Shown: in pieces, positions 1 through 64,000 of the stretch
Layout of the letters: each line of letters starts with the position of its first letter
How positions within the stretch are numbered: the first letter of the stretch is position 1
Assembly: GCF_000814475.1 (NCBI RefSeq)
Contig: NZ_JSVC01000013.1
Location: 62,001 to 126,000, forward strand
Direction: 5' to 3'
Length of the DNA: 64,000 nt
DNA from: Flavihumibacter solisilvae
GTDB lineage: Bacteria; Bacteroidota; Bacteroidia; Chitinophagales; Chitinophagaceae
The notes under the pieces: generated by a model
Seen by the model: only the letters and a program-made list of their open reading frames with translations
Told to the model about the DNA's origin: nothing
Database searches by the model: none
Program-made: the position numbers and the translations under genes

Positions 1-461
1 AGCTAAGGTCCGGTAAAAACGGGCTTCCATTTCGCTGTCTGAAGTTCCGGAGTCTGCGGGTTAATGATGATGCGAATGTGAAGCAGGTTGTCAAGAACGA
101 CCAGCGCATTACGCGCCTTGGCAGAATTATGCGCAAGACCAATATCGACGAGTTACCGCAGTTTTTCAATGTGCTTCTAGGCGATATGTCGATAGTTGGT
201 CCAAGGCCTCATATGCTTAAGCATACCGAAGATTTTTCCCACCTGTACAAGCAATACATGATCCGTCACTTTGCAAAGCCCGGTCTCACAGGATGGGCCC
301 AGATCAACGGATTCAGGGGGGAGATCACTGAAAATATACTCCTCCAGCGCAGGATCGAACACGACATCTGGTACATGGAAAACTGGACCCTGTGGCTCGA
401 TTTCCAGATCATCTTCCGCACTGTCTTTCTCTCCATCATCGGCGATAAAAACGCCTATTAA
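1..461 (+). CDS. Bacterial sugar transferase (undecaprenyl-phosphate hexose-1-phosphate transferase), C-terminal part
   Basis: The gene is cut by the left edge. The frame is open from base 3 and the true start lies outside; the GTG at 78 is internal. About 152 codons are visible. They carry the signature of the bacterial sugar transferase family (PF02397, WcaJ/EpsE type): FRCLKFRSL, then TRLGRIMRKTNIDELPQF and DMSIVGPRPH, and the C-terminal KPGLTGWAQ block. Family members sit in the inner membrane and move a hexose-1-phosphate from a nucleotide sugar to undecaprenyl phosphate, the first step of exopolysaccharide or O-unit synthesis. The donor sugar cannot be told from this end. The stop lies 1 base from the stop of the convergent lyase-like gene. 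An exopolysaccharide cluster probably continues to the left (inference). Confidence 0.93.
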   Translation, partial: LRSGKNGLPFRCLKFRSLRVNDDANVKQVVKNDQRITRLGRIMRKTNIDELPQFFNVLLGDMSIVGPRPHMLKHTEDFSHLYKQYMIRHFAKPGLTGWAQINGFRGEITENILLQRRIEHDIWYMENWTLWLDFQIIFRTVFLSIIGDKNAY

Positions 462-462
462 A

Positions 463-2811
463 TCAAGTCTTTACTATTTTCCTGATCACTGGCTGTGATT
501 GCCTGTTGTTGATTTTGAGGTAATATGTGCCTGCAGGGTATTTGCTCATATCTACCCGTTTGTCATATACCTGTGTCCCCGGTGAGATTTTATCCGAAAA
601 GATCAATTGGTCACCGGAACTATAAATGCTGATACCTTCAGGTTGCTGGCCTTTATCTATAACCCTGATGCGTATGTGATCATGTGCCGGGTTGGGAAAT
701 ACAGAAACTGCAGTTTCATCTACCGGTGCAATCGTGACTGTTTGCGCAGCCATTAATTCACCTGAGCCACCAACCTGTGCCATACTTGTGGTGGCGGTTG
801 TGGTATTTACCACATTCACCGTCATGGTTGTTGTTGCCCTTGCGCCCAGGTTATCAGTAACCGCCAGTTCAAAAATATAGCTGCCAATTAGCAGGTCACG
901 CACAATGGCCTTGCTGCTGGTTGCGCCGGTCATGGTGGCTGTGGCTGGCCCGGACTTTTGCGTCCACCTGTAAGTGCTGATCGAGCCGTCACTGTCATAT
1001 GAGCCGGTTCCATTGAGAGTTGCATTATCAACCGGCCAGTAGAGAGTCTGATTCCAGCTGGCATCGGCAACAGGCGCCTGGTTTCCGGTTGCAGGAGGCG
1101 GAGTAGGGGCAGCTAAAATAATTATGTTGACGCTGGCTGTTGCAGTAGCGCCTGCATTATCGGTTACTGTGAGCCTGAATGTATAGGTGCCCTGTATAAG
1201 ATTGCTGATCACATTTGCGGATGCGGTCGGACTAGCCATGGGCGCGACAGACGGTCCGGATAGTTGTTGCCACTGGTATTTGACAATTGAACCATCTGCA
1301 TCAGTTGACTGGGTGCCTCTAAGTGTGGCTGCATTCATTGGCAGCGTCAATGTCTGGTTCCAGCCCGCATCTGCAACCGGGGCAATGTTGGGCGCTGAAG
1401 CACCTGGCAGTACCAATACATTGATGAATTTGCTGTTCATCCCACCTTTGTTGTCTTTCACTGTGAGCTTAAAGAAATAATTTCCCTGGTTCAGGTTACT
1501 GAGCTGGATATTGGCTGCAGTTGGTGAAGTCATTGTGGCTGTGGTCGGACCGCTGTATTGTGTCCAGGAATAGGATGCTACCAGTCCATCTTTATCTGTT
1601 GAACGGTCACCATACAGGATCGTAGTGGAATTTGGTAACTGGACATATTTTTTAACTCCAGGGTTCGCCACCGGCGGAGTGTTCTGGGCAGTTCCTCTTA
1701 TTTCAACTTCCATAACGGCAGCTGCCTTTGCGCCATCGGCATCGGTAATAGTCAACTGGTACTGGTATAGTCCGGCGACCATATTTGAAGCAATTATCCT
1801 GGAAGTGTTATTTGCCGAAAGAGTAGCCACAGACGGGCCGGATACCTGTTCCCATAAATAACTGATTGCAGTACCATCAGGGTCATGCGAACCCACACCA
1901 CTCAGCGTTGAATTGTTGGTTGGCAGCGTAAGTGTTTGCTTTGGTCCTACAACAACAAGCGGCAATACATTGGATGAGTTTGCCGGCGTAATCAGGAAAT
2001 CATTCAAGTCCGCATCAAAATTTCCCACCTTCACATTGTCAAGATAGTACACCCGTTTTGTGGTTGTGGATTGCTCATGTGCGTATGTCCATGAGGGTGC
2101 CCACACCCACTTATATAAGCCGACTTTAAAAATTGGTTCGCCACCTCCCTTGTACCAGCACTTCCCCTTATAATCGAGTACCACCTGGCCGTTCTTCCAG
2201 ATCTTCAGGTAGCCTGTATTGTCGGCGGTATAATTATAATTGAACACCCAGTCGTTCCATACTCCCCTTTGCCAGGGACCAAGATCGAACGTAAGGGTTT
2301 TGATGTTTTTACCGCCATCTATATTAATGTCAATGGAATCATAACTCAACACTATCGTCCAGTTTCCCTTGTTCATTACAAGGGAAAGGGGAGGAGTACC
2401 GTTACTAACGGTGCCCTGGGGCTTGAAATGCCATTGGGCAAATGATTCACGGACAGGGTCATACTGGAAGTCTGCCGGAAGAAAATTACTGAATGCCCAC
2501 CAGCGACGGGTGCTGTCTAACGGAACAGGGTAACTGTTGTCGGTAAGTTCCACTCGTTTGTTACCTGCAACATCCGGATCTGTCCGGTTGAGTTCAATAC
2601 GCAGGGATGAGGAACCTGTACGTTTGAACGCAGTACTGCGGGTAAGCGAATAACTGCAGCAGTTTTCGACGTTGTCCCAGCTGTGCATGAGGTTCGTGGT
2701 ACTTTCAAAATCGGCATAGTGTAAAATATTACTCTGCCCATGCAGTTTGTGGAATCCATTTCCACATGCCAATAGAGATAAAACAACAATTCTAACGTAA
2801 AGAGAGCGCAT
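463..2811 (-). CDS. T9SS-exported heparin-lyase-like polysaccharide lyase with PKD-like repeats
   Basis: A 782-residue secreted protein. Residues 1-25 are a signal peptide ending near LHGQ. Residues 27-270 resemble the heparin lyase I / glucuronan lyase fold (PF14099), with an RVEL strand, the FAQWHFKP block and a WNDWVFNY-KIWKNG beta-sandwich end. Four PKD/K319-like Ig repeats follow (about 285-690), each with a GS-D-DG-I-Y-W core (for example GTGSYDSDGSISTYRW). The last 75 residues are a type A T9SS sorting domain (FPNPAHDHIRIRV, then PAGTYYLKI), so the protein should be exported by the type IX system and held at the surface or released. A lyase acting on uronic-acid glycans is the family expectation; the substrate is not known. 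It converges on the sugar transferase and may trim the polysaccharide made by that cluster (inference). Confidence 0.85.
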   Translation of the reverse strand: MRSLYVRIVVLSLLACGNGFHKLHGQSNILHYADFESTTNLMHSWDNVENCCSYSLTRSTAFKRTGSSSLRIELNRTDPDVAGNKRVELTDNSYPVPLDSTRRWWAFSNFLPADFQYDPVRESFAQWHFKPQGTVSNGTPPLSLVMNKGNWTIVLSYDSIDINIDGGKNIKTLTFDLGPWQRGVWNDWVFNYNYTADNTGYLKIWKNGQVVLDYKGKCWYKGGGEPIFKVGLYKWVWAPSWTYAHEQSTTTKRVYYLDNVKVGNFDADLNDFLITPANSSNVLPLVVVGPKQTLTLPTNNSTLSGVGSHDPDGTAISYLWEQVSGPSVATLSANNTSRIIASNMVAGLYQYQLTITDADGAKAAAVMEVEIRGTAQNTPPVANPGVKKYVQLPNSTTILYGDRSTDKDGLVASYSWTQYSGPTTATMTSPTAANIQLSNLNQGNYFFKLTVKDNKGGMNSKFINVLVLPGASAPNIAPVADAGWNQTLTLPMNAATLRGTQSTDADGSIVKYQWQQLSGPSVAPMASPTASANVISNLIQGTYTFRLTVTDNAGATATASVNIIILAAPTPPPATGNQAPVADASWNQTLYWPVDNATLNGTGSYDSDGSISTYRWTQKSGPATATMTGATSSKAIVRDLLIGSYIFELAVTDNLGARATTTMTVNVVNTTTATTSMAQVGGSGELMAAQTVTIAPVDETAVSVFPNPAHDHIRIRVIDKGQQPEGISIYSSGDQLIFSDKISPGTQVYDKRVDMSKYPAGTYYLKINNRQSQPVIRKIVKT

Positions 2812-2856
2812 AATCCAAAAGTTCTATAACGGTGGAGAATAAACGTTTTTGAGGCG

Positions 2857-2888
2857 CAAAATTGATGCCAAATAATTTTAAAAACAAA
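2857..2888 (-). promoter_or_regulatory. Bacteroidota-type promoter for the lyase-like gene
   Basis: On the minus strand TTTG (2885-2888) is followed after exactly 20 bases by CAATTTTG (2857-2864). This is one mismatch from the TTTG-N19-21-TAnnTTTG consensus of Bacteroidota housekeeping promoters. Transcription would begin near 2850 and leave about 38 untranslated bases before the ATG at 2811. Found by eye only. Confidence 0.45.
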
Positions 2889-3263
2889 TATTTAATTACT
2901 TGAATTACATCGACTTGTCTCGGTAAAGGGCGTACGATGGAGCAAGGAAAAAACGCGCAAAGTTGCGTGCTGCTCCTTGGAAACTGGTGAACTGGTAAAT
3001 TGGACTTTTCTGCCGCCAGGTAAGCTTGGCGCGGGGAACGTTAACAATGGGAAGGGATAGAATCGATTGTTAAAATTACTTGAAAGCGTCGAAAAAAAAA
3101 GTATTGAACAAAATTTTAATGTCCTAAATGGGGAGGCACAGGATTTGAATACCAAATTAGTAATGGAATTTTAACATAAAGAAATTCTAAATATTAAATC
3201 ATTAAAAATAATGAATAGATGTAAAATATTATATTTCAAGTGATTATAAGGCTTTTTTTGCGA
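2889..3263. other. Intergenic stretch with a hairpin and a short tandem repeat
   Basis: No convincing gene lies here; a minus-strand open frame at 2892-3155 has no signal or motif and is taken as chance. The sequence holds a possible stem at 2939-2976 (GGAGCA paired with TGCTCC, enclosing CGCGCAA-AG-TTGCGTG), two tandem AACTGGT units (2982-2996), and an AT-rich run from about 3070 onwards. It separates two divergent secreted-protein genes. Confidence 0.4.
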
Positions 3264-3295
3264 TTTGGCTATTATTAAAACTAACATTAGATTTA
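3264..3295 (+). promoter_or_regulatory. Bacteroidota-type promoter for the GH-A lipoprotein gene
   Basis: TTTG (3264-3267) is followed after 20 bases by TAGATTTA (3288-3295), one mismatch from TAnnTTTG. Transcription would begin near 3302. That leaves only about 10 bases before the ATG at 3312 but about 46 before the ATG at 3348, which supports the later start. Confidence 0.45.
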
Positions 3296-3347
3296 TTCCG
3301 GGATTCCGAATATGTGCTACCCTGACAATCCCACAAAACTGTGTTTT

Positions 3348-5078
3348 ATGAAACAAATTACCATGAAAACTACCATGGCTGTGCTATTTGCCAGCTCTTT
3401 GGTAATCGTGTCCTGCAGTGGAAAAGACGATGACAAGAAAGGAGGCGGTGGAACTGATGAAAATGAAGTGCCTGCAACCATCGGATTCTTCCAGGATGAT
3501 TGGACAGAAAAACGGTTGTCCGTACCTGTTAGCTTCACTGAGGTGCCAGCTATCACCGACCAGCCAGACCATGTAGTGGCTGTGTATCCAGGTGAAGTAA
3601 TCACCAAAATTCCCAATTACCTTTTTGGTGAGAATGCCAATTTAACTACAACGCAGTATGTAACGGAGCCAGAGTTGGTAAGCAATATCAACGATCTAGA
3701 TCCCTCCATCATCCGTTATCCGGGTGGTTCCAATTCCAACCTTTTCTTTTGGAATGCGGCTGATGGTGAAAGACCTGCAGACGTGCCCGCAACACTTTTT
3801 AGCGGTAGTGGCGCAAGTTTTACCCCCCAATATTATTTTGGTAAGTCTGACAAACCGGAAACATTTTCGGTTGATAACTATTATTCCCTGCTGAGCCAGA
3901 CAAGCAGTAAAGGAATGATCACAGTCAATTATTCGTATGCCCGTTACAGTACGGCACCGAACCCGGTTGCTGCTGCTGCACACCTTGCTGCTGACTGGGT
4001 GCGATATGATAATGGTCGCACCAAGTACTGGGAGATCGGTAATGAGAATTATGGCAACTGGCAGGCAGGATACCAGATCAATACTGCTGATAACAAAGAT
4101 GGCCAGCCCGCAACAATCTCCGCTGACGTATATGGTAGTCATGTGAAAGTATTTGTAGACTCCATGCGTAAAGCTGCAACGGAAATTGGCAAGTCAATTT
4201 ATATCGGAGCCGTGCTGATGGAAGGGGAATACGCAACTTCAACTGATGTGGAAAGACAATGGAATGTGAAAACCATTCAGAAAGTACATAACCTGGTTGA
4301 CTTCTATTCCACGCACAACTATTATACACCGTTTAATACGAACTCCAACAGTTCTTATATCCTTTATACTGTCGATTATAGTACTAAAGTGATGCAGGAA
4401 TACATCAACCAGTCATTTAAGAGTGCCGGTGTTTCCGCTAAACCGATTGCGCTTTCTCAATTCAATATTAATGCAGTTGGTGCAGGACAGGCTCCCTCAT
4501 TTGTTAACGGAATGCATAGTGTAATGACACAATGCGAAATGCTGAAGAACAAACTCGCTGTTGCTGCCCGCTGGACACTGACCGACACCTGGGATAACGG
4601 TGACAGCCAGGGTATGTTCAGCATGGGTGATGAACCAGCCAATCCTGACAAATGGACACCACGCCCTGTATTTTATTACCAGCATTTTTTCCGTAAGATC
4701 CTGGGTGACCGCATGGTTAAAGCTTCTACTACCAGTCCGACCAATGATATTGCTTATTATGCCACAACCTATTCCAAACGAGATGTTGGTATGGTGATCG
4801 TCAATAAGCAGGATAATAATCGCACGATCAAAATCGACCTGAAGAACTGGGGTTCCGCCAACAAAGTATTCTGGTATACTCTACAGGGTGGAGGCGACAA
4901 TGGCGAATTCTCCCGCAAGGTGATCGTGAACGGTGAAGGTCCTGAAGGAGATGGCGGCGGTCCCACCAACTTTAAAACGATTGCCCCTTATACTATAAAC
5001 GGGCAAAGCGAAATCCTGGTGAAACTGCCTCCAAGGGGTATGATATTTATGGGTATTTCCTGCGAGGCAAAACCGTAA
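3348..5078 (+). CDS. Arabinofuranosidase-like (GH-A clan) lipoprotein, predicted nucleophile replaced by Gln
   Basis: A 576-residue lipoprotein. An ATG at 3312 is in frame, but the signal peptide begins at 3348 or 3363 and ends in a lipobox (VIVSC), followed by Ser-Gly-Lys-Asp-Asp-Asp, a charged start typical of surface lipoproteins. The body looks like a TIM-barrel glycosidase of the GH51/GH39-like GH-A clan: IIRYPGGSNS early, then YWEIGNENYG, whose Glu (residue 233, codon 4044-4046) fits the acid/base. The strand that carries the nucleophile in relatives as a TEWN-like motif reads ALSQFNINAV here, with Gln at residue 371 (codon caa, 4458-4460). The C-terminal beta-sandwich (VIVNKQDNNRTIKI) is present. 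The protein may therefore bind glycan without cutting it, or use another residue. It converges on the HU/SPOR gene. Confidence 0.75.
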   Translation: MKQITMKTTMAVLFASSLVIVSCSGKDDDKKGGGGTDENEVPATIGFFQDDWTEKRLSVPVSFTEVPAITDQPDHVVAVYPGEVITKIPNYLFGENANLTTTQYVTEPELVSNINDLDPSIIRYPGGSNSNLFFWNAADGERPADVPATLFSGSGASFTPQYYFGKSDKPETFSVDNYYSLLSQTSSKGMITVNYSYARYSTAPNPVAAAAHLAADWVRYDNGRTKYWEIGNENYGNWQAGYQINTADNKDGQPATISADVYGSHVKVFVDSMRKAATEIGKSIYIGAVLMEGEYATSTDVERQWNVKTIQKVHNLVDFYSTHNYYTPFNTNSNSSYILYTVDYSTKVMQEYINQSFKSAGVSAKPIALSQFNINAVGAGQAPSFVNGMHSVMTQCEMLKNKLAVAARWTLTDTWDNGDSQGMFSMGDEPANPDKWTPRPVFYYQHFFRKILGDRMVKASTTSPTNDIAYYATTYSKRDVGMVIVNKQDNNRTIKIDLKNWGSANKVFWYTLQGGGDNGEFSRKVIVNGEGPEGDGGGPTNFKTIAPYTINGQSEILVKLPPRGMIFMGISCEAKP

Positions 5079-5105
5079 GCCGGGAATACTTCAGAAGGAT
5101 TCAGT

Positions 5106-5990
5106 TCATTCTTTGTCTATCACCACCCGGTAAGCGTAAAAGCGACTCAGCGAATCAATTACTTTGCTGGTGTCACCGGGTAAAGTTGGTAAGGTGATAA
5201 ACACTTTGAAGCGAACTGAATCCTTTGTTATTAAAGAAACTTTCTGGTTCATTTCCTGCAACTGGTTTAATCGCCTGATGGCCCTGTTCTTATTGGAAGT
5301 TTCAAGAATTATATATCGCCATTGAACTGGTCCTGCGGTGGCAGGGTCCGGTGATACAGATAATTTAGTGAGAGAATCCGATTGCCTGCTTGTATCCGTG
5401 CCTGCAGCAACGTCCTGCAAAGGCAGGCTTTGCCCGGTTTCTACAGTGGCAACAGCCACGCTGTCAACATTATCATTTTTGGTTTGAGAAAGCTTCCATC
5501 CTCCCCAGACAACAATAACAAGGGTGCCGACAACAAGCGAAGCAAGCACTAATTTCCGGGAATTATTTGATGAGCCTGCACTGATCGGCTCCCGTTCAGT
5601 AAGTACCTGTTTCCGGTACTCCAGGGGATTATCTTCCAGTTTTTCGGTTTGAGGATCTCCGGGGGTGAATTCCAGCGATCCTTCCCTTGATTTAACGAGT
5701 GTGCCTATTCCATACAGGAACAGCGGTTTTCCAATATTCAGGAATTGCCTGTTCAATAAAATGAAGGACTCAATATCCGAAAGTGCCAGGGAAGTCATTT
5801 TGCCGGTTTGCGCCTGGATATATTGGATTAATGGTTCGCTTACCTGGGGGGTGGATTTATTGTCAAATTGAATATTTACACCATCTGTTGTGAATGTTCC
5901 GATGCCAGGAAGACTTAGGGTTTTGTTCTGGTGGAGAAATTGTGCGAGCAGTTGTTCTATTTTCAAGGTATTAGGAATTGGTTGATACAC
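5106..5990 (-). CDS. HU-CCDC81-like and SPOR domain membrane protein
   Basis: A 294-residue protein with the layout known in Bacteroidota: two HU-like (CCDC81 prokaryotic) domains in the cytoplasm (about 1-60, with LSLPGIGTF, and 65-125, with LFLYGIGTL), one membrane span (about 146-166, LVLASLVVGTLVIVVWGGW), a low-complexity periplasmic linker, and a C-terminal SPOR-like domain (about 224-294). HU-like domains may touch DNA and SPOR domains bind denuded peptidoglycan, so a link between nucleoid and wall or division site is the usual guess; no function is proven. It is divergent from the small membrane gene at 6041, and the upstream in-frame start of that gene would overlap this one. Confidence 0.8.
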   Translation of the reverse strand: MYQPIPNTLKIEQLLAQFLHQNKTLSLPGIGTFTTDGVNIQFDNKSTPQVSEPLIQYIQAQTGKMTSLALSDIESFILLNRQFLNIGKPLFLYGIGTLVKSREGSLEFTPGDPQTEKLEDNPLEYRKQVLTEREPISAGSSNNSRKLVLASLVVGTLVIVVWGGWKLSQTKNDNVDSVAVATVETGQSLPLQDVAAGTDTSRQSDSLTKLSVSPDPATAGPVQWRYIILETSNKNRAIRRLNQLQEMNQKVSLITKDSVRFKVFITLPTLPGDTSKVIDSLSRFYAYRVVIDKE

Positions 5991-6018
5991 AATTTAATAC
6001 AAAAATCCTGCTTATGGT

Positions 6019-6026
6019 TATTTTTG
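6019..6026 (+). promoter_or_regulatory. Promoter -7 box before the small membrane gene
   Basis: TATTTTTG matches the Bacteroidota -7 consensus TAnnTTTG exactly and stands 14 bases before the ATG at 6041. No clear TTTG was found 19-21 bases upstream. The box favours 6041 over the in-frame ATG at 5978, which lies upstream of it. Confidence 0.35.
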
Positions 6027-6040
6027 CAGAAACAACCGAC

Positions 6041-6349
6041 ATGTTGACCCAGGAGGAAAAGGATTTCATTGTGTATTGGGAAGCTAACCGGCTTAAGCAA
6101 AAAAAGTTGGGCAGGCAATGGCTGATTGGTCTTCCGATCGGGCTACTTTTTTCGATACCCATTCTGATCAATTATGCGACCCCGTGGCATAAGCGTGCAA
6201 ACATGGTCGCCGGTAGTTCGTTCAATCCACTTGTACTGATCTTCGCGGTATTGCTGATCATTAGTTTCGTCGCCATATTTCACAACAAGTTAAAATGGGA
6301 GAAACATGAACAGAAATACCTGGAACTCAAGGCAAAAGAGAAGCAATAA
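6041..6349 (+). CDS. Small two-span membrane protein of unknown function
   Basis: A 102-residue protein starting MLTQEEKDFIVYWE. The first 30 residues are charged and helical, followed by two hydrophobic segments (about 27-46 with WLIGLPIGLLFSIPIL, and about 60-80 with PLVLIFAVLLIISFVAIF). A Lys/Glu-rich tail ends in KAKEKQ. This places it in the inner membrane with both ends on the same side. The start at 6041 was chosen because the upstream ATG at 5978 overlaps the divergent HU/SPOR gene and a -7 box lies between them. I do not recognise a named family. It reads towards the FKBP gene 93 bases on and could share its transcript. Confidence 0.7.
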   Translation: MLTQEEKDFIVYWEANRLKQKKLGRQWLIGLPIGLLFSIPILINYATPWHKRANMVAGSSFNPLVLIFAVLLIISFVAIFHNKLKWEKHEQKYLELKAKEKQ

Positions 6350-6442
6350 AACTGGTATGAGTTTTCACATGCAACAGAATTGCACAATATGTGGTCAATA
6401 CTATCCAGTAACTATCTTCGCGTAAAATTTATAGACACCGTA

Positions 6443-6928
6443 ATGAAGAAATTTCTTGTGTTTTTTTGCATCACCCTGATTAGTGTTGGTACCTGGCAAT
6501 GTGTAAAATCCGAGGACAACACCTGTACCCCAGTTCCGCCGCAGAACGAAGACGCGGCAATGTTGCAGTATATTTCCAGTCACAATATCGACGCTACTAA
6601 AGATCCTTCCGGCCTTTATTACCAGATAATTGACACGGGATATGGCGCGTCGCCACAACAAACTTCCCGGATTGCAGTTAAATATGCAGGTTATCTTACA
6701 GATGGAACAAAGTTCGATGAGTTGACCCAGGTTGCACCTGAACCCAGTAACTGGTGGGCACTTGGTGGACTGATCCACGGCTGGCAAATCGGTTTGCCGA
6801 AAATCAAGAAAGGTGGTAAGATCAAAATGGTGATACCTTCAGGTCTCGCTTATGGATGTACCAAAGTTGGAAATATTCCCGCTAACTCCATCCTGGTATT
6901 CGACGTTGAACTTGTTGACTTTAACTGA
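6443..6928 (+). CDS. FKBP-type peptidyl-prolyl cis-trans isomerase, exported
   Basis: A 161-residue protein. The start at 6443 gives a clean signal sequence ([16 protein letters not shown]); the upstream in-frame ATG at 6380 adds residues without a signal. The FKBP domain covers about residues 50-161: [16 protein letters not shown], then [26 protein letters not shown] and [11 protein letters not shown]. It should help proline isomerisation in exported proteins. A Cys follows the hydrophobic stretch (GTWQC), but Gln just before it is not a normal lipobox residue, so lipid attachment is uncertain. The stop is 11 bases before the serine dehydratase start, so the two are probably cotranscribed. 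Confidence 0.88.
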
Positions 6929-6939
6929 CCCGTCACGAA

Positions 6940-8373
6940 ATGGACAGATCTCAATACGAAGCTATTTCTGTCTTTGATATTTTCAAGATAGGAGTAGGGC
7001 CGTCAAGCTCCCATACACTTGGACCATGGAAAGCTGCACGCAGCTTCCTTGATTTCCTGCAGGAAAAAAATTACCTGGATGATTTAATCAGCATCCAGGT
7101 TTTGCTTTATGGTTCACTTGCAAAAACAGGAAGGGGACACGGAACGGATGTGGCTGTTCAACTCGGATTAATGGGGCAGGATCCGGTTACCTGCGACGTG
7201 TCGGCCATTCCTTCAATTATCCTTAACATCCAGGAAGAAAAACGATTATTATTAGGAGGTAGCCGGCTTATCGATTTTGATCCGGCTAACGATATCGTAT
7301 TCTTATACCAGGAGTCACTGCCTTTCCATCCGAATGCACTGACCTTCCTTGCCAGTTTAAGTAATGGAGAGCAGATTGCATCCACTTACTATTCGATCGG
7401 CGGTGGTTTTGTTGTACAGGAAGGATTTGACAATAATTCGAAGTCGGCAATTCAGTTGAGTTTCCCGATCGAAAAAGCTGATGACCTGTTACACTGGTGC
7501 AGGAAAACAGGTCTTTCTATTCATGAAATCGTGGCGGAGAATGAACTTGCCTGGCGAAATGAAGACATCACAAAGCAGGGCCTTTTGCAGATCTGGAACA
7601 TAATGAAAGATTGCATTTTCCGGGGCTGTCATACTGATGGGATTTTGCCTGGCGGATTACAGGTAAAGAGGAGAGCTGCCGCATTAAACCGAAAATTGCT
7701 TAAGGGGCAGCAATACGATGGAGCAGACCAATGGATTAACGCTATTCGCAGCCAGGGTAACGACTTTAATTATATCCTTGACTGGGTGAGTTGTTTTGCA
7801 TTGGCGGTAAATGAAGAAAACGCTTCTTTCGGCCGGGTAGTGACTGCTCCAACCAATGGTGCTGCGGGTGTGATTCCAGCTGTACTGCTTTATTATTCTA
7901 CATTTTATAAAGCCACTGAGGAAAGTATAATACAATTCCTGATGACAGCTGCTGAAATCGGGAGTATCTTCAAAAAAGGATCAACGATTTCCGCTGCGAT
8001 GGGTGGATGCCAGGCAGAAATTGGCGTATCCTCTTCGATGGCAGCGGCAGGACTTACCGAATGTATGGGCGGCACGCAGCGGCAGGCGCTCATGGCTGCA
8101 GAAATTGCTATGGAACATCATTTGGGCCTGACATGCGATCCTATTGGCGGACTGGTCCAGGTTCCCTGCATTGAAAGGAATACGATGGGAGCAATTAAGG
8201 CCATCACTGCTTCACAACTGGCACTGCAGAGCGCACCTGATTTTGCAAAAGTGTCACTTGACGCAGTTATCAAAACAATGTGGGACACGGCCCAGGATAT
8301 GAACAGCAAATACAAGGAAACGGCCGATGGCGGCCTTGCTGTAAATATTCCCATTAACCTTCCCGAGTGTTAA
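6940..8373 (+). CDS. sdaA: L-serine dehydratase (L-serine ammonia-lyase), iron-sulfur type, single chain
   Basis: This cytoplasmic enzyme turns L-serine into pyruvate and ammonia. At 477 residues it is the one-chain form, with the beta domain ([17 protein letters not shown]) fused to the catalytic alpha domain. The three Cys that hold the 4Fe-4S cluster in this family are visible: Cys357 (GGCQAE), Cys399 (LTCDPIGG) and Cys410 (VPCIERN). The substrate-loop motifs SSSHT (22-26) and TAPTNGAAG (302-310) are intact. It follows the FKBP gene by 11 bases. Its stop shares bases with the stop of the convergent mqnE gene. Confidence 0.96.
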
Positions 8374-9494
8374 CCTTCCACAAGGTTGTATAATGTGTCG
8401 CGTTCTACGGGTTCCCGCCGAACCTGGCGGATGAGAGTCTTTAGTTGCTCCGAGGTCATGGTCGGAGTCTGTTCTTCGGAACCGGCCATAGAATAGATCT
8501 TTGTCGAATCGTCGATTGTTCCATCAATATCATTTACCCCGAAGGAAAGTGACAACTGTGCGTTGTTCCGTCCCAGCATTGGCCAGTACGCCTTGAGGTG
8601 CGGGAAATTATCCATATAGATCCTGGCCACTGCATACATCTTCATGTCTTCCACAATGCTGCTTTCCGGGATATGGCTCATTTCATTGTCCTTGTTCCTG
8701 AACTTGAGTGGAATGAATGTATTGAAGCCACCGGTTTCATCCTGCATGCTTCTCAGCCTTTCCATATGATCGATGCGGTGCTCATATTTTTCGATATGAC
8801 CATACAACATGGTTGCATTGCTGTGCATGCCTATCGAATGGGCCGCACGATGTATGGCCAGCCAGCCATCTGCATCCACTTTATCAGCGCAGATCTGTTC
8901 ACGGATCTCCGGGCTGAAGATCTCTGCACCGCCACCGGGCAGGGAATCAAGACCGGCTTCATTCAGGAACTTCATTCCTTCTTCAGCATTCACTTTTGCC
9001 TTCCTGAACATATAGTCCAGTTCAACTGGCGTAAAACCTTTTATATGCAGCTCCGGCCTGTGTGCCTTGATCTTTCTCAGCAGGTCTGCAAAAAATGACA
9101 GCGTTAGCTTGGGATGTACGCCGCCAACGATATGTACTTCTGTTACCGGCTGGTCATCGTATTTTTTCACGATATCGAGCATCTGGTCAGTCGTCAGTTC
9201 CCAACCTTCTTCCTTATGCGCATACAGGCGCGAGTAAGAACAGAACTTGCAGCTGAATACGCACACATTGGTTGGCTCTATATGAAAGTTCCGGTTGTAG
9301 TAAGTTTTATTTCCATGCATTCTTTCCCTTATATGATTGGCAAGCGCCCCGAGGTAAGAAAGGCTGCCTTTCTCGAAAAGGTAAACACCTTCTGCCGGCG
9401 TGATCCTTTTATCCGCCATCACCTGCTCACCGATCTGCTTCAGTCTGCTGTCTGACTCGCCATTGCACAAACGCTCAAATTCTGTCGCTGTCAT
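8370..9494 (-). CDS. mqnE: Aminofutalosine synthase, radical SAM
   Basis: This enzyme of the futalosine route to menaquinone joins a SAM-derived adenosyl radical to 3-[(1-carboxyvinyl)oxy]benzoate, giving aminofutalosine. The 374-residue protein has the radical SAM triad CxxxCxxC (Cys78, Cys82, Cys85 in CVFSCKFC) in the [10 protein letters not shown] context. [21 protein letters not shown] and [10 protein letters not shown] separate it from the sister enzyme MqnC and from CofH (assignment by remembered family motifs). It overlaps the sdaA stop by 4 bases in convergent orientation. It begins 1 base after the stop of the 1225-residue T9SS gene, so it may depend on that gene's transcript. Confidence 0.9.
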
Positions 9495-9495
9495 G

Positions 9496-12400
9496 TTATC
9501 GATTTGTCTTAATGATCCTTGTGTTTCGTACGCTGCTGTTATAGATCAACCTGACCACATATACGCCCGATGACTGCCTTCCCAGATCAATGGTGATCAT
9601 ATTGCCGGCATTTCCACTGAACGACTGAGACCAGATCCTTTGTCCCTGCAGATTCACTACTTCAATCCGGCGAAGCTTTTCCTGGTCGCGGTAGTGCCGC
9701 ACATAAACCAGGCCCGTGGTCGGATTTGGGGTTACCAGGTAACCATCCTGCTTGAGTTTCGCCGGCAAAGTTACTGTATCGATCCTAATGTTGTCCAGAT
9801 AAAGATTGTTGCCGGCATTGCTGATATTCCGGAAATACAGCTGGAATGACTGACCTGGTTCCACGATGCCGGCAAGGTCCAGCGAATCTGTGCGCCATTC
9901 CGCGCGGGACGCAGGCACAAATTCGCCTTCGCGGGACGGGCCGTTGACGGTGTGGAGTTCAGGTCCCCATTTACTGTACAACAATCGTCTTGTTACGCCA
10001 CAATCCGTGGTAACCCATAGTTGGAGGGTATCAGGCTGTTCTCCTCCTGCGAAAGAATAAAGGTGTGCCAGGTCGAATATTACAAATATCGAATCGGCGC
10101 CAGGCATGATCACCGGGGGCAGGTAAAGATTATCCGAATCGGACATTGTGCGGTTGGCATAATTGCGGATAAATGCTGACCTGCTGCCGTCTGTTGATGC
10201 GGTATCGGTGGCAGTCCACGTAATATTATTTCCATAGTTGACCACAAACCAGTTTGCCGGCGGGAAACCTGCCGATTCAAAGCTTTCTTTCAGCGGTGCT
10301 GTTGTGTTTGTAAAGAGGAAGAACTGGTAAAGCAAACTGTCATTTGCCGGTAACAGGTCAGGCTGATTGTTTGGTTGTGAAATTGCCACCTGCAACTTAT
10401 GGTTTCCTGCATTCGCCAATGAAAAGATGCTGTCAATTGTAACCACGTGTGTTTCACCCGTTAGCACCTGAAGCCCGGTAATGGTTCGGGTTACAACCGG
10501 CTGTTCATCGACCTGCAATGTGAGTACAAAACTGTTGATTGTTTCCCTTCCGTTATTACGTACTGCTACCTGTGGTGAAAACCGGTTGTCGCAAAGCGTT
10601 GGCAAAGGGGAAGGGACAGCAATTACCTGAAGGTCACGTTCAGGCATAAACGATGTGCTGATATTAATATCATCGACGTAAATATTCTGACCAAATTTAT
10701 TAACGCTCACCCACGCGAATGTGATGCTGGCAGGGTTGCCGAGTGAAGAAACTGACAGGCTGATATTGTTCTGTTTCCAATCATTAGCAGAAGGAACCCA
10801 GTTGATGTCGCCTGTAGTACCCGTGGTACTTGCGAGATTGGCTCCGCCCTGCTTCCAGACAACGCGGTCGAACGTGTTACCGCAGTCGGAAGATGCCATC
10901 AATATTAACGAATCGGCAAAGTCGCCGGTTACTGAATATTGTTTATAGGCATGTGCAAACCCGATTGTGACGGTATCGGCATTTTGCAGGTTGATCGAAG
11001 GCGATACGAGGTAGTCCAGGTCATCCACACTGTTATACTGGAACAGGTTTATGAAAGCAGAAGCGTTGCCACTGTTGGCTGCTACAGTAGTCCGGGTCCA
11101 GGTCACACTGCCTTCATTGGGATTGATGACTGTCCACAAAGCAGGCGGGAATACATTCGATTCGAAGCTTTCAGACACAGGGCCCGCAACGGGTACCTGC
11201 ACCCGAAGTTTTATTGCCAGTGTATCGTTTGAAGTACGTTCATCAGGCTGGCCGTTTGGCTGGGTGAGGAAAACGCGCAGGTCATAATTCCCTTCGGTGC
11301 CATATGTCACAGGCAGTGTTACGTTCGTTGTGTTTCCGTGTGTTAGCGAGCCATTCCAGGTGGTTGATTGTACCGGTCCATTGTTCAGCTGCCAGTTGAG
11401 TTGTGCTGATCTCAGGGTCTGGCTGCCGCTGTTGCCGATCTGCACAACGGTAGCGATACCGGCAGGAGAACAAAATACCTGTCCATTCAGTGGCGACATG
11501 ATGCTGAAAAGTTTTGCATCGAGCGCCCTGGTAACAGCAATCTTAACCGACGCAATCCTGGTTCGCCAGCCATTGGAATTACCATACATGGAAGTAAGCC
11601 AGAAAATGGAATCATTCACCGGATCGGGGGCGATCATGCTGTAATCTCCCCACCGCGAACTGAAAGTCCCGTAACCTGAACCGGTAACAACAGAGGTTTC
11701 ATCAGCAGAAAAGGTTCCTGGTGGATCCGAATCATTTCTCCCTGCAACCCTTATGGAAGGCCATAGGTTTTCGGAAGAGGTATTGAAGACAGCAGCGATC
11801 TGCCCTTTGCTGTTCATGTTCATAGAAGGGTAGAAGCGGTGCAGACTATCTGGCGCGTATGTTCCTTCCTGGTACAATTGCCAGTTGCCCGTAGTTTTGC
11901 GCAACTCGTGCCAGCGGATACCGGCAATGCCGGGAGCAGCTGCATTTACAGTATGGTAAATCAGCAGTGATTCATGATCTGGAAAACGGCGGTAAGATTG
12001 CTTATCCATCAGGAATGCCGTTGTAGCCATCAGTTTGCTGAAATTATTCGGTACCGTGGCACAGGCCTGGAAGTATCCGCCGTCGGAACAGATTACGGTA
12101 TTGAAAGGCGCTGTCGGGAATGAACCGGTGTGAGTGAACCTGCTGTTGGCGGGAACGGCAAAGTCCACATCGAATGCAAGGAGCCCTATGCTGTCGGCAT
12201 CCGGCGCAGCAGTCCTGCCATCGTCATTCCGGTAGGCGAACAAACCCGGCGAGCCTGCAGGCGGTGCATTACCAAAGACATTGATCGGTGCAGCGCCGTC
12301 GTATTTTTCTGCATCCGTCATCCTTATGCGTTGCAGGTCAACATTGCTGCTTCCACTCAGCATCTGCTGCCGGTTGAAAGCATAAAAGGAAACCCCTGCA

Positions 12401-13173
12401 AAACTATTTTCCGGCAGATTGAAATCGCGGGAAGTAGCATAGTATGCTTTCTCATCCCAGACAGAGATCTTCGGGTAATCGGGGAAGTAAGAGTCGTCAG
12501 TAAATTTATAGATATACCACTCGCCCAGCGGATCATTGGTTTTTGAAACAAAGAAGATGAGGGTATTGATATCGGTGCTCCCTGTTGGGGTACCAAATTC
12601 CATCATTATGTACCTGTCGGCAAACTGGTCATACAGGCAGATCCCATCGCCGGCACCGCTATAACCGGAATTTTCCACGAGGTTGTCGAGGTAGATCCTG
12701 TCCATCATTGGCGCGCCGGACTTATTGAACACCTGCAGGTATGAGCCGGATGGACCGTTTACAATCTGGATGAGGTGATTGGGGCCAACGCAAAGAGTCG
12801 GGTCTGCCGGGGTAAGGTCGGCATCGGTCATGCCTTCGAGGTTGATGTCTATTTCAGGGGAAAGCGGCGTTATGGTTGCACGTCTCCGCGTGGTGGGCGC
12901 CGGCTGCTTTTTACGCAATGGATCTTCCTGTAAATAAAGTGCCGTGGGATCCCATTTGATCACCGGGTTTTTTCGTTTACCCCTGTTCCAGAATAATCCT
13001 TTCTTATCACGCACCGGGATATTGAGCCTGCCAGGCTCCGGTCTGAAATTGCCGAGGGCTTTGGTTTTGCCGACAAGGATTCCGGTTACGGATTGTATCC
13101 TGCCTTGCTGGCTGAATAAGGTGGGGAGTACGGCAAATACCATCCACGCCAGGAAAAGTAATCTTTTTGTCAT
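9496..13173 (-). CDS. Large T9SS-secreted protein with two choice-of-anchor J-like modules
   Basis: A 1225-residue exported protein. The signal peptide covers about 1-21 (ending LPTLFSQ). Residues 100-560 form a region with LTPADPTLCVGPNHLIQ and GDGICLYDQFADRYIMMEF, as found in large secreted Bacteroidota proteins of unknown role. Two beta-sandwich modules follow, each opening with SFES-FPPA-W-V and containing a paired LYLDNI/IYVDDI strand (about 680-830 and 965-1120), with CARDB-like Ig segments between them. The C-terminus is a type A T9SS sorting domain (VTPNPTTGLVYV, then GVYVVRLIY). It is likely a cell-surface or released adhesin or enzyme; I cannot name an activity. It is cotranscribed with mqnE (1-base gap). 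Confidence 0.85.
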   Translation of the reverse strand: MTKRLLFLAWMVFAVLPTLFSQQGRIQSVTGILVGKTKALGNFRPEPGRLNIPVRDKKGLFWNRGKRKNPVIKWDPTALYLQEDPLRKKQPAPTTRRRATITPLSPEIDINLEGMTDADLTPADPTLCVGPNHLIQIVNGPSGSYLQVFNKSGAPMMDRIYLDNLVENSGYSGAGDGICLYDQFADRYIMMEFGTPTGSTDINTLIFFVSKTNDPLGEWYIYKFTDDSYFPDYPKISVWDEKAYYATSRDFNLPENSFAGVSFYAFNRQQMLSGSSNVDLQRIRMTDAEKYDGAAPINVFGNAPPAGSPGLFAYRNDDGRTAAPDADSIGLLAFDVDFAVPANSRFTHTGSFPTAPFNTVICSDGGYFQACATVPNNFSKLMATTAFLMDKQSYRRFPDHESLLIYHTVNAAAPGIAGIRWHELRKTTGNWQLYQEGTYAPDSLHRFYPSMNMNSKGQIAAVFNTSSENLWPSIRVAGRNDSDPPGTFSADETSVVTGSGYGTFSSRWGDYSMIAPDPVNDSIFWLTSMYGNSNGWRTRIASVKIAVTRALDAKLFSIMSPLNGQVFCSPAGIATVVQIGNSGSQTLRSAQLNWQLNNGPVQSTTWNGSLTHGNTTNVTLPVTYGTEGNYDLRVFLTQPNGQPDERTSNDTLAIKLRVQVPVAGPVSESFESNVFPPALWTVINPNEGSVTWTRTTVAANSGNASAFINLFQYNSVDDLDYLVSPSINLQNADTVTIGFAHAYKQYSVTGDFADSLILMASSDCGNTFDRVVWKQGGANLASTTGTTGDINWVPSANDWKQNNISLSVSSLGNPASITFAWVSVNKFGQNIYVDDINISTSFMPERDLQVIAVPSPLPTLCDNRFSPQVAVRNNGRETINSFVLTLQVDEQPVVTRTITGLQVLTGETHVVTIDSIFSLANAGNHKLQVAISQPNNQPDLLPANDSLLYQFFLFTNTTAPLKESFESAGFPPANWFVVNYGNNITWTATDTASTDGSRSAFIRNYANRTMSDSDNLYLPPVIMPGADSIFVIFDLAHLYSFAGGEQPDTLQLWVTTDCGVTRRLLYSKWGPELHTVNGPSREGEFVPASRAEWRTDSLDLAGIVEPGQSFQLYFRNISNAGNNLYLDNIRIDTVTLPAKLKQDGYLVTPNPTTGLVYVRHYRDQEKLRRIEVVNLQGQRIWSQSFSGNAGNMITIDLGRQSSGVYVVRLIYNSSVRNTRIIKTNR

Positions 13174-13199
13174 GCACCGAAACGCCCATAGGCTGACTA

Positions 13200-13207
13200 C
13201 AAATATA
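13200..13207 (-). promoter_or_regulatory. Promoter -7 box before the large T9SS gene
   Basis: On the minus strand TATATTTG matches TAnnTTTG exactly and stands 26 bases before the ATG at 13173. The nearest upstream TTTG is 27 bases away, longer than the normal 19-21, so only half of the promoter is supported. Confidence 0.35.
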
Positions 13208-13256
13208 CTTTTAATACAAAAACGTATATCTTTCCAAACTATAAAATGTCAACTGC

Positions 13257-14519
13257 ATGGATCGGTTCCAGGGACTAATAGGGATCATGTTGATTCTGGG
13301 TATCGCCTATCTTTTTTCCAATAATAAAAAACGAATTAATTACCGGGTAGTTGGCAGCGGCATAACACTGCAGTTGATCATCGCCATTCTTATCCTTAAA
13401 GTTCCTGTGGTTACGAGCTTCTTCCAGTTCCTCGGGAAGGGCATGGCAAAGATTGAAATGTTCGCACGCCAGGGTGCATCTTTTGTTTATGGCGGTATCT
13501 CAGTTACGCAGTTTGATGGAAGTATCGGTAATTATGTGAACGGCGGGTTCGTGTTTGCATTCAATGTAACAGCAACGATTATACTCGTATGTGTGCTCGT
13601 GGCGATCCTGTATCACTTTGGAATTATGCAGCGCGTGGTTGCCGTAATTGCACGTGCCATGAACTGGGTGATGCGGGTAAGTGGTGCAGAGGCATTGAGT
13701 AATGTGGCAAGTGCATTCGTGGGACAGGTGGAAGCGCAGGTAATGATCCGACCTTACCTGCAAACCATGACCATGAGCGAACTGCTGGCGAGCATGAGCG
13801 GAAGCCTGGCCTGCATCGCAGGTGGGATCCTGGTGGTATATTCCAATATGGGAGCGCAGGCCGGACTGGATCTCGCGCCAAAACTGATCATGGCCAGCCT
13901 GATGGCCGCGCCCGGGGCTTTGGTCATCTCAAAAATTGTATTTCCCGAAACCGAAGACAGCCAGACAATGGGAACCGTAAAGCTGGAAGTGAAAAGTCAT
14001 TATACGAATGTCGTGGATGCGGTATCGCATGGCGCCGGCGATGGGTTTAAGATAGCCATGAATGTGATCGCCATGCTGATCGGGTTTATTGCATTGATTG
14101 CGTGCATTGACTGGATGCTCATCAAAATCGGTCACCTGTTCAACCCGGCCTTCGACCTGAGTTTGAATTATATCTTCGGTAAGATCTTTTATCCGTTTGC
14201 CTGGTCAATGGGAGTACCCACACAGGATGTGGACAGTGTAGCAACTTTGCTCGGGCAGAAGCTCACCATCAATGAATTCGTTGCCTTTCAGAACCTCACC
14301 AATAATTCAGTGCCCGTAGTTTCCGACAAAGGATTATTGATCGTGAGCATTGCGATCTGCGGCTTTGCAAATTTCAGTTCAGTCGGTATGCAGATCGGTG
14401 GAATCGGGGAGATCGCACCGGGACGAAGGGCAGACCTGGCGAAGCTTGGATTGAAAGCGCTGTTGTGCGGAACACTGGCGTCGTACCTGAGCGCCACCAT
14501 AGCGGGAATTTTAATGTAA
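13257..14519 (+). CDS. Concentrative nucleoside transporter (CNT family)
   Basis: A 420-residue inner membrane protein of the NupC/CNT family, which imports nucleosides with H+ or Na+. Order: N-terminal span (GLIGIMLILGIAYLFS), then the Nucleos_tra2 N domain, the gate domain and the C-terminal transport domain (NFSSVGMQIGGIGEIAP). The substrate-site loop reads VGQVEAQVMIRPYL. The Glu and the RPYL tail fit CNT proteins, but the usual Glu-Ala-Pro is Glu-Ala-Gln, perhaps a lineage variant. An ATG at 13246 is out of frame, so 13257 is the start. The gene is divergent from the T9SS gene. Confidence 0.92.
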   Translation: MDRFQGLIGIMLILGIAYLFSNNKKRINYRVVGSGITLQLIIAILILKVPVVTSFFQFLGKGMAKIEMFARQGASFVYGGISVTQFDGSIGNYVNGGFVFAFNVTATIILVCVLVAILYHFGIMQRVVAVIARAMNWVMRVSGAEALSNVASAFVGQVEAQVMIRPYLQTMTMSELLASMSGSLACIAGGILVVYSNMGAQAGLDLAPKLIMASLMAAPGALVISKIVFPETEDSQTMGTVKLEVKSHYTNVVDAVSHGAGDGFKIAMNVIAMLIGFIALIACIDWMLIKIGHLFNPAFDLSLNYIFGKIFYPFAWSMGVPTQDVDSVATLLGQKLTINEFVAFQNLTNNSVPVVSDKGLLIVSIAICGFANFSSVGMQIGGIGEIAPGRRADLAKLGLKALLCGTLASYLSATIAGILM

Positions 14520-14545
14520 TATTGTAATATGCGGCTCATTCCGCT

Positions 14546-14647
14546 ATGAAAACAATAACTGCACTGGCTGGATTTGCAGTGATCCTTTTGTTTATTCCCC
14601 TCAATAATTTTGTATTGAAGATGTTAAGGGTGCGCGGGCAGGTTTGA
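14546..14647 (+). CDS. Possible 33-residue single-span microprotein
   Basis: A short open frame beginning 26 bases after the CNT transporter stop. It reads MKTITALAGFAVILLFIPL, then an Asn-Asn-Phe-Val-Leu-Lys stretch, and ends in RVRGQV. One hydrophobic segment with Lys at the start and Arg/Lys at the end is what small membrane proteins look like. It overlaps the last 24 bases of the convergent DUF4440-like gene. Length alone could arise by chance, so this is only a candidate. Confidence 0.25.
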   Translation: MKTITALAGFAVILLFIPLNNFVLKMLRVRGQV

Positions 14648-15133
14648 ATTCGCAATGTCGCGATAGATTTTCCAGTTGCCGCTTTCCTGTTTCCATACGA
14701 CAACATATTTTCCCTTGTCCAGTGATTTGTTGTTTGCACCAATCATTTCATAGGTGCCTGTTTCTGCCAGCAGGTCGGCATTTCCTACCAGGTCTGTAGT
14801 AGCAATTTTTAATTCTTTCACGCCGCTGCGAATGGCACCGCCCCACATTGACTGGATGCCAGCACCGGTCTGGGGTTCACTGTTATCAAACATCAGGACG
14901 GCATCGGATGAGTAGTGGGTAGCCAATGCTGCTGAGTCGCCTTTTTTTAGGTCTTCCATGAATTTCGCGTTAACACTTTCAACGGCAGAGCGTGCTGCCT
15001 GTAAGTCGAAGGCAGGTGGTGCGGTGGTTGCGGCTGAAGTGGTGTCGGTACTTCCTTCGGAATGTTTGCTCTCTGGCTGGCCGCATGAAAATGCCAGTAC
15101 TGCTATCAGTATGCAGGTAAGATTCTTGCTCAT
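14624..15133 (-). CDS. SnoaL/DUF4440-like lipoprotein (NTF2 fold)
   Basis: A 169-residue lipoprotein with lipobox LAFSC and a low-complexity Ser/Thr/Ala linker to about residue 42. The remainder fits the cone-shaped NTF2-like fold of the DUF4440/YybH group: AVESVNAKFMEDLKKGDSAA, LATHYSSDAVLMFDN, then GKYVVVWKQESGNWKIYRD. Such domains bind small hydrophobic molecules or are ketosteroid-isomerase-like; no reaction is assigned. It stands alone on its strand, with the small membrane gene at 15269 136 bases upstream. Confidence 0.8.
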   Translation of the reverse strand: MSKNLTCILIAVLAFSCGQPESKHSEGSTDTTSAATTAPPAFDLQAARSAVESVNAKFMEDLKKGDSAALATHYSSDAVLMFDNSEPQTGAGIQSMWGGAIRSGVKELKIATTDLVGNADLLAETGTYEMIGANNKSLDKGKYVVVWKQESGNWKIYRDIANSNLPAHP

Positions 15134-15268
15134 AAAGATGAATTTATTGAGTGATGGATGTCTTGAGCATTTAAACGCAGGGCCGGAAGCCGGTTGAAAT
15201 TTCAGGAGGTAAAACAGGGGGGAAGGAATACGGCGCTTTCCTAAATGTAATGTTTTTTATTGAAGGGA

Positions 15269-15502
15269 TCAATGGCGAACCAGGGAAATCAATGCGACGA
15301 TAAGTATAATGAGGAATCCAGCAAACATCAGGCCGGCTATGAATTGCCAGGCATATATCCTCGCAACCTGGGCAAAGGAATTATCGTAAAGGGACGCAAG
15401 TATGCTGAGAACTTTCCGGCGGTTACGGTAACGCGTGAATAGAATGACGCGCCCTAAGAAAGAAAGGAATATGTCTCCAAGGAGGGCGGTCAGTAAATCC
15501 AT
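15269..15502 (-). CDS. Small membrane protein of unknown function
   Basis: A 77-residue protein with a weak hydrophobic N-terminus (MDLLTALLGDIFLSFLGRVI), a basic central loop (RYRNRRKV) and one strong membrane span near the end (FIAGLMFAGFLIILIVALIS). It lies 11 bases downstream of the TMEM220-RidA gene on the same strand, so the two are probably cotranscribed. No named family was recognised. The hydrophobic pattern and the tight spacing are the main support. Confidence 0.6.
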   Translation of the reverse strand: MDLLTALLGDIFLSFLGRVILFTRYRNRRKVLSILASLYDNSFAQVARIYAWQFIAGLMFAGFLIILIVALISLVRH

Positions 15503-15513
15503 ATGAAAGTTTA

Positions 15514-16368
15514 TTATTTCCCTTTCGGAATAACAAAAGTAGCTTCAATTTCCAGCAGGATATCTTCCCTGAATAAGCCACTCACTTTTACCAATGTACT
15601 TGTGGGTTGTGTATTTGTATTGATGAATTTATCCCTCACGTCCCTGATAGGTTGGATGTCCTGGCCCTGCAGTAAAAAGTAATTTAGCTTCACAAGGTGA
15701 TCCATATTGCCACCGGCTGCGGTTATGGCATTCTTTATATTCTGGAAGACCTGTTCTGCCTGCCTGCTTATATCACCTTTTCCAACCAGGTTTCCCTGCT
15801 CATCCATTGCTACCTGTCCGGATACAATAACCATCCTGCATGTGCCCAGGTCTATTGTTGCGGAATGCGAATAGCCTTTCGGGGGATGTATAGATTTCGG
15901 GTTGTCGAATTTCACCAACGGCTCTTGCGCCAGGGCAGGTGTACCAAACAACATGGTAAGTAAAAGTATACTAATGCCGGAGTGCAGATTACCCAGGCCT
16001 TTGCTTTTCCTCAGCCAGATCAGATTTGCCACGAGTGCGATGATCAGCAATAGCAGTCCGAGGAACTCCCGCGTTTCTTCGATCCAGGGCTTGGTTGCTT
16101 TCATGGACTGAACTATGTTTTCCGCGTCATGGTCGCTCATCCAGCTGATCACACCATTCTTATCAAAGAACAGGAGAAGCGCATACCCGGCATAGGCTAT
16201 TATTCCACCGATAATCAGTTTCGGGTAATACCGCCTGCGCATCGAGAGGTAACACAATACAGCGCCATACAAATAGATCGGCATCCAGATATACGGATCG
16301 GGATCGTTGTATTGCAGTGCAGCGGATAAAACGAAAAGAACGATGAAAAAGATGTTAACGGCCTTCAT
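15514..16368 (-). CDS. TMEM220-like membrane domain fused to a RidA/YjgF-family domain
   Basis: A 284-residue fusion; residue numbers below count from the upstream in-frame ATG at 16389. The preferred start is 16368 (MKAVNIFFIVLFVL), 7 residues later. Residues 12-127 match the four-span TMEM220 family (LQYNDPDPYIWMPIYLYG is its hallmark). A segment like a signal peptide follows (135-154, ending in PALAQ), then a full Rid domain (160-291: SGQVAMDEQGNLVGKGDISR, NIKNAITAAGG, LEIEATFVIP). The Arg that makes RidA an enamine/imine deaminase is Ser here (PTSTLVKVSG), so classic deaminase activity is doubtful. The Rid domain should lie outside the cytoplasm. The small gene at 15269 follows by 11 bases and the TPR lipoprotein gene precedes it. 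Confidence 0.8.
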   Translation of the reverse strand: MKAVNIFFIVLFVLSAALQYNDPDPYIWMPIYLYGAVLCYLSMRRRYYPKLIIGGIIAYAGYALLLFFDKNGVISWMSDHDAENIVQSMKATKPWIEETREFLGLLLLIIALVANLIWLRKSKGLGNLHSGISILLLTMLFGTPALAQEPLVKFDNPKSIHPPKGYSHSATIDLGTCRMVIVSGQVAMDEQGNLVGKGDISRQAEQVFQNIKNAITAAGGNMDHLVKLNYFLLQGQDIQPIRDVRDKFINTNTQPTSTLVKVSGLFREDILLEIEATFVIPKGK

Positions 16369-16398
16369 TACGCAGGAGATTTCCTGCAATGTAATGGT

Positions 16399-18087
16399 TT
16401 AGCGGGTTGCGAGGATTTCCAGGTAGCGTTTACTTTCCGGGATTTCCTTTCTTTCCGTACCCGTGTTGCCTGCGATCTTTACCAGTTGCAGGAAATATGA
16501 TTTAGCCAGTTGGGTATTACCGGTTTTTTCGGCACAAAGGCCCGCGGCGTATAGGGCATTGAACCTGTTGGGATGTTTCAGGAGATCGGCCTCATAAGCG
16601 GCCAGTGCTTCCTGTGGTTTGTTGAGTTGCAGAAGCATATCACCCAGCAGCTCCTTCGCTGGAATTACTTCACCCGGTGTTACGGGGTGTTTTTCAGTTC
16701 GGTCTTCCATGTCGGCCGCCTGTTGCATCATAGCCACGGCATCTTCTTTCTTCCCTTCTGTGAGCAGGATCCAGGCTTCGGCGGACTTCGACTGGATATC
16801 CACCTGGTTGGCCTTATAATCGTCTTTCTGGCCGGCCAGTTCATCGTGCAGCCTGCTGATCTCCCTGAGCTCGTTCCGGGCTAAATCGGGCTTATTTAAG
16901 TGTGCTAACCCCATTGCCCGGGTAAAGTGGATCATGGCTTCCTGCCAGGGGTAGTCTTTCCAGTTGAGGGAAGATGGTTGCGGCTCCATTATTGCAGCTT
17001 CCTGCCACTTCCGGTTTTCCAGCAGGTAACGGGCGGGGGAAGCCGCAAATGCATAGGCCACTTTGAAATTTACCGGCTGTACCGCGGTCATCGATTGCAG
17101 GTAGTCACAATATTTTTTTGCCGAGTCATTCTGGCCCTTTTGCAGGTAGGCATATACGAGGTAATCGATGCCGTGCAATTCTTCGTCCCAGTGCCCCTTG
17201 ATGCCTGTTTGCCGGGCATAACACTGGGCTGAAGCCACAGAAGCGAGGTTCGACTGGATGGCTTCATCCCATAGTCCCAGTCGCGTAAAGATATGCGAAG
17301 GCATATGCAGGGCGTGGGCCGAAGAAGGCGCAATGGAAGCGTATTTCCTTGCAGCGACAAGAGCCTTGTCGGCAAGTTCGGGGTAATCGTAAGAGTGGAT
17401 AAGGTAATGCACAATGCCCGGGTGGTTGGGTTGACCGGGATACAATGATTGCAGGATTTGGCCTGCCTTTTTCTGTTTGCTGAAAGTTTTGTCTTTCGGG
17501 TCCGCTGCAGCCGTGAGCGCCAGCGCGTAAAAAGCGGCGGCTTCGTGATCGCTCGGGTTATTTACATACACCTGTTCCATTCCCTTCTCAAAATTCAGGC
17601 AGCGGGCCAGGTGGCCGGTTTTTTCCCAATCGTTATAATAGGCTGCGATAGCGTCAATGTAATCGGACTCTTTCTTTGACGACTGAAGTGACTGCGCTAC
17701 TTCGATGGCGCGAGAGCCTTTTTTCAGTTCCGCTTCTGTCGGGGCGGTCCACAATGGATGGAAGTTTGCCATCGCCACTCCCCAGTATGCCATGGCGCAG
17801 ACCGGGTCCCTGTCAATCACTTTTGCAAATGCTTTTTCCGCTTCATCGTATTCAAAGGAGTGCAGCAGTTTAATGGCAAGGTTGAAATCGTCTTTCACCT
17901 CGTCGCTGCATGAGGTGGCGAACTCCGCAGAGCCCAGTTGCATCCCGGGAGCACCACAGGAAATGATTTCGCCGCGTTTCAGGTCGATATCGCTTACTAG
18001 TTCTTTTGAAGGAACCCTGCTGGCCTGCTGGCAGCAGGGGAGCAGGACTAAAGCGAGCATTGCAGGCAGTATCCAGTTTCTTTTCAT
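16399..18087 (-). CDS. TPR-repeat lipoprotein
   Basis: A 562-residue lipoprotein: basic start, hydrophobic stretch, then Cys in LVLLPCCQQ. Repeats of the TPR type run through the protein: FEYDEAEKAFAKVIDRDP near 75-95, WDEAIQSNLASVASAQ near 275, and NKPQEALAAYEADLLKHP / GNTQLAKSYFLQLVKIAG near 490-545. A conserved middle block (GIVHYLIHSYDYPELADKAL, then HALHMPSHIFTRLG) marks a family common in environmental bacteria but without a known role. It is 30 bases upstream of the TMEM220-RidA gene on the same strand. Confidence 0.85.
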   Translation of the reverse strand: MKRNWILPAMLALVLLPCCQQASRVPSKELVSDIDLKRGEIISCGAPGMQLGSAEFATSCSDEVKDDFNLAIKLLHSFEYDEAEKAFAKVIDRDPVCAMAYWGVAMANFHPLWTAPTEAELKKGSRAIEVAQSLQSSKKESDYIDAIAAYYNDWEKTGHLARCLNFEKGMEQVYVNNPSDHEAAAFYALALTAAADPKDKTFSKQKKAGQILQSLYPGQPNHPGIVHYLIHSYDYPELADKALVAARKYASIAPSSAHALHMPSHIFTRLGLWDEAIQSNLASVASAQCYARQTGIKGHWDEELHGIDYLVYAYLQKGQNDSAKKYCDYLQSMTAVQPVNFKVAYAFAASPARYLLENRKWQEAAIMEPQPSSLNWKDYPWQEAMIHFTRAMGLAHLNKPDLARNELREISRLHDELAGQKDDYKANQVDIQSKSAEAWILLTEGKKEDAVAMMQQAADMEDRTEKHPVTPGEVIPAKELLGDMLLQLNKPQEALAAYEADLLKHPNRFNALYAAGLCAEKTGNTQLAKSYFLQLVKIAGNTGTERKEIPESKRYLEILATR

Positions 18088-18178
18088 GGCAACAGGTTTT
18101 ATTGTCAGGGTACGTTGCCTAAAATCCTTTCCAGCTGTATGTGTAAAGATCGGTTTTTCTTTTCACGAGGTAGGATAC

Positions 18179-18595
18179 TTAGATATTCGGAAACGAATAA
18201 AGGGGTGACCTGTCGCCGACCAGCCAAAGGTGGCCGAAGGGGTCACGGAAACTGCCCTGTCGATGGCTGCCCCATGGAGCCTGGTGATCACGGATAGGAT
18301 CGAAACTGCCATCCGCACCTGCCTGTACTGCGCGGTTGATGAATGCATCCGGGTCGTCACAAAAAACTTCGACACGTACCGATGGCATTCCCAGGTTCAG
18401 CGGACTGTCCCAGCCATTATTCGCTGGCTCACCGACAAAGAAAGCGGCGCCCTCTATTTCAAGTCCTGCCACCGAGCCCAGGTTCCACATCTCCTTTGCG
18501 CCAAGTGCTTCGATGTACCAGCCTACGGCCGCAGGCGCATCCGGTACAGCCAACATCACGGAAATCAAAAATTGCTGCTTTTGATCATTGTTCAT
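18179..18595 (-). CDS. VOC-family (glyoxalase/bleomycin resistance fold) protein
   Basis: A 138-residue cytoplasmic protein of the vicinal oxygen chelate fold: VMLAVPDAPAAVGWYIEALG at the start (first beta-alpha-beta-beta-beta unit) and FDPIRDHQAPWGSHRQGSF-DPFGHLW at the end. It resembles the PhnB/YdfO-like branch, usually annotated only as VOC family. The start overlaps the last 4 bases of the upstream 116-residue gene, so the two form a coupled pair. No substrate can be read from the sequence. Confidence 0.85.
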   Translation of the reverse strand: MNNDQKQQFLISVMLAVPDAPAAVGWYIEALGAKEMWNLGSVAGLEIEGAAFFVGEPANNGWDSPLNLGMPSVRVEVFCDDPDAFINRAVQAGADGSFDPIRDHQAPWGSHRQGSFRDPFGHLWLVGDRSPLYSFPNI

Positions 18596-18942
18596 AGCGT
18601 TGAGTTTATAACCTGCTGAATATCCGGGATGAGTTTAGATGGATCAACATCCGGTTCAATACCAACTGTTACATGGCCGTTTTCCATGGGTAATACAAAC
18701 GCAAAGAATAGCCCATACCTGATAAGCACATAATCCAGTCCGCCGCAATCGATATTACCCCGCTGGGACAAAAGTTTAATGAGGGTAGGATTGACGATAA
18801 GCTCTTCATACTTGTCAGACTCTGAACTGCTTGCGTTTTTTATGCCTTCCCGATCCCAGGTGTTCAGGACGTTCTTTTCATAAACTGCCAGGTACCTGAT
18901 AGCCGGCGAGATCGCGAATATTTTGTCTTTAAGCGGATGCAT
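18592..18942 (-). CDS. Conserved hypothetical protein, possibly roadblock/LC7-like
   Basis: A 116-residue soluble protein with no signal or membrane span. It has a compact alpha-beta pattern: FAISPAIRYLAVYEKNVL, LIVNPTLIKLLSQRGNIDCG, LDYVLIRYGLFFAFVLPMEN, HVTVGIEPDVDP. The late strand pair and the self-interaction-like surface resemble roadblock/LC7 proteins, but I cannot confirm this. The stop overlaps the VOC gene start by 4 bases (ATGA type), so translation is likely coupled. It lies at the left border of the repeat tract at 18.99-19.42 kb. Confidence 0.6.
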   Translation of the reverse strand: MHPLKDKIFAISPAIRYLAVYEKNVLNTWDREGIKNASSSESDKYEELIVNPTLIKLLSQRGNIDCGGLDYVLIRYGLFFAFVLPMENGHVTVGIEPDVDPSKLIPDIQQVINSTL

Positions 18943-18990
18943 AACACAGCACTACGTTAAAATAAAAATTAAAATGTGAAAAGTCAAATA

Positions 18991-19355
18991 TTGTCGTTCA
19001 GACACAAATGCAAGTGATCGTTCACGCACTTTTCACTAGTGTTTGTATAGTCATGGCACTAAGGTTTCACTACTCGCGGACTAGTGTTTGTCTAGTGTTT
19101 TACGCTTTGGGGACGTACTTTTGGAGTTTCATCATAGCTTCTTCTTAGCTTTATGAAAGCTTCTACCTCTAGTCGGCCCCTGGTTAAGTGTAATTCGTGC
19201 CAGGTTTTAACCTGATTCTTGTCGTTCACGCGCTTGTTACGCGTAAATGCCTACCGTTCATGCACAAGCGCCTCGGTAAAATGGCGGAATTTAACCACTA
19301 TAGCATTTAATTCTTGTCGTTCATGCACACTGTGTTTGTCGTTCGTGAACTTTTC
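18991..19355. repeat. Dispersed TGTCGTTCAYGCAC repeats (six copies) with CTAGTGTTTGT units, tract A
   Basis: The intergenic gap 18943-19498 has no gene. Copies of a 13-15 base unit, TTGTCGTTCAYGCAC, sit at 18992-19000 (partial), 19015-19033 (followed by TTTT), 19219-19233, 19253-19265, 19314-19328 and 19336-19354 (TTCGTGAAC variant, followed by TTTT). A second unit, ACTAGTGTTTGT, occurs at 19035-19046 and 19080-19091, with a partial copy at 19092-19100. AGCTT units lie at 19136-19163, including TGAAAGCTTC. The same main unit occurs at 61135-61175. Confidence 0.8.
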
Positions 19356-19415
19356 TCCGGGAGTGTCCGGGGATCCTCCGATGTTCCTCCGGGGATTGTC
19401 CGAAAAGTCTCCGGG
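19356..19415. repeat. TCCGG micro-repeat cluster, tract A
   Basis: Six TCCG(G) units occur within 60 bases (19356, 19366, 19377, 19388, 19399, 19410), with short differing spacers. They follow directly on the TGTCGTTCAYGCAC copies and precede the 3' end of the AraC gene. Two GGTAATTG units follow at about 19424-19441. A comparable AATCCG cluster stands at the matching place in tract B (61381-61428). Confidence 0.65.
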
Positions 19416-19498
19416 AAAAGCAGGGTAATTGCAGGTAATTGTATCGGGTATTCTCCGTTGTAGACGGTTCCTTCCCGGCTTGTAGCCGGCTACCAGGA

Positions 19499-20389
19499 CT
19501 ATTGTTTCTTCTTCTCCCGGTAAATATTAGGTGACATTCCCATCAGCTTCGTGAACATCCGGGAAAAATAATAGGGGTCGTTGATACCGAGCTTGTATGA
19601 TATTTCCTTTACCCGAAGGTCAGTGAACATCAGGTACTGGCAGGCTTTCTGCACTTTAAGGTGATTATAATATTCGATAGGTGAGTAGCCGGTCTTCTTT
19701 TTGAACAACGCAGTGAAATGTGAAACGGACAGGTTTACCGATTGGGCGATTTCTTCAACTGTCAGTAACTGATCTGTGTGTTTGGTCATGAATTCAATCG
19801 ATGACCCGATAATGTTGTTTTTTTTTGTTGTCTCAGTTGGACTCTCCCTTGCAAGAAATGAAGCCAGGTAAGATCCGAAACTGGTGTTGGCAAACCATAA
19901 ATTCTCAGTGCCATATCCCTTTTCAAGATGCGAATAAATGTTGTTGAACATCCTTGTGCGTTCGTCAGTATAATGGACAAAACTTTTATTGCCGTTTAAC
20001 TGGTCCAGGAACAGTTCCACGATCTCATCTGACGTTATGCCCTTGAAATGTACCCAGTAGATCGTCCATGGATCAGTCTCATCCGCTGAATAGATATGTT
20101 CGCACGACGCCGGGACAATGAAAAAATCGCCCGGACGGATATCATATTCTTTTTTGCAGATTCGGGCCCAGCCCTTTCCTTCCACACAATAGATAAGAAT
20201 ATGCTGATCTGCCCCATTAGGCCTTTCCCGGTAATGGAATTTCGCCTTGGGATAGTAGCCGATATCGGTGATGAACAATGAGCTCAGCAATTTGCTGCCT
20301 GCTTCTTTTTGCACGAGGATTTTCCGCGGAATCACAATTGCCTTCTGCCCGTGGAATCCTTCCTTCTTGCGCAGTTTTCCTGACGTCAT
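19499..20389 (-). CDS. AraC-family regulator, probable activator of the polysaccharide utilization locus
   Basis: A 296-residue protein with an N-terminal cupin sensor of the AraC-binding type (about 45-170: FHYRERPNGADQHILIYCVE, then IRPGDFFIVPASCEH) and a C-terminal double helix-turn-helix (about 195-293: LTVEEIAQSVNLSVSHFTAL, KEISYKLGINDPYYFSRMF, the closing P-N-YREKK). It likely binds a sugar released from the glycan and activates transcription. It is divergent from susC with 142 bases between, where its operator probably lies. Unlike many Bacteroides loci there is no hybrid two-component sensor or ECF/anti-sigma pair nearby. Confidence 0.9.
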   Translation of the reverse strand: MTSGKLRKKEGFHGQKAIVIPRKILVQKEAGSKLLSSLFITDIGYYPKAKFHYRERPNGADQHILIYCVEGKGWARICKKEYDIRPGDFFIVPASCEHIYSADETDPWTIYWVHFKGITSDEIVELFLDQLNGNKSFVHYTDERTRMFNNIYSHLEKGYGTENLWFANTSFGSYLASFLARESPTETTKKNNIIGSSIEFMTKHTDQLLTVEEIAQSVNLSVSHFTALFKKKTGYSPIEYYNHLKVQKACQYLMFTDLRVKEISYKLGINDPYYFSRMFTKLMGMSPNIYREKKKQ

Positions 20390-20531
20390 TCAGATTTTTG
20401 CGGAGTAAAATAGTATAATAGTCCATCAAAATCAAAATTTATTCCATTGATTCTGAATTGGTATGAACCTAACTTTCCATTCGGATCACACCAACTACTG
20501 CCAAAGTATTTTTAACGACTAAACTGCCATT

Positions 20532-23500
20532 ATGAGAAATCCGCTTAGCATCAAGTTACGCGAGCGATTAATCCTGGTCCTGTTATTATTTTCCGTTTCC
20601 TCCTATGCCCAACGGCAGGTATCCGGTACTGTAAAAGACGGCCGGAACCAGCCCATCCAGGGTGCCACGGTAGCTGTGAAAAACAGCAGCATTGCCACAA
20701 GCACCAACGTAAACGGTTCATTTACCATCCAGCTCCCCGCCGACAACCGGGTCCTTGTTTTCTCGAGTGTTGGATATAAACCGAGAGAAATCACTGTTGG
20801 CAATGAGGCCACCCTGGAGGTTCAGCTCGACATTACTGCCTCTGAAGGGGAATCAGTGGTTGTTGTTGCTTATGGGTCCTCACAAAAAAAGGCCACACTT
20901 TCGGGTTCAGTTGCCTCTGTAAAAGGTGAAGAGATCCTCAAGTCACCAACGATCAACGTAACCAATAGTCTTGCAGGAAGGGTGCCGGGTTTAACCGTTA
21001 TGGCACAGGGTGGAGAACCGGGTAACGACTACTCCACTATATTGGTACGGGGACTCAATACTTTCGGAAATGCTTCGCCTCTATTTGTGATAGATGGGAT
21101 TCCACTGCAGGGTTCCGACAAGCTGCAGAGAATCGATCCATCTTCCATTGAAAGTATTACTGTTTTAAAAGATGCATCTGCAGCGATCTATGGTTCGCAG
21201 GGCGCAAACGGCGTTATACTTGTAACAACCAAAAGAGGTAAAGCAGGTAAGGTATCTGTTTCTGCTTCTTTCAACCTGGGAATTGCCGAACCGACAAAAC
21301 TCCCCGACCTGCTTAATTCATACGAGATCGCTGTACTTCAAAACGAAATGCTTGCAGCTGATCCGAATACTCCCACGCCTCAATGGCACCCCGGCAAATA
21401 CAGCGTTTATGAACTTGCCGGTTATCTGAGGAACGACGACCCCTGGCATTATCCAAATACAGATTGGGTAGATGAAACCCTGAAAAAATCTGCACTTCAG
21501 CACTATGCAAATGTTACGATGTCTGGCGGTAACGAAAAGATCAGGGGATTGCTTTCAATGGCGGCACGTTCGCAGGACGGGTTCTATCGTAATGGTTCAG
21601 GAAAATACCGCCAGTACGACCTGAGGGGAAACATGGATTTCAACCCAACCGAGCACATCGCCTTTTCGTTTGATATCAATGGCCGTCAGGACAGACCCGA
21701 TTTTCCTATAGCAAATGCAGGAACAACCTTCCACCAGACCATAACGGCGCCGCCCAGCCGAAGGGCGTTCTGGCCTGACGGAACAATGGGACAGCCTACA
21801 GATCCCACTGGTAAATCCGGAAGTCCCGTTGCCATCAGTACCCCACTGGGTGGCTACAATCGCGGTGAGAATTATACTGTCAATGGTTCAGCAAGACTCA
21901 ATATTAAGATCCCCTGGGTCACCGGCCTTTCCGTGACAGCAAGCGGAACAATTGACCGGGTTTTCAATTCAGGAAAGTATTGGTCAATACCTGTTCGCTA
22001 CTATGAGTGGGATGGCGTATCGACCACTGACCCGGCTTATACCACGCTGACACAGGGCGATGAAGTCAGAACGCTGATCGTCAGCGAAGGCAAAGCAAAG
22101 AATTACCTTGTCAACTTCCTGGTAAACTATGAAAAGAGATTTGGGAAACATTTGGTTAAGGCTCTCTATGGATACGAAGAATACGAAAGGTACAATACCT
22201 TCTATTCTGTAAAACGCACTGGTTTCGACGCCGACAATCTTGACCAGTTGCGTTTCGGTACAGTAGGCTCTGAAACGATCGAACAGAACAGTCCTGGTGC
22301 CACGCGCTGGAAAAACTATCTTGGTAGGTTGAATTATGACTTCAATTCAAAAGTTTTTGCCGAGTTTGTTTTCCGGTACCAGGGTTCTTCGATCTTTCAC
22401 CCTGATGACAGGTGGGGCTTCTTCCCCGGTGGATCTTTGGCCTACCGGATCTCAGAAGAGAATTTCTGGAAGGACAACCTTTCTTTTATCAATTCTTTCA
22501 AGATCCGGGCGTCTTACGGTATAACCGGTAATGACCTGATCGGGCCGTTCCAATATCTTGCGCTCTTCAAACCAGGTATTGCCAGTTATGTAGAGCAGGT
22601 CGGACCCAATGGTGCATTGCAATATAACGGTACGCTGGAAGAGTCAGTGGTTCCCAACGAAGGCGTGACATGGGAGACCGGCAAACAACTGGACATCGGG
22701 TTCGATGCAGACCTGCTCAATAGCAAACTGAGCATCACTTTCGATTATTTCCGCAATAAGAGAACAGACATCCTCGCCAGGAGAAATGGCGCGATCCCGG
22801 GATCTACCGGTCTTACTCCGGCCGATGAAAATATCGGTGAATTCCTGAACCGCGGTTTTGATTTCAACATCATGTACCGCAACAGGGCAGGCAAACTGCG
22901 TTATTCAATCGGATTGAATGGATTGTATGCGAAGAACAAACTGCTATATTTTGACGAAGTGGCCGGAAGACCCGAATACCAGCAACAAACAGGTCATCCG
23001 TATGGAGCAGGCACGTACTTCAAGACACTTGGCATTTACAGGAGCCAGGAAGACCTGAAAAATCATCCCAACACCCTGGGCGGTGTAGGGCCTGTTTTAG
23101 GTGACCTGATTTTTGCAGACATGAATAAGGATGGTGCGATAGACCAGCTCGATATGGTGAGATCAGATAAGACCAGCACACCAGTCTGGAGCGGTGGCCT
23201 CAGCACTAATTTCGAGTATGGGAATTTTGACCTGAGCATTCTTTTCCAGGGTGCTGCAGGATCAGAAAGATACCTGCGCCCCACTTTCAGTCTTGGTGGA
23301 AACTACCTCCAGTCATTTTATGACAAGCGCTGGACGCCGGAAAATCCAAATGCGGAATTCCCCAGGGCGCATACGAGCCAGTCTGCCTATTGGTCCAATC
23401 CTACAGGCATATACAATGACTTCTTCTTACGCAGTACAGATTATATCAGGCTGAAGAACGTTGAGCTTGGTTACAATTTCCCGGTAACTGCGATCGGAAA

Positions 23501-23672
23501 ATTCAGTATTGAAAAGCTTCGGTTATATGTCAGCGCGTTGAACCTGTTCTATTATGCGCCTGGCCTGAAGGACTTTGATACTGACCCGGAGCAAAACATC
23601 CGCGACCAGTTCTATGGTGAAGGCTACCCGCTACAGAGGATCATCAATTTTGGAATCAACGTTGGCTTCTAA
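20532..23672 (+). CDS. SusC/RagA-type TonB-dependent outer membrane glycan transporter
   Basis: A 1046-residue outer membrane protein. Order: signal peptide to about residue 26 (SSYAQ), carboxypeptidase-D-like regulatory domain (30-105: VSGTVKDGRNQPIQGATV, then NGSFTIQLP), TonB-box region (VVVVAYGSSQ), plug (115-235: LAGRVPGLTVMAQGGEPGND, FVIDGIPL, SIESITVLKDASAAIYG), and a 22-strand barrel ending in an aromatic residue (NFGINVGF). There is no N-terminal STN domain, so it does not signal to an anti-sigma factor. With the SusD protein it imports oligosaccharides using TonB energy. The susD gene starts 18 bases after the stop. Confidence 0.96.
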   Translation: MRNPLSIKLRERLILVLLLFSVSSYAQRQVSGTVKDGRNQPIQGATVAVKNSSIATSTNVNGSFTIQLPADNRVLVFSSVGYKPREITVGNEATLEVQLDITASEGESVVVVAYGSSQKKATLSGSVASVKGEEILKSPTINVTNSLAGRVPGLTVMAQGGEPGNDYSTILVRGLNTFGNASPLFVIDGIPLQGSDKLQRIDPSSIESITVLKDASAAIYGSQGANGVILVTTKRGKAGKVSVSASFNLGIAEPTKLPDLLNSYEIAVLQNEMLAADPNTPTPQWHPGKYSVYELAGYLRNDDPWHYPNTDWVDETLKKSALQHYANVTMSGGNEKIRGLLSMAARSQDGFYRNGSGKYRQYDLRGNMDFNPTEHIAFSFDINGRQDRPDFPIANAGTTFHQTITAPPSRRAFWPDGTMGQPTDPTGKSGSPVAISTPLGGYNRGENYTVNGSARLNIKIPWVTGLSVTASGTIDRVFNSGKYWSIPVRYYEWDGVSTTDPAYTTLTQGDEVRTLIVSEGKAKNYLVNFLVNYEKRFGKHLVKALYGYEEYERYNTFYSVKRTGFDADNLDQLRFGTVGSETIEQNSPGATRWKNYLGRLNYDFNSKVFAEFVFRYQGSSIFHPDDRWGFFPGGSLAYRISEENFWKDNLSFINSFKIRASYGITGNDLIGPFQYLALFKPGIASYVEQVGPNGALQYNGTLEESVVPNEGVTWETGKQLDIGFDADLLNSKLSITFDYFRNKRTDILARRNGAIPGSTGLTPADENIGEFLNRGFDFNIMYRNRAGKLRYSIGLNGLYAKNKLLYFDEVAGRPEYQQQTGHPYGAGTYFKTLGIYRSQEDLKNHPNTLGGVGPVLGDLIFADMNKDGAIDQLDMVRSDKTSTPVWSGGLSTNFEYGNFDLSILFQGAAGSERYLRPTFSLGGNYLQSFYDKRWTPENPNAEFPRAHTSQSAYWSNPTGIYNDFFLRSTDYIRLKNVELGYNFPVTAIGKFSIEKLRLYVSALNLFYYAPGLKDFDTDPEQNIRDQFYGEGYPLQRIINFGINVGF

Positions 23673-23690
23673 TTAAAAATGAGCGTTCAA

Positions 23691-25421
23691 ATGAAAAAGA
23701 TCAATATACTAACCGGGTTGTTATGCTGTCTGGCAGTAACGTCCTGTAAAAAAGATTTTCTTGACGGCACAAAGCCGGAAGACAAGATCTCCGGTGCAGA
23801 TGTATGGAAGAGTCCTGAACTCGCCAGGAAAGTATTGAATGGCGCGTATATGTCATTGCCTGCGGGTCATACTTACTTTATGATGATGTCGGCTACAGAT
23901 GAAGGTGTGTTCCAATACAATGACCTCGGCACTCCATACACTCATGGCCTTGTAACACCTACTACTCTTGGGGCATTTGACCAGAATAACTGGGCCGTTG
24001 GCGCGGCAGACTGGAGCTGGGGTGCCGTTTACAAGAATATCCGCAACATCGATATCGCTTTAGCCAACCTTAACCAGGTACCATTTGCTACCCAGGCGGA
24101 GAAAGACGAAGCAATTGCTGATGCCCATTTTTTACGGGGTTTCAGTTATTACCTGTTGCTTGCCCAGTTTGGAGGTGTTCCGCTATATGAAAAGCCTGTG
24201 GAATTGGGTGAAGATTACAATAAGCCGCGCAACAGTTTTGAAGAGACTGTGAATTTCATTGTTGCTGACCTCGATAAGGCCATCTCATTGTATGATGCGG
24301 GCAAAATTGCTGCTGTCAAGACCAAGGGCGACAAAGGTGTTGCAATGGCGGTAAAGGCCAAGGTTTTATTATATGCAGCCAGTGATCTGCATAACGGCAC
24401 TAAAAATGGGACTATCACAAGTGGCTATGCCCATCCGGAACTGGTGGGTTATACAGGGGGCGATCCCATTGCCAGGTGGCAGGCTGCCAAGGACGCCGCA
24501 AAGGCAGTGATCGATCTCAACAGGTATCACCTGTATACACAGAATGCCGATAAGGTCCGGAATTTCGAGGAGATCTTTGTCAATGGCGGGGATGAATTTA
24601 TTTTCGTCCGCTACTTCGACAAGAACATCAACTGGTATTGGCAACTTGGGCGTACCCCGTTTTACAATATGACCCCTGGATATGGTGGCTGGGGTGTTAA
24701 CTCGGTACTGGGCAACCTTGTTGATGCCTTTGAAATGAGTGATGGCTCAAAATTCAGCTGGAGCAATCCTGTACATAAAGCGAACCCATATTCGAACCGC
24801 GACCCCCGCCTCACTGCTTCCATTTTATACGAAGGAACGAACTGGTATCCCCGTGCATCGACAGAAAATAAAGTCAGGGTAGGTAACTGGGCAAGCGGCT
24901 CCGCACCGGACGCACTGCGAACTAACTACTGGCTCCGGAAATTCAGCGACCTCGCAAAAGGACCGATGGACTATGATAACCAATTTGAAAAATGTCCTGC
25001 CTGGCCACGCCTCCGATATGCCGAAGTGTTACTTAATTACGCTGAAGCGTGTATTGAACTTGGACAGGATGCAGAGGCACGCACTTACCTGAACATGATC
25101 CGCCAGCGGGCTGGCATGCCTGATATCACCGAATCTGGTGACGCATTGAAAGAAAGGTATCGTAACGAAAGGAGAGTGGAACTCGCATTTGAAGAACATC
25201 GCTTCTTTGACGTAAGGAGATGGCTGATCGGAGAAGCTTCTGCGCGGGATGGCTACGGTGTTGACGTAGAATATCCGACCCAGGATTCATACAATAACCC
25301 TACGTTCAAAGAAGTGGTTATTGACGGTGGACGTACATGGGCGAACAAAGCTTATTTCATTCCGATCACAACCGATGAGATGAATAAGAACAAATCCCTT
25401 ATTCAGAACCCGGGTTATTGA
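23691..25421 (+). CDS. SusD/RagB-type surface glycan-binding lipoprotein
   Basis: A 576-residue lipoprotein with lipobox VTSC followed by Lys-Lys-Asp-Phe-Leu-Asp, the usual start of mature SusD proteins. The start at 23691 gives a standard signal; an ATG at 23679 adds four residues. The body is the TPR-rich SusD fold: ADAHFLRGFSYYLLLAQFGG, VPLYEKP, AVKAKVLLYAA, LRYAEVLLNYAEACIELG, RNERRVELAFEEHRFFDVRR and the closing NKNKSLIQNPGY. It forms the lid of the SusC barrel and captures the glycan. It lies between susC and the third lipoprotein gene in one transcript. Confidence 0.95.
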   Translation: MKKINILTGLLCCLAVTSCKKDFLDGTKPEDKISGADVWKSPELARKVLNGAYMSLPAGHTYFMMMSATDEGVFQYNDLGTPYTHGLVTPTTLGAFDQNNWAVGAADWSWGAVYKNIRNIDIALANLNQVPFATQAEKDEAIADAHFLRGFSYYLLLAQFGGVPLYEKPVELGEDYNKPRNSFEETVNFIVADLDKAISLYDAGKIAAVKTKGDKGVAMAVKAKVLLYAASDLHNGTKNGTITSGYAHPELVGYTGGDPIARWQAAKDAAKAVIDLNRYHLYTQNADKVRNFEEIFVNGGDEFIFVRYFDKNINWYWQLGRTPFYNMTPGYGGWGVNSVLGNLVDAFEMSDGSKFSWSNPVHKANPYSNRDPRLTASILYEGTNWYPRASTENKVRVGNWASGSAPDALRTNYWLRKFSDLAKGPMDYDNQFEKCPAWPRLRYAEVLLNYAEACIELGQDAEARTYLNMIRQRAGMPDITESGDALKERYRNERRVELAFEEHRFFDVRRWLIGEASARDGYGVDVEYPTQDSYNNPTFKEVVIDGGRTWANKAYFIPITTDEMNKNKSLIQNPGY

Positions 25422-25449
25422 TCATCGCTTAAATTATAATCATACTACT

Positions 25450-26379
25450 ATGTACATAAAGAATTTTTATACAGGACTGCTGGCTGCCGGCATTTTGCTG
25501 ATAGCGGGCTGCAAAAAGGATAAGGCAGCCGAAACAACTGTATTCGTAAGTACATCCGATGTAACCGAAATAACATCAGAAACAGCCAAGGCAATTGGAG
25601 ACGTGGACCTGGTAGGAGTGGAGGATATTACTGAAAGGGGATTTGTCTGGGCTACTTCAGCAATGCCTACAACCGCAAATGAAAAGGTTGCGGCAGGCTC
25701 CGGCAAAGGAAATTTCAGCGGCCAGGTTACAGGGCTGACGTCGGGAAATACTTATTACCTGAGAGCCTATGTGATAAATCAAGGAGAGGTATATTATGGC
25801 AACCAGGTCCAGTTCGATGCCAGCACCCCGCTTGAACTGATCATTAACGGGGATTTCGCTCTGCCCGACGATGGTGTTAAATACAATCTAATTACTGATA
25901 TTCCTAACTGGAAATCAGATGAAACGAGCGAAGGACTGAATGGCCGTGAATATGATTACTGGCGCGGCAGCGGAGCTGCTTACGTGAATGACTGGGGTAA
26001 AAGCATCTACCAGGTAGTTGGCGATGTTCCATCTTCGAAATCTGATTATGCTATCAGCTTTGATGCAAACTGGTCATGGACCGATTGGGGTGACTATGAT
26101 CCGACGATCGTGGTTACGTTCAGCGCGTTTACCGGTGATGATCCCACAACCCGTACGGTTATTGGTACAAAAGTGTTCGCAAATGGATATTTTCCCGGAT
26201 GGCAGGATAACTGGACCAAAAAGACCGGAACTTTCAGCATACCTGCAGGATCTCCGTTTACCGGGCAGAAACTGGTAATTGAATTTGACGTGCCAACCTA
26301 CGATGATGGCAGTAGCGGATGGGATCCCAACATGTGGTTCAACTTCGATAACGTTAGTGTTATCCAGACCCTTAAATAA
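25450..26379 (+). CDS. Surface glycan-binding lipoprotein (SusE-position) with FN3-like and carbohydrate-binding-like domains
   Basis: A 309-residue lipoprotein (lipobox LIAGC, then Lys-Lys-Asp-Lys). Residues 30-125 are a fibronectin-III-like repeat of the Bacteroidota kind (ITERGFVWATS, VTGLTSGNTYYLRAYVINQG). Residues 130-309 fit a jelly-roll carbohydrate-binding module of the CBM4/9 type: LIINGDFALPDDG at the start, many exposed Trp (NWSWTDWGDYD), and WFNFDNVSVI at the end. The position after susD and the lack of catalytic motifs make it a likely surface glycan-binding protein. It is the last gene before the hairpin terminator at 26404. Confidence 0.82.
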   Translation: MYIKNFYTGLLAAGILLIAGCKKDKAAETTVFVSTSDVTEITSETAKAIGDVDLVGVEDITERGFVWATSAMPTTANEKVAAGSGKGNFSGQVTGLTSGNTYYLRAYVINQGEVYYGNQVQFDASTPLELIINGDFALPDDGVKYNLITDIPNWKSDETSEGLNGREYDYWRGSGAAYVNDWGKSIYQVVGDVPSSKSDYAISFDANWSWTDWGDYDPTIVVTFSAFTGDDPTTRTVIGTKVFANGYFPGWQDNWTKKTGTFSIPAGSPFTGQKLVIEFDVPTYDDGSSGWDPNMWFNFDNVSVIQTLK

Positions 26380-26403
26380 CTTAACCACCCGTGAGACAAA
26401 ATG

Positions 26404-26439
26404 AAGAAGGCGATCAACTGATCGCCTTCTTTTATTTTG
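26404..26439. terminator. Bidirectional hairpin terminator between the sus operon and the beta-helix gene
   Basis: A perfect inverted repeat of 13 bases (26404-26416 and 26419-26431; left arm AAGAAGGCGATCA). In a folded RNA it would have about 11 stem pairs and a six-base loop. It is followed on the plus strand by TTTTATTTT and preceded by A-rich sequence, so it can stop both the plus transcript ending at 26379 and the minus transcript ending at 26432. Confidence 0.85.
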
Positions 26440-27859
26440 GTTGCAACTCTTGTGGTATTAATTTCAGTTGTTGGCCGGGGTTCTCTTTTAACCACCCGAC
26501 TACATTGTTATATTTCTTCCTGCCCCATTGCACGGGGTAAGTGTTCGATTTGGAATAATACTGGTTGTTGACAAGCCGGAAAGCTGAAACGCCAACTGTA
26601 GTATCGGCACTGATCAGGTTTACATCTCCCTTTGTAACGATAATGTTATTGGCAAGGATAACATTCTTAAAATGTGGTCCAAGCAGTGTTATACCTGCCG
26701 GCTTTCCATCTACAATCTTACTGTCATCTACATAAATGGAATTGTTATACACCTGTGTATTGGTAACCTGGAATTCTGCAGCTGCACCCCAGATGGTAAT
26801 ACCTCCATACCCGTTCTTCCTGCCGTCATTTACGCTGCTGTTGAAACGGATAATATTGTTGGTGAATGGAAATAATGCACCAAACTCTGCCAGCAAATAG
26901 CCTGCGCCTTCATTGTTATAGGAGTTATTGAATTGGAGAATGCAATTTGATGAGCCACCGTCTATGTCAAACCCACCCCCGTCTTTTGTGGCGCCGGCGA
27001 AATTATCACGCGAAACGCAGTATTGGATAATGGCATTCCTGCACATCCAGACCCAGATACCAACCGGCCCGCCGGCAGTACAACGGTTGTCTGCGCCATT
27101 TTCAAATGCCTCACAGTGCTCGATCACCAATCCGTCAATCATCGCCATTACAATGCCATTCCCGGTATGGCCTTCCGTTTTACTGATGATACCCCGGTTC
27201 CTGAATGCCCTGGAGTATGCGACATAAAAATTCCTGTGCTGGAATCCGAGCTGGCTCCCGTACGAACTGATGCCGCCATTCCCGTTTTCACTGGCATTGC
27301 TGTGGGTAATGCGTACGTTGTCATATCCTTTCCAGGAACTGTCGGCATTGGCACCGATTACTATTCCATAATGGCTAAAGCCCCTTGTTTCGCAACCTGT
27401 GATTTCGACATTCTTCGGAGCTCGAAGCGAATCGTTCGCAAAAAAGTGAATTCCGCTGCCCTTGTTAGTGTTGACACCCGATCCTTCAAAAATCAGGGAA
27501 ACGATTTTAATGAATGAAGTGTTTACCGCCAGCAATCCTTCACCCTCACCGGCATCTACAATCGCTTTGCCTTTTCCGAAACTGATTAGCACGACCGGCT
27601 TTTCAACTGAGCCGTTGTCGTCTGAGCTTAATTTGATGGTGCCTGCAAACCGGGAGCCTCCTTCGAGAAAGAGGCTATCCCCGGGCTTGAAATCGTATGA
27701 GTTGATCTTTTCTATTGTACGCCATGCCGAACTGGCAGAAAGACCGTCATTGCTGTCCTTGCCGGTCGCTGAAACATAATAACTCTTCGACTGGCCATAC
27801 ATCCTGCCGCCGGATAGCAAGGCAATACTGAATATTATCAGGAAGGATTTTTTTTTCAT
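26432..27859 (-). CDS. Secreted right-handed parallel beta-helix protein (lyase/glycosidase-like)
   Basis: A 475-residue exported protein with a signal peptide (about 1-22, ending MYGQ). It opens with the beta-helix cap motif YYVSATGKDSNDGLSASSAW and FKPGDSLFLEGGS. Many short PbH1 coils follow (NVEITGCETRGFSHYGIVIG, GLVIEHCEAFENGADNR, AIIQYCVSRDNFAGATKDGG, GGFDIDGGSSNCILQFNNS). Such folds carry pectate-lyase-like and many glycosidase families, and a uronate lyase or glycosidase role is likely; no family can be fixed by eye. It is last in the minus-strand operon, overlapping the GH20 gene stop by 4 bases. Its N-terminal cap resembles those of the proteins at 30298 and 39907. Confidence 0.8.
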   Translation of the reverse strand: MKKKSFLIIFSIALLSGGRMYGQSKSYYVSATGKDSNDGLSASSAWRTIEKINSYDFKPGDSLFLEGGSRFAGTIKLSSDDNGSVEKPVVLISFGKGKAIVDAGEGEGLLAVNTSFIKIVSLIFEGSGVNTNKGSGIHFFANDSLRAPKNVEITGCETRGFSHYGIVIGANADSSWKGYDNVRITHSNASENGNGGISSYGSQLGFQHRNFYVAYSRAFRNRGIISKTEGHTGNGIVMAMIDGLVIEHCEAFENGADNRCTAGGPVGIWVWMCRNAIIQYCVSRDNFAGATKDGGGFDIDGGSSNCILQFNNSYNNEGAGYLLAEFGALFPFTNNIIRFNSSVNDGRKNGYGGITIWGAAAEFQVTNTQVYNNSIYVDDSKIVDGKPAGITLLGPHFKNVILANNIIVTKGDVNLISADTTVGVSAFRLVNNQYYSKSNTYPVQWGRKKYNNVVGWLKENPGQQLKLIPQELQPK

Positions 27860-29478
27860 TGTACAGGATCGTTTAGTTGCTCCGGCTTAATGCTGATGCC
27901 CATTTTTTTCCAGGAGGGAACCAGGTAGCTATCCAGGGATTTTGTGAATCGTTCGAAGTTCTTCTGTTCCTGTTTCGTCCAGGCGACTTCAGCCATTGCG
28001 GCTACCCGGGGATAGATGAGGTAGTTCATCCGCTCAACTGTGGGAATCCACTCACCCCACATTTGGGTACCGATGCCCAGGATCTTATGTCGTTGATCTG
28101 CTGGCAGGCTTGCAGGTATGGGATTGAATCGGTATGCTTTTGAAAGTGGTGTGTGCTTGTAATCGTAGTCAAGGTATGTGTTGTCCCAATAGGCATTCAC
28201 CACATCGTGCCCTTTCATGACTGCCTGGGTAACGATCTCGGGGTTGCCTGTCCAGAACTGGATAATGGTGTTCTGCGACAGTTTATCTTTTGTTGAAGCG
28301 TCTGTACTGTCATTGTTGCCATGGAGGCCGCCAAGGATATCATTCCACCCGATCATCCGGTGTCCTTTTTGTTCAAGGTAACGGGAGATGCCATTGGTGA
28401 AATCGATCTGCAGGTCAGCCGGCGTTTTGATATGATTTTCCTTCATGTATTGCGCAACCTCCCCTGATGCTTTCCATTGGTCATAGATGACTTCGTCTCC
28501 ACCTATATGCACAATATTGGAAGGGAACAGTTTCATCACTTCATCGAGTACGTCGTGCAGGAATGCTTTTACTTTCGGGTTGGCGACATTGAAAATATCT
28601 TTCTTGATGCCGAAGCTTATAGGCACTTCAATCGGCTTGTTCTCTGTTCCCAGCCAGGGGTAGGAGGCAATAGCCGCGCTGGCATGTCCCGGCATTTCAA
28701 TTTCCGGTATAATGGTGATGTGCCTGTCAGCCGCGTATTTTACAAGGCCTTTGATCTGCTCCTGTGTATAGAATCCTTCATGTGGGATGCTGTCAAACAC
28801 ATTGCTCAACCAGGTCCCGGTTTCAGACATCCGTCTTTTACTTCCGATCCTGGTCAGTTCGGGGTATTTTTTTATTTCAACCCGCCATCCACCGTCATCT
28901 GTCAGGTGCCAGTGGAATACATTCATCTTCAGTAAGGCCATCTGGTCGAAGATCTGCTTCACTTCGTTCTCACCTTTAAAATACCGGCCTTCATCGAGCA
29001 TGAATGCGCGCCATTTGAATGCAGGCGCATCATTAATAGTCACGCAGGGTATCTGCCCGTTTTTGATCAGTTGCCTCAGGCTTTGAATCCCATAAAAAAC
29101 CCCGGCCGCACTGTTGCCCGTGACCTTTATGTTACTGTTTGTTACTGACAACGCGTATGCTTCAGAATTTTGCGTCGCCCCGGCTGCCGTGTTAAGCTCA
29201 AGTTGGATATTACCCGCATTTGATTTACTGCTTTGTGGCTTTGCAACCTGCAGGCTCAATTGATGTTCTTCCTTAAGTAATTGTTGCAGGTACTTTGCTT
29301 CATTATTCAGCCTTGCCGGGTGGGTAATCCTCGTGTTCGCAGTTAGTGTGAAATGACCGACACCAGCAACGGTTTCGGCAGGATACGGAATGATGGTACT
29401 TTCCTGGGCAAAGATCGTTTGACCGGTTAGTACTGTGAATAGAAATAGAAACGATCGTTTAATTTTCTGGTTCTGCAT
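27856..29478 (-). CDS. GH20 beta-N-acetylhexosaminidase
   Basis: A 540-residue exported enzyme. The start at 29478 gives a signal peptide (MQNQKIKRSFLFLFTVLTGQ); the longer open frame to 29625 runs into the upstream deacetylase gene. An N-terminal GH20b domain (about 30-150) is followed by the TIM barrel: FKWRAFMLDEGRYFKG, NVFHWHLTDDGGWRVEIKKY, IIPEIEMPGHASAAI. The catalytic pair Asp328-Glu329 is in IVHIGGDEVIYDQW. It removes terminal beta-linked GlcNAc or GalNAc by substrate-assisted catalysis. It lies between the NodB gene (28 bases upstream) and the beta-helix gene. Confidence 0.94.
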   Translation of the reverse strand: MQNQKIKRSFLFLFTVLTGQTIFAQESTIIPYPAETVAGVGHFTLTANTRITHPARLNNEAKYLQQLLKEEHQLSLQVAKPQSSKSNAGNIQLELNTAAGATQNSEAYALSVTNSNIKVTGNSAAGVFYGIQSLRQLIKNGQIPCVTINDAPAFKWRAFMLDEGRYFKGENEVKQIFDQMALLKMNVFHWHLTDDGGWRVEIKKYPELTRIGSKRRMSETGTWLSNVFDSIPHEGFYTQEQIKGLVKYAADRHITIIPEIEMPGHASAAIASYPWLGTENKPIEVPISFGIKKDIFNVANPKVKAFLHDVLDEVMKLFPSNIVHIGGDEVIYDQWKASGEVAQYMKENHIKTPADLQIDFTNGISRYLEQKGHRMIGWNDILGGLHGNNDSTDASTKDKLSQNTIIQFWTGNPEIVTQAVMKGHDVVNAYWDNTYLDYDYKHTPLSKAYRFNPIPASLPADQRHKILGIGTQMWGEWIPTVERMNYLIYPRVAAMAEVAWTKQEQKNFERFTKSLDSYLVPSWKKMGISIKPEQLNDPVQ

Positions 29479-29506
29479 GTTGTTCGGTTGTATTTCGTTT
29501 TTGTTT

Positions 29507-30298
29507 TTATTGAACGGCGGCAAGGGCTTTACCGGCCGGGATAATCTCAACTGTTTTAATTTTGGTAAGCCTGCCGAGAAGGGCATCAAGATACTCCGCC
29601 CGCATCGGACCCCATCCTTCATCATCCAGTCCGTGTGTGTTATAAATTAACCAGCCTGACTGTTGCTTCAAAAGGTTTTCTATCTCCTGGTCAAGGTGAT
29701 CCTCTATATTGTCAGGGCCATGTGTGGTGCAGGTCAGGAATGACTGGCCTTTATGGGGAAGTTTATTGATCGCAGGACCTCCGGTGCGGAATGCCATTAC
29801 CTGGGTTGGCAGCCATTCTTCCAGCTCGGGTGTTGACGCATTGTGCGGGAAATTAAAGACACTTTTTTTTGCTTCAAATCCATCCAGGTGTTTCGCAAAA
29901 TAGTCTATACATTGCAGGATCAGTTTCCGGCTTTCTTCGAATGGCAGATCCCGCTTGTTCTTATGACTGTAACCGTGCATCATGACTTCATGCCCACGTT
30001 TTTGTAACTCATTCCAGAGCGCAAAATCCCCTACCGGCCACTGGTGATATTCATTCGGAAGCACAAAGCCTGGCTCGTGAGCTGTAGCGATCACATTTAT
30101 GCAGGCAGGGAGATTATGTTTTTCGAAAATGGATGCAGTTTGCAGGCTTGACTCTTTGAAGCCGTCATCAAAACTGAGGGTCAGGTAATGTTTCTTTTTG
30201 GGTGATGAATCCGACAGTAGTGACAGGGGATCCGCCAAAGTCGCAAACGCGCCTGTTCCCAAAAGCTTTACAGCGTTTCTTCTTGTAATATTCGTCAT
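29507..30298 (-). CDS. NodB-type polysaccharide deacetylase, probably Tat-exported
   Basis: A 263-residue protein with an N-terminal Tat-like sequence (TRRNAVKLLGTGAFATLA). The NodB domain has LTLSFDDGFKES (Asp44-Asp45) and the metal-binding HGYSH (His108, His112), with later strands SVFNFPHNAS and WLIYNTHGLDDEG; the Pro-His-Asn and His-Gly blocks hold the other catalytic residues. It would remove N- or O-acetyl groups from a glycan. Its start overlaps the stop of the upstream fusion gene by 1 base (TAATG), so translation is coupled. Confidence 0.88.
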   Translation of the reverse strand: MTNITRRNAVKLLGTGAFATLADPLSLLSDSSPKKKHYLTLSFDDGFKESSLQTASIFEKHNLPACINVIATAHEPGFVLPNEYHQWPVGDFALWNELQKRGHEVMMHGYSHKNKRDLPFEESRKLILQCIDYFAKHLDGFEAKKSVFNFPHNASTPELEEWLPTQVMAFRTGGPAINKLPHKGQSFLTCTTHGPDNIEDHLDQEIENLLKQQSGWLIYNTHGLDDEGWGPMRAEYLDALLGRLTKIKTVEIIPAGKALAAVQ

Positions 30299-32181
30299 TA
30301 TTCAAAATGTTTAACCGGAAGATTATTGCCCAGTGCTTCCTCTACAGCCATTGCAAGGTCAGCAACGAGGCTTGTGTTTTCCCACTTTCGTATTATCTGT
30401 CCTTCCACTGAAACCAGGAAAGTGGTTGGAAAAGCAGTTACGCCATACCGTTCAATAGTTTTTTTGCTGCCGCTTAAAATTGCAGCCGGGCGGATTCCCT
30501 GGTCTTCGGAATAATTCTTTGTGCCGGTTGTGGTAATGTAATACACCGACAGACCATAGGCAGCATATTGTCTTTCCATGCTCTTCAGGAAACTAACCTG
30601 TGACTGGCTGACTGGGTTTCCCGGGTCGGCAAAGCACAGCAGGGTCAGCTTCCCGTTGAATTTGATCTTGGAAAGTGAAGGCGCCGGACCTGCGGGTTTG
30701 AGCCGCGATGCCGACATGAGAAATCCATGTTCTTCACTTCCGGAACTGCCATTCGTTCCGAGGTTGTAAAGGCTGCTTTTTTCATGCCCTGTCGCCTGTT
30801 GGAACCCTTGCAGCGAATGAAAGGCCTGTGACCTGTGTTTCCATTCAGGAACTACGCCTTCCTTTACAACATAACGATTATCCTCGCAGGTCATCGTATC
30901 ATTCTTCATGTATAACAGCCTGCTGGTTTTCGAATGCACGACATTCCTGGAAAAAATATTGGGTCGTGTTCCGGTAAAGTCTGCATCGATCCTTATTGCA
31001 TGGGTATCCCTTACCGGGTTCCAGAAGCTGCTGTTATTATACACCTGTACGCCGTCAAGTTTCCCCCCGCCCCAGGTGAAAATGAAAAAATCACCTTCAT
31101 ATGCAAATGAAGTATCCCGGCCATTGTTCGACAATACATTGTATCGCACAACCGAGTTTACAGTCGGGGAGGTTGCATCTGCACCGAACACGGAAACTCC
31201 GTATCCCGCACAATCATGACCGTAACAATATTGGATGGTACTGTTGGTTTGCAGATAGTCGATATCAAATGCCCCGCCGTCTGTAGTATTAGCCTGCACA
31301 TGCGAAGCTTCAGAATATTGGATGGTGCAGTTCTCTGCATCAAAGAACCACGCGCCCAGGCCGCCAAGGTTTCGTCCCGGGTATTTAGGCCAGGCGCCGT
31401 TGCGATACATCACGCAATATTCTATAAAACTGTTCTGAACGCGGTTCATCCGGATTCCATCGGCCGCAGAATATTCCGCCGTACAGTTCCTGATATAATT
31501 TGCATTCCCTCTTTTGCCGTTTAGCTTACCTGACGAGATGCTGAGGCAGGTCCACCGGTAATTATATCGCACGATGCAATTATCTATCACCACATCATTG
31601 AAGAGGCTATTGAAATATTCCGGTTTTCCCTGTTCGTTCAACCTGCCGTTTACCACGACGATCCCGCCGGTTGTGGTCGAATAATCCCAGTCTATCTGGG
31701 TCGTATCGCCGATATCGTGTACATAACAATTTGTAATATGGATGCCATTAAGCGACTGACCGTCTTTGGTGCATCCCACGAATATTCCGGCCATATTACC
31801 GCCCGTTGTTTCAATGTCAGCGATACTCCAGTATTGTTCATTCATCATCTGAATCGCAAAATCAATTCCGGCGGCATTGATCAACGGTCTTTTCCCATCG
31901 CCATAGGAGAGGATCCGGATGGATTTTTCAATTGAGCCCGAACCCTTCAGCACCAGGCTGCCGGTAAAAGATGAGCCTCTTTTGAGCAGGATGCGGTCAC
32001 CGGGGCTGTATTGTATTTTGCTGATCTGCTCCAGTGTTTTCCAGGCTTTGGCGGGTTGACGCCCGCTGTTTTGATCGTTGCCCGCCTTGCTGTCGACAAA
32101 ATAATCGGCACCATAGGCAAATGTTGAAAACCCAGGAACAAGAATCAGGAAAATCAACTTGATGAAACGGTACATTTTCAT
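30298..32181 (-). CDS. Beta-helix protein with a C-terminal thioredoxin-like domain lacking the CxxC site
   Basis: A 627-residue exported protein. The start at 32181 was chosen for its signal peptide (MKMYRFIKLIFLILVPG, ending FAYGA). Residues 25-480 are a parallel beta-helix with the cap DYFVDSKAGNDQNSG and YSPGDRILLKRGSSF, then coils such as GIHITNCYVHDIG and NSFIEYCVMYRNGA and a T-DGGAFDIDYL motif. Residues about 498-627 (30298-30690) fit an AhpC/TlpA-like thioredoxin fold: KLTLLCFADPGNPVSQSQ, then RYGVTAFPTTFLVSVEGQII with the cis-Pro loop. The place of WCxxC reads DPGNPVS, so no redox pair is present. It heads the minus-strand operon, divergent from the sugar porter. Confidence 0.82.
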   Translation of the reverse strand: MKMYRFIKLIFLILVPGFSTFAYGADYFVDSKAGNDQNSGRQPAKAWKTLEQISKIQYSPGDRILLKRGSSFTGSLVLKGSGSIEKSIRILSYGDGKRPLINAAGIDFAIQMMNEQYWSIADIETTGGNMAGIFVGCTKDGQSLNGIHITNCYVHDIGDTTQIDWDYSTTTGGIVVVNGRLNEQGKPEYFNSLFNDVVIDNCIVRYNYRWTCLSISSGKLNGKRGNANYIRNCTAEYSAADGIRMNRVQNSFIEYCVMYRNGAWPKYPGRNLGGLGAWFFDAENCTIQYSEASHVQANTTDGGAFDIDYLQTNSTIQYCYGHDCAGYGVSVFGADATSPTVNSVVRYNVLSNNGRDTSFAYEGDFFIFTWGGGKLDGVQVYNNSSFWNPVRDTHAIRIDADFTGTRPNIFSRNVVHSKTSRLLYMKNDTMTCEDNRYVVKEGVVPEWKHRSQAFHSLQGFQQATGHEKSSLYNLGTNGSSGSEEHGFLMSASRLKPAGPAPSLSKIKFNGKLTLLCFADPGNPVSQSQVSFLKSMERQYAAYGLSVYYITTTGTKNYSEDQGIRPAAILSGSKKTIERYGVTAFPTTFLVSVEGQIIRKWENTSLVADLAMAVEEALGNNLPVKHFE

Positions 32182-32306
32182 ATATGGTTTTGCAATCGTG
32201 GTTGTTGAGCCTGAATTTAAAAAGAACTGGTCTGGTAACCGGCTCAACCATGTGAAAATCTATGTGATCAGTAAAAAAGTCCATCGTCATTACTTCCATA
32301 TCATTG

Positions 32307-32314
32307 TAAGTTTG
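32307..32314 (+). promoter_or_regulatory. Promoter -7 box before the sugar porter operon
   Basis: TAAGTTTG matches TAnnTTTG exactly, 48 bases before the ATG at 32363. No TTTG is seen at the proper distance, so an activator may be needed. The box favours the start at 32363 over the in-frame ATG at 32159. An 8-base inverted repeat, GTTGAGCC (32204-32211) with GGCTCAAC (32241-32248), lies upstream in the divergent region. Confidence 0.38.
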
Positions 32315-32362
32315 AGAAGGAAATTAATTCGACACTGTCATTACCAACTGATCTGCTTAGCC

Positions 32363-33697
32363 ATGTACAGGGAACCAAAAGTCAACACAGCTTATGTTAC
32401 CGGCATCTCATTCATTTCTGCAATGGGCGGCTACCTGTTTGGATTTGATTTTGCAGTGATCTCAGGTGCGTTGCCATTCCTGCAGAAGGAGTTTAATCTG
32501 AATGCATATTGGGAAGGATTTGCAACGGGAAGCCTTGCACTGGGTGCCATAGCAGGCTGCCTGCTTGCAGGTGTGGTTTCCGGGAAGTATGGCAGGAAAC
32601 CGGGACTACTTTTGGCTGCCGTTATTTTCATATTGTCGTCCCTTGCAATGGCGTTTGCACCAGGCCGTGATTTTTTCATCGCTTCCCGTTTCGCTGCCGG
32701 TATAGGCGTAGGTATGGCGTCTATGCTTTCCCCGATGTATATCGCAGAAGTTTCACCTGCACACTTCCGTGGCAGGATGGTTGCCATCAACCAGCTCACG
32801 ATTGTAATTGGAATACTGGTGACCAACCTGGTCAATTACAGTCTTCGAAACCAGGGTGTGGATGCCTGGCGCTGGATGTTCGGTCTTGGCTCAATTCCAT
32901 CTGCATTGTTTTTTGCAGGCTCACTCTGGCTTCCTGAAAGTCCGAGATGGCTGGTGAGGGCGGGGAAAAAAGATCGGGCGAGTGCCGTCTTAAGCAGGAT
33001 CGGGGGAAGTGACTATGCTGCAAATACCCTGGGAAGTATTGAAGCGTCGTTTACCGGCGAGGGAAGGTTTGACTACAGATCGGTGTTTCACAGCGCCGTG
33101 TTACCTGCAGTGCTGATCGGGATCGGACTCGCCGTGTTCCAGCAACTATGCGGAATTAATGTGGTGTTCAATTATACAACGAAGATTTTTGCCAGCATCG
33201 GTGCTTCACAGGATGACCAGCTGTTGCAGACAGTTTTTATCGGCGGGGTGAACCTGCTGTTTACCCTGCTGGCAATGCTGCTGGTGGATAAACTTGGCCG
33301 CAAGCCACTGATGCTGATTGGTGCGGGTGGACTTGCATTACTTTACCTGGTCGTTGTACAAATGCTTGCAACAGGCTCGCAGGACGTTTCCTGGTTTCTG
33401 CTGGCAGCTATCGGAACCTATGCCATGAGCCTGGCACCGGTTACCTGGGTGTTGATCGCCGAGATCTTTCCTAACAGGATCCGGTCTGCCGCTACAACTA
33501 TTGCAGTTCTCTGCCTCTGGCTTGCATATTTCATCCTCATTTTCACATTCCCTATCCTGTTCGATGAACTGGCTGATAACACATTCTATATCTATTCCGC
33601 CATTTGTATTATCGGTTTTGCCTTTGTATGGTTTCGGGTTAAAGAAACCAAAGGAAAATCACTGGAAGAAATGGAAGGGGTATTCCAAAGTCACTAA
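32363..33697 (+). CDS. MFS sugar porter (sugar:H+ symporter)
   Basis: A 444-residue inner membrane protein with 12 spans. Sugar-porter signatures are clear: GGYLFGFDFAVISGALPFL in span 1, GKYGRKPGLL (RxGRK loop), SPMYIAEVSPAHFRGRM, PESPRWLVRAGKK at the end of the first half, and DKLGRKPLMLIG plus AEIFPNRIRSAATT in the second half. It imports a monosaccharide from the periplasm with H+; the sugar is unknown. The start at 32363 avoids 68 non-membrane residues of the longer open frame, which would overlap the divergent gene. It leads the plus-strand operon; the DUF5107 gene begins 18 bases after its stop. Confidence 0.93.
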   Translation: MYREPKVNTAYVTGISFISAMGGYLFGFDFAVISGALPFLQKEFNLNAYWEGFATGSLALGAIAGCLLAGVVSGKYGRKPGLLLAAVIFILSSLAMAFAPGRDFFIASRFAAGIGVGMASMLSPMYIAEVSPAHFRGRMVAINQLTIVIGILVTNLVNYSLRNQGVDAWRWMFGLGSIPSALFFAGSLWLPESPRWLVRAGKKDRASAVLSRIGGSDYAANTLGSIEASFTGEGRFDYRSVFHSAVLPAVLIGIGLAVFQQLCGINVVFNYTTKIFASIGASQDDQLLQTVFIGGVNLLFTLLAMLLVDKLGRKPLMLIGAGGLALLYLVVVQMLATGSQDVSWFLLAAIGTYAMSLAPVTWVLIAEIFPNRIRSAATTIAVLCLWLAYFILIFTFPILFDELADNTFYIYSAICIIGFAFVWFRVKETKGKSLEEMEGVFQSH

Positions 33698-33715
33698 AAA
33701 ATCAAAGGCAACAGC

Positions 33716-36700
33716 ATGAGCGTTAAAGCATGGGAGGAAAAGGTATCTATTCCTACATACCGGGCAGGAGTACCCGATAAGAACCCGATGTTTCTCGAGA
33801 AAAGGGTTTACCAGGGTAGCAGCGGGGCGGTTTATCCATATCCTGTAATTGACAGTGTGAGCGATGAAAAGGAAGACATCTGCTACAGGGCTGTTTTCCT
33901 GGAAAATGAATACCTGAAAATTATGATCCTCCCGGAATTGGGTGGCAGGATCCAGATGGCATATGATAAAACAAACAACTATCATTTTGTCTATTACAAC
34001 CGGGTTATTAAACCGGCCCTTGTTGGATTGACCGGCCCGTGGATCTCGGGCGGCATCGAGTTTAACTGGCCCCAGCACCACAGGCCGAGCACATTCGAGG
34101 AAGTGGATTTTTCCATCGAATCCAATAGTGATGGCAGTGTGACAGTTTGGGTAAGTGAAATTGAAAAGATGACACACACAAAGGGCATGGCTGGTTTCAC
34201 CCTGTATCCTGGTAAGGCATATCTGGAGATCAGGGGCAGGATTTATAATCGAACACCATTAGCACAGTCTTTTTTGTGGTGGGCAAATCCTGCAGTTTCG
34301 GTTAATGAACACTACCAGTCGGTTTTTCCCCCGGACGTAAACGCAGTGTTCGATCATGGTAAAAGGGACGTATCATCGTTTCCTGTTGCAACAGGAACTT
34401 ATTACAAAGTGGATTATAGTCCCGGTACTGATATCTCGTGGTATAAGAATATCCCGGTTCCTACTTCCTATATGGCTGTTAGTTCAGCTTATGATTTCGT
34501 GGGCGGTTATGATCATAGCAGACGGGCAGGGATACTGCATGTGGCAAACCATCATATTTCGCCCGGCAAAAAGCAATGGACCTGGGGATGCGGTGAATTC
34601 GGGAAGGCATGGGATCGCCAGCTTACCGATGAAGATGGACCATACTTCGAGCTGATGACCGGGATGTTTACTGATAACCAGCCAGATTTTGGCTGGATCA
34701 TGCCAAATGAAGAGCGAAGCTTCCGGCAATATTTCATGCCCTATAAAAATATCGGCTACGTAAAGAATGCGACTGTCGATGCGGCTGTGAACCTTGAAGT
34801 GAATGGTAACCAGGTAAAGGTCAGCGTATATGTAACAGCCGCCAGGAATAATGTATGCATTTCATTGCTGCACGGCGATCAGTTGATATTTGAAACTGTT
34901 GATAGCCTGTCCCCGGTCAATGCTTTCGAACATGTATTGTCATTGCCGGAAAACGCAGACCCGTTGAATCTTCGGCTGGATGTTACCGATAGTGAGGGAA
35001 TAGAATTGGTTTCATATACTCCGCCCCCCGAATTGGAAGCTGAAGTGCCTGATCCTGCACGTTCACTTTTGCAGCCTGGTGAGATTGAAACAAATGAGGA
35101 ATTGTTTTTAGCTGGCCTGCACCTGGAACAATACAGGCACGCTACTTTTTTGCCGACCGCTTATTATGAAGAAGCGTTGCGCCGGGAACCATCAGATTAC
35201 AGGTGTAACAACGCACTCGGGTTATGGTACCTGCGTCACGGCAAATTTGAGAAAGCCACTGGCTATTTCTGCACGGCTATTGCCACACTGGCCAATTTCA
35301 ATCCCAATCCATATGATGGTGAGCCGCTTTACAACCTGGCTGTGGCGTTGTTCTATTCAGGGAAATATGATGAAGCCTACAGTTTGTTTTACAAGGCCAC
35401 GTGGAATGCCGCCTGGCAGGATAATAGTTTTCTTTTTCTTGCAAGGATCGACCTGGTGAATAAAAGGTATGCTTTTGCGCTTGAACATGCAGAAAAATCC
35501 ATTGCCAGGAATTATAACGGCTACCAGGCAAGGCATCTTAAGTCAGTTTTGTTGCGGAAACTAAACAGGCTACGGGAGGCGGAAGCGTTTTCGCTGTCAA
35601 CCCTGCACATCGATCCATTTGAGTTTGGAAGTGGATATGAACTCTACTTTGTATTGTCGGCTCAGGGTAAAACTGACGAGGGTGAGCAATGGCTGTATGA
35701 ACTCGAAAGCAGGATGCGTGCTGAGCCACACAACTATATTGAAGTGGCAATCGATTATGCCCGTGCCGGACTTTTTTCCGAAGCTATTGCAATCCTTGAA
35801 AGATCTGCACTGAAATCACGTAACCGCTTTACTTATTACTACCTGTCCTGTTACAGTGTGCTGGCAAGAGAAAAAGAACAAGCCTTAAAGTATGCAATCA
35901 AGGCACTGGAATGCAGCGGCGGCGATTACTTTCTCAACAGGCTGGAAGATATCCAGGTGCTGCAGGCTATAACACAGATCAATTCAACTGATTACCTGGC
36001 CTTGTATCATTTGGGCAATACCTGGTATGATAAAAGACAATATGATGACGCCATAGATGCCTGGGAAAAATGTGCCGAACTGAACAACGCATTTCCAACT
36101 GTTCACCGGAACCTGGGCATCGCCTGCTTCAACAGGAAAGGGGACAGGCACGCCGCGTTGGAGCACTACCAAACCGCTTTTGAACTGGACAACACAGATG
36201 CAAGGATCCTGTTTGAGCTTGACCAGTTGAAAAAGCGACTCAACCACCCGGTTGAAGAACGTTATTCGATACTCTGCCGATATATGGACCTGGTAAATAT
36301 GCGGGATGATCTGTTCATTGAATGGGTGACTGTACTAAACCTGCTGGGAAGACACCGGGAAGCTGATTCTGCACTGGCGACCAGGAAATTTCATCCATGG
36401 GAAGGAGGAGAAGGTAAGGTGTCAAAACAGTATGTAAATACGAAACTTGCGCTGGCCCTTGAAGCTTACAGGAGCAAAGAATGCGAATACGCCCTTCGGT
36501 TGTTATCCGAGGCACGGCAGTATCCCGACAACCTTGGCGAAGGAAAACTCCATGGTGCCTGTGAGAATGATATCCACTACTGGCTCGGCTGTGTTTACGA
36601 GTGCATGCATGAATATGACAAGGCGAAACATCATTGGGAAATTGCTTCCAATGGATTGACGGACCCGTCACCCGTTGTATATTACAATGATCAGCAACCT

Positions 36701-37048
36701 GATAAAATATTCTACCAGGCTCTTGCATTGTTGAAGTTGCAAAGGCCGGTCGAAGCAGAGCAACGGCTTCATGACCTGGTTCAATATGGCAGGACACACC
36801 TGCATGATGAAATGAAGATCGACTATTTTGCCGTGTCTCTTCCTGACCTGCTGCTCTTTGACGATGACCTGGAGAGAAGAAACAGTGAGCATTGCGAATA
36901 TCTTATCGGGCTTGGTTTGATGGGGCTTGGATTGACAGATGAAGCAAACAGTCATTTTCGTGGCATATTGACATTGAATCCAGCGCATGAAGGCGCCATT
37001 ATTCACCTTGGCCTGGTGAAAGAAGAGTTGATTTCAAATTCTGATTAA
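33716..37048 (+). CDS. DUF5107 and TPR-repeat protein, cytoplasmic
   Basis: A 1110-residue protein without a signal peptide. Residues 1-400 are the DUF5107 domain with a galactose-mutarotase-like beta-sandwich pattern: FLENEYLKIMILPELGGRIQ, GPWISGGIEFNWPQHHRPST, QSFLWWANPAVSVNEHYQ, WTWGCGEFGKAWDRQLTDED. Residues about 440-1100 hold many TPR units (FLPTAYYEEALRREPSDY, EPLYNLAVALFYSGKYDEAY, LYHLGNTWYDKRQYDDAIDA). DUF5107-TPR proteins often sit in carbohydrate loci, but no reaction is firmly known to me; a glycosidase or sugar-binding role is inferred. It lies between the porter (18 bases) and a GH2 gene (4 bases), so it probably works on imported sugars. Confidence 0.82.
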   Translation: MSVKAWEEKVSIPTYRAGVPDKNPMFLEKRVYQGSSGAVYPYPVIDSVSDEKEDICYRAVFLENEYLKIMILPELGGRIQMAYDKTNNYHFVYYNRVIKPALVGLTGPWISGGIEFNWPQHHRPSTFEEVDFSIESNSDGSVTVWVSEIEKMTHTKGMAGFTLYPGKAYLEIRGRIYNRTPLAQSFLWWANPAVSVNEHYQSVFPPDVNAVFDHGKRDVSSFPVATGTYYKVDYSPGTDISWYKNIPVPTSYMAVSSAYDFVGGYDHSRRAGILHVANHHISPGKKQWTWGCGEFGKAWDRQLTDEDGPYFELMTGMFTDNQPDFGWIMPNEERSFRQYFMPYKNIGYVKNATVDAAVNLEVNGNQVKVSVYVTAARNNVCISLLHGDQLIFETVDSLSPVNAFEHVLSLPENADPLNLRLDVTDSEGIELVSYTPPPELEAEVPDPARSLLQPGEIETNEELFLAGLHLEQYRHATFLPTAYYEEALRREPSDYRCNNALGLWYLRHGKFEKATGYFCTAIATLANFNPNPYDGEPLYNLAVALFYSGKYDEAYSLFYKATWNAAWQDNSFLFLARIDLVNKRYAFALEHAEKSIARNYNGYQARHLKSVLLRKLNRLREAEAFSLSTLHIDPFEFGSGYELYFVLSAQGKTDEGEQWLYELESRMRAEPHNYIEVAIDYARAGLFSEAIAILERSALKSRNRFTYYYLSCYSVLAREKEQALKYAIKALECSGGDYFLNRLEDIQVLQAITQINSTDYLALYHLGNTWYDKRQYDDAIDAWEKCAELNNAFPTVHRNLGIACFNRKGDRHAALEHYQTAFELDNTDARILFELDQLKKRLNHPVEERYSILCRYMDLVNMRDDLFIEWVTVLNLLGRHREADSALATRKFHPWEGGEGKVSKQYVNTKLALALEAYRSKECEYALRLLSEARQYPDNLGEGKLHGACENDIHYWLGCVYECMHEYDKAKHHWEIASNGLTDPSPVVYYNDQQPDKIFYQALALLKLQRPVEAEQRLHDLVQYGRTHLHDEMKIDYFAVSLPDLLLFDDDLERRNSEHCEYLIGLGLMGLGLTDEANSHFRGILTLNPAHEGAIIHLGLVKEELISNSD

Positions 37049-37052
37049 TAGC

Positions 37053-39893
37053 ATGATGTATTGCAGAGTAATCCCTATTGTCGTCAGCCTGGCTGTCGTT
37101 TCAATGTTCACATGCTGCACCGCCAGCCGTGACGAAGCTTCCATTGATCTTTCCGGTGAATGGACATTCGGCATCGATTCCCTGGATAAAGGAATAGAAC
37201 AGGAATGGTTCAACCAGCCGCTGCCGGATAAGGTGAAACTTCCCGGTTCCATGCTGACCAATGGCAAGGGTAATGAGGTAAAGGCAGATAGTGCGTGGAC
37301 AGCCGGCATCTGGAATGATGACTGGTTCAAAAAACCGGAATATGCCAGGTATCGCGAGCCCGGCAACGTGAAAATTTCGTTTTGGCTTCAGCCATTAAAA
37401 CGGTACACCGGGGTAGCGTGGTACCAGAAAGAGATCGAGATTCCCGAAAACTGGAACGACAGGCATATTGAGCTTTTCCTCGAACGTTGTCACTGGGAAA
37501 CAAGCCTGTGGATCGACGATGTGAAAATCGGGATGCAGAATGCATTGGGTGCACCGCATAAATATGATCTCAGTAAACTTGTTAAACCCGGCAAACACAA
37601 ACTGACATTGCGGATTGATAACCGGGTTAAAGAAATTGACCCAGGTGCTGATGCCCACAGTATAAGCGATAACACACAAACAAACTGGAACGGGGTGATC
37701 GGTGAAATGAAGCTTGTGTCACGCCCGCCTGTTTACATCAGCAGTGTTCAACTGTTTCCTGATATTGACAGGAAAATTGTTACAGCGAGGATCTCTGTGC
37801 GTAACCTGGCTGGCAGGCCTGGTAACTACCAGTTGAAATTGCAGGCCAGGTCCAAAAACGGTCCGGAGAAAAAGGTAGAAGCACTTTATAAGGAAGTTAG
37901 TGTGGCTGCGGACAGTACGGACCTGGTTGTTGAATATCCTATGGGTGTCTCGCCATTGTTATGGGACGAATTTAATCCCTGGTATTATGCCATGGAAGTT
38001 TCCATAAAAGGCGACCAGGAAACCGACAGCCGGACGCTGGATTTCGGCATGCGCAAGGTTGGAATTGCGGGTAAGCAGATAACCATTAACAGCCGGCCGG
38101 TGTTTTTGCGTGGCACACTGGAATGTGCCATTTTTCCGGAAACCGGGTATCCGCCGACCAGGGAAGATGAGTGGCAACGGATATTTAAGATTTGTAAATC
38201 ATATGGTCTGAACCATATCCGCTTTCATTCCTGGTGCCCGCCAGAAGCAGCATTCACAGCTGCTGATAAGGCCGGCATTTACCTGGCCGTTGAAAGCTCC
38301 GCATGGGCCACGGTAGGGGATGGCAAGCCAATTGACCAGTATGTATATGATGAAAGCAACCGGATCGTTTCTGCTTTCGGCAATCATCCGTCGTTCTGTT
38401 TAATGGCATACGGCAACGAAGCCCATGGCGATAACGCTGTTCCGTATCTTACCGGCTTTGTGAATTACTGGAAGGAGAAAGACAAGCGGCGGATCTATAC
38501 CTCTTCCTCCGGTTTTCCTGCGAGCCCGGCCAGCGAATACACCAGTTCGGGCGCTGCAAGGATCCAGTGGTGGGAGGGCGGACTGACCAGTCCCATCAAT
38601 GCAAAGCCACCTGCATCCAATTACGAATGGACTCCCTATCTTGAAAAAGACAAACCGACAGTGAGTCACGAAATTGGTCAGTGGTGCGTATATCCTGATT
38701 TCAGGGAAATGAGCAGGTATAACGGTGTCCTCAAACCGAAAAATTTTGAGATCTTCCGCGACCGGCTTGCAGATAATCATTTACTACACCTGGCAGACAG
38801 TTTCCTGCTAGCATCTGGCAAGCTGCAGGTACTCTGCTACAAGGCAGATATCGAAGCCGCATTCAGGACTCCGGAGTTCGCGGGATTCCAGCTGCTCGAC
38901 CTTCATGATTTCCCCGGACAGGGCACCGCACTTGTCGGCGTGCTCAATGCATTCTGGGAAGAAAAAGGATATGTAACGGCAAAAGAATTCAGGCGCTTCT
39001 GTAATTCCACGGTGCCGTTGGCTTCCATGCCGAAAATGATCTTCACAAACAATGAGCGATTAAACGCAAGGCTTGAAGTGGCGCATCATGGCGCAAAATC
39101 ACTAAATGTACAAAACGCCGGATGGAAACTTCAGCGCGCAGATGGCAGCCTGCTCTACAATGAAAAATTGAAACCGGTCGAACTACAGGTCGGCAGGATC
39201 ACATTGCTGGATTCTGTCAGCAAGCCTTTGACATCAATAACTTCCCCGGAAAAACTTACCCTTTCCCTGACCGTAGATACCTTTTCCAATTCTTGGGATG
39301 TTTGGGTGTATCCCGCAAAACTGCCGGTCGTTCCGGATGAGCAACAAATCAAAGTCGTTCAAAAAATTGATGAGGCAACTGTTCGTCACCTGGAAAGCGG
39401 TGGCACCGTACTTCTCACGCTGAAGAAGGGAACGGTGAAGCCTGAAAAAGGTGGAAGTATTGCAGTGGGATTCTCAAGTATTTTCTGGAATACTGCATGG
39501 ACCAAAGGACAGGCACCACATACACTGGGTGTATTGTGTGATCCCAGGCATCCTGCACTGGCGGAGTTTCCTACTGAATACCACAGCAATTATCAGTGGT
39601 GGGATGCCATGAGCCATAGTGATGCCATTATAATTGATTCAGTAGATAACCGGATAAAGCCGATCGTAAGGATCATTGATGACTGGTTCACTGCAAGGCC
39701 GCTGGGGCTCGTCTTTGAATGTAAGGTCGGCAAAGGAAAGTTGTTGGTTACAGGTGTAGACCTGTTAAGTGAGGCGGGTTCACGACCCGAAGCAAGGCAG
39801 CTGCTCTTCAGCATTAAAAAATACATGGCGGGTGACGATTTTCATCCGGCAGTGGATGTAAACGTCGAAAGAATAAAATCCCTGCTGAAATAA
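37053..39893 (+). CDS. GH2-family beta-glycosidase (beta-galactosidase/glucuronidase/mannosidase group)
   Basis: A 946-residue lipoprotein-like enzyme (Cys21/Cys22 after SMFTCC). It has the GH2 order: sugar-binding jelly roll (about 33-225: GVAWYQKEIEIPENW, ELFLERCHWETSLWIDD), Ig-like domain (230-335), then the TIM barrel (MRKVGIAGKQITINSRPVFL). The acid/base is Glu456 in MAYGNEAHGD and the nucleophile Glu540 in VSHEIGQWC. It is longer than simple GH2 enzymes: residues 680-946 add beta-rich domains. LECAIFPETGYPP near residue 357 suggests a branch apart from LacZ; its sugar is not known. It sits between the DUF5107 gene (4 bases) and the fusion gene (13 bases). Confidence 0.88.
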   Translation: MMYCRVIPIVVSLAVVSMFTCCTASRDEASIDLSGEWTFGIDSLDKGIEQEWFNQPLPDKVKLPGSMLTNGKGNEVKADSAWTAGIWNDDWFKKPEYARYREPGNVKISFWLQPLKRYTGVAWYQKEIEIPENWNDRHIELFLERCHWETSLWIDDVKIGMQNALGAPHKYDLSKLVKPGKHKLTLRIDNRVKEIDPGADAHSISDNTQTNWNGVIGEMKLVSRPPVYISSVQLFPDIDRKIVTARISVRNLAGRPGNYQLKLQARSKNGPEKKVEALYKEVSVAADSTDLVVEYPMGVSPLLWDEFNPWYYAMEVSIKGDQETDSRTLDFGMRKVGIAGKQITINSRPVFLRGTLECAIFPETGYPPTREDEWQRIFKICKSYGLNHIRFHSWCPPEAAFTAADKAGIYLAVESSAWATVGDGKPIDQYVYDESNRIVSAFGNHPSFCLMAYGNEAHGDNAVPYLTGFVNYWKEKDKRRIYTSSSGFPASPASEYTSSGAARIQWWEGGLTSPINAKPPASNYEWTPYLEKDKPTVSHEIGQWCVYPDFREMSRYNGVLKPKNFEIFRDRLADNHLLHLADSFLLASGKLQVLCYKADIEAAFRTPEFAGFQLLDLHDFPGQGTALVGVLNAFWEEKGYVTAKEFRRFCNSTVPLASMPKMIFTNNERLNARLEVAHHGAKSLNVQNAGWKLQRADGSLLYNEKLKPVELQVGRITLLDSVSKPLTSITSPEKLTLSLTVDTFSNSWDVWVYPAKLPVVPDEQQIKVVQKIDEATVRHLESGGTVLLTLKKGTVKPEKGGSIAVGFSSIFWNTAWTKGQAPHTLGVLCDPRHPALAEFPTEYHSNYQWWDAMSHSDAIIIDSVDNRIKPIVRIIDDWFTARPLGLVFECKVGKGKLLVTGVDLLSEAGSRPEARQLLFSIKKYMAGDDFHPAVDVNVERIKSLLK

Positions 39894-39906
39894 TCCACAG
39901 TTTATA

Positions 39907-42807
39907 ATGAAAGAAATCCTGCGGTATTTATTGTCTTTATCTGTTGCGATCCAGTTCGCATCCTGCGCGGTAAAGGCCGTAGGGACAAACTATTATTTTG
40001 ACCCCGTGAATGGCAATGACCAGCATGCGGGTACTGATCCGGCAAAGCCGTTCAAAAGTCTTGCAGTAATTCGCAAGATGGTGTTCAAACCGGGCGACAG
40101 TATCCTGCTGAAGTCGGGTGCCAGCTTCCAGGAGCAGCTGTTTTTGTCGGCGAAGGGAAGCGAAGATCATTCAATTGTAATTGGAAAATATGGCGGTGAT
40201 AGCCGTCCTTATATCCAGGGCGATACTGCCAAAGCCCAGACCGTTTGGATCTATAATTCCGAACACGTGGTTGTCCGGGACCTGGAAGTTTCCAATGTAG
40301 CAGGCACTACATTGGAAAAGATCAGGGGCGTACTGGTCGAATTACATAATTACGGCAAGGCAAGAAATATTACACTCGACAACCTGTACGTCCGGGATAT
40401 AAAGACATCCCGGAAATCTGGCGAGATCGGTGACGGCGGAGCGATCGTGATGAGCAACTTCCGGGATAATGGAACGGATTCGGTGTCGTCGAGCTTTCAT
40501 GGACTGGTCGTCCAGAACTGTGTGATCAGGAACAGCGACTTCGGCGGCATTGGTATGTGGGGCAACTGGCAGCGTAAACGCTGGGATCCAAACCGAGGAG
40601 TGATCATCCGGAATAATCTGGTGGAAGGTATTGCAGGGCATGGGATTGTGCCGGTGGCCTGTGATGGTCCATTGGTAGAATATAATATTGTGAGGAATTC
40701 GCCCCAGTTATCGGTTGATGTGGATGGCGTTGATGGCATCTGGCCCTGGAGCTGTGACAACGCTGTTGTTCAGTACAACGTGGTAAGTGATATGAAATCG
40801 CAGTGGGACGCGTACGGCTTTGATGCAGACTATAACTGCAGCAATTCATTGTTCCAGTACAACCTCAGCTTTAACAATAAGGGCGGCTTTTTGCTCGTCT
40901 GTAATTCAGGAGGCTGGGGTCCTGATTGGAGCGTTGGAAATGTTGGATCACGGATCAGGTATAATGTCAGCATCAACGACGGGTTACGCGATTATATCGG
41001 TAAGAATGCAAAAGATTATTTCTCACCCGTGATCCACTGCACCGGATCAATAAAACAATCAGTAATAGAAAAGAACCTGGTCTATGTAAGAAAGAAGCCG
41101 GGTCCGCAGATCGACAGAACAATCCTGCACCTTAACAACTGGGGAGAAGGGTATTATCCGGATAGTACCTGGTTCAGGGACAATTACATTTACACGGAGG
41201 AGCCCAATCTTGCGGTGAATCCTGAGAACTCCACCAATCATTTCTTTGACAACAACAGGTACGTGGGATCACTGGAAGTACCAGCCCAAGGGTTTGAAGC
41301 ACACCAAGGAAAATTCGACAGCAGCTTCTGGTATGATTCAACAGATGCGCACTGGAAGAAGCTGGTAAGTTTCCTGAGAGATAAAAAAGTTCCGCTTGAT
41401 GGTCGCAATGTTCCTGTACTGGAGTTGCTTGGTTTTGAAGTCACACACGATGTGAACATTTTCCCCGACAGTGCGATCAATGATATTTCAAATCATCCTG
41501 TCGGCATGAACCTGAATTTCCTGATGGACGGAGGCCGGTTTCCCCATCCGGAAAGATCAGTGGCAGAGGCTATGAAGGACATGGGAATGAAATGGCTTCG
41601 CTACCCCGGTGGTGAGAAGTCAGACCTTAATTTATTCGGCGTTCCGCCTTATGAGAAAGCAATGCCAGCCTTGTCGCGCACAGCAGCCCTGGATGATTAT
41701 CCGGGCATGTTCAGGGATGGAAAGTTCGTGTTTGATCCACTGGACTTTGATGAATACATGGCTCTTTGTCGCAAGGTCAATGCAGAACCTGTTGTAGTTG
41801 TGCCGGCAGACTGTTACCTGGTAAAACCGAAGGCAGGTGAGCGGGTTTCCAGTCGTGATGACCTGTTGAAGCATGCGGCAGAATGGGTAAGGTATGCCAA
41901 TATCAAAAAGAAGTATGGCGTAAAATACTGGATGATAGGAAACGAATCCTGGAACATTAATAATCCCAATTCAACTGTTGATATCTACGCGCAGGACGTG
42001 ATCGATTTTTCACGAATTATGAAGGCTGTTGACCCATCCGTTTTGATCATACCGAATGGTGCCAGCGAGGAGTTTTTTAAAACTGTTATCCAGAAAGCGG
42101 GTGATCACATAGACCGGGTTTGTGTCAGCAATTATGGCGTGTATGATTTTCACCGGGGGTACCAGTCTTACCTGGATACGGCAAGGGTGCTCATCTGGCC
42201 GGCGATGACTGCGATGGAAGCAGTTAACAAATACGCGAGCGAAAAGCAAAAGAAAAAGCTGAAAGTGATTGTTGCTGAATTCGGAACAATTGACTGGGCC
42301 AACAAATGGCATGGACATAACGACATGGGACATGCGATTGTAGCTTTTGATATGACCGGGCAGTTATTATCACAGCCGCAGGTTGAATTTTCCTGTTACT
42401 GGAATACCCGCTGGATAGAGAACGAGTCGAGGCCCGGCATTGACCATGATGCATTGGATAAGGACGGGAACTTCAACCCCACGGGCCAGGCTTTAAGCAT
42501 CTGGGGCAATTTCATGGGAAAGCAAATGGTGAAAACAAATTCGACTGAACCTGTGATTGCTTATTCGAGCTATGATCATTCTGCAAAAAAACTGTTTGTT
42601 TACCTGGTTAATAAATCCGCTACACCGCAACAGGTAAACCTGGTTCTATCGGGACACAGGGCAAGCGCGGTAAAGTCGTGGGAGTATGCAGGAACGTCTT
42701 CAGAAGATCTGAAGCCCGTGTGGCAGGAAAGAACAGGAGTTGATACCGGGAAGTTTCCCTTGAGCGGTACATCAATAACTGTAATTGAAATGAACATCGA
42801 TAAATGA
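39907..42807 (+). CDS. Two-module enzyme: parallel beta-helix fused to an arabinofuranosidase-like GH-A domain
   Basis: A 966-residue lipoprotein (lipobox FASC, Cys20). Residues 27-500 form a beta-helix with the cap NYYFDPVNGNDQHAGTDPAK and FKPGDSILLKSGASF, then coils such as GLVVQNCVIRNSDFGGIGMW and AVVQYNVVSDMK. Residues 515-966 fit a GH51-like barrel with a beta-sandwich end: MKWLRYPGGEKSDL, then acid/base Glu680 in KYWMIGNESW and nucleophile Glu791 in VIVAEFGTIDW, and LFVYLVNKSATPQQVNL. Both halves are full length, so it may cut two linkages, for example a backbone and a side chain. The barrel resembles the lipoprotein at 3348 but keeps its nucleophile. It follows one GH2 gene and overlaps the next (ATGA). 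Confidence 0.85.
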   Translation: MKEILRYLLSLSVAIQFASCAVKAVGTNYYFDPVNGNDQHAGTDPAKPFKSLAVIRKMVFKPGDSILLKSGASFQEQLFLSAKGSEDHSIVIGKYGGDSRPYIQGDTAKAQTVWIYNSEHVVVRDLEVSNVAGTTLEKIRGVLVELHNYGKARNITLDNLYVRDIKTSRKSGEIGDGGAIVMSNFRDNGTDSVSSSFHGLVVQNCVIRNSDFGGIGMWGNWQRKRWDPNRGVIIRNNLVEGIAGHGIVPVACDGPLVEYNIVRNSPQLSVDVDGVDGIWPWSCDNAVVQYNVVSDMKSQWDAYGFDADYNCSNSLFQYNLSFNNKGGFLLVCNSGGWGPDWSVGNVGSRIRYNVSINDGLRDYIGKNAKDYFSPVIHCTGSIKQSVIEKNLVYVRKKPGPQIDRTILHLNNWGEGYYPDSTWFRDNYIYTEEPNLAVNPENSTNHFFDNNRYVGSLEVPAQGFEAHQGKFDSSFWYDSTDAHWKKLVSFLRDKKVPLDGRNVPVLELLGFEVTHDVNIFPDSAINDISNHPVGMNLNFLMDGGRFPHPERSVAEAMKDMGMKWLRYPGGEKSDLNLFGVPPYEKAMPALSRTAALDDYPGMFRDGKFVFDPLDFDEYMALCRKVNAEPVVVVPADCYLVKPKAGERVSSRDDLLKHAAEWVRYANIKKKYGVKYWMIGNESWNINNPNSTVDIYAQDVIDFSRIMKAVDPSVLIIPNGASEEFFKTVIQKAGDHIDRVCVSNYGVYDFHRGYQSYLDTARVLIWPAMTAMEAVNKYASEKQKKKLKVIVAEFGTIDWANKWHGHNDMGHAIVAFDMTGQLLSQPQVEFSCYWNTRWIENESRPGIDHDALDKDGNFNPTGQALSIWGNFMGKQMVKTNSTEPVIAYSSYDHSAKKLFVYLVNKSATPQQVNLVLSGHRASAVKSWEYAGTSSEDLKPVWQERTGVDTGKFPLSGTSITVIEMNIDK

Positions 42808-45209
42808 TTAATATGATAAAAAGGATCTGTTTCATCATTACCTGTATAGTAATGATTTTGGAAGGCAATGCCCAGGTTACCTTATTCGACTCCGGCTGGA
42901 AGTTTTTCCGCGGTGGTGCACAACGGGCGGAAATGTCAGACTATGACGATTCCAAATGGCGGAATGTCGATCTCCCTCACGACTGGAGTATTGAAGACCT
43001 TCCCGGCACAAATTCCCCGTTTGATCCCACAGCAGTAGGGCAGGTAAGCACCGGCTTTACAGTTGGTGGTTCCGGGTGGTACCGGAAGACATTTGTCATT
43101 CCGGCTGACCAGAAGGGCAAACGGATCCACATCCAGTTCGATGGTGTTTACATGAACACTGAATACTGGCTCAATGGTGAATCGATCGGGAAGCACCCTT
43201 ATGGTTATACGAGCTGCTGGTTTGATATAACTGACAAGGTAAAGGCCGGCGAATCCAATGTGCTGGCAGTGCAGGTGAAGAATGAAGGGCAGAACAGCCG
43301 CTGGTACTCCGGCTCCGGAATTTACCGGCATGTCTGGCTGAAGGTGTTGGATCCCATTCACGTTGCGCCCTGGGGTACATATATCACCACACCTGAAGTT
43401 AGCGAATCAAGAGCCAAAGTGGTTATAAGGACTGAAGTTGAAAACATGGCGGCAACAGCTGCGGATCTCCGGGTTGTTACCAGGATCCTAAAAGACAAAT
43501 CAGAGATCAGTAAAGCTGAGGCACGCGTGACATTAAACGCCGGGTCACCAGGTGAAGCAGAACAGGTCGCAATAGTGGAGCGCCCCATGTTATGGTCGAC
43601 CGAAACCCCCAACCTCTACACCGCAGTAACGGAAGTTTACCAGGGCGACAGGCTCACCAACAGGAAAGAAGAAAAGTTCGGCATTCGCAGCATCCTGTTT
43701 GATGCAGTGAAGGGCTTCCAGTTGAATGGCAAACCCCTGAAGCTGAAAGGTGGATGCATACACCATGATAACGGCCCATTAGGAGCAAAAGCATATGACC
43801 GGGCAGAAGAACGACGGGTGGAATTGCTGAAAGCTGCCGGCTTCAACGCCATCCGCTCCTCGCATAATCCACCCTCACCGGCATTCCTCGATGCCTGCGA
43901 CAGGCTGGGCATGCTTGTAATTGATGAGGCATTTGATATGTGGCGGATCCAGAATAATCCACATGACTACCATTTGTTTTTCGATGAGTGGTGGCAGCAT
44001 GACATTGAAAGCATGGTAAAGCGGGATCGTAATCATCCATCCATAATCATGTGGAGTATCGGCAATGAGATCCGGGAAATGGAATCAGCACCGGTAATGG
44101 CAGTGGCAAAAATGCTGGGTGATCATATCCGCAAAATGGAACCGACACGACCGGTGACTGCCGCGGTGAACAATCTTCGCCCGCAGAAAGATCCCTTCTT
44201 CGCAAACCTCGATGTATGCGGGTATAACTATGCTGCCGGTGGTGATCATCTGCAGGAAAGCCTGTATGCGCAAGACCACAAGCGGTTATCCGACAGGGTT
44301 ATGTTTGGTTCTGAATCATATCCCCTTGAGGCATTCGGTGCCTGGCAGGGAGTAGAAGAAAATCCATATGTGATCGGTGATTTCGTATGGACGGCATTCG
44401 ATTATATCGGTGAAGCAAGTATTGGCTGGCGGGGGTATTGGCAGGAAAGCAGTTTCTATCCCTGGAACCTGGCATATTGCGGCGATATTGATATCTGCGG
44501 CTGGCGGCGTCCGCAATCGTACTACCGTGAAGCGCTTTGGCGGGAAAATACACTCGGACTTTTTGTGAAGCCCCCCGTGCCTACATTCCCTTTAAATCCG
44601 AATAAACAATCGTGGAGCAAATGGGAGTGGCATGATGTACTTCCGGATTGGAACTGGAAAGGATACGAAGGCCAGCCGCTTGAAGTGAGCGTGTATTCTT
44701 CCTTCGACCAGGCGGAGCTTTTCCTGAACGGGAAGTCGCTTGGAAAAAAGGCGACAGGTAAAGCAAATAAATATGAAGCGAAATGGCAGGTGAGGTATAG
44801 CAGTGGTGAACTGAAAGCAGTGGGTTACAGGGGAAAAAAAGATGTAGCTACATCTGTACTGCGCACAGCAGCTGAGCCGGTTGCCCTTAAGCTTTTAGCT
44901 GACAGACCAGTAATTAACGCCGACGGGCAGGACCTGAGTTACGTTACAGTAGAGCTGGTTGATGAAAAAGGAAATAAAGATCCAAAAGCAGATAACCTGG
45001 TAAAGTTTGAGATAGAAGGGAATGGGACAATTGTAGCGGTTGGCAACGCTAATCCTATGAGTATTGAAAGTTACCAGCAACATCAAAGGACGGCCTGGCA
45101 GGGACGGTGCCTGGTGATTGTGAAATCTGATGTGAAAGCAGGAACCATTAAACTGAGGGCAGTTTCTGCAGGCCTGAAAACAGGAGAAATAACAATCGAA
45201 TCAAAATAG
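42804..45209 (+). CDS. GH2 beta-galactosidase-like enzyme with DUF4982 and Ig-like C-terminal domains
   Basis: An 801-residue exported enzyme (signal peptide to about residue 23, GNAQ; a start at 42813 is also possible). Jelly roll: WRNVDLPHDWSIEDLP, GSGWYRKTFVIP, NSRWYSGSGIYRHVWL. Barrel: KLKGGCIHHDNGPLGAKAYD, IRSSHNPPSP. The acid/base is Glu422 (IMWSIGNEIR) and the nucleophile Glu504 (MFGSESYPLEA). The C-terminal DUF4982-like (about 625-690) and bacterial Ig-like domains (LSYVTVELVDEKGN) are typical of Bacteroidota beta-galactosidases. Its ATG overlaps the upstream TGA, and a close paralog follows 4 bases downstream. Confidence 0.92.
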   Translation: MINMIKRICFIITCIVMILEGNAQVTLFDSGWKFFRGGAQRAEMSDYDDSKWRNVDLPHDWSIEDLPGTNSPFDPTAVGQVSTGFTVGGSGWYRKTFVIPADQKGKRIHIQFDGVYMNTEYWLNGESIGKHPYGYTSCWFDITDKVKAGESNVLAVQVKNEGQNSRWYSGSGIYRHVWLKVLDPIHVAPWGTYITTPEVSESRAKVVIRTEVENMAATAADLRVVTRILKDKSEISKAEARVTLNAGSPGEAEQVAIVERPMLWSTETPNLYTAVTEVYQGDRLTNRKEEKFGIRSILFDAVKGFQLNGKPLKLKGGCIHHDNGPLGAKAYDRAEERRVELLKAAGFNAIRSSHNPPSPAFLDACDRLGMLVIDEAFDMWRIQNNPHDYHLFFDEWWQHDIESMVKRDRNHPSIIMWSIGNEIREMESAPVMAVAKMLGDHIRKMEPTRPVTAAVNNLRPQKDPFFANLDVCGYNYAAGGDHLQESLYAQDHKRLSDRVMFGSESYPLEAFGAWQGVEENPYVIGDFVWTAFDYIGEASIGWRGYWQESSFYPWNLAYCGDIDICGWRRPQSYYREALWRENTLGLFVKPPVPTFPLNPNKQSWSKWEWHDVLPDWNWKGYEGQPLEVSVYSSFDQAELFLNGKSLGKKATGKANKYEAKWQVRYSSGELKAVGYRGKKDVATSVLRTAAEPVALKLLADRPVINADGQDLSYVTVELVDEKGNKDPKADNLVKFEIEGNGTIVAVGNANPMSIESYQQHQRTAWQGRCLVIVKSDVKAGTIKLRAVSAGLKTGEITIESK

Positions 45210-45213
45210 CAAT

Positions 45214-47655
45214 ATGCGACTAAAAGGCTTTGGTGTTTTGGCTATTTTTGCCGGGGCATTTCAGTTCACTACTGCCTGCAAAGAGGCAGAACTATCTATT
45301 AACCGCACTACGTCATTTGATGACGGCTGGAAGTTTACCCGCGACAGCATAACAGGAGCGGAGTCGCCTTCATTCAATGATGCGAACTGGCGCGAGCTCG
45401 ACCTTCCCCACGACTGGAGTATCGAAGATATCCCGGAACAAAGGGACAGTATTACGGTTGGCCCGTTTTCGAAAGAAAGTCCGGGTAAAGCGGCCACTGG
45501 CCATGTGCTGGGTGGTACTGGTTGGTACCGCAAGTCATTTGCAATTGATGCAGCAGATAGTGCAAAGGTGATTTCCATTTATTTCGAGGGGGCGTATATG
45601 GAAACTGACACCTGGGTGAATGGTCATCATGTTGGGAATCACCCGCATGGGTATACGTCATTCCAGTACGATATCACGAGGTTCCTGAATGCACCTGGTA
45701 AGCCCAATACCATTGCAGTAAGGGTGAAGAACCCTGGCCGGAACAGTCGCTGGTACAGTGGTTCAGGGATATATCGCCATGTTTGGCTTACGGCCACTGA
45801 CCTGGTGCATATTCCGCAATGGGGTATACAGGTGACAAGTCATGAAATTACATCGCAGTCCGCTACGGTGAAGGTGAACGCAGTAGTCGTGAACAAATCG
45901 GCAGGCCGGCAGGTAGTAGAAGTGAGAACCAGGTTGGTGGGTCCGCAGGGCGAACAGGCAGGTGAGTCAAAACAGGAAATTGACCTGGCTGCAGGTGATT
46001 CAACCAGCACGATGCTCCAGTTAAAAGTGTCGTCTCCACAATTATGGACAACCGAGGTTCCGGCGATGTACAAAGCGGAGGTTGACCTTTTGGTGAATGG
46101 ATCAGTTAAGGATCGGCTGGTTACCCCGTTTGGGATCAGGACTGTTGACATCAGTGCCAGTAACGGTTTCAGGTTAAATGGAAAAACGATGAAGCTGCAG
46201 GGTGGATGTATCCACCATGATAATGGCCTGCTGGGTTCAGCAGCTATCGACAGGGCAGAAGAACGGAAAGTGGAATTGTTGAAAGCAAATGGGTTCAATG
46301 CGCTGCGTTGCAGTCATAATCCTCCCTCAGAAAAATTGCTGGAAGCATGCGACAGGCTGGGCATGCTGGTAATTGACGAGCCGTTTGACCACTGGCAAAA
46401 AGCAAAGAACCCGGATGATTATCACCGTTTTTTTGATGACTGGTGGGAGCGTGATTTTTCTTCAATGATCCTTCGTGACCGGAACCATCCGTCAATAATT
46501 ATGTGGAGTATAGGGAATGAAATAGAAGAAAGGGCTGATTCTTCCGGGGTTGAGATTACAAAGCGATTGAAAGCAAAGGCGCAGGAACTCGATCCGACAA
46601 GGAAGATCACCGAGGCTGTTAACGAATTCTGGGACCATCCCGGGCGGCCCTGGTCAATGACCGCGCCGGCTTTTGAGTTGCTTGATGTGGGCGGTTATAA
46701 TTACCAGTGGTGGGAATATGAGAATGATCACGCAAAGTTCCCGGATCGCGTTATCATGGGGACGGAATCGGTTCCCAAGCATGCTCTTGAAAACTGGAAC
46801 CTCGTTGAAAAGCATCCATATGTGATCGGCGATTTCGTATGGACTGCCATGGATTACCTTGGTGAGTCGGGAATCGGGCATACGACCTATGAAACGGGGA
46901 AGATACCTCAGCTGAGGCCATGGCCATGGTTCAATGCGAATTGTGGCGATATCGACCTTATTGGTGGCAAGAAACCACAATCCTATTATCGTGATGTGGT
47001 CTGGAGAAGAAGTAAAATAGAAATTGCGGTTCATGCGCCGTATCCAAAGGGCGCTGTTGAGCAGGTGAGCTACTGGGGCTGGCCTGATGAAGAGCAGAGC
47101 TGGACATGGCCGGGGAGCGAGGGTAAGCCGCTCGAAGTGAAAGTGTATTCCCGTTCACCCCGCGTGAGGCTTATGCTGAATGGTAAGACGGTAGGCGAGA
47201 AACAAACGGATAGTCTGCTTACTGCAAATTTTGAAGTGCCTTACGAACCAGGGGAGTTGAAAGCGGTTGCACTTGAAAGTGATTCTGCGGGTTCCGTAGT
47301 TTTGACCAGTGCCGGAGCGCCGGCAGCATTGAAGATTCTGGCTGACAGGACAAACATTAAAGCTAACCGTAACGATCTTTCCTATGTTACGGTTGAAGTC
47401 GTAGATGCAAAAGGCAACATAGTGCCCCATGCCCGTTTACCCATTAAGTGGACGCTGACAGGAAATGGCGAAATTGCCGGCGTTGGCAATGCAGATCCTG
47501 CCGACATGGGAAGTTTTAAGTCTGTAATCCGCAATACATTCAGGGGAAAGATGCTGGTAATCCTGCGACCGAAAAAAGGCGGCGGTGAAATGATGTTGAA
47601 AGTGGAGACACCAGGTCTTGCTACGGCTGAGGTTAAAGTTGTTGCGAAGGACTAG
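45214..47655 (+). CDS. GH2 beta-galactosidase-like lipoprotein, tandem paralog
   Basis: An 813-residue lipoprotein (TTAC, Cys22, then Lys-Glu). Domain order and most motifs match the gene before it: LDLPHDWSIEDIPE, GGTGWYRKSFAID, NSRWYSGSGIYRHVWL, KLQGGCIHHDNGLLGSAAID. The acid/base is Glu436 (IMWSIGNEIE) and the nucleophile Glu518 (IMGTESVPKHA). It differs in being a lipoprotein, in a longer substrate-side loop (EFWDHPGRPWSMTAPA), and in carrying TYETGKIPQLRPWPW before the last barrel strands. This points to a different linkage or place of action after a tandem duplication (inference). It is last in the operon; its stop lies 19 bases from that of a convergent VOC gene. Confidence 0.92.
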   Translation: MRLKGFGVLAIFAGAFQFTTACKEAELSINRTTSFDDGWKFTRDSITGAESPSFNDANWRELDLPHDWSIEDIPEQRDSITVGPFSKESPGKAATGHVLGGTGWYRKSFAIDAADSAKVISIYFEGAYMETDTWVNGHHVGNHPHGYTSFQYDITRFLNAPGKPNTIAVRVKNPGRNSRWYSGSGIYRHVWLTATDLVHIPQWGIQVTSHEITSQSATVKVNAVVVNKSAGRQVVEVRTRLVGPQGEQAGESKQEIDLAAGDSTSTMLQLKVSSPQLWTTEVPAMYKAEVDLLVNGSVKDRLVTPFGIRTVDISASNGFRLNGKTMKLQGGCIHHDNGLLGSAAIDRAEERKVELLKANGFNALRCSHNPPSEKLLEACDRLGMLVIDEPFDHWQKAKNPDDYHRFFDDWWERDFSSMILRDRNHPSIIMWSIGNEIEERADSSGVEITKRLKAKAQELDPTRKITEAVNEFWDHPGRPWSMTAPAFELLDVGGYNYQWWEYENDHAKFPDRVIMGTESVPKHALENWNLVEKHPYVIGDFVWTAMDYLGESGIGHTTYETGKIPQLRPWPWFNANCGDIDLIGGKKPQSYYRDVVWRRSKIEIAVHAPYPKGAVEQVSYWGWPDEEQSWTWPGSEGKPLEVKVYSRSPRVRLMLNGKTVGEKQTDSLLTANFEVPYEPGELKAVALESDSAGSVVLTSAGAPAALKILADRTNIKANRNDLSYVTVEVVDAKGNIVPHARLPIKWTLTGNGEIAGVGNADPADMGSFKSVIRNTFRGKMLVILRPKKGGGEMMLKVETPGLATAEVKVVAKD

Positions 47656-47674
47656 CTGCGATGTGCAGCCAATT

Positions 47675-48067
47675 TCACCTATCAGCAAATGGTTGCTGTT
47701 CATCGGGGTCTGTGCCGAATCGCAGTACATGTCCATCCGGATCTTTTACCTGCATTTCGCAGGCCCAGGAGAAATTGGTGGGCGCCAGGACGATCGTTAC
47801 GCCTTTTTGCACTAACTCTCTGTACAGGGAGAAGATATCGCCGTCGAACCCGATCCATACCCAGGTTCCGGGCATTCCCTGGCCGCCTTTGCATAAATAT
47901 AATCCGCTGTTCTCACGGCTGACCAAACTGAACTCGTCTGTACCCCAGTCCGCATTTTTAAAACCGAGAATGCCGACATAAAAGTCGAGGCTCCGGACCA
48001 TATCACTTACGTTCAGGATTGGTGCGATATTTTCAACTCGAAACTTTGCCGGGTGGTTTTCTGCCAT
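47675..48067 (-). CDS. VOC-family protein (bleomycin resistance-like fold)
   Basis: A 130-residue cytoplasmic protein. The start at 48067 (MAENHPAKFRVENIAPIL) was chosen because the longer frame to 48148 overlaps the upstream flavodoxin gene. VOC features: NVSDMVRSLDFYVGILGF, SRENSGLYLC and the closing MQVKDPDGHVLRFGTDP with its metal-site Glu/His pattern only partly kept. It resembles glyoxalase-like resistance proteins; the substrate is unknown. It follows the HemG-like gene by 14 bases and is probably cotranscribed with it. Confidence 0.85.
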   Translation of the reverse strand: MAENHPAKFRVENIAPILNVSDMVRSLDFYVGILGFKNADWGTDEFSLVSRENSGLYLCKGGQGMPGTWVWIGFDGDIFSLYRELVQKGVTIVLAPTNFSWACEMQVKDPDGHVLRFGTDPDEQQPFADR

Positions 48068-48081
48068 AGCACTATACGTTT

Positions 48082-48627
48082 TTAGTGTGAAATGGTTGCG
48101 TTTGCTTTTTCTGCAAAGCGAATTACAAACTGCCTCACTGCATTCCAATCGGTATATTCATGATCGTGAGAAGTGTCTGTAGATCCGCCTTCTTTCCTTG
48201 CGATGTATTTCATTACCAGCCGCTTGAAAAAGCCGTACTGCGTATATTTCAACGCGCCGGCAACCTGGGCTGTTATCATTGGTTTCCAACCCATGCGTTG
48301 AAGGTATTCTGCTGTGATCCGTTCTGCGTCACGGTGTTCTTTTTCGTTCTTCGAAGCTGCGGCCATGCAAACGGAGAAGAATGCGGCAGGCATTTTGTTC
48401 AGGGCATCAACGTTATGCCTGATGTAAGTCGTTACAGCAGATTGATAGTGGTTAATGTGGATTGATCCGCCGGCAATTATCGCATCAAATTGCAGTGGAG
48501 TGGGAGGTTGTTCCGCTGCATTCGAAACGGTGACCTCATGGCCGGACTCTTTCAATGTATCTGCAATGAATTCTGAGACCTTCCGGGTCTGGCCTTCAGT
48601 GGTGCTATAAACTACCAGGATTTTCAT
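48082..48627 (-). CDS. HemG-like flavodoxin-domain protein (menaquinone-dependent protoporphyrinogen oxidase family)
   Basis: A 181-residue protein starting MKILVVYSTTEGQTRKVSEF, with the flavodoxin FMN phosphate loop (STTEGQT). It shares the HemG pattern: DAIIAGGSIHINHYQSAVT, FFSVCMAAASKNEKEH, VAGALKYTQYGFFKRLVMKY and GSTDTSHDHEYTDW. HemG oxidises protoporphyrinogen IX and passes electrons to menaquinone; a menaquinone route is supported here by mqnE. Other flavodoxin-fold oxidoreductases are possible. It is divergent from the Nudix gene (63 bases between starts). Confidence 0.82.
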   Translation of the reverse strand: MKILVVYSTTEGQTRKVSEFIADTLKESGHEVTVSNAAEQPPTPLQFDAIIAGGSIHINHYQSAVTTYIRHNVDALNKMPAAFFSVCMAAASKNEKEHRDAERITAEYLQRMGWKPMITAQVAGALKYTQYGFFKRLVMKYIARKEGGSTDTSHDHEYTDWNAVRQFVIRFAEKANATISH

Positions 48628-48690
48628 GGCTGATTGTTTAACTAAAGTTAAGGCGTGACGGGTGCCATCGGAAAAATATATCTTGCGATC

Positions 48691-49308
48691 ATGCAGGCAA
48701 TACTTGATTATGCGAAAAGACTGAAAGCGATCAGCCATGTGGGACTTAGCTACTGCACGGACGACTACGACCGTGAACGTTATGAAGAACTGAAGTCCAT
48801 CAGTCTCGGACTGGTGGAACTGCTCACTAATGAACCAGTTGAAAAACTTTCCCTGTTTTATTCCGATACCAAAGAATATGTTACACCCAAGACTGACATC
48901 AGGGCTGTTGTGTTCAATGAAAAGCGGGAGATCCTGCTGGTAAAGGAAAGGGCTGACGGGCGTTGGTCTTTACCCGGAGGCTGGGCAGATATCGGTATCT
49001 CACCAAAGGAAGTTGCAGTTAAGGAAGTACTCGAAGAAACGGGACTGCATGTTGAACCGGAGAGGCTGCTTGCAGTGATGGATAAACGACTTCACCCACA
49101 TCCGCCTGCGCTGGAATATGTATACAAGATGTTCATCCAATGCAGGGTTACCGGGGGCGAATGGAATAAGGCATTTGATATTCTCGATAAAGGCTTTTTC
49201 GCAAAAGACAATTTGCCGCCGATGTCATTGGAAAGGGTGTTGCCGGAGCAGGTTGAACTGATGTTTGAATACCAGGAGTATCCGGACAGGGAGACTTACT
49301 GCGACTGA
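48691..49308 (+). CDS. Nudix hydrolase with N-terminal accessory domain
   Basis: A 205-residue cytoplasmic enzyme. The start at 48691 (MQAILDYAKRLKAISHVGL) is preferred to the frame start at 48655, which overlaps the divergent promoter region. An accessory helical domain (about 1-65) precedes the Nudix fold. The Nudix box reads GGWADIGISPKEVAVKEVLEETG. The final Glu-Glu pair that binds metal is kept, the first Glu of the classical box is Ile, and REV is KEV, as in related accessory-domain Nudix proteins. A nucleoside-diphosphate-linked substrate is expected. The stop is 1 base from the stop of the convergent AraC gene. Confidence 0.88.
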   Translation: MQAILDYAKRLKAISHVGLSYCTDDYDRERYEELKSISLGLVELLTNEPVEKLSLFYSDTKEYVTPKTDIRAVVFNEKREILLVKERADGRWSLPGGWADIGISPKEVAVKEVLEETGLHVEPERLLAVMDKRLHPHPPALEYVYKMFIQCRVTGGEWNKAFDILDKGFFAKDNLPPMSLERVLPEQVELMFEYQEYPDRETYCD

Positions 49309-49309
49309 A

Positions 49310-51326
<2,017 letters not shown>

Positions 51327-51391
51327 AAAACCGATCGGCGGGAAGATTGTTAGGTCACTTGTCAAAATACCAAATCGTAAACAACAGACTT

Positions 51392-52453
51392 ATGGAAAAA
51401 TTCAGCGTTAAAGCGTTTGGAACAGAATCACCGACGGCATCGTTAAAGCAAATGCAGATCGATCGCCGTGAGGCAACAGAGAAAGATGTTGAAATAGAGA
51501 TCCTTTATTGTGGTGTATGCCATTCCGACCTGCACTCAGCACGGAATGACTGGGGCGGTTCGCAATACCCCGTGGTACCCGGGCACGAGATCGTGGGCAG
51601 GGTAACCAAAGTGGGATCAGCTGTAAAGAAATTCAAGGTGGGCGACTATGCCGCAGTGGGGTGCCTCGTGGATTCCTGCCGTACCTGCTCGAACTGCAAA
51701 CAGGACCTCGAACAGTATTGCATCCCCGGGTTTACGTTAACATACAACAGCCCGGATAAGCATTTGAAAGGGCAGATGACCTATGGCGGTTATTCTGAAA
51801 AGGTGGTGGTAGATGAACATTTTGTTTTAAAGGTGCCGGAAGGAATTGACCTGGCTGCTGCAGCACCGTTGCTTTGTGCCGGTATTACAACCTGGTCTCC
51901 ACTAAAGCACTGGAAAGTTGGCCCCGAAAGCAGGATAGCAGTGATCGGTCTTGGTGGTCTCGGCCATATGGCGATCAAACTGGCGAAAGGTCTTGGTGCA
52001 CATGTGTCATTGTTTTCAAGATCAAAAAGCAAGGAGCAGGACGCCTATAAACTCGGTGTGGATGACTTCATCATCTCTGAAGACCAGAAACGCATGGAGG
52101 CGACAGCAGGCAAGTTTGACCTGATCATCGACACTGTACCTTATGCACATGATCTTAATCCTTATGTGGCGACCCTCGCAACAAATGGGACTTTGGTGCT
52201 GGTTGGTTATCTCGGTCCCCTTGATCCTGTAGTTCATTCTGTACCGATGATCATGGGCAGGAAAGCAGTTGCGGGTTCCGTGATCGGTGGAATAGCCGAG
52301 ACCCAGGAAATGCTGGATTTCTGTGGTAAACACAATATCGTGTCAGACATTGAGCTTATCAAAATCCAGGATATAAATGAAGCGTATGAGCGGATGCTGA
52401 AGAGCGATGTTCGTTATCGCTTTGTAATTGACATGGCTTCGTTGAAGAATTAA
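51392..52453 (+). CDS. Zinc-dependent NAD(P) alcohol dehydrogenase (YahK/CAD-like)
   Basis: A 353-residue enzyme of the cinnamyl-alcohol/YahK branch of medium-chain dehydrogenases, which reduces broad-range aldehydes. Catalytic zinc ligands: Cys40 (YCGVCHSDLH) and His65-Glu66 (VVPGHEIVGR). Structural zinc Cys96, Cys99, Cys102 and Cys110 are in DSCRTCSNCKQDLEQYC. The Rossmann motif is GLGGLGHMAIKLAKGLGA. The start at 51392 (MEKFSVKAFGTESP) is typical; the longer frame start at 51347 adds 15 residues. It lies between the two reductase genes in one probable transcript. Confidence 0.94.
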   Translation: MEKFSVKAFGTESPTASLKQMQIDRREATEKDVEIEILYCGVCHSDLHSARNDWGGSQYPVVPGHEIVGRVTKVGSAVKKFKVGDYAAVGCLVDSCRTCSNCKQDLEQYCIPGFTLTYNSPDKHLKGQMTYGGYSEKVVVDEHFVLKVPEGIDLAAAAPLLCAGITTWSPLKHWKVGPESRIAVIGLGGLGHMAIKLAKGLGAHVSLFSRSKSKEQDAYKLGVDDFIISEDQKRMEATAGKFDLIIDTVPYAHDLNPYVATLATNGTLVLVGYLGPLDPVVHSVPMIMGRKAVAGSVIGGIAETQEMLDFCGKHNIVSDIELIKIQDINEAYERMLKSDVRYRFVIDMASLKN

Positions 52454-52463
52454 ACTAACAAAT

Positions 52464-53165
52464 ATGCAGGAAGTTATATTGAATAATGGAGTAAAAATGC
52501 CGGTGTTCGGATTTGGCGTTCAGCAGATGGAAGTTGCATATGAGTGTGAAGGTGTAGTAATAGAAGGCATCCAAACCGGCTACCGGATGCTTGATCTTGC
52601 CTCAGGGGCCAATGAAACAGCAGTAGGCCGCGCTATCCGGAACAGCGGGATCGCGAGACGGGAATTGTTTATTGCAGCAAAGCTGGAAGCTACCGGTTAT
52701 GTGCAGGCGAGACGGGCATTTGAATTGACGCTCTGCCGGCTGGGACTGGATTATCTTGATTTATACCTGCTGCAGCCCGGTGATGATATCCAGGGGGCAT
52801 GGCAGGCAATGGAGGAGTTGTGTAAAGCAGGAAGGATCAGGGCGATTGGAGTTAGTAATTTCCAGGCCGATCTGCTTAGCGACCTGGTAAAAGGAAGTGA
52901 AATTATTCCAGCGGTTAACCAGGTAGCGATCCAGTCGAACGACTACGATAAGATGCAGTTGCAATCGAGCAACCTGCCCATGCGGCTGGGAGCGGACGGG
53001 ATAGAATTCTACGGCTATTCAATTGTGATGTCGCCCAGGCGTTCTGTGACTGTATCGAAGCGGACTATTCCGGATAGGATGGGTAAATTGATATTGACTG
53101 TCCGAAACAGTATGCAACAGTTTGGTAATAGCATTTGCCCCGGTTCGCGGGGAGTGACATGCTGA
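52464..53165 (+). CDS. Degenerate aldo/keto reductase (AKR5-like), probably inactive
   Basis: The reading frame (233 residues) is shorter than the usual 270-285 of the diketogluconate-reductase-like family. The start is normal (VILNNGVKMPVFGFGVQQ), and Asp44 and Lys73 (LFIAAKLE) are kept. The Tyr of the AYGNE motif is missing (DLASGANE, one residue shorter), and the His of the LIHQP motif is missing (YLLQPGDD). About 40 residues appear lost between EFYGYSIVMS and VTVSKRTIPDRM, which aligns with the cofactor-binding end. The frame is open, so this is decay in progress or a new role. It follows the alcohol dehydrogenase by 10 bases and is closed by the terminator at 53175. Confidence 0.65.
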   Translation: MQEVILNNGVKMPVFGFGVQQMEVAYECEGVVIEGIQTGYRMLDLASGANETAVGRAIRNSGIARRELFIAAKLEATGYVQARRAFELTLCRLGLDYLDLYLLQPGDDIQGAWQAMEELCKAGRIRAIGVSNFQADLLSDLVKGSEIIPAVNQVAIQSNDYDKMQLQSSNLPMRLGADGIEFYGYSIVMSPRRSVTVSKRTIPDRMGKLILTVRNSMQQFGNSICPGSRGVTC

Positions 53166-53174
53166 TATGTTAAA

Positions 53175-53209
53175 GAAAGCCTTGTCAATTTTAAGTTGAC
53201 AAGGCTTTC
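53175..53209. terminator. Strong hairpin terminator between convergent genes
   Basis: A perfect 14-base stem (53175-53188 and 53196-53209; left arm GAAAGCCTTGTCAA) with a 7-base loop TTTTAAG. It lies between the degenerate AKR gene ending at 53165 and the minus-strand gene ending at 53217. T-rich sequence follows only weakly on either side. Confidence 0.8.
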
Positions 53210-53216
53210 ATGTTTA

Positions 53217-53843
53217 TCAATCAAGTAAAAGATCGTTTTCTGCAAAACCAGGCTGCCTTACATCAAGGTCGGACAAAGTTTTTTCTATCTCAGTCAGCTT
53301 ATTCAATAGAAAGGTTTCATTGTCGAGATCAGCATCTGTTGCATTTATGGAAACTCCAAAAAATCTGTTCTCCGTGAAGCCAAGCTGCTGCCTCAGTTTG
53401 GACTTAAGTTCCTGATCTTCTTCTATGTCAATCACTGGTACTATCTCTACCTGGAAATTGTTTTTATCCGGGTTTATGATATTCAACCGGAAATAATAAC
53501 GTCCTATTTTCTCGAGCAGGAAAGTTTCCAGTTCATTTAAAATGCTACCCACACCGTCCAGCCGCCCATGAAAATCGAGTTTCGCGAACGCAGGTTTATC
53601 CAGCAGGTATTTACGGTCGACCAGGTCATTGTAGTTCTGGATTACAGCTGCAACAACCACGGCAAGCGAAAATCCCAGTGCATATAAAGTTGACATCGGG
53701 AATCGCGCATGAATATTGCTCCAGGTCAGCCCATCATTGATTATCGGCAGGAATGTGAATGGAAATACAAGCAGGAAGGAGACAATTAATCCCTTGAGAA
53801 GGGTAAGTCTTTCGCCTATAATAATTGCGATAAGATCTCTCAT
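53217..53843 (-). CDS. Membrane protein of unknown function
   Basis: A 208-residue protein with two N-terminal membrane spans (about 14-35, LLKGLIVSFLLVFPFTFLPI, and about 53-70, LYALGFSLAVVVAAVI). The remaining 135 residues are soluble, acidic and mixed alpha/beta (YYFRLNIINPDKNNFQVEIV, LRQQLGFTENRFFGVSIN), perhaps a GAF-like sensing domain facing the cytoplasm (guess). No family was recognised. It stands alone, upstream of the terminator at 53175 and divergent from the GH123 gene. Confidence 0.7.
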   Translation of the reverse strand: MRDLIAIIIGERLTLLKGLIVSFLLVFPFTFLPIINDGLTWSNIHARFPMSTLYALGFSLAVVVAAVIQNYNDLVDRKYLLDKPAFAKLDFHGRLDGVGSILNELETFLLEKIGRYYFRLNIINPDKNNFQVEIVPVIDIEEDQELKSKLRQQLGFTENRFFGVSINATDADLDNETFLLNKLTEIEKTLSDLDVRQPGFAENDLLLD

Positions 53844-53930
53844 AAGTACAGGATAAAATATTTAACAATCGTTTGCGGACTTAAACACCGGATTATCACA
53901 ATATATTTATTACAAATAGTTCCTGCAATA

Positions 53931-55613
53931 ATGAAACGATTCCTTTTCTTTTGCGCCTTTGTATCTGCACTTTCTGCGTCAGCCCAGAAAACCAGCAAAC
54001 CCACCTGGCCCAGGCACGTGCAGGTGAGTTTTGCTGAAACCAACCAGCGACTGGCGAGGGAATTGCCCCCTGTAATTACCCCGGACATGGAGTGGAATGC
54101 CACGGCCTGGAAAAACGAAAAAGTACATACGCAGCTCGTTCTGTGGGGGAATAAAGGGGTAAAAAACCTGCAGGTGACAGTGACAGACCTGAAAGATGCA
54201 GAAGGAAATATTATTGAAAAAGAGAATATCGTAACCGGCTTCGTCCAGTACGTGATGACCGATGAGTTCAAGGGTGGCTGCGGCTACCGCAAAACGACTG
54301 ATTTTGATTCGTCGCTGGTTGCCGATATCATCAATACGGATGTTTCTTCCATAAAGCTGGAGAAGCGAAGCACCCAGCCAGTCTGGATTAGCGTTAAGGT
54401 GCCGGCTGATGCATCGGCCGGTGAATACACCGGGACAGTATCAGTGCAGGCAGATAAAAAATACGACCTGGCTATTACTCTGAAAGTGTTGGACAAGACA
54501 CTGAGTTCTCCTGCCGACTGGACCTACAACCTTGACCTGTGGCAGCACCCTGCGTCCATTGCCCGGGTGCATAATGTGGAACTGTGGAGTGATGCACATT
54601 TCGATTGGATGCGGAAATACTATACGCAGCTGGCTTCAGCCGGGCAGAAAGTGATTACCGCAAGTATAGTGAATGAGCCCTGGGGACACCAGACTTATGA
54701 CGATTACCCCGGACTTATAAAATGGACTAAAAAGGACGATGGCAGCTGGAGTTACGATTATTCCCTGTTCGACAAATACGTTTCCTTCGTGATGAGCTGC
54801 GGCATTAAAAACAGGATCAGCTGTTATAGTATGGTTCCCTGGAAGATCGCGTTCACCTACTACGACGAAAGCCTGCAAAGGGATACCGTATTTACCGGCG
54901 CAATCGGCACACCGGAGTACAATGAATTCTGGACAAACATGCTCACCGATTTTACGCGCCACCTGAAGGAAAAGGACTGGTTCGGTATAACTGCCATCGC
55001 AATGGATGAACGCCCGATGGAATCCATGCAGGCAGTGATAAGACTGCTTCGCGGGATAGACCCCAATTGGAAAGTGACCCTGGCCGGTGACTATCATCCT
55101 GAAATCGAAAAAGACATATACGATTATTGTGTGGCATCGAGATGGCAATTCCCGCAAAATGTGCTGATCCGCCGGAAAGCTGAGGGGAAGATCAGCACCT
55201 GGTACACCTGTTGTACTGAAGCACTGCCGAATGGCTTTACATTTTCACCGCCCGATGAACATGTCTGGCTCGGATGGTATACCGCTGCTTCCGGAATGGA
55301 TGGATACCTTCGCTGGGCGTTCAACAGCTGGACAAAATCCCCGCTCACGGACAGCCGCTTTACGGCATGGCCAGCAGGTGATACCTACCAGGTATATCCC
55401 GGTCCTTTATCGTCGATCCGGTTTGAAAAGATGATCGAAGGTGTGCAGGACTATGAAAAAATCCAACAATTGCGGAAGGAATACAAGGCCGCAGGCAATT
55501 TGACAAAGTTGAATGAGCTGGCGGCAGTATTGGAAAAGTTTTCAATAAAGGCCCTGGGTGAAAAGCCGGCGGCAGAAATGGTGAAGCAGGCTAAGAGCGT
55601 ACTGAATCAGTAA
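53931..55613 (+). CDS. GH123-like beta-N-acetylgalactosaminidase (DUF4091 family)
   Basis: A 560-residue exported enzyme (signal peptide to residue 19, ALSASAQ). An N-terminal beta-sandwich (about 25-185: WKNEKVHTQLVLWGNKGVKN, VWISVKVPADASAGEYTGTV) precedes the TIM barrel (195-520). The vicinal pair Asp359-Glu360 in ITAIAMDERPM fits the substrate-assisted catalytic pair of GH123. Other marks are VNEPWGHQTYDDYP, WYTCCTEALPNGFTFSPPDE and GMDGYLRWAFNSW. GH123 enzymes release beta-GalNAc from glycolipids or glycoproteins, though DUF4091 relatives are broader. It lies outside the main locus and is a single-gene unit; its end overlaps the convergent serine hydrolase by 7 bases. Confidence 0.82.
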   Translation: MKRFLFFCAFVSALSASAQKTSKPTWPRHVQVSFAETNQRLARELPPVITPDMEWNATAWKNEKVHTQLVLWGNKGVKNLQVTVTDLKDAEGNIIEKENIVTGFVQYVMTDEFKGGCGYRKTTDFDSSLVADIINTDVSSIKLEKRSTQPVWISVKVPADASAGEYTGTVSVQADKKYDLAITLKVLDKTLSSPADWTYNLDLWQHPASIARVHNVELWSDAHFDWMRKYYTQLASAGQKVITASIVNEPWGHQTYDDYPGLIKWTKKDDGSWSYDYSLFDKYVSFVMSCGIKNRISCYSMVPWKIAFTYYDESLQRDTVFTGAIGTPEYNEFWTNMLTDFTRHLKEKDWFGITAIAMDERPMESMQAVIRLLRGIDPNWKVTLAGDYHPEIEKDIYDYCVASRWQFPQNVLIRRKAEGKISTWYTCCTEALPNGFTFSPPDEHVWLGWYTAASGMDGYLRWAFNSWTKSPLTDSRFTAWPAGDTYQVYPGPLSSIRFEKMIEGVQDYEKIQQLRKEYKAAGNLTKLNELAAVLEKFSIKALGEKPAAEMVKQAKSVLNQ

Positions 55614-56779
55614 CCGTTTTTTATTGCCTGTCCTTGTTTATAAAGGACCTCATAGATATCAAAAAACTTTTTTAAATCGGATTCCTTCAGGTCTGTATTG
55701 GTAAAGATAATCACGCCAATTTCCTTTGACAGGTCCGACAGCATTTCCGTCTTTATGCCAGGATCGGAGCCACCGTGCCCTATCCTGCTTGCATTTAGTT
55801 TGGTTGACCAGAAAATCCCGGAATTCTGCTTGTCCAGGTTCACATTTTCCGGCTTGTTCGAAGCAGTAAATTGGAATCTCAGCATTTCATCGACAGATTC
55901 TTTTTTCAGAATCCTGGTCCCGGAGTATGTTCCGTTGTTCAGCAGGCTGATAAAAAAGTGTGATAACTCGTCCACTGACGTGCGTACCCCGCCGTCAGGG
56001 TAAGTCGTTAAGCTATAGAATGGAATGATCCTGATGCTGTCACCTGTTTTATTATACAGTTTGGTGTGATTTCCAAGGTTGACTTCCGACAGGAACCAAC
56101 CCGAATTGTTCATCTCCAACGGCTTAAAGATGGTCTGCCTGCAATAGTCATTAAGTTTCCTACCCGTTCGAAGTTCAACGATATATCCGGCCAGGCCCGC
56201 TGCAATGTTCGAATACTCCCGGTAGGAACCGGGTTTTTTTTCCAGGAAGTTGCTGGTTGAATAGTGTTTGCCGCCGGGTACCAGGTAGTTCCTGAGAAAG
56301 TCGCCCAGCTGTTCCGGCGAATCTCCGCCATAGTGGTAAGTGCTGTCCGAATAAAAAGGATCGCGATCCGCGATTCCGGATGTATGAGTTGCCAGGTTTC
56401 TCAGTGTAATTTTTGCATCGGGAAAGTTCGGGTTGGTGACTTTGAAGGGAAGATAGGTATTGATGTCCTCGTCGAGTGAAAGCTTTTTATCTTCAGCTGC
56501 ACGCATCATGCAGGCCCCGGTAAAGGTTTTGCTGATGGAACCGATATTCATGATGGTAGTTGGAGTGAATGGTTTTTTCGTGGCAAGGTCCGCATAACCA
56601 TATCCTTTACTCCAGGCCAGTTTTTTATCAACGATGATAGCTGCCCCCAGGCCGACCATTCCTGATTCTTTCATAATCCTTTCAATAGCAGTATCAACTT
56701 TTGCGGTGGCTGCCGGGCTTTGGCCGAATGCTGTGAATGAGGCAAGCAATAGGACGAAGACGCTAAATACTTTATTCAT
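55607..56779 (-). CDS. Serine hydrolase of the class C beta-lactamase/penicillin-binding family
   Basis: A 390-residue exported protein (signal peptide to about 20, TAFGQ). Active-site triads of the family are present: Ser81-x-x-Lys84 (GSISKTF), Tyr189-Ser-Asn191 (REYSNIAAG) and His-Gly-Gly (RIGHGGSDPG) near residue 335. NLATHTSGIAD near 130 is also diagnostic. Members include peptidases, esterases and lactamases; a peptidase or esterase role is more likely than resistance. Its start is 4 bases after the stop of the TPM gene, so the two are an operon. Confidence 0.92.
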   Translation of the reverse strand: MNKVFSVFVLLLASFTAFGQSPAATAKVDTAIERIMKESGMVGLGAAIIVDKKLAWSKGYGYADLATKKPFTPTTIMNIGSISKTFTGACMMRAAEDKKLSLDEDINTYLPFKVTNPNFPDAKITLRNLATHTSGIADRDPFYSDSTYHYGGDSPEQLGDFLRNYLVPGGKHYSTSNFLEKKPGSYREYSNIAAGLAGYIVELRTGRKLNDYCRQTIFKPLEMNNSGWFLSEVNLGNHTKLYNKTGDSIRIIPFYSLTTYPDGGVRTSVDELSHFFISLLNNGTYSGTRILKKESVDEMLRFQFTASNKPENVNLDKQNSGIFWSTKLNASRIGHGGSDPGIKTEMLSDLSKEIGVIIFTNTDLKESDLKKFFDIYEVLYKQGQAIKNGY

Positions 56780-56783
56780 GTGA

Positions 56784-57332
56784 TCAGGTTACTTGAGGTT
56801 TTCCTGTTAGTTTAAGCTTCAGCAGGTCAATCAGCTTTATCAGTCCATTTCTTGTTCCTGTGTAATAATTGCCTGATTTAAATGCAGGAAGAAAATATTT
56901 GGCAATTATCATTTTAGTCTCGTCGTCGGAGATGAGCTTTTCGATGGCGTAGCCATTCTGGATCCTGATTTTCTTGTGTCCTTTGGAAATTCCGATCAGG
57001 ATGCCATTGTCTTTTCCCGCCTGTCCGACTCCCCATTTATTTGCCATATATAGCGTAAGGGAGTCAAACCTTTCCCTGGACGTAGCGGAACTGTCAACTG
57101 TTACAATCGCAATCTCAATTTCGGTCTCGCGCTTGAAGTTCTCGATAATGCTATCGAGATGTTCTTTCTGTGTATTGGTAAATAGTCCTTCAAAATCATT
57201 GACCCAGCCAACGGGGTTGGGCAGGCTGTCCCAATAGGAGTACGCCTGCTTTTTTGTTTTGACCTGTCCGGTGCAGGTTAGCGCAACCACTAAAAGCAGG
57301 ATTGCTCCAAAATATCTGGAGGCGGGGAACAT
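56784..57332 (-). CDS. TPM-domain protein (YgcG/Psb32-like)
   Basis: A 182-residue protein with an N-terminal hydrophobic signal (YFGAILLLVVALTCTGQ). A TPM domain covers about 40-175: GWVNDFEGLFTNTQKEHLDS, TEIEIAIVTVDSSA, YMANKWGVGQAGKDNGILIG and IRIQNGYAIEKLISDDE. TPM domains are linked to membrane protein maintenance and weak phosphatase activity; the role here is unknown. The usual C-terminal Gly-rich tail and second span are missing, so it is a short periplasmic form. It precedes the serine hydrolase gene by 4 bases. Confidence 0.87.
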   Translation of the reverse strand: MFPASRYFGAILLLVVALTCTGQVKTKKQAYSYWDSLPNPVGWVNDFEGLFTNTQKEHLDSIIENFKRETEIEIAIVTVDSSATSRERFDSLTLYMANKWGVGQAGKDNGILIGISKGHKKIRIQNGYAIEKLISDDETKMIIAKYFLPAFKSGNYYTGTRNGLIKLIDLLKLKLTGKPQVT

Positions 57333-57444
57333 TGAAATGGTTTTGGAACTTTTAAAACATTCCTGCTGTTAAGTTAGTGAATAATGGTGCGATCAGCTGA
57401 AAATCAGTTGCCAGTTTCATTTGCCAGTAATGGTGTGTCCTTTG

Positions 57445-57831
57445 TCAGGAGGCAAAGGTTCGCAGGGTCCTTTTCAAAGTTACCAGTGTCGTCATTACGG
57501 TAACGGTGAGATAAAAGAATGCCACCAGGTCGGTCAGGTGAAAAATCTGGAATACAAACAGGAATAGGTAAGTGAACAGCGAACTTATTGCGTGGGTTAC
57601 AATAGGCAACACAAAGATGTAGGTGAAGTTGATCCGCACTTCAAAGATGTGGATAGCAGTTAGTAACAGGAAATTCAACAGGATTGCGACAACCTGGTAA
57701 TTCCGGATATAACTGGCCATGCCTTTTGAAGGTCCGAAGATGTCATTAATGTGGAGGAGGGTCCAAACGATCATTAAAATGACATACATAAGGAAGTAGT
57801 TCTGGATTCCGATTTTGTTTCTCATTTTCAA
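57445..57831 (-). CDS. Four-span membrane protein of unknown function
   Basis: A 128-residue protein with about four hydrophobic segments (NYFLMYVILMIVWTLLHI, VVAILLNFLLLTAIHI, FTYIFVLPIVTHAISSLFTY, LVAFFYLTVTVMTTLVTL) and a short basic end (KRTLRT). A second in-frame Met is at residue 3. No family was recognised. It is separated from the upstream SIMPL gene by a terminator and from the TPM gene by 112 bases, so it probably has its own promoter. Confidence 0.7.
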   Translation of the reverse strand: MKMRNKIGIQNYFLMYVILMIVWTLLHINDIFGPSKGMASYIRNYQVVAILLNFLLLTAIHIFEVRINFTYIFVLPIVTHAISSLFTYLFLFVFQIFHLTDLVAFFYLTVTVMTTLVTLKRTLRTFAS

Positions 57832-57913
57832 AGCGTTTAAGGTTAGACGATATTCCGCCGGGCGGAAACAGGAGGTGAGACCTTTGGTAAGATTCTGAAA
57901 GTTTGGCTTTCCA

Positions 57914-57943
57914 CAAAAAAAAGCCCGGAATTTTTTTCCGGGC
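57914..57943 (-). terminator. Intrinsic terminator of the SIMPL gene
   Basis: Read on the minus strand: GCCCGGAA, a five-A loop, TTCCGGGC, then a run of eight T (57915-57922). The stem is 8 bases, G/C-rich, and starts 12 bases after the stop of the SIMPL gene (57955). This is a textbook rho-independent site. Confidence 0.85.
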
Positions 57944-57954
57944 GTTCTGGAGGC

Positions 57955-58662
57955 TCACTTTATCATGAATGTTATATTCACGACACTTTCCACCTTGATT
58001 TTTTCAAATTCAATAATCGGAACTGTTTTGTCTTGTTTTACAGTATTGAACGCCGTTACCACTACTTCATCTAACCGAGCCCGATAGTACCCGTCGGGGT
58101 TTTGCGGTTGGTTTTCTGAGATATGAATGGCCGGACCAACTACCTGGCCAAGGGGTGTTGTCAGGGCCTGTGCGCTGGCTTTGGCGTTTCCGGCTGCTTT
58201 TGACCGACAGATATTCCTGATTTTTTCCATTTCGGAATGATCAACCCTTTCTATTGAAACATTGGAGATCCCCAGTTCTTCCAGTTTAAGAAAAACATTG
58301 CCGGTTGTTACGGCATCCGATACCTTCAGGACATATTGCTTCACCTTTATTATATCCTTCTGTTTTAGCAGGTAGGTCTTATAGTTGCTCATAACGTCGC
58401 GGATCACCAGGTCTTTTTCGGTGTTGATGCCAAGCGATTTCAGTGCGGCTACCATTTTATTTTCAGTTTCTTCGATGGGTACTTTGTCCCGGCTGTCCTT
58501 CTCGGATAGAATAATTTTTATGTAGATCTGATCGGGCGTGACAAGGCTGTCCGCCCTTCCATTTACTTCCAGGTAGGGAACATCAATAAAATTCTTCGAC
58601 TGGCTATTCGCAGCAAGGGAAAAGCAAAGTAACGTCAGGGCGGAAATAATTAGTCTCTTCAT
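57955..58662 (-). CDS. SIMPL-domain (DUF541) periplasmic protein
   Basis: A 235-residue exported protein (signal peptide to residue 20, LAANSQ). The DUF541 fold covers residues 28-235: PYLEVNGRADSLVTPDQIYI, VPIEETENKMVAALKSLGIN, LEELGISNVSIERVDHSEME, IRNICRSKAAGNAKASAQAL and the final VESVVNITFMIK. Members (SIMPL, YggE, BP26) are tied to stress tolerance or form ring oligomers; activity is unknown. It is a single-gene unit with its own terminator. Confidence 0.9.
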   Translation of the reverse strand: MKRLIISALTLLCFSLAANSQSKNFIDVPYLEVNGRADSLVTPDQIYIKIILSEKDSRDKVPIEETENKMVAALKSLGINTEKDLVIRDVMSNYKTYLLKQKDIIKVKQYVLKVSDAVTTGNVFLKLEELGISNVSIERVDHSEMEKIRNICRSKAAGNAKASAQALTTPLGQVVGPAIHISENQPQNPDGYYRARLDEVVVTAFNTVKQDKTVPIIEFEKIKVESVVNITFMIK

Positions 58663-58877
58663 AAATTGATTTTTAGCGATTCAATTTATAGATGAGGGTT
58701 TGTTGAGTTTTACACAACGAGCTGGCAAACTATTTTAGAATATTATAAAACAATCTGAACTACTTGTTTGATATAAAGGAGGGTTCATCGCAACCGATGC
58801 CGGGTTGGTCGCATCTTCAGCCTGGCGTTTTGCGTACCACGATATTTTCGGGGGACTCACAACTAAAAGCCCTCGTT

Positions 58878-59057
58878 ATGGAGAGAAAAGAGTTTATCAG
58901 GCGGCTGGGGAGGACGAGCCTTTTTATACCCTTTGTTATCGGAGGTATCTCCGGCTGCAGCAAGGACGACGATCCGGCTGGCGCCTCAAAAGGAAGTTGC
59001 AATACGACAAGCTCAGAAACCGCGGGGCCCTTCCCCTCGAAAAATCCGGCCGCTTAG
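58878..59057 (+). pseudogene. N-terminal fragment of an intradiol-dioxygenase-like exported protein
   Basis: An open frame of 59 codons starting MERKEFIRRLGRTSLFIPF, with a Tat-like RRLG and lipobox-like ISGCSKDDD. It ends in TAGPFPSKNPAA, the block that opens the catalytic domain in exported intradiol dioxygenase-like proteins (remembered as ETEGPFP). The frame stops at TAG (59055-59057), before any iron ligand. The pirin-like gene starts 3 bases later in the same frame. The likely reading is a deletion that removed the catalytic domain; a short secreted peptide is the alternative. The frame is open upstream to 58764, without support. Confidence 0.5.
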
Positions 59058-59060
59058 TTT

Positions 59061-59750
59061 ATGGAAGAAACAAATCCTATATCAGGCGCAAAGATCTTCC
59101 TGGCAGAAAAAAGGAGTTGTACGCGATCCGCTGTTCACCAGACATTTCATACGTTTGGTTTGGGACGTTATGATGATGGACACAACGAACCTTTCGGTCA
59201 TCTGCGTACGTTGAACGATGAAACACTTGGACCGGGAATGACCATTACCCATACAGCCAAAAGGCAACTCGAGATAATAGTAATTCCCGTAATAGGTGCC
59301 TGTGAGTGCCGGACGGATAGCATTCATTTCAAAGCGGAAATTGGCCAGGTGATGCATTTCCCGCTCGAGCCTGGGGAGACAGTCCGGATCAGCAACAAGT
59401 TCCTCGGGCATCCAATCAGCTACCTGTTCATTGAAATAGATTCGGTGTGCCCTGTGGAAAGGGAGGTCATTGGGTTTAGCCTTGAAGAAGCCTTGAATAG
59501 CCTTCATCAATTAAAGATCCGGTCGGGCCACGATTTCTCTATAGGCCTTTATGACTGGCGACATGAAGGCTGTCTCAGTTTCGACCAGCACGACCAGCAA
59601 TACTTTGTATATGTAATTGAAGGAGCGTTTGAAGTAAACGACCGGCTGATCCAGGGGCGGGATGGACTTGCATTATGGGGTATCAAAAGCCTGGAATACG
59701 AGGCGCTTTCCGATGGGGCGATCATACTCGTGATCAGGCTGGTACCCTAA
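59061..59750 (+). CDS. Pirin-like cupin protein
   Basis: A 229-residue cytoplasmic protein with the bicupin layout of a Bacteroidota pirin-like group: AKIFLAEKRSCTRSAVHQTF, HTFGLGRYDDGHNEPFGHLR, LNDETLGPGMTITH, then a second cupin with FVYVIEGAFEVNDRLIQGRD and GLALWGIKSLEYEA. The classical pirin metal motif (His-Pro-His and a later His/Glu) is missing, so metal-dependent quercetinase activity is unlikely. It starts 3 bases after the stop of the dioxygenase fragment and ends 2 bases from the convergent DinB gene. Confidence 0.8.
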   Translation: MEETNPISGAKIFLAEKRSCTRSAVHQTFHTFGLGRYDDGHNEPFGHLRTLNDETLGPGMTITHTAKRQLEIIVIPVIGACECRTDSIHFKAEIGQVMHFPLEPGETVRISNKFLGHPISYLFIEIDSVCPVEREVIGFSLEEALNSLHQLKIRSGHDFSIGLYDWRHEGCLSFDQHDQQYFVYVIEGAFEVNDRLIQGRDGLALWGIKSLEYEALSDGAIILVIRLVP

Positions 59751-59752
59751 GT

Positions 59753-60334
59753 CTACAGGCTGTCTTCGGCCTGTGATACATATTCCGGTGCATTGTCGAT
59801 CTCCTGGCGCAGCAGGAGGTTTAGTTGGGCCGAATGGTGCTGGACATGCCTCAAATTATAAAACAGGATATCCAGGACAGAATAGCTCATTGCTGCCTGG
59901 CTGCATAAAGCCAGATCAAGATGTTTCGATTGGCCGATCCACCGCTCCTGGAGTTTGTCTTCCGTAAGCCCGGCAATAACGCTGTGGCATTTCTCCCGGC
60001 AGAAATGAGTATAGGTTAGTAATTCTTCTTTCGAATAAATGCGGTCGGGCACAACGTCATCGATCGCGTCTTCAGGGATCTCCGCCTGATCCGTTAAGGT
60101 GAAGGGAAGAGTGGATTTGAAATTTTCGGGTGGTATGGTCAGGTAGTAATCCAGGAAGACCAGGGTGTGATAGGCAATGTAGAAGAACTTCTTTTTGGTA
60201 TCCCAAAGTTCTGTGGGCCAGAGTTCAATGGCGTTATTCAGCATATCGATGCTTCCACCGAAGCTTTTCCAGAGGCTGCATTTCAGGTTGGTAAGTGCAT
60301 CCATGGTACAAGGTTTATTTACTACTTCAGGCAT
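59753..60334 (-). CDS. DinB-like four-helix metal-binding protein
   Basis: A 193-residue cytoplasmic protein of the DinB/YfiT fold. The His residues that bind metal in this fold are seen in YIAYHTLVFLDYYL (about residue 57) and in LRHVQHHSAQLNLLLR (about 163-168). The N-terminal helix reads SFGGSIDMLNNAIELWPTEL. Such proteins include thiol transferases, but the activity here is unknown. The start at 60334 overlaps the upstream metallo-hydrolase stop by 8 bases, which fits translational coupling; a start at 60304 (MDALTNLK) is also possible. Confidence 0.8.
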   Translation of the reverse strand: MPEVVNKPCTMDALTNLKCSLWKSFGGSIDMLNNAIELWPTELWDTKKKFFYIAYHTLVFLDYYLTIPPENFKSTLPFTLTDQAEIPEDAIDDVVPDRIYSKEELLTYTHFCREKCHSVIAGLTEDKLQERWIGQSKHLDLALCSQAAMSYSVLDILFYNLRHVQHHSAQLNLLLRQEIDNAPEYVSQAEDSL

Positions 60335-61064
60335 GAACCAGCTTTTCTCCCCACACCTGTTTCATCACATCATCAAGGTCGGTAAGTACTTTCGAGCAAT
60401 CGCCGAAATATGATGAGCCGTGCATAGTAGCCAAAGTTTTCGGTTGCAGCGCTGCCAGTTCGGCGAGAAGTTTCGGGGTGTTATGGTTGTATGGCGTATA
60501 ATCCATCAGCGGCCCCGATTCAAAGTACAGTAAAGAAGACCTGTGCGATTCCAGGATATCCTTGTCTGTTATGGCACAACACTCACCGTTCTGGTGAAGG
60601 AGGTCGGAGCAAAGCAGGGTCTTGTCAGTTTCTTCAAACATAACCCCCGCATCCCAGCCGTGGGGAAGGTGAGGGGTGCGGATGAAGCGGTACCTGCGCT
60701 TGCCGGTTTCAAGGATGTCGCCACTTTTCATGGCGAGCGCAGGCCTGGCAGAAAAATCACTCATGTTAACAATAGCACCCACTTCGCTGCAGACCGGCTG
60801 CGCGTTCGGTGCAATGTTGAGCCAGTCGTTCAGGGCGCCACATTCATCCACTTCAAAGTGACTGAAACCAATCCATCGTATTGAGGCGGGGTCTATGAGC
60901 GTTTTTACTGCTTCGTGCACAACGGGAAACATCATTTTCATTCCTGCGTGGTAGAGGAGGGGCTCATCGTCCCTGACAAGAAAATGATTGAATTGAAGTT
61001 GTATGTCCGGAACAAAAACGCTGATTCGAAAAACATCCGGCGCAATTTCATGGATCTGATACAT
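60327..61064 (-). CDS. Metallo-beta-lactamase-fold protein of the flavodiiron/ODP type, without flavodoxin domain
   Basis: A 245-residue protein starting MYQIHEIAPDVFRISVF (61064); the longer frame to 61148 runs into the repeat tract. Di-iron ligands of the oxygen-binding diiron protein branch are visible: His69-x-Glu71-x-Asp73 in GFSHFEVDECGAL, His132 or His135 in TPHLPHGWDAG, Asp153 in LLCSDLLHQNG and His215 in LATMHGSSYF. The next position, often His, is Glu74. The fused flavodoxin of classical flavodiiron proteins is absent. It may sense or reduce O2 or NO (inference). It is coupled to the DinB gene by an 8-base overlap. Confidence 0.82.
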   Translation of the reverse strand: MYQIHEIAPDVFRISVFVPDIQLQFNHFLVRDDEPLLYHAGMKMMFPVVHEAVKTLIDPASIRWIGFSHFEVDECGALNDWLNIAPNAQPVCSEVGAIVNMSDFSARPALAMKSGDILETGKRRYRFIRTPHLPHGWDAGVMFEETDKTLLCSDLLHQNGECCAITDKDILESHRSSLLYFESGPLMDYTPYNHNTPKLLAELAALQPKTLATMHGSSYFGDCSKVLTDLDDVMKQVWGEKLVHA

Positions 61065-61134
61065 GACCGAAAGTTTTGGGTGGGAGAAAGAATTACCGGC
61101 AAGGTACTTATTCTTTGGTTTTGACCGAAAAACC

Positions 61135-61175
61135 TGTCGTTCATGCATCCCTGTACCTGTCGTTCATGCACTTTT
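61135..61175. repeat. TGTCGTTCATGCAC repeats (two copies), tract B
   Basis: Two copies at 61135-61147 and 61158-61175 (the second followed by TTTT), separated by 10 bases. They are the same unit as the six copies in tract A at 18.99-19.35 kb, on the same strand. The gap 61065-61441 has no gene; an open frame at 61076-61357 only translates the repeats. Confidence 0.8.
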
Positions 61176-61187
61176 GTAGCTTCCGGC

Positions 61188-61270
61188 ATGCTTCCAGGAT
61201 GCTTCTTTATAGCTTCAAACATGCTTCAAACATGCTTCCTGCATGCTTTCCGGATGCTTTTTTTATGCTT
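61188..61270. repeat. ATGCTTC micro-repeat cluster, tract B
   Basis: Seven ATGCTT(C/T) units occur in 83 bases (61188, 61199, 61221, 61232, 61243, 61254, 61265), five of the six gaps being 11 bases or close to it, plus AGCTTC at 61211. From 61188 to 61270 the spacing is near one helical turn: 11, 22 (AGCTTC halfway), 11, 11, 11, 11. TGAAAGCTTC follows at 61306-61315, a 10-mer also present in tract A at 19154-19163. Confidence 0.8.
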
Positions 61271-61380
61271 GTTTTATTCTTCTGGACGGCTCTTTCAAGG
61301 CATTGTGAAAGCTTCCGCAGGTTTCCGGCCAGGACATTAATAATAGGCAGCATTTAAATAAAATCCAAGCACTATTTCAT

Positions 61381-61428
61381 AATCCGACTAAAATCCGGAA
61401 TAATCCGACAAAAAAGCGGAATAATCCG
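61381..61428. repeat. AATCCG micro-repeat cluster, tract B
   Basis: Four AATCCG units at 61382, 61392, 61402 and 61423 (approximate by one base), mostly 10 bases apart, with a GCGGAATAATCCG inverted half. They stand just before the 3' end of the minus-strand amidase gene, as the TCCGG cluster of tract A stands before the AraC gene. Confidence 0.65.
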
Positions 61429-61441
61429 TTTCTTGAGGCTA

Positions 61442-62509
61442 TTATAATCCTGCAAACCTGAATGGTTGGGTTTCTCTGAAGTCGGCTGACGATTCGCCTG
61501 CATAGTTTTCATTGTTAGCGAGACTGAGCTTTTTCACTTTCCCTTTTTCACTCAGGTCGATCTTTTTAAAATCCACCCAAACGACATTCGGGTTTAGAAC
61601 ATTATCAAAGTAATACACGAGGTTTTTCTGATCGGCAACTGTTCTCCACCGTGTGGAGGAAATATTAGGTTCCTTTTCTGACGATATGCCATACGGTACT
61701 GAACAGTTCCTGATCACGCTGAATACACTTGCAAGCGCCACCCGTGTATTGTCTGTCTGCGGAATAGCATGGATATAATACGAAGCCCGTACAAACCTGT
61801 CTGCCGCCCTATTGGTTCCGGGAAGCATTACTGTCCCAGGAATCGACTTCCAATAAGTATTGATTGCCAACTGGTCTTCGAAGATGGGCGAGTTTGTCAT
61901 CGCGATATACTCCTTGCTATGATGAATGACGAGTTTGCCGTTGATGTATTCCAGGATGGCATTGTCTCCATTTGCGTCTGAAAGTGACAGGTGAATCGTG
62001 GAATAAATATCCGTTCCGGGAATATTGGCAGTAACTACAACAAAGTCATTTTTCCCAAATGCATCAACTGCATCCTTAACAGTAGCAAAGTTGTCCAATG
62101 CATATTGAAGCCATAACGAAACTGCCAGGCCTTTTTTCGTTCCGTCTTTTTGAAAGTCGGGGTATTTAGATTCAGCCAGCCACAACATATTTCCCACCAA
62201 TCCTTTCTCATTCATCCCATCAGATGAGGCAAGGTCCCATGAAGTAGTAATGACACTGCCATATTTCGCGCTCCATTTTATGGAAGTGTTCCCCACCTCA
62301 CCGTTTCTTTCAATTCCCCTTGGAAGGATCCACAGATTGGCGGGGATTTCACTCCGCCAGTCCATAGAACGCGCAGTTATTGTCAGGCCGCCAGGGCCCT
62401 TGTAAACGACGCGTGTACAGGCAGTAGTTGTGTTTGTGATAGTGAAACCCCATCCCGTCGTTAACACAATTGCCAGTAATGCCCTCACTTGAGTTCTCAA
62501 CTTTTTCAT
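61442..62509 (-). CDS. Linear amide C-N hydrolase (choloylglycine hydrolase family), exported
   Basis: A 355-residue Ntn hydrolase. The start at 62509 (MKKLRTQVRALLAIVL) gives a signal peptide whose cleavage after TTTA exposes Cys31 (CTRVVYKGPG) as the N-terminal nucleophile. Family marks: ITARSMDWRSEIPANLWILP, SDGMNEKGLVGNMLWL, then the Asn-rich strand AMTNSPIFEDQ and TNRAADRFVRA. Members split bile-salt amides, penicillin V or acyl-homoserine lactones. In a free-living bacterium, acyl amide or quorum-signal cleavage is as likely as bile salts. It is a single gene between tract B and the membrane gene at 62571. Confidence 0.9.
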   Translation of the reverse strand: MKKLRTQVRALLAIVLTTGWGFTITNTTTACTRVVYKGPGGLTITARSMDWRSEIPANLWILPRGIERNGEVGNTSIKWSAKYGSVITTSWDLASSDGMNEKGLVGNMLWLAESKYPDFQKDGTKKGLAVSLWLQYALDNFATVKDAVDAFGKNDFVVVTANIPGTDIYSTIHLSLSDANGDNAILEYINGKLVIHHSKEYIAMTNSPIFEDQLAINTYWKSIPGTVMLPGTNRAADRFVRASYYIHAIPQTDNTRVALASVFSVIRNCSVPYGISSEKEPNISSTRWRTVADQKNLVYYFDNVLNPNVVWVDFKKIDLSEKGKVKKLSLANNENYAGESSADFRETQPFRFAGL

Positions 62510-62570
62510 TTCCGGAAGATTTAAGTTTAACGAATTCAATTTGCGGGGAAAGGAGCAGCGGGTACGGAGT

Positions 62571-63059
62571 TTATTCCTTGTAATGCCCGGACTGGACCAG
62601 GGCGGTTTTCAGTTCTTCGGGATTACTGGTGCCAATCAACAGGCGTCTTTCATTGTTGAATTCGAGTTGCAGGCCCTGGTTACCGGAAACATTGTATGCT
62701 TTCCCTTTGCCAAAGATGCCGATCCTGATCCCCCAGCCACCATACTCGAGCAGTGGAGAATATTTTCTTACATAAGTTTTTGAAAGCTCATACCAGGAGT
62801 AATGCCTGAATTCAAGATGAAATGGGAAAAAGCGTACGTAGATCCCGTCTTTTTTAATGATCGTTTCAAGCCGTAGGATGTAAAAGAAAATGACTAACAG
62901 CAGGGTCAAAATGATTGCGATGAACAGGCCGGATTTGCCGGGCGGAATCTGCCTGTTATAGATATTGAAAAGGCAAAGAAAGTTTACACCCAGGAGTATT
63001 AGCCAAAGCCACCACTGCCTGAATTGTTGCCTTTCCGTAAATATGATCTCATTTTCCAT
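62571..63059 (-). CDS. Two-span membrane protein with a PH-like soluble domain
   Basis: A 162-residue protein. Two membrane spans lie near the start (about 16-34, WWLWLILLGVNFLCLFNIY, and about 43-63, GLFIAIILTLLLVIFFYIL). A cytoplasmic beta-rich domain follows (65-162): ETIIKKDGIYVRFFPFHLEF, YSWYELSKTYVRKYSPL, GIRIGIFGKGKAYNVSGNQG, LLIGTSNPEELKTAL. The pattern fits the bacterial PH-like membrane proteins; no function is assigned. It lies 11 bases after the stop of the deaminase gene, so it is probably part of a three-gene operon (63893 to 62571). Confidence 0.75.
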   Translation of the reverse strand: MENEIIFTERQQFRQWWLWLILLGVNFLCLFNIYNRQIPPGKSGLFIAIILTLLLVIFFYILRLETIIKKDGIYVRFFPFHLEFRHYSWYELSKTYVRKYSPLLEYGGWGIRIGIFGKGKAYNVSGNQGLQLEFNNERRLLIGTSNPEELKTALVQSGHYKE

Positions 63060-63070
63060 CAGCTTTAAAA

Positions 63071-63517
63071 TTACTCATGTAAATTCCGGCATTCCTGTTC
63101 AAGGACCTTTTCAATGATCTTTGGCGGGGCTGCCCATGTTGAAATGTTGCTGGTTGAAAGTACAGGAAAACCTGAACTGTAACCACCAATTTCTCTGGTT
63201 GCCAGTCCAAACACAACCAGCTTGATTTTGTGGTGCCTGATCACGTATGAGCACATGATGCAGGGTTCATGAGTTGTAACCAGGAAACAATCAGAGAGGT
63301 CTGTGTTGCCGGACGTTAATATGGCATTTCGGATTGCTTCGATTTCAGCGTGACAAGTAATGTCTTTGTGCATTTTCCCGCTTTCGATTCCTTCGGCAAT
63401 TACATGGTCGTCCTTAACGATAACTGCACCCACCGGGCTTTCACCGCGTTGCTTTGCGATCCTGCCCAGTTCAATACATCTTCGCATTAATTGTTCATAT
63501 AACGCAAGGTCAGTCAT
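63071..63517 (-). CDS. Nucleoside/nucleobase deaminase (CDA fold)
   Basis: A 148-residue zinc enzyme. The start at 63517 (MTDLALYEQLMRRCIELG) is preferred because the longer frame overlaps the upstream VOC gene. Zinc and catalytic residues: His56-Ala-Glu58 (TCHAEIEAI) and Pro-Cys86-x-x-Cys89 (HEPCIMCSY). SPVGAVIVKDDHVIAEG is the usual first strand pair. The length and the late GFPVLSTSNISTW block suggest a guanine-deaminase-like or broad deaminase rather than the tRNA enzyme TadA, which usually has a longer C-terminal helix. It starts 4 bases after the VOC stop. Confidence 0.88.
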   Translation of the reverse strand: MTDLALYEQLMRRCIELGRIAKQRGESPVGAVIVKDDHVIAEGIESGKMHKDITCHAEIEAIRNAILTSGNTDLSDCFLVTTHEPCIMCSYVIRHHKIKLVVFGLATREIGGYSSGFPVLSTSNISTWAAPPKIIEKVLEQECRNLHE

Positions 63518-63521
63518 AACG

Positions 63522-63893
63522 TTAAATGTGCTGGTCAAGTAGAATCGTATTGCCGTCTGGGTCTGTAAGAAACATACTGGCCGGGCCGGTGGTCGTTTCA
63601 TCTGCTTCACTGTCGGGTGTTACACCCTTTTGCTTCAACTGTTTTTGGATTTCCCTGATATCATCAAAGGATTCCATTTTATTAGCATTCTCATCCCAGC
63701 CCGGGTTAAAGGTCAGGATATTATTGGGAAACATTCCCTGGAACAGTCCGATTAATGCGTTCCCGTTTTTCATGATTAGATAGTTCTTTGCCTGGTCGCC
63801 GGCAAAGACACTGAAACCGAGGTTTTCATAAAATTGCCTGGAAGCGTTGATGTCTTTGACACTGAGACTGATTGAAAATGCGCCTAGTTTCAT
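63522..63893 (-). CDS. VOC-family (glyoxalase-like) protein
   Basis: A 123-residue protein with both halves of the VOC fold: GAFSISLSVKDINASRQFYE, NLGFSVFAGD, then MKNGNALIGLFQGMFPNNIL and the closing FLTDPDGNTILLDQH. It resembles the group with a conserved GPASMFLTDPDGN end, of unknown substrate. It leads the minus-strand operon with the deaminase and the membrane gene. No promoter box was identified; the last 107 bases of the window show no further gene. Confidence 0.87.
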   Translation of the reverse strand: MKLGAFSISLSVKDINASRQFYENLGFSVFAGDQAKNYLIMKNGNALIGLFQGMFPNNILTFNPGWDENANKMESFDDIREIQKQLKQKGVTPDSEADETTTGPASMFLTDPDGNTILLDQHI

Positions 63894-64000
63894 GTTGTAT
63901 AGCTTTGGTTCATTGACTTTCTTAAACCGTAACTTTCTTTATCAAGCAAAAGGGGAAACATGATCCGGTTTTCCCTTTCCTGTTCTGGTGTATAATGCCC

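Follow-up and report, generated by a model that had tools for sequence, protein, structure and literature searches.

Dispersed intergenic elements of a doubled motif and an 11-bp repeat array in Flavihumibacter solisilvae: putative relatives of LytTR/P190 control regions

In this study we show that two intergenic tracts of Flavihumibacter solisilvae, here called A and B, belong to a family of about 20 intergenic copies in the same genome. In each tract a pair of motifs TGTCGTTCAYGCAC is followed by an array of 11-bp units, and the family comprises several subtypes with different units. From comparison of sequences and gene neighbourhoods it might be possible that the doublet serves as an operator of LytTR type and that the array forms a track for the regulator, so that tracts A and B would be dispersed control regions of LytTR/P190 cassettes that stand without those genes. 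We give this reading about an even chance of being right.

Motif doublets and the two tracts

The window, by which we mean the whole stretch of 64,000 nucleotides analysed here (C5:62001-126000), is part of a 5.41-Mb draft genome in 75 contigs, which was the genome searched. At up to two mismatches it holds eight copies of TGTCGTTCAYGCAC, all on the plus strand, six in tract A and two in tract B, exactly as a first-pass annotation had counted them; two of the copies are exact, two have one mismatch and four have two. Dinucleotide shuffling of the window (100 shuffles) gave a mean of 0.60 copies and a maximum of 3, with none reaching 8. The same annotation had proposed to check whether the motif exceeds expectation, and it does so in the whole genome too, with eight exact copies against none for the reversed control. 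At up to two mismatches the genome gave 85 matches against 62 for the reversed control, so single two-mismatch sites are mostly chance, and the enrichment resides in the exact copies and in their pairing. In a scan of fetched loci the copies were paired 22-24 bp apart, mostly 23; from the 20 loci fetched we dropped L043 and L047-L050, which are lone sites without an array, and L045, which has a different array. A direct-repeat period of 22-24 bp corresponds to the long end of the 20-23-bp range of LytTR operators. By eye, ACCGTTCAT, which lies within TACCGTTCATGCAC, agrees exactly with the LytTR site consensus, [TA][AC][CA]GTTN[AG][TG], and of TGTCGTTCAT the second half alone agrees with it.

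The features of both tracts are collected in Table 1. Tract A turned out to be two elements of unlike subtype with a motif pair of wider spacing between them. The leftward gene starts 49 bp away from the first doublet of this tract, its second array ends 5 bp short of the stop end of an AraC-family gene (19499-20389), and a short palindrome occupies 19479-19496. In tract B inverted repeats were sought and none was found. In the ORF listing 61148, a position within the doublet, is given as the start of the ODP gene; 61064 is an in-frame ATG further in, and if this is the start the doublet lies 70 bp from the divergent gene. Repeats resembling the AATAATCCG module of tract B were also found upstream of standalone LytTR genes in two congeners (G009 and G012).

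The first-pass annotation had described an ordered set of short repeats common to the two tracts. GCTT-type and TCCG-type units are indeed present in the claimed order in both, and the layout of a doublet followed by an array is not only shared but recurs genome-wide. The supposed likeness of the TCCG parts did not survive: in tract A the GCTT units are those of the first element and the TCCG units are the 11-bp units of the second, whereas in tract B the TCCG part is the 21-bp direct repeat. Since these parts are unlike, the shared order is partly coincidental. The units had also been taken for loose motifs; they exist, but what follows every doublet is 11-bp periodic DNA.

Table 1. Positions in the window of the repeat features of tracts A and B and of the genes that might be controlled by them
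Feature	Position	Strand	Description	Lag-11 identity
Doublet A1	18992..19029	+	Two motif copies (18992, 19016), 24 bp apart; putative LytTR-type operator	
Array A1	19030..19172	+	Subtype II (CACTAGT / AGCTTCTTC units), 143 bp of 11-bp units	0.455
Extra motif pair	19220..19265	+	Copies at 19220 and 19252, 32 bp apart; the second is TACCGTTCATGCAC	
Doublet A2	19315..19350	+	Motif copies (19315, 19337) 22 bp apart	
Array A2	19351..19493	+	Subtype III (CTCCGGG units), 143 bp of 11-bp units	0.455
Orphan protein gene, 116 aa	18592..18942	-	Candidate regulated gene of tract A	
Doublet B	61135..61171	+	Motif copies (61135, 61158) 23 bp apart	
Array B	61172..61314	+	Subtype I (NNNNNATGCTT units), 143 bp of 11-bp units	0.614
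21-bp direct repeat	61379..61428	+	AATAATCCG; possible second LytTR-type operator	
ODP-family metallo-hydrolase gene	60327..61064	-	Start 61064 or 61148; candidate regulated gene of tract B	

The 11-bp arrays and their subtypes

In each of the arrays A1, A2 and B, 11 is the best of all lags from 5 to 33. We extended the comparison to the 143 bp after the second motif copy in 17 elements, 15 from the own genome and two from the congener G012, leaving out L037a, whose array stops after about three units, and L042 with its odd spacing. Pooled identity at lag 11 was 0.514 against a median of 0.265 over lags, with further peaks at lags 22, 33, 44 and 55. The lag-11 identity of every one of the 17 was reached by 0 of 1000 letter shuffles; the best lag was 11 in 14 elements and 22 or 33 in the other three. 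Four of five further elements, from outside the building of the doublet model, show the same behaviour, the exception being L183 (133 of 1000 shuffles reach its identity), which looks truncated. By eye the arrays usually contain 12-13 units, and this includes both G012 copies. Taken together, the intergenic DNA within 464 kb of the own genome has no 11-bp excess (z 1.1 at lag 11), hence the period is a property of the elements. As a separate observation, the congener G014 (L055, stretches L084-L091) has intergenic runs that are purine/pyrimidine-skewed, and a large number of stretches with 7- and 14-bp periodicity.

Besides subtypes I to III, found in tract B and in the first and second half of tract A respectively, there is a subtype IV with TTTTCTCGTGC units, and L184 and L037 carry still other units. 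Adjacent units inside one array resemble each other. Among four copies of type I, pairwise differences amount to 17-32 of 143 bases (12-22% divergence), and all six pairs are free of gaps. The six type II pairs align with 0, 2, 2, 8, 24 and 24 gap columns, the highest values being those of pairs with array A1; the type III pair has 4, type IV 2 and the G012 pair none. In type I, variable columns are rarer at unit positions 8-11 (5 of 52) than in the rest of the unit (38 of 91; Fisher p 5e-5); a chi-square test across all 11 unit positions gives p 0.06. Pooled over 15 elements, positions 1-4 and 11 of the unit are T-rich (48-55%). Coding by 33-bp repeats was considered and is unsupported in type I, where position modulo 3 gives no codon-phase signal (p 0.85). 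In CRISPR arrays unique spacers separate near-identical repeats of about 23-50 bp; the elements consist of degenerate 11-bp units and do not qualify as CRISPR arrays.

Distribution in the genome and in relatives

A profile of the doublet (14 sequences, without structure) found at least 19 places in the own genome at E < 0.02, of which 14 are the training set; these come from the best 150 of 1,648 first-look candidates, so weak copies were possibly missed. One more place, on C17, has an E value of 0.11 and does carry an array. The same-genus relatives are distant (DapB identity 73-79%). In the congener G012 the profile gave two strong places (E 5e-6 and 4e-4), and its match in G011 (E 0.0017) looks coding. 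Exact TGTCGTTCAYGCAC was found in none of the 58 relatives, all 58 of which were searched; since the profile revealed two G012 elements with this layout, a genome without the exact motif may still have the element. A lineage-specific repeat family, one of the possibilities raised in the first-pass annotation, agrees well with these results: about 20 dispersed copies, an exact motif missing from 58 relatives and one congener with two elements. That annotation had named a motif without excess and relatives without the arrangement as grounds for giving up its view; an excess was found, and so was the arrangement in a congener.

In a collection of genome contigs, from which the own genome or its near kin may be absent, a doublet scan gave 36 loci. 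The 14 of them that were inspected were all rejected, 13 being Bacteroidaceae/Bacteroidales loci with an unrelated 22-bp GTTCGCGAA repeat and one a 12-bp tandem repeat. The former constitute a dispersed 22-bp repeat family in its own right, present in many copies, with the core GTTCGCGAA and the flanks TTTGC(C/T)G...CGGCAAAT, and unrelated to the elements (L132, L137-L139, L141, L143, L146, L150, L158, L159, L162, L165 and L167). Viral contigs gave no matches to two patterns, and plasmids gave no DNA match to tract A or to a G012 element.

The nearest 5' ORF of 24 elements is divergent in 13 cases, codirectional in 10 and absent in one; among the 13 divergent calls L034 and L042 (codirectional gene missed) and L035 (a tRNA) are misleading. 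At tract A, L038 and L184 a divergent gene starts 49-99 bp away from the doublet. Four elements (L033, L037b, L044 and L186) begin 7-36 bp past a codirectional stop, and L035 and L040 are near tRNA genes. Copies after gene ends or in convergent gaps can hardly be promoters. Inspection by eye of the printed strands between doublet and gene start revealed no convincing promoter boxes.

In the own genome the 329 bp between tlpA and rrf2 contain a type I element. The two genes are also adjacent in nine relatives. In seven of these they overlap or are separated by at most about 25 bp; of the others, G007 has an ORF in a gap of about 280 bp and G009 a different insert. The G009 insert (L171:889-1078) is 190 bp long and contains GTTTAG/CTAAAC-type repeats in opposite orientations. 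At a second locus 500 bp with a type I element separate a histidine kinase gene from an amidohydrolase gene; in the three relatives where these genes are also neighbours, the distances are 0, 3 and 33 bp. As the genes abut closely in most relatives at these two loci, the element copies there are inserted DNA. The neighbours of tracts A and B are not conserved, the CBAH gene having been found in the own genome only and the AraC gene once elsewhere (44%).

Standalone LytTR genes and the P190 family

We examined 200 bp upstream of 26 standalone LytTR genes (no more than 150 aa) and 262 upstream control regions for a 20-23-bp direct repeat. At 11 or more of 12 identical bases such a repeat was present at 13 of 26 LytTR genes and 2 of 262 controls (p 9e-14, a value that overstates the case because several LytTR rows share one repeat by descent as orthologues or paralogues). 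At 10 or more of 12 bases the counts were 17 of 26 and 20 of 262, and among seven longer LytTR genes none reached 10 of 12. Two of the 13 matches (L061, L272) are units of 11-bp arrays, which leaves 11 of 26; six rows (L053 twice, L061, L105, L112 and L123) stem from repeat-search loci, and without them 11 of 20 reach 11 bases or more. A doubled TGTCGTTCAYGCAC-type motif precedes two of the 26 genes, both in the congener G001, and none of the 262 controls. The remaining LytTR genes carry unrelated repeats, so no LytTR protein is tied to TGTCGTTCAYGCAC by specificity. Upstream of a LytTR gene of G001 there are three TGTYGTTCAC copies 21 bp apart; the doublet period is mostly 23 in solo elements versus 21 at LytTR genes. 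In the own genome elements adjoin LytTR genes on C30 and C35.

One element, L184, sits 99 bp upstream of the gene for a 134-aa LytTR-only protein (PF04397, E 1e-15). Past this element, at about 2980-3080 of the same locus, several copies of a 22-bp repeat around TATCGTTTGTTGTGTCATTG were noted. The closest own-genome paralogue of this LytTR protein (on C35) adjoins element L038, and L038 lies between the LytTR gene and a gene for a 191-aa protein, which we call P190 (L038:2562-3137). P190 has no Pfam or NCBIfam match at a cut-off of 0.001; below the threshold there is one LSM match (E 0.09), and PHROGs gives no more than a weak match of unknown function. A profile search, with 83 matches of which some are partial, found P190 in 11 of 15 genomes of the genus, with nine copies in the own genome, and across the family in 10 of 117 genomes, two of them in the genus, a patchy distribution. 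With one query each it was not found in plasmids or phages.

Of 30 P190 loci fetched, 27 were examined, one of which had only 54 bp upstream, and the remaining 26, all from the genus, were tested; in two of these the profile match does not start at the start codon. In the 600 bp upstream lag 11 came out best 21 times and lag 22 or 33 three times (24 of 26), compared with lag 11 in 11 of 147 intergenic control regions, which are on average shorter than the P190 regions. Eight of the nine own-genome copies have such an array-type lag upstream (five of six among those tested later). Outside the genus lag 11 or 22 was best at 8 of 17 P190 loci from eight genomes, nine of the 17 loci coming from a single genome, and the link between array and P190 is weaker there. 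The units vary from gene to gene.

A LytTR match falls within the fetched flank at 16 of the 30 P190 loci and not at the other 14. In five LytTR/P190 cassettes read by eye 11-bp units lie between the two genes, most clearly in G001 with about 17 units; a stricter automatic cut on three G012 LytTR stretches found an array in one and none in two. By eye the cassettes on C35 and in G012 have the order putative operator 2 (21-bp repeats), LytTR, 11-bp array, putative operator 1 (23-bp doublet), P190. Tract B, read on the minus strand, has operator 2, array, operator 1 and another gene in place of P190, LytTR being absent. The literature, in a non-exhaustive search, gave no description of dispersed 11-bp arrays or of a LytTR/P190 pairing.

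Apart from these arrays we noted another dispersed family, whose 11-bp units lie in inverted arms (CCATGTATYAT ... ATACATGGTTA). Its copies are at L070:6146-6304, L187 around 2700, L272:2614-2802 and, in a congener, L206:11251-11417; the three own-genome copies are upstream of P190 genes.

Discussion

The earlier suggestion of a binding-site array is the one that we would carry forward, as a putative function to which the 11-bp phasing, the unit cores conserved in type I and the LytTR-linked repeats point. The TGTCGTTCAYGCAC doublet would then be an operator for standalone LytTR-domain regulators. Over about 143 bp the array would present one short core per helical turn, all on one face of the DNA, and regulator subunits, either LytTR or an unknown partner, might align side by side on this DNA or wrap it. 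A LytTR unit that touches consecutive major grooves could join the doublet as high-affinity site with the array as track. Occupancy of the array may act on a neighbouring promoter, and in this way tracts A and B might regulate their leftward genes. The minus-strand order of tract B, which is that of a cassette without LytTR, suggests that the solo copies descend from LytTR/P190 cassettes. A bolder version, which we regard as rather unlikely, would be that the cassettes are an undescribed system in which every cassette has an array of its own, read at one unit per helical turn by an oligomer of a specificity that co-varies with the array, and that control regions escaped from the cassettes, spread through the genome and wire unrelated genes to the cassette regulators.

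One could instead think of a non-autonomous mobile repeat, with the doublet as the end recognized by a transposase or recombinase, the array as subterminal sites and gene control as incidental. This is compatible with the operator-and-track reading, and on its own we consider it possible but somewhat improbable. About 20 scattered intergenic copies, many of them outside promoter position, would fit well, as would the insertions at two loci between convergent genes that abut in most relatives and the 5' edge of the elements, which appears sharp at TGTCG by eye. However, neither terminal inverted repeats nor a target-site duplication could be seen by eye in the printed copies, and the neighbour proteins scanned, a part of all neighbours, include no transposase. 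The identity of full-length type I copies to the BLAST query did not exceed about 80%, so no recent copies were seen. Mobility would also leave unexplained why P190 genes are marked throughout the genus by arrays with other units. Another proposal is a mutational by-product in which slippage made tandem 11-bp duplications that were scattered later. Neighbouring units of an array are alike, short tandem repeats exist in these genomes, and alignments of array A1 with other type II copies contain 8-24 gap columns, which means that units can be gained or lost. But the gapless type I pairs at 12-22% divergence, the 12-13 units counted by eye across subtypes and in the congener, and the positioning of arrays upstream of P190 genes speak against it. 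We find such an origin very improbable, and the slippage-driven spacer of the first-pass annotation is disfavoured by the type I pairs, with the A1 gaps counting the other way.

Two further proposals we consider improbable. With one core per 11 nt, the pyrimidine-rich strand could be a rut-like track for Rho-type termination, or an RNA protein-binding site, at gene ends. The T fraction of the element strand (0.35-0.44 in 15 of 17 elements) and the four elements that start just beyond a codirectional gene are as expected from this. The 5' neighbour is divergent, though, at several elements including L038, L046 and tracts A and B, so that the pyrimidine strand is not the transcript of that gene, and of 18 arrays upstream of P190 seven have a sense strand rich in purines (at least 0.6). 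Neither is there a consistent RNA fold across elements: for eight elements on both strands the fold z-scores ranged from -3.87 to +1.60, the lowest in type I. Rfam gave no match in the window and only four tRNAs in 16 element loci. The small RNA that the first-pass annotation had also envisaged loses its footing by the same results. Helically phased DNA, wrapped in a nucleoid- or gyrase-type manner without any sequence-specific regulator, could account for a length near 143 bp and for the one T-rich block per 11 bp common to the 15 pooled elements. Yet the period is 11 and not 10-10.5, the cores differ between arrays and are nevertheless conserved across type I copies, and the doublet and the LytTR/P190 link would have no explanation.

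If the operator-and-track reading holds, it would add a new layout of LytTR control, in which a paired operator is combined with a long helically phased array and an undescribed protein family. The many arrays with unlike cores and similar architecture would amount to a natural experiment on the reading of DNA by an oligomeric regulator. The dispersed solo copies might serve as a case of regulatory DNA spreading among genes.

Comparison with known systems

Repeats of the REP, ERIC and MITE type occur as many short noncoding intergenic copies. The elements resemble them in being dispersed between genes and in being present or absent relative to other genomes at two loci; they differ in that no common hairpin core or terminal inverted repeats were seen, in their 11-bp period and in the LytTR/P190 link. 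The parC centromere of plasmid R1 has tandem 11-bp direct repeats, or iterons, which are bound by an oligomer of ParR. The tandem 11-bp repeats are alike, whereas here we find about 20 chromosomal copies with differing units. BldC forms head-to-tail oligomers of variable length on tandem direct repeats (PMC5859096); it covers 9 bp per subunit and has a MerR-like fold, as against the 11-bp units described here.

Another parallel is RemA of Bacillus, a LytTR-related ring protein for which wrapping of 107-159 bp of upstream DNA has been proposed; its footprint shows periodic 7-bp protections 3 bp apart (PMC8481266). The periodic direct-repeat layout is common to RemA targets and to our elements; the RemA stretches of 7 bp are poorly conserved and have 3-bp gaps, unlike the 11-bp units. 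The LytTR domain of AgrA contacts two consecutive major grooves, according to the same paper (PMC8481266). LytTR systems are known to autoregulate via direct repeats, which in Bacteroides are 11-bp repeats 11 bp apart (PMC6193735). The portion of that paper at hand makes no mention of a long 11-bp array or of dispersed solo copies. In published systems the partner is a membrane protein, an inhibitory one in the LytTR Regulatory Systems (LRS), where here it is P190. What the elements share with the LytTR operators of AgrA, HdrR/BrsR, other LRS and the LRS-like systems of Bacteroides is the basic plan of a direct repeat in two copies, spaced at a period of roughly 21-23 bp.
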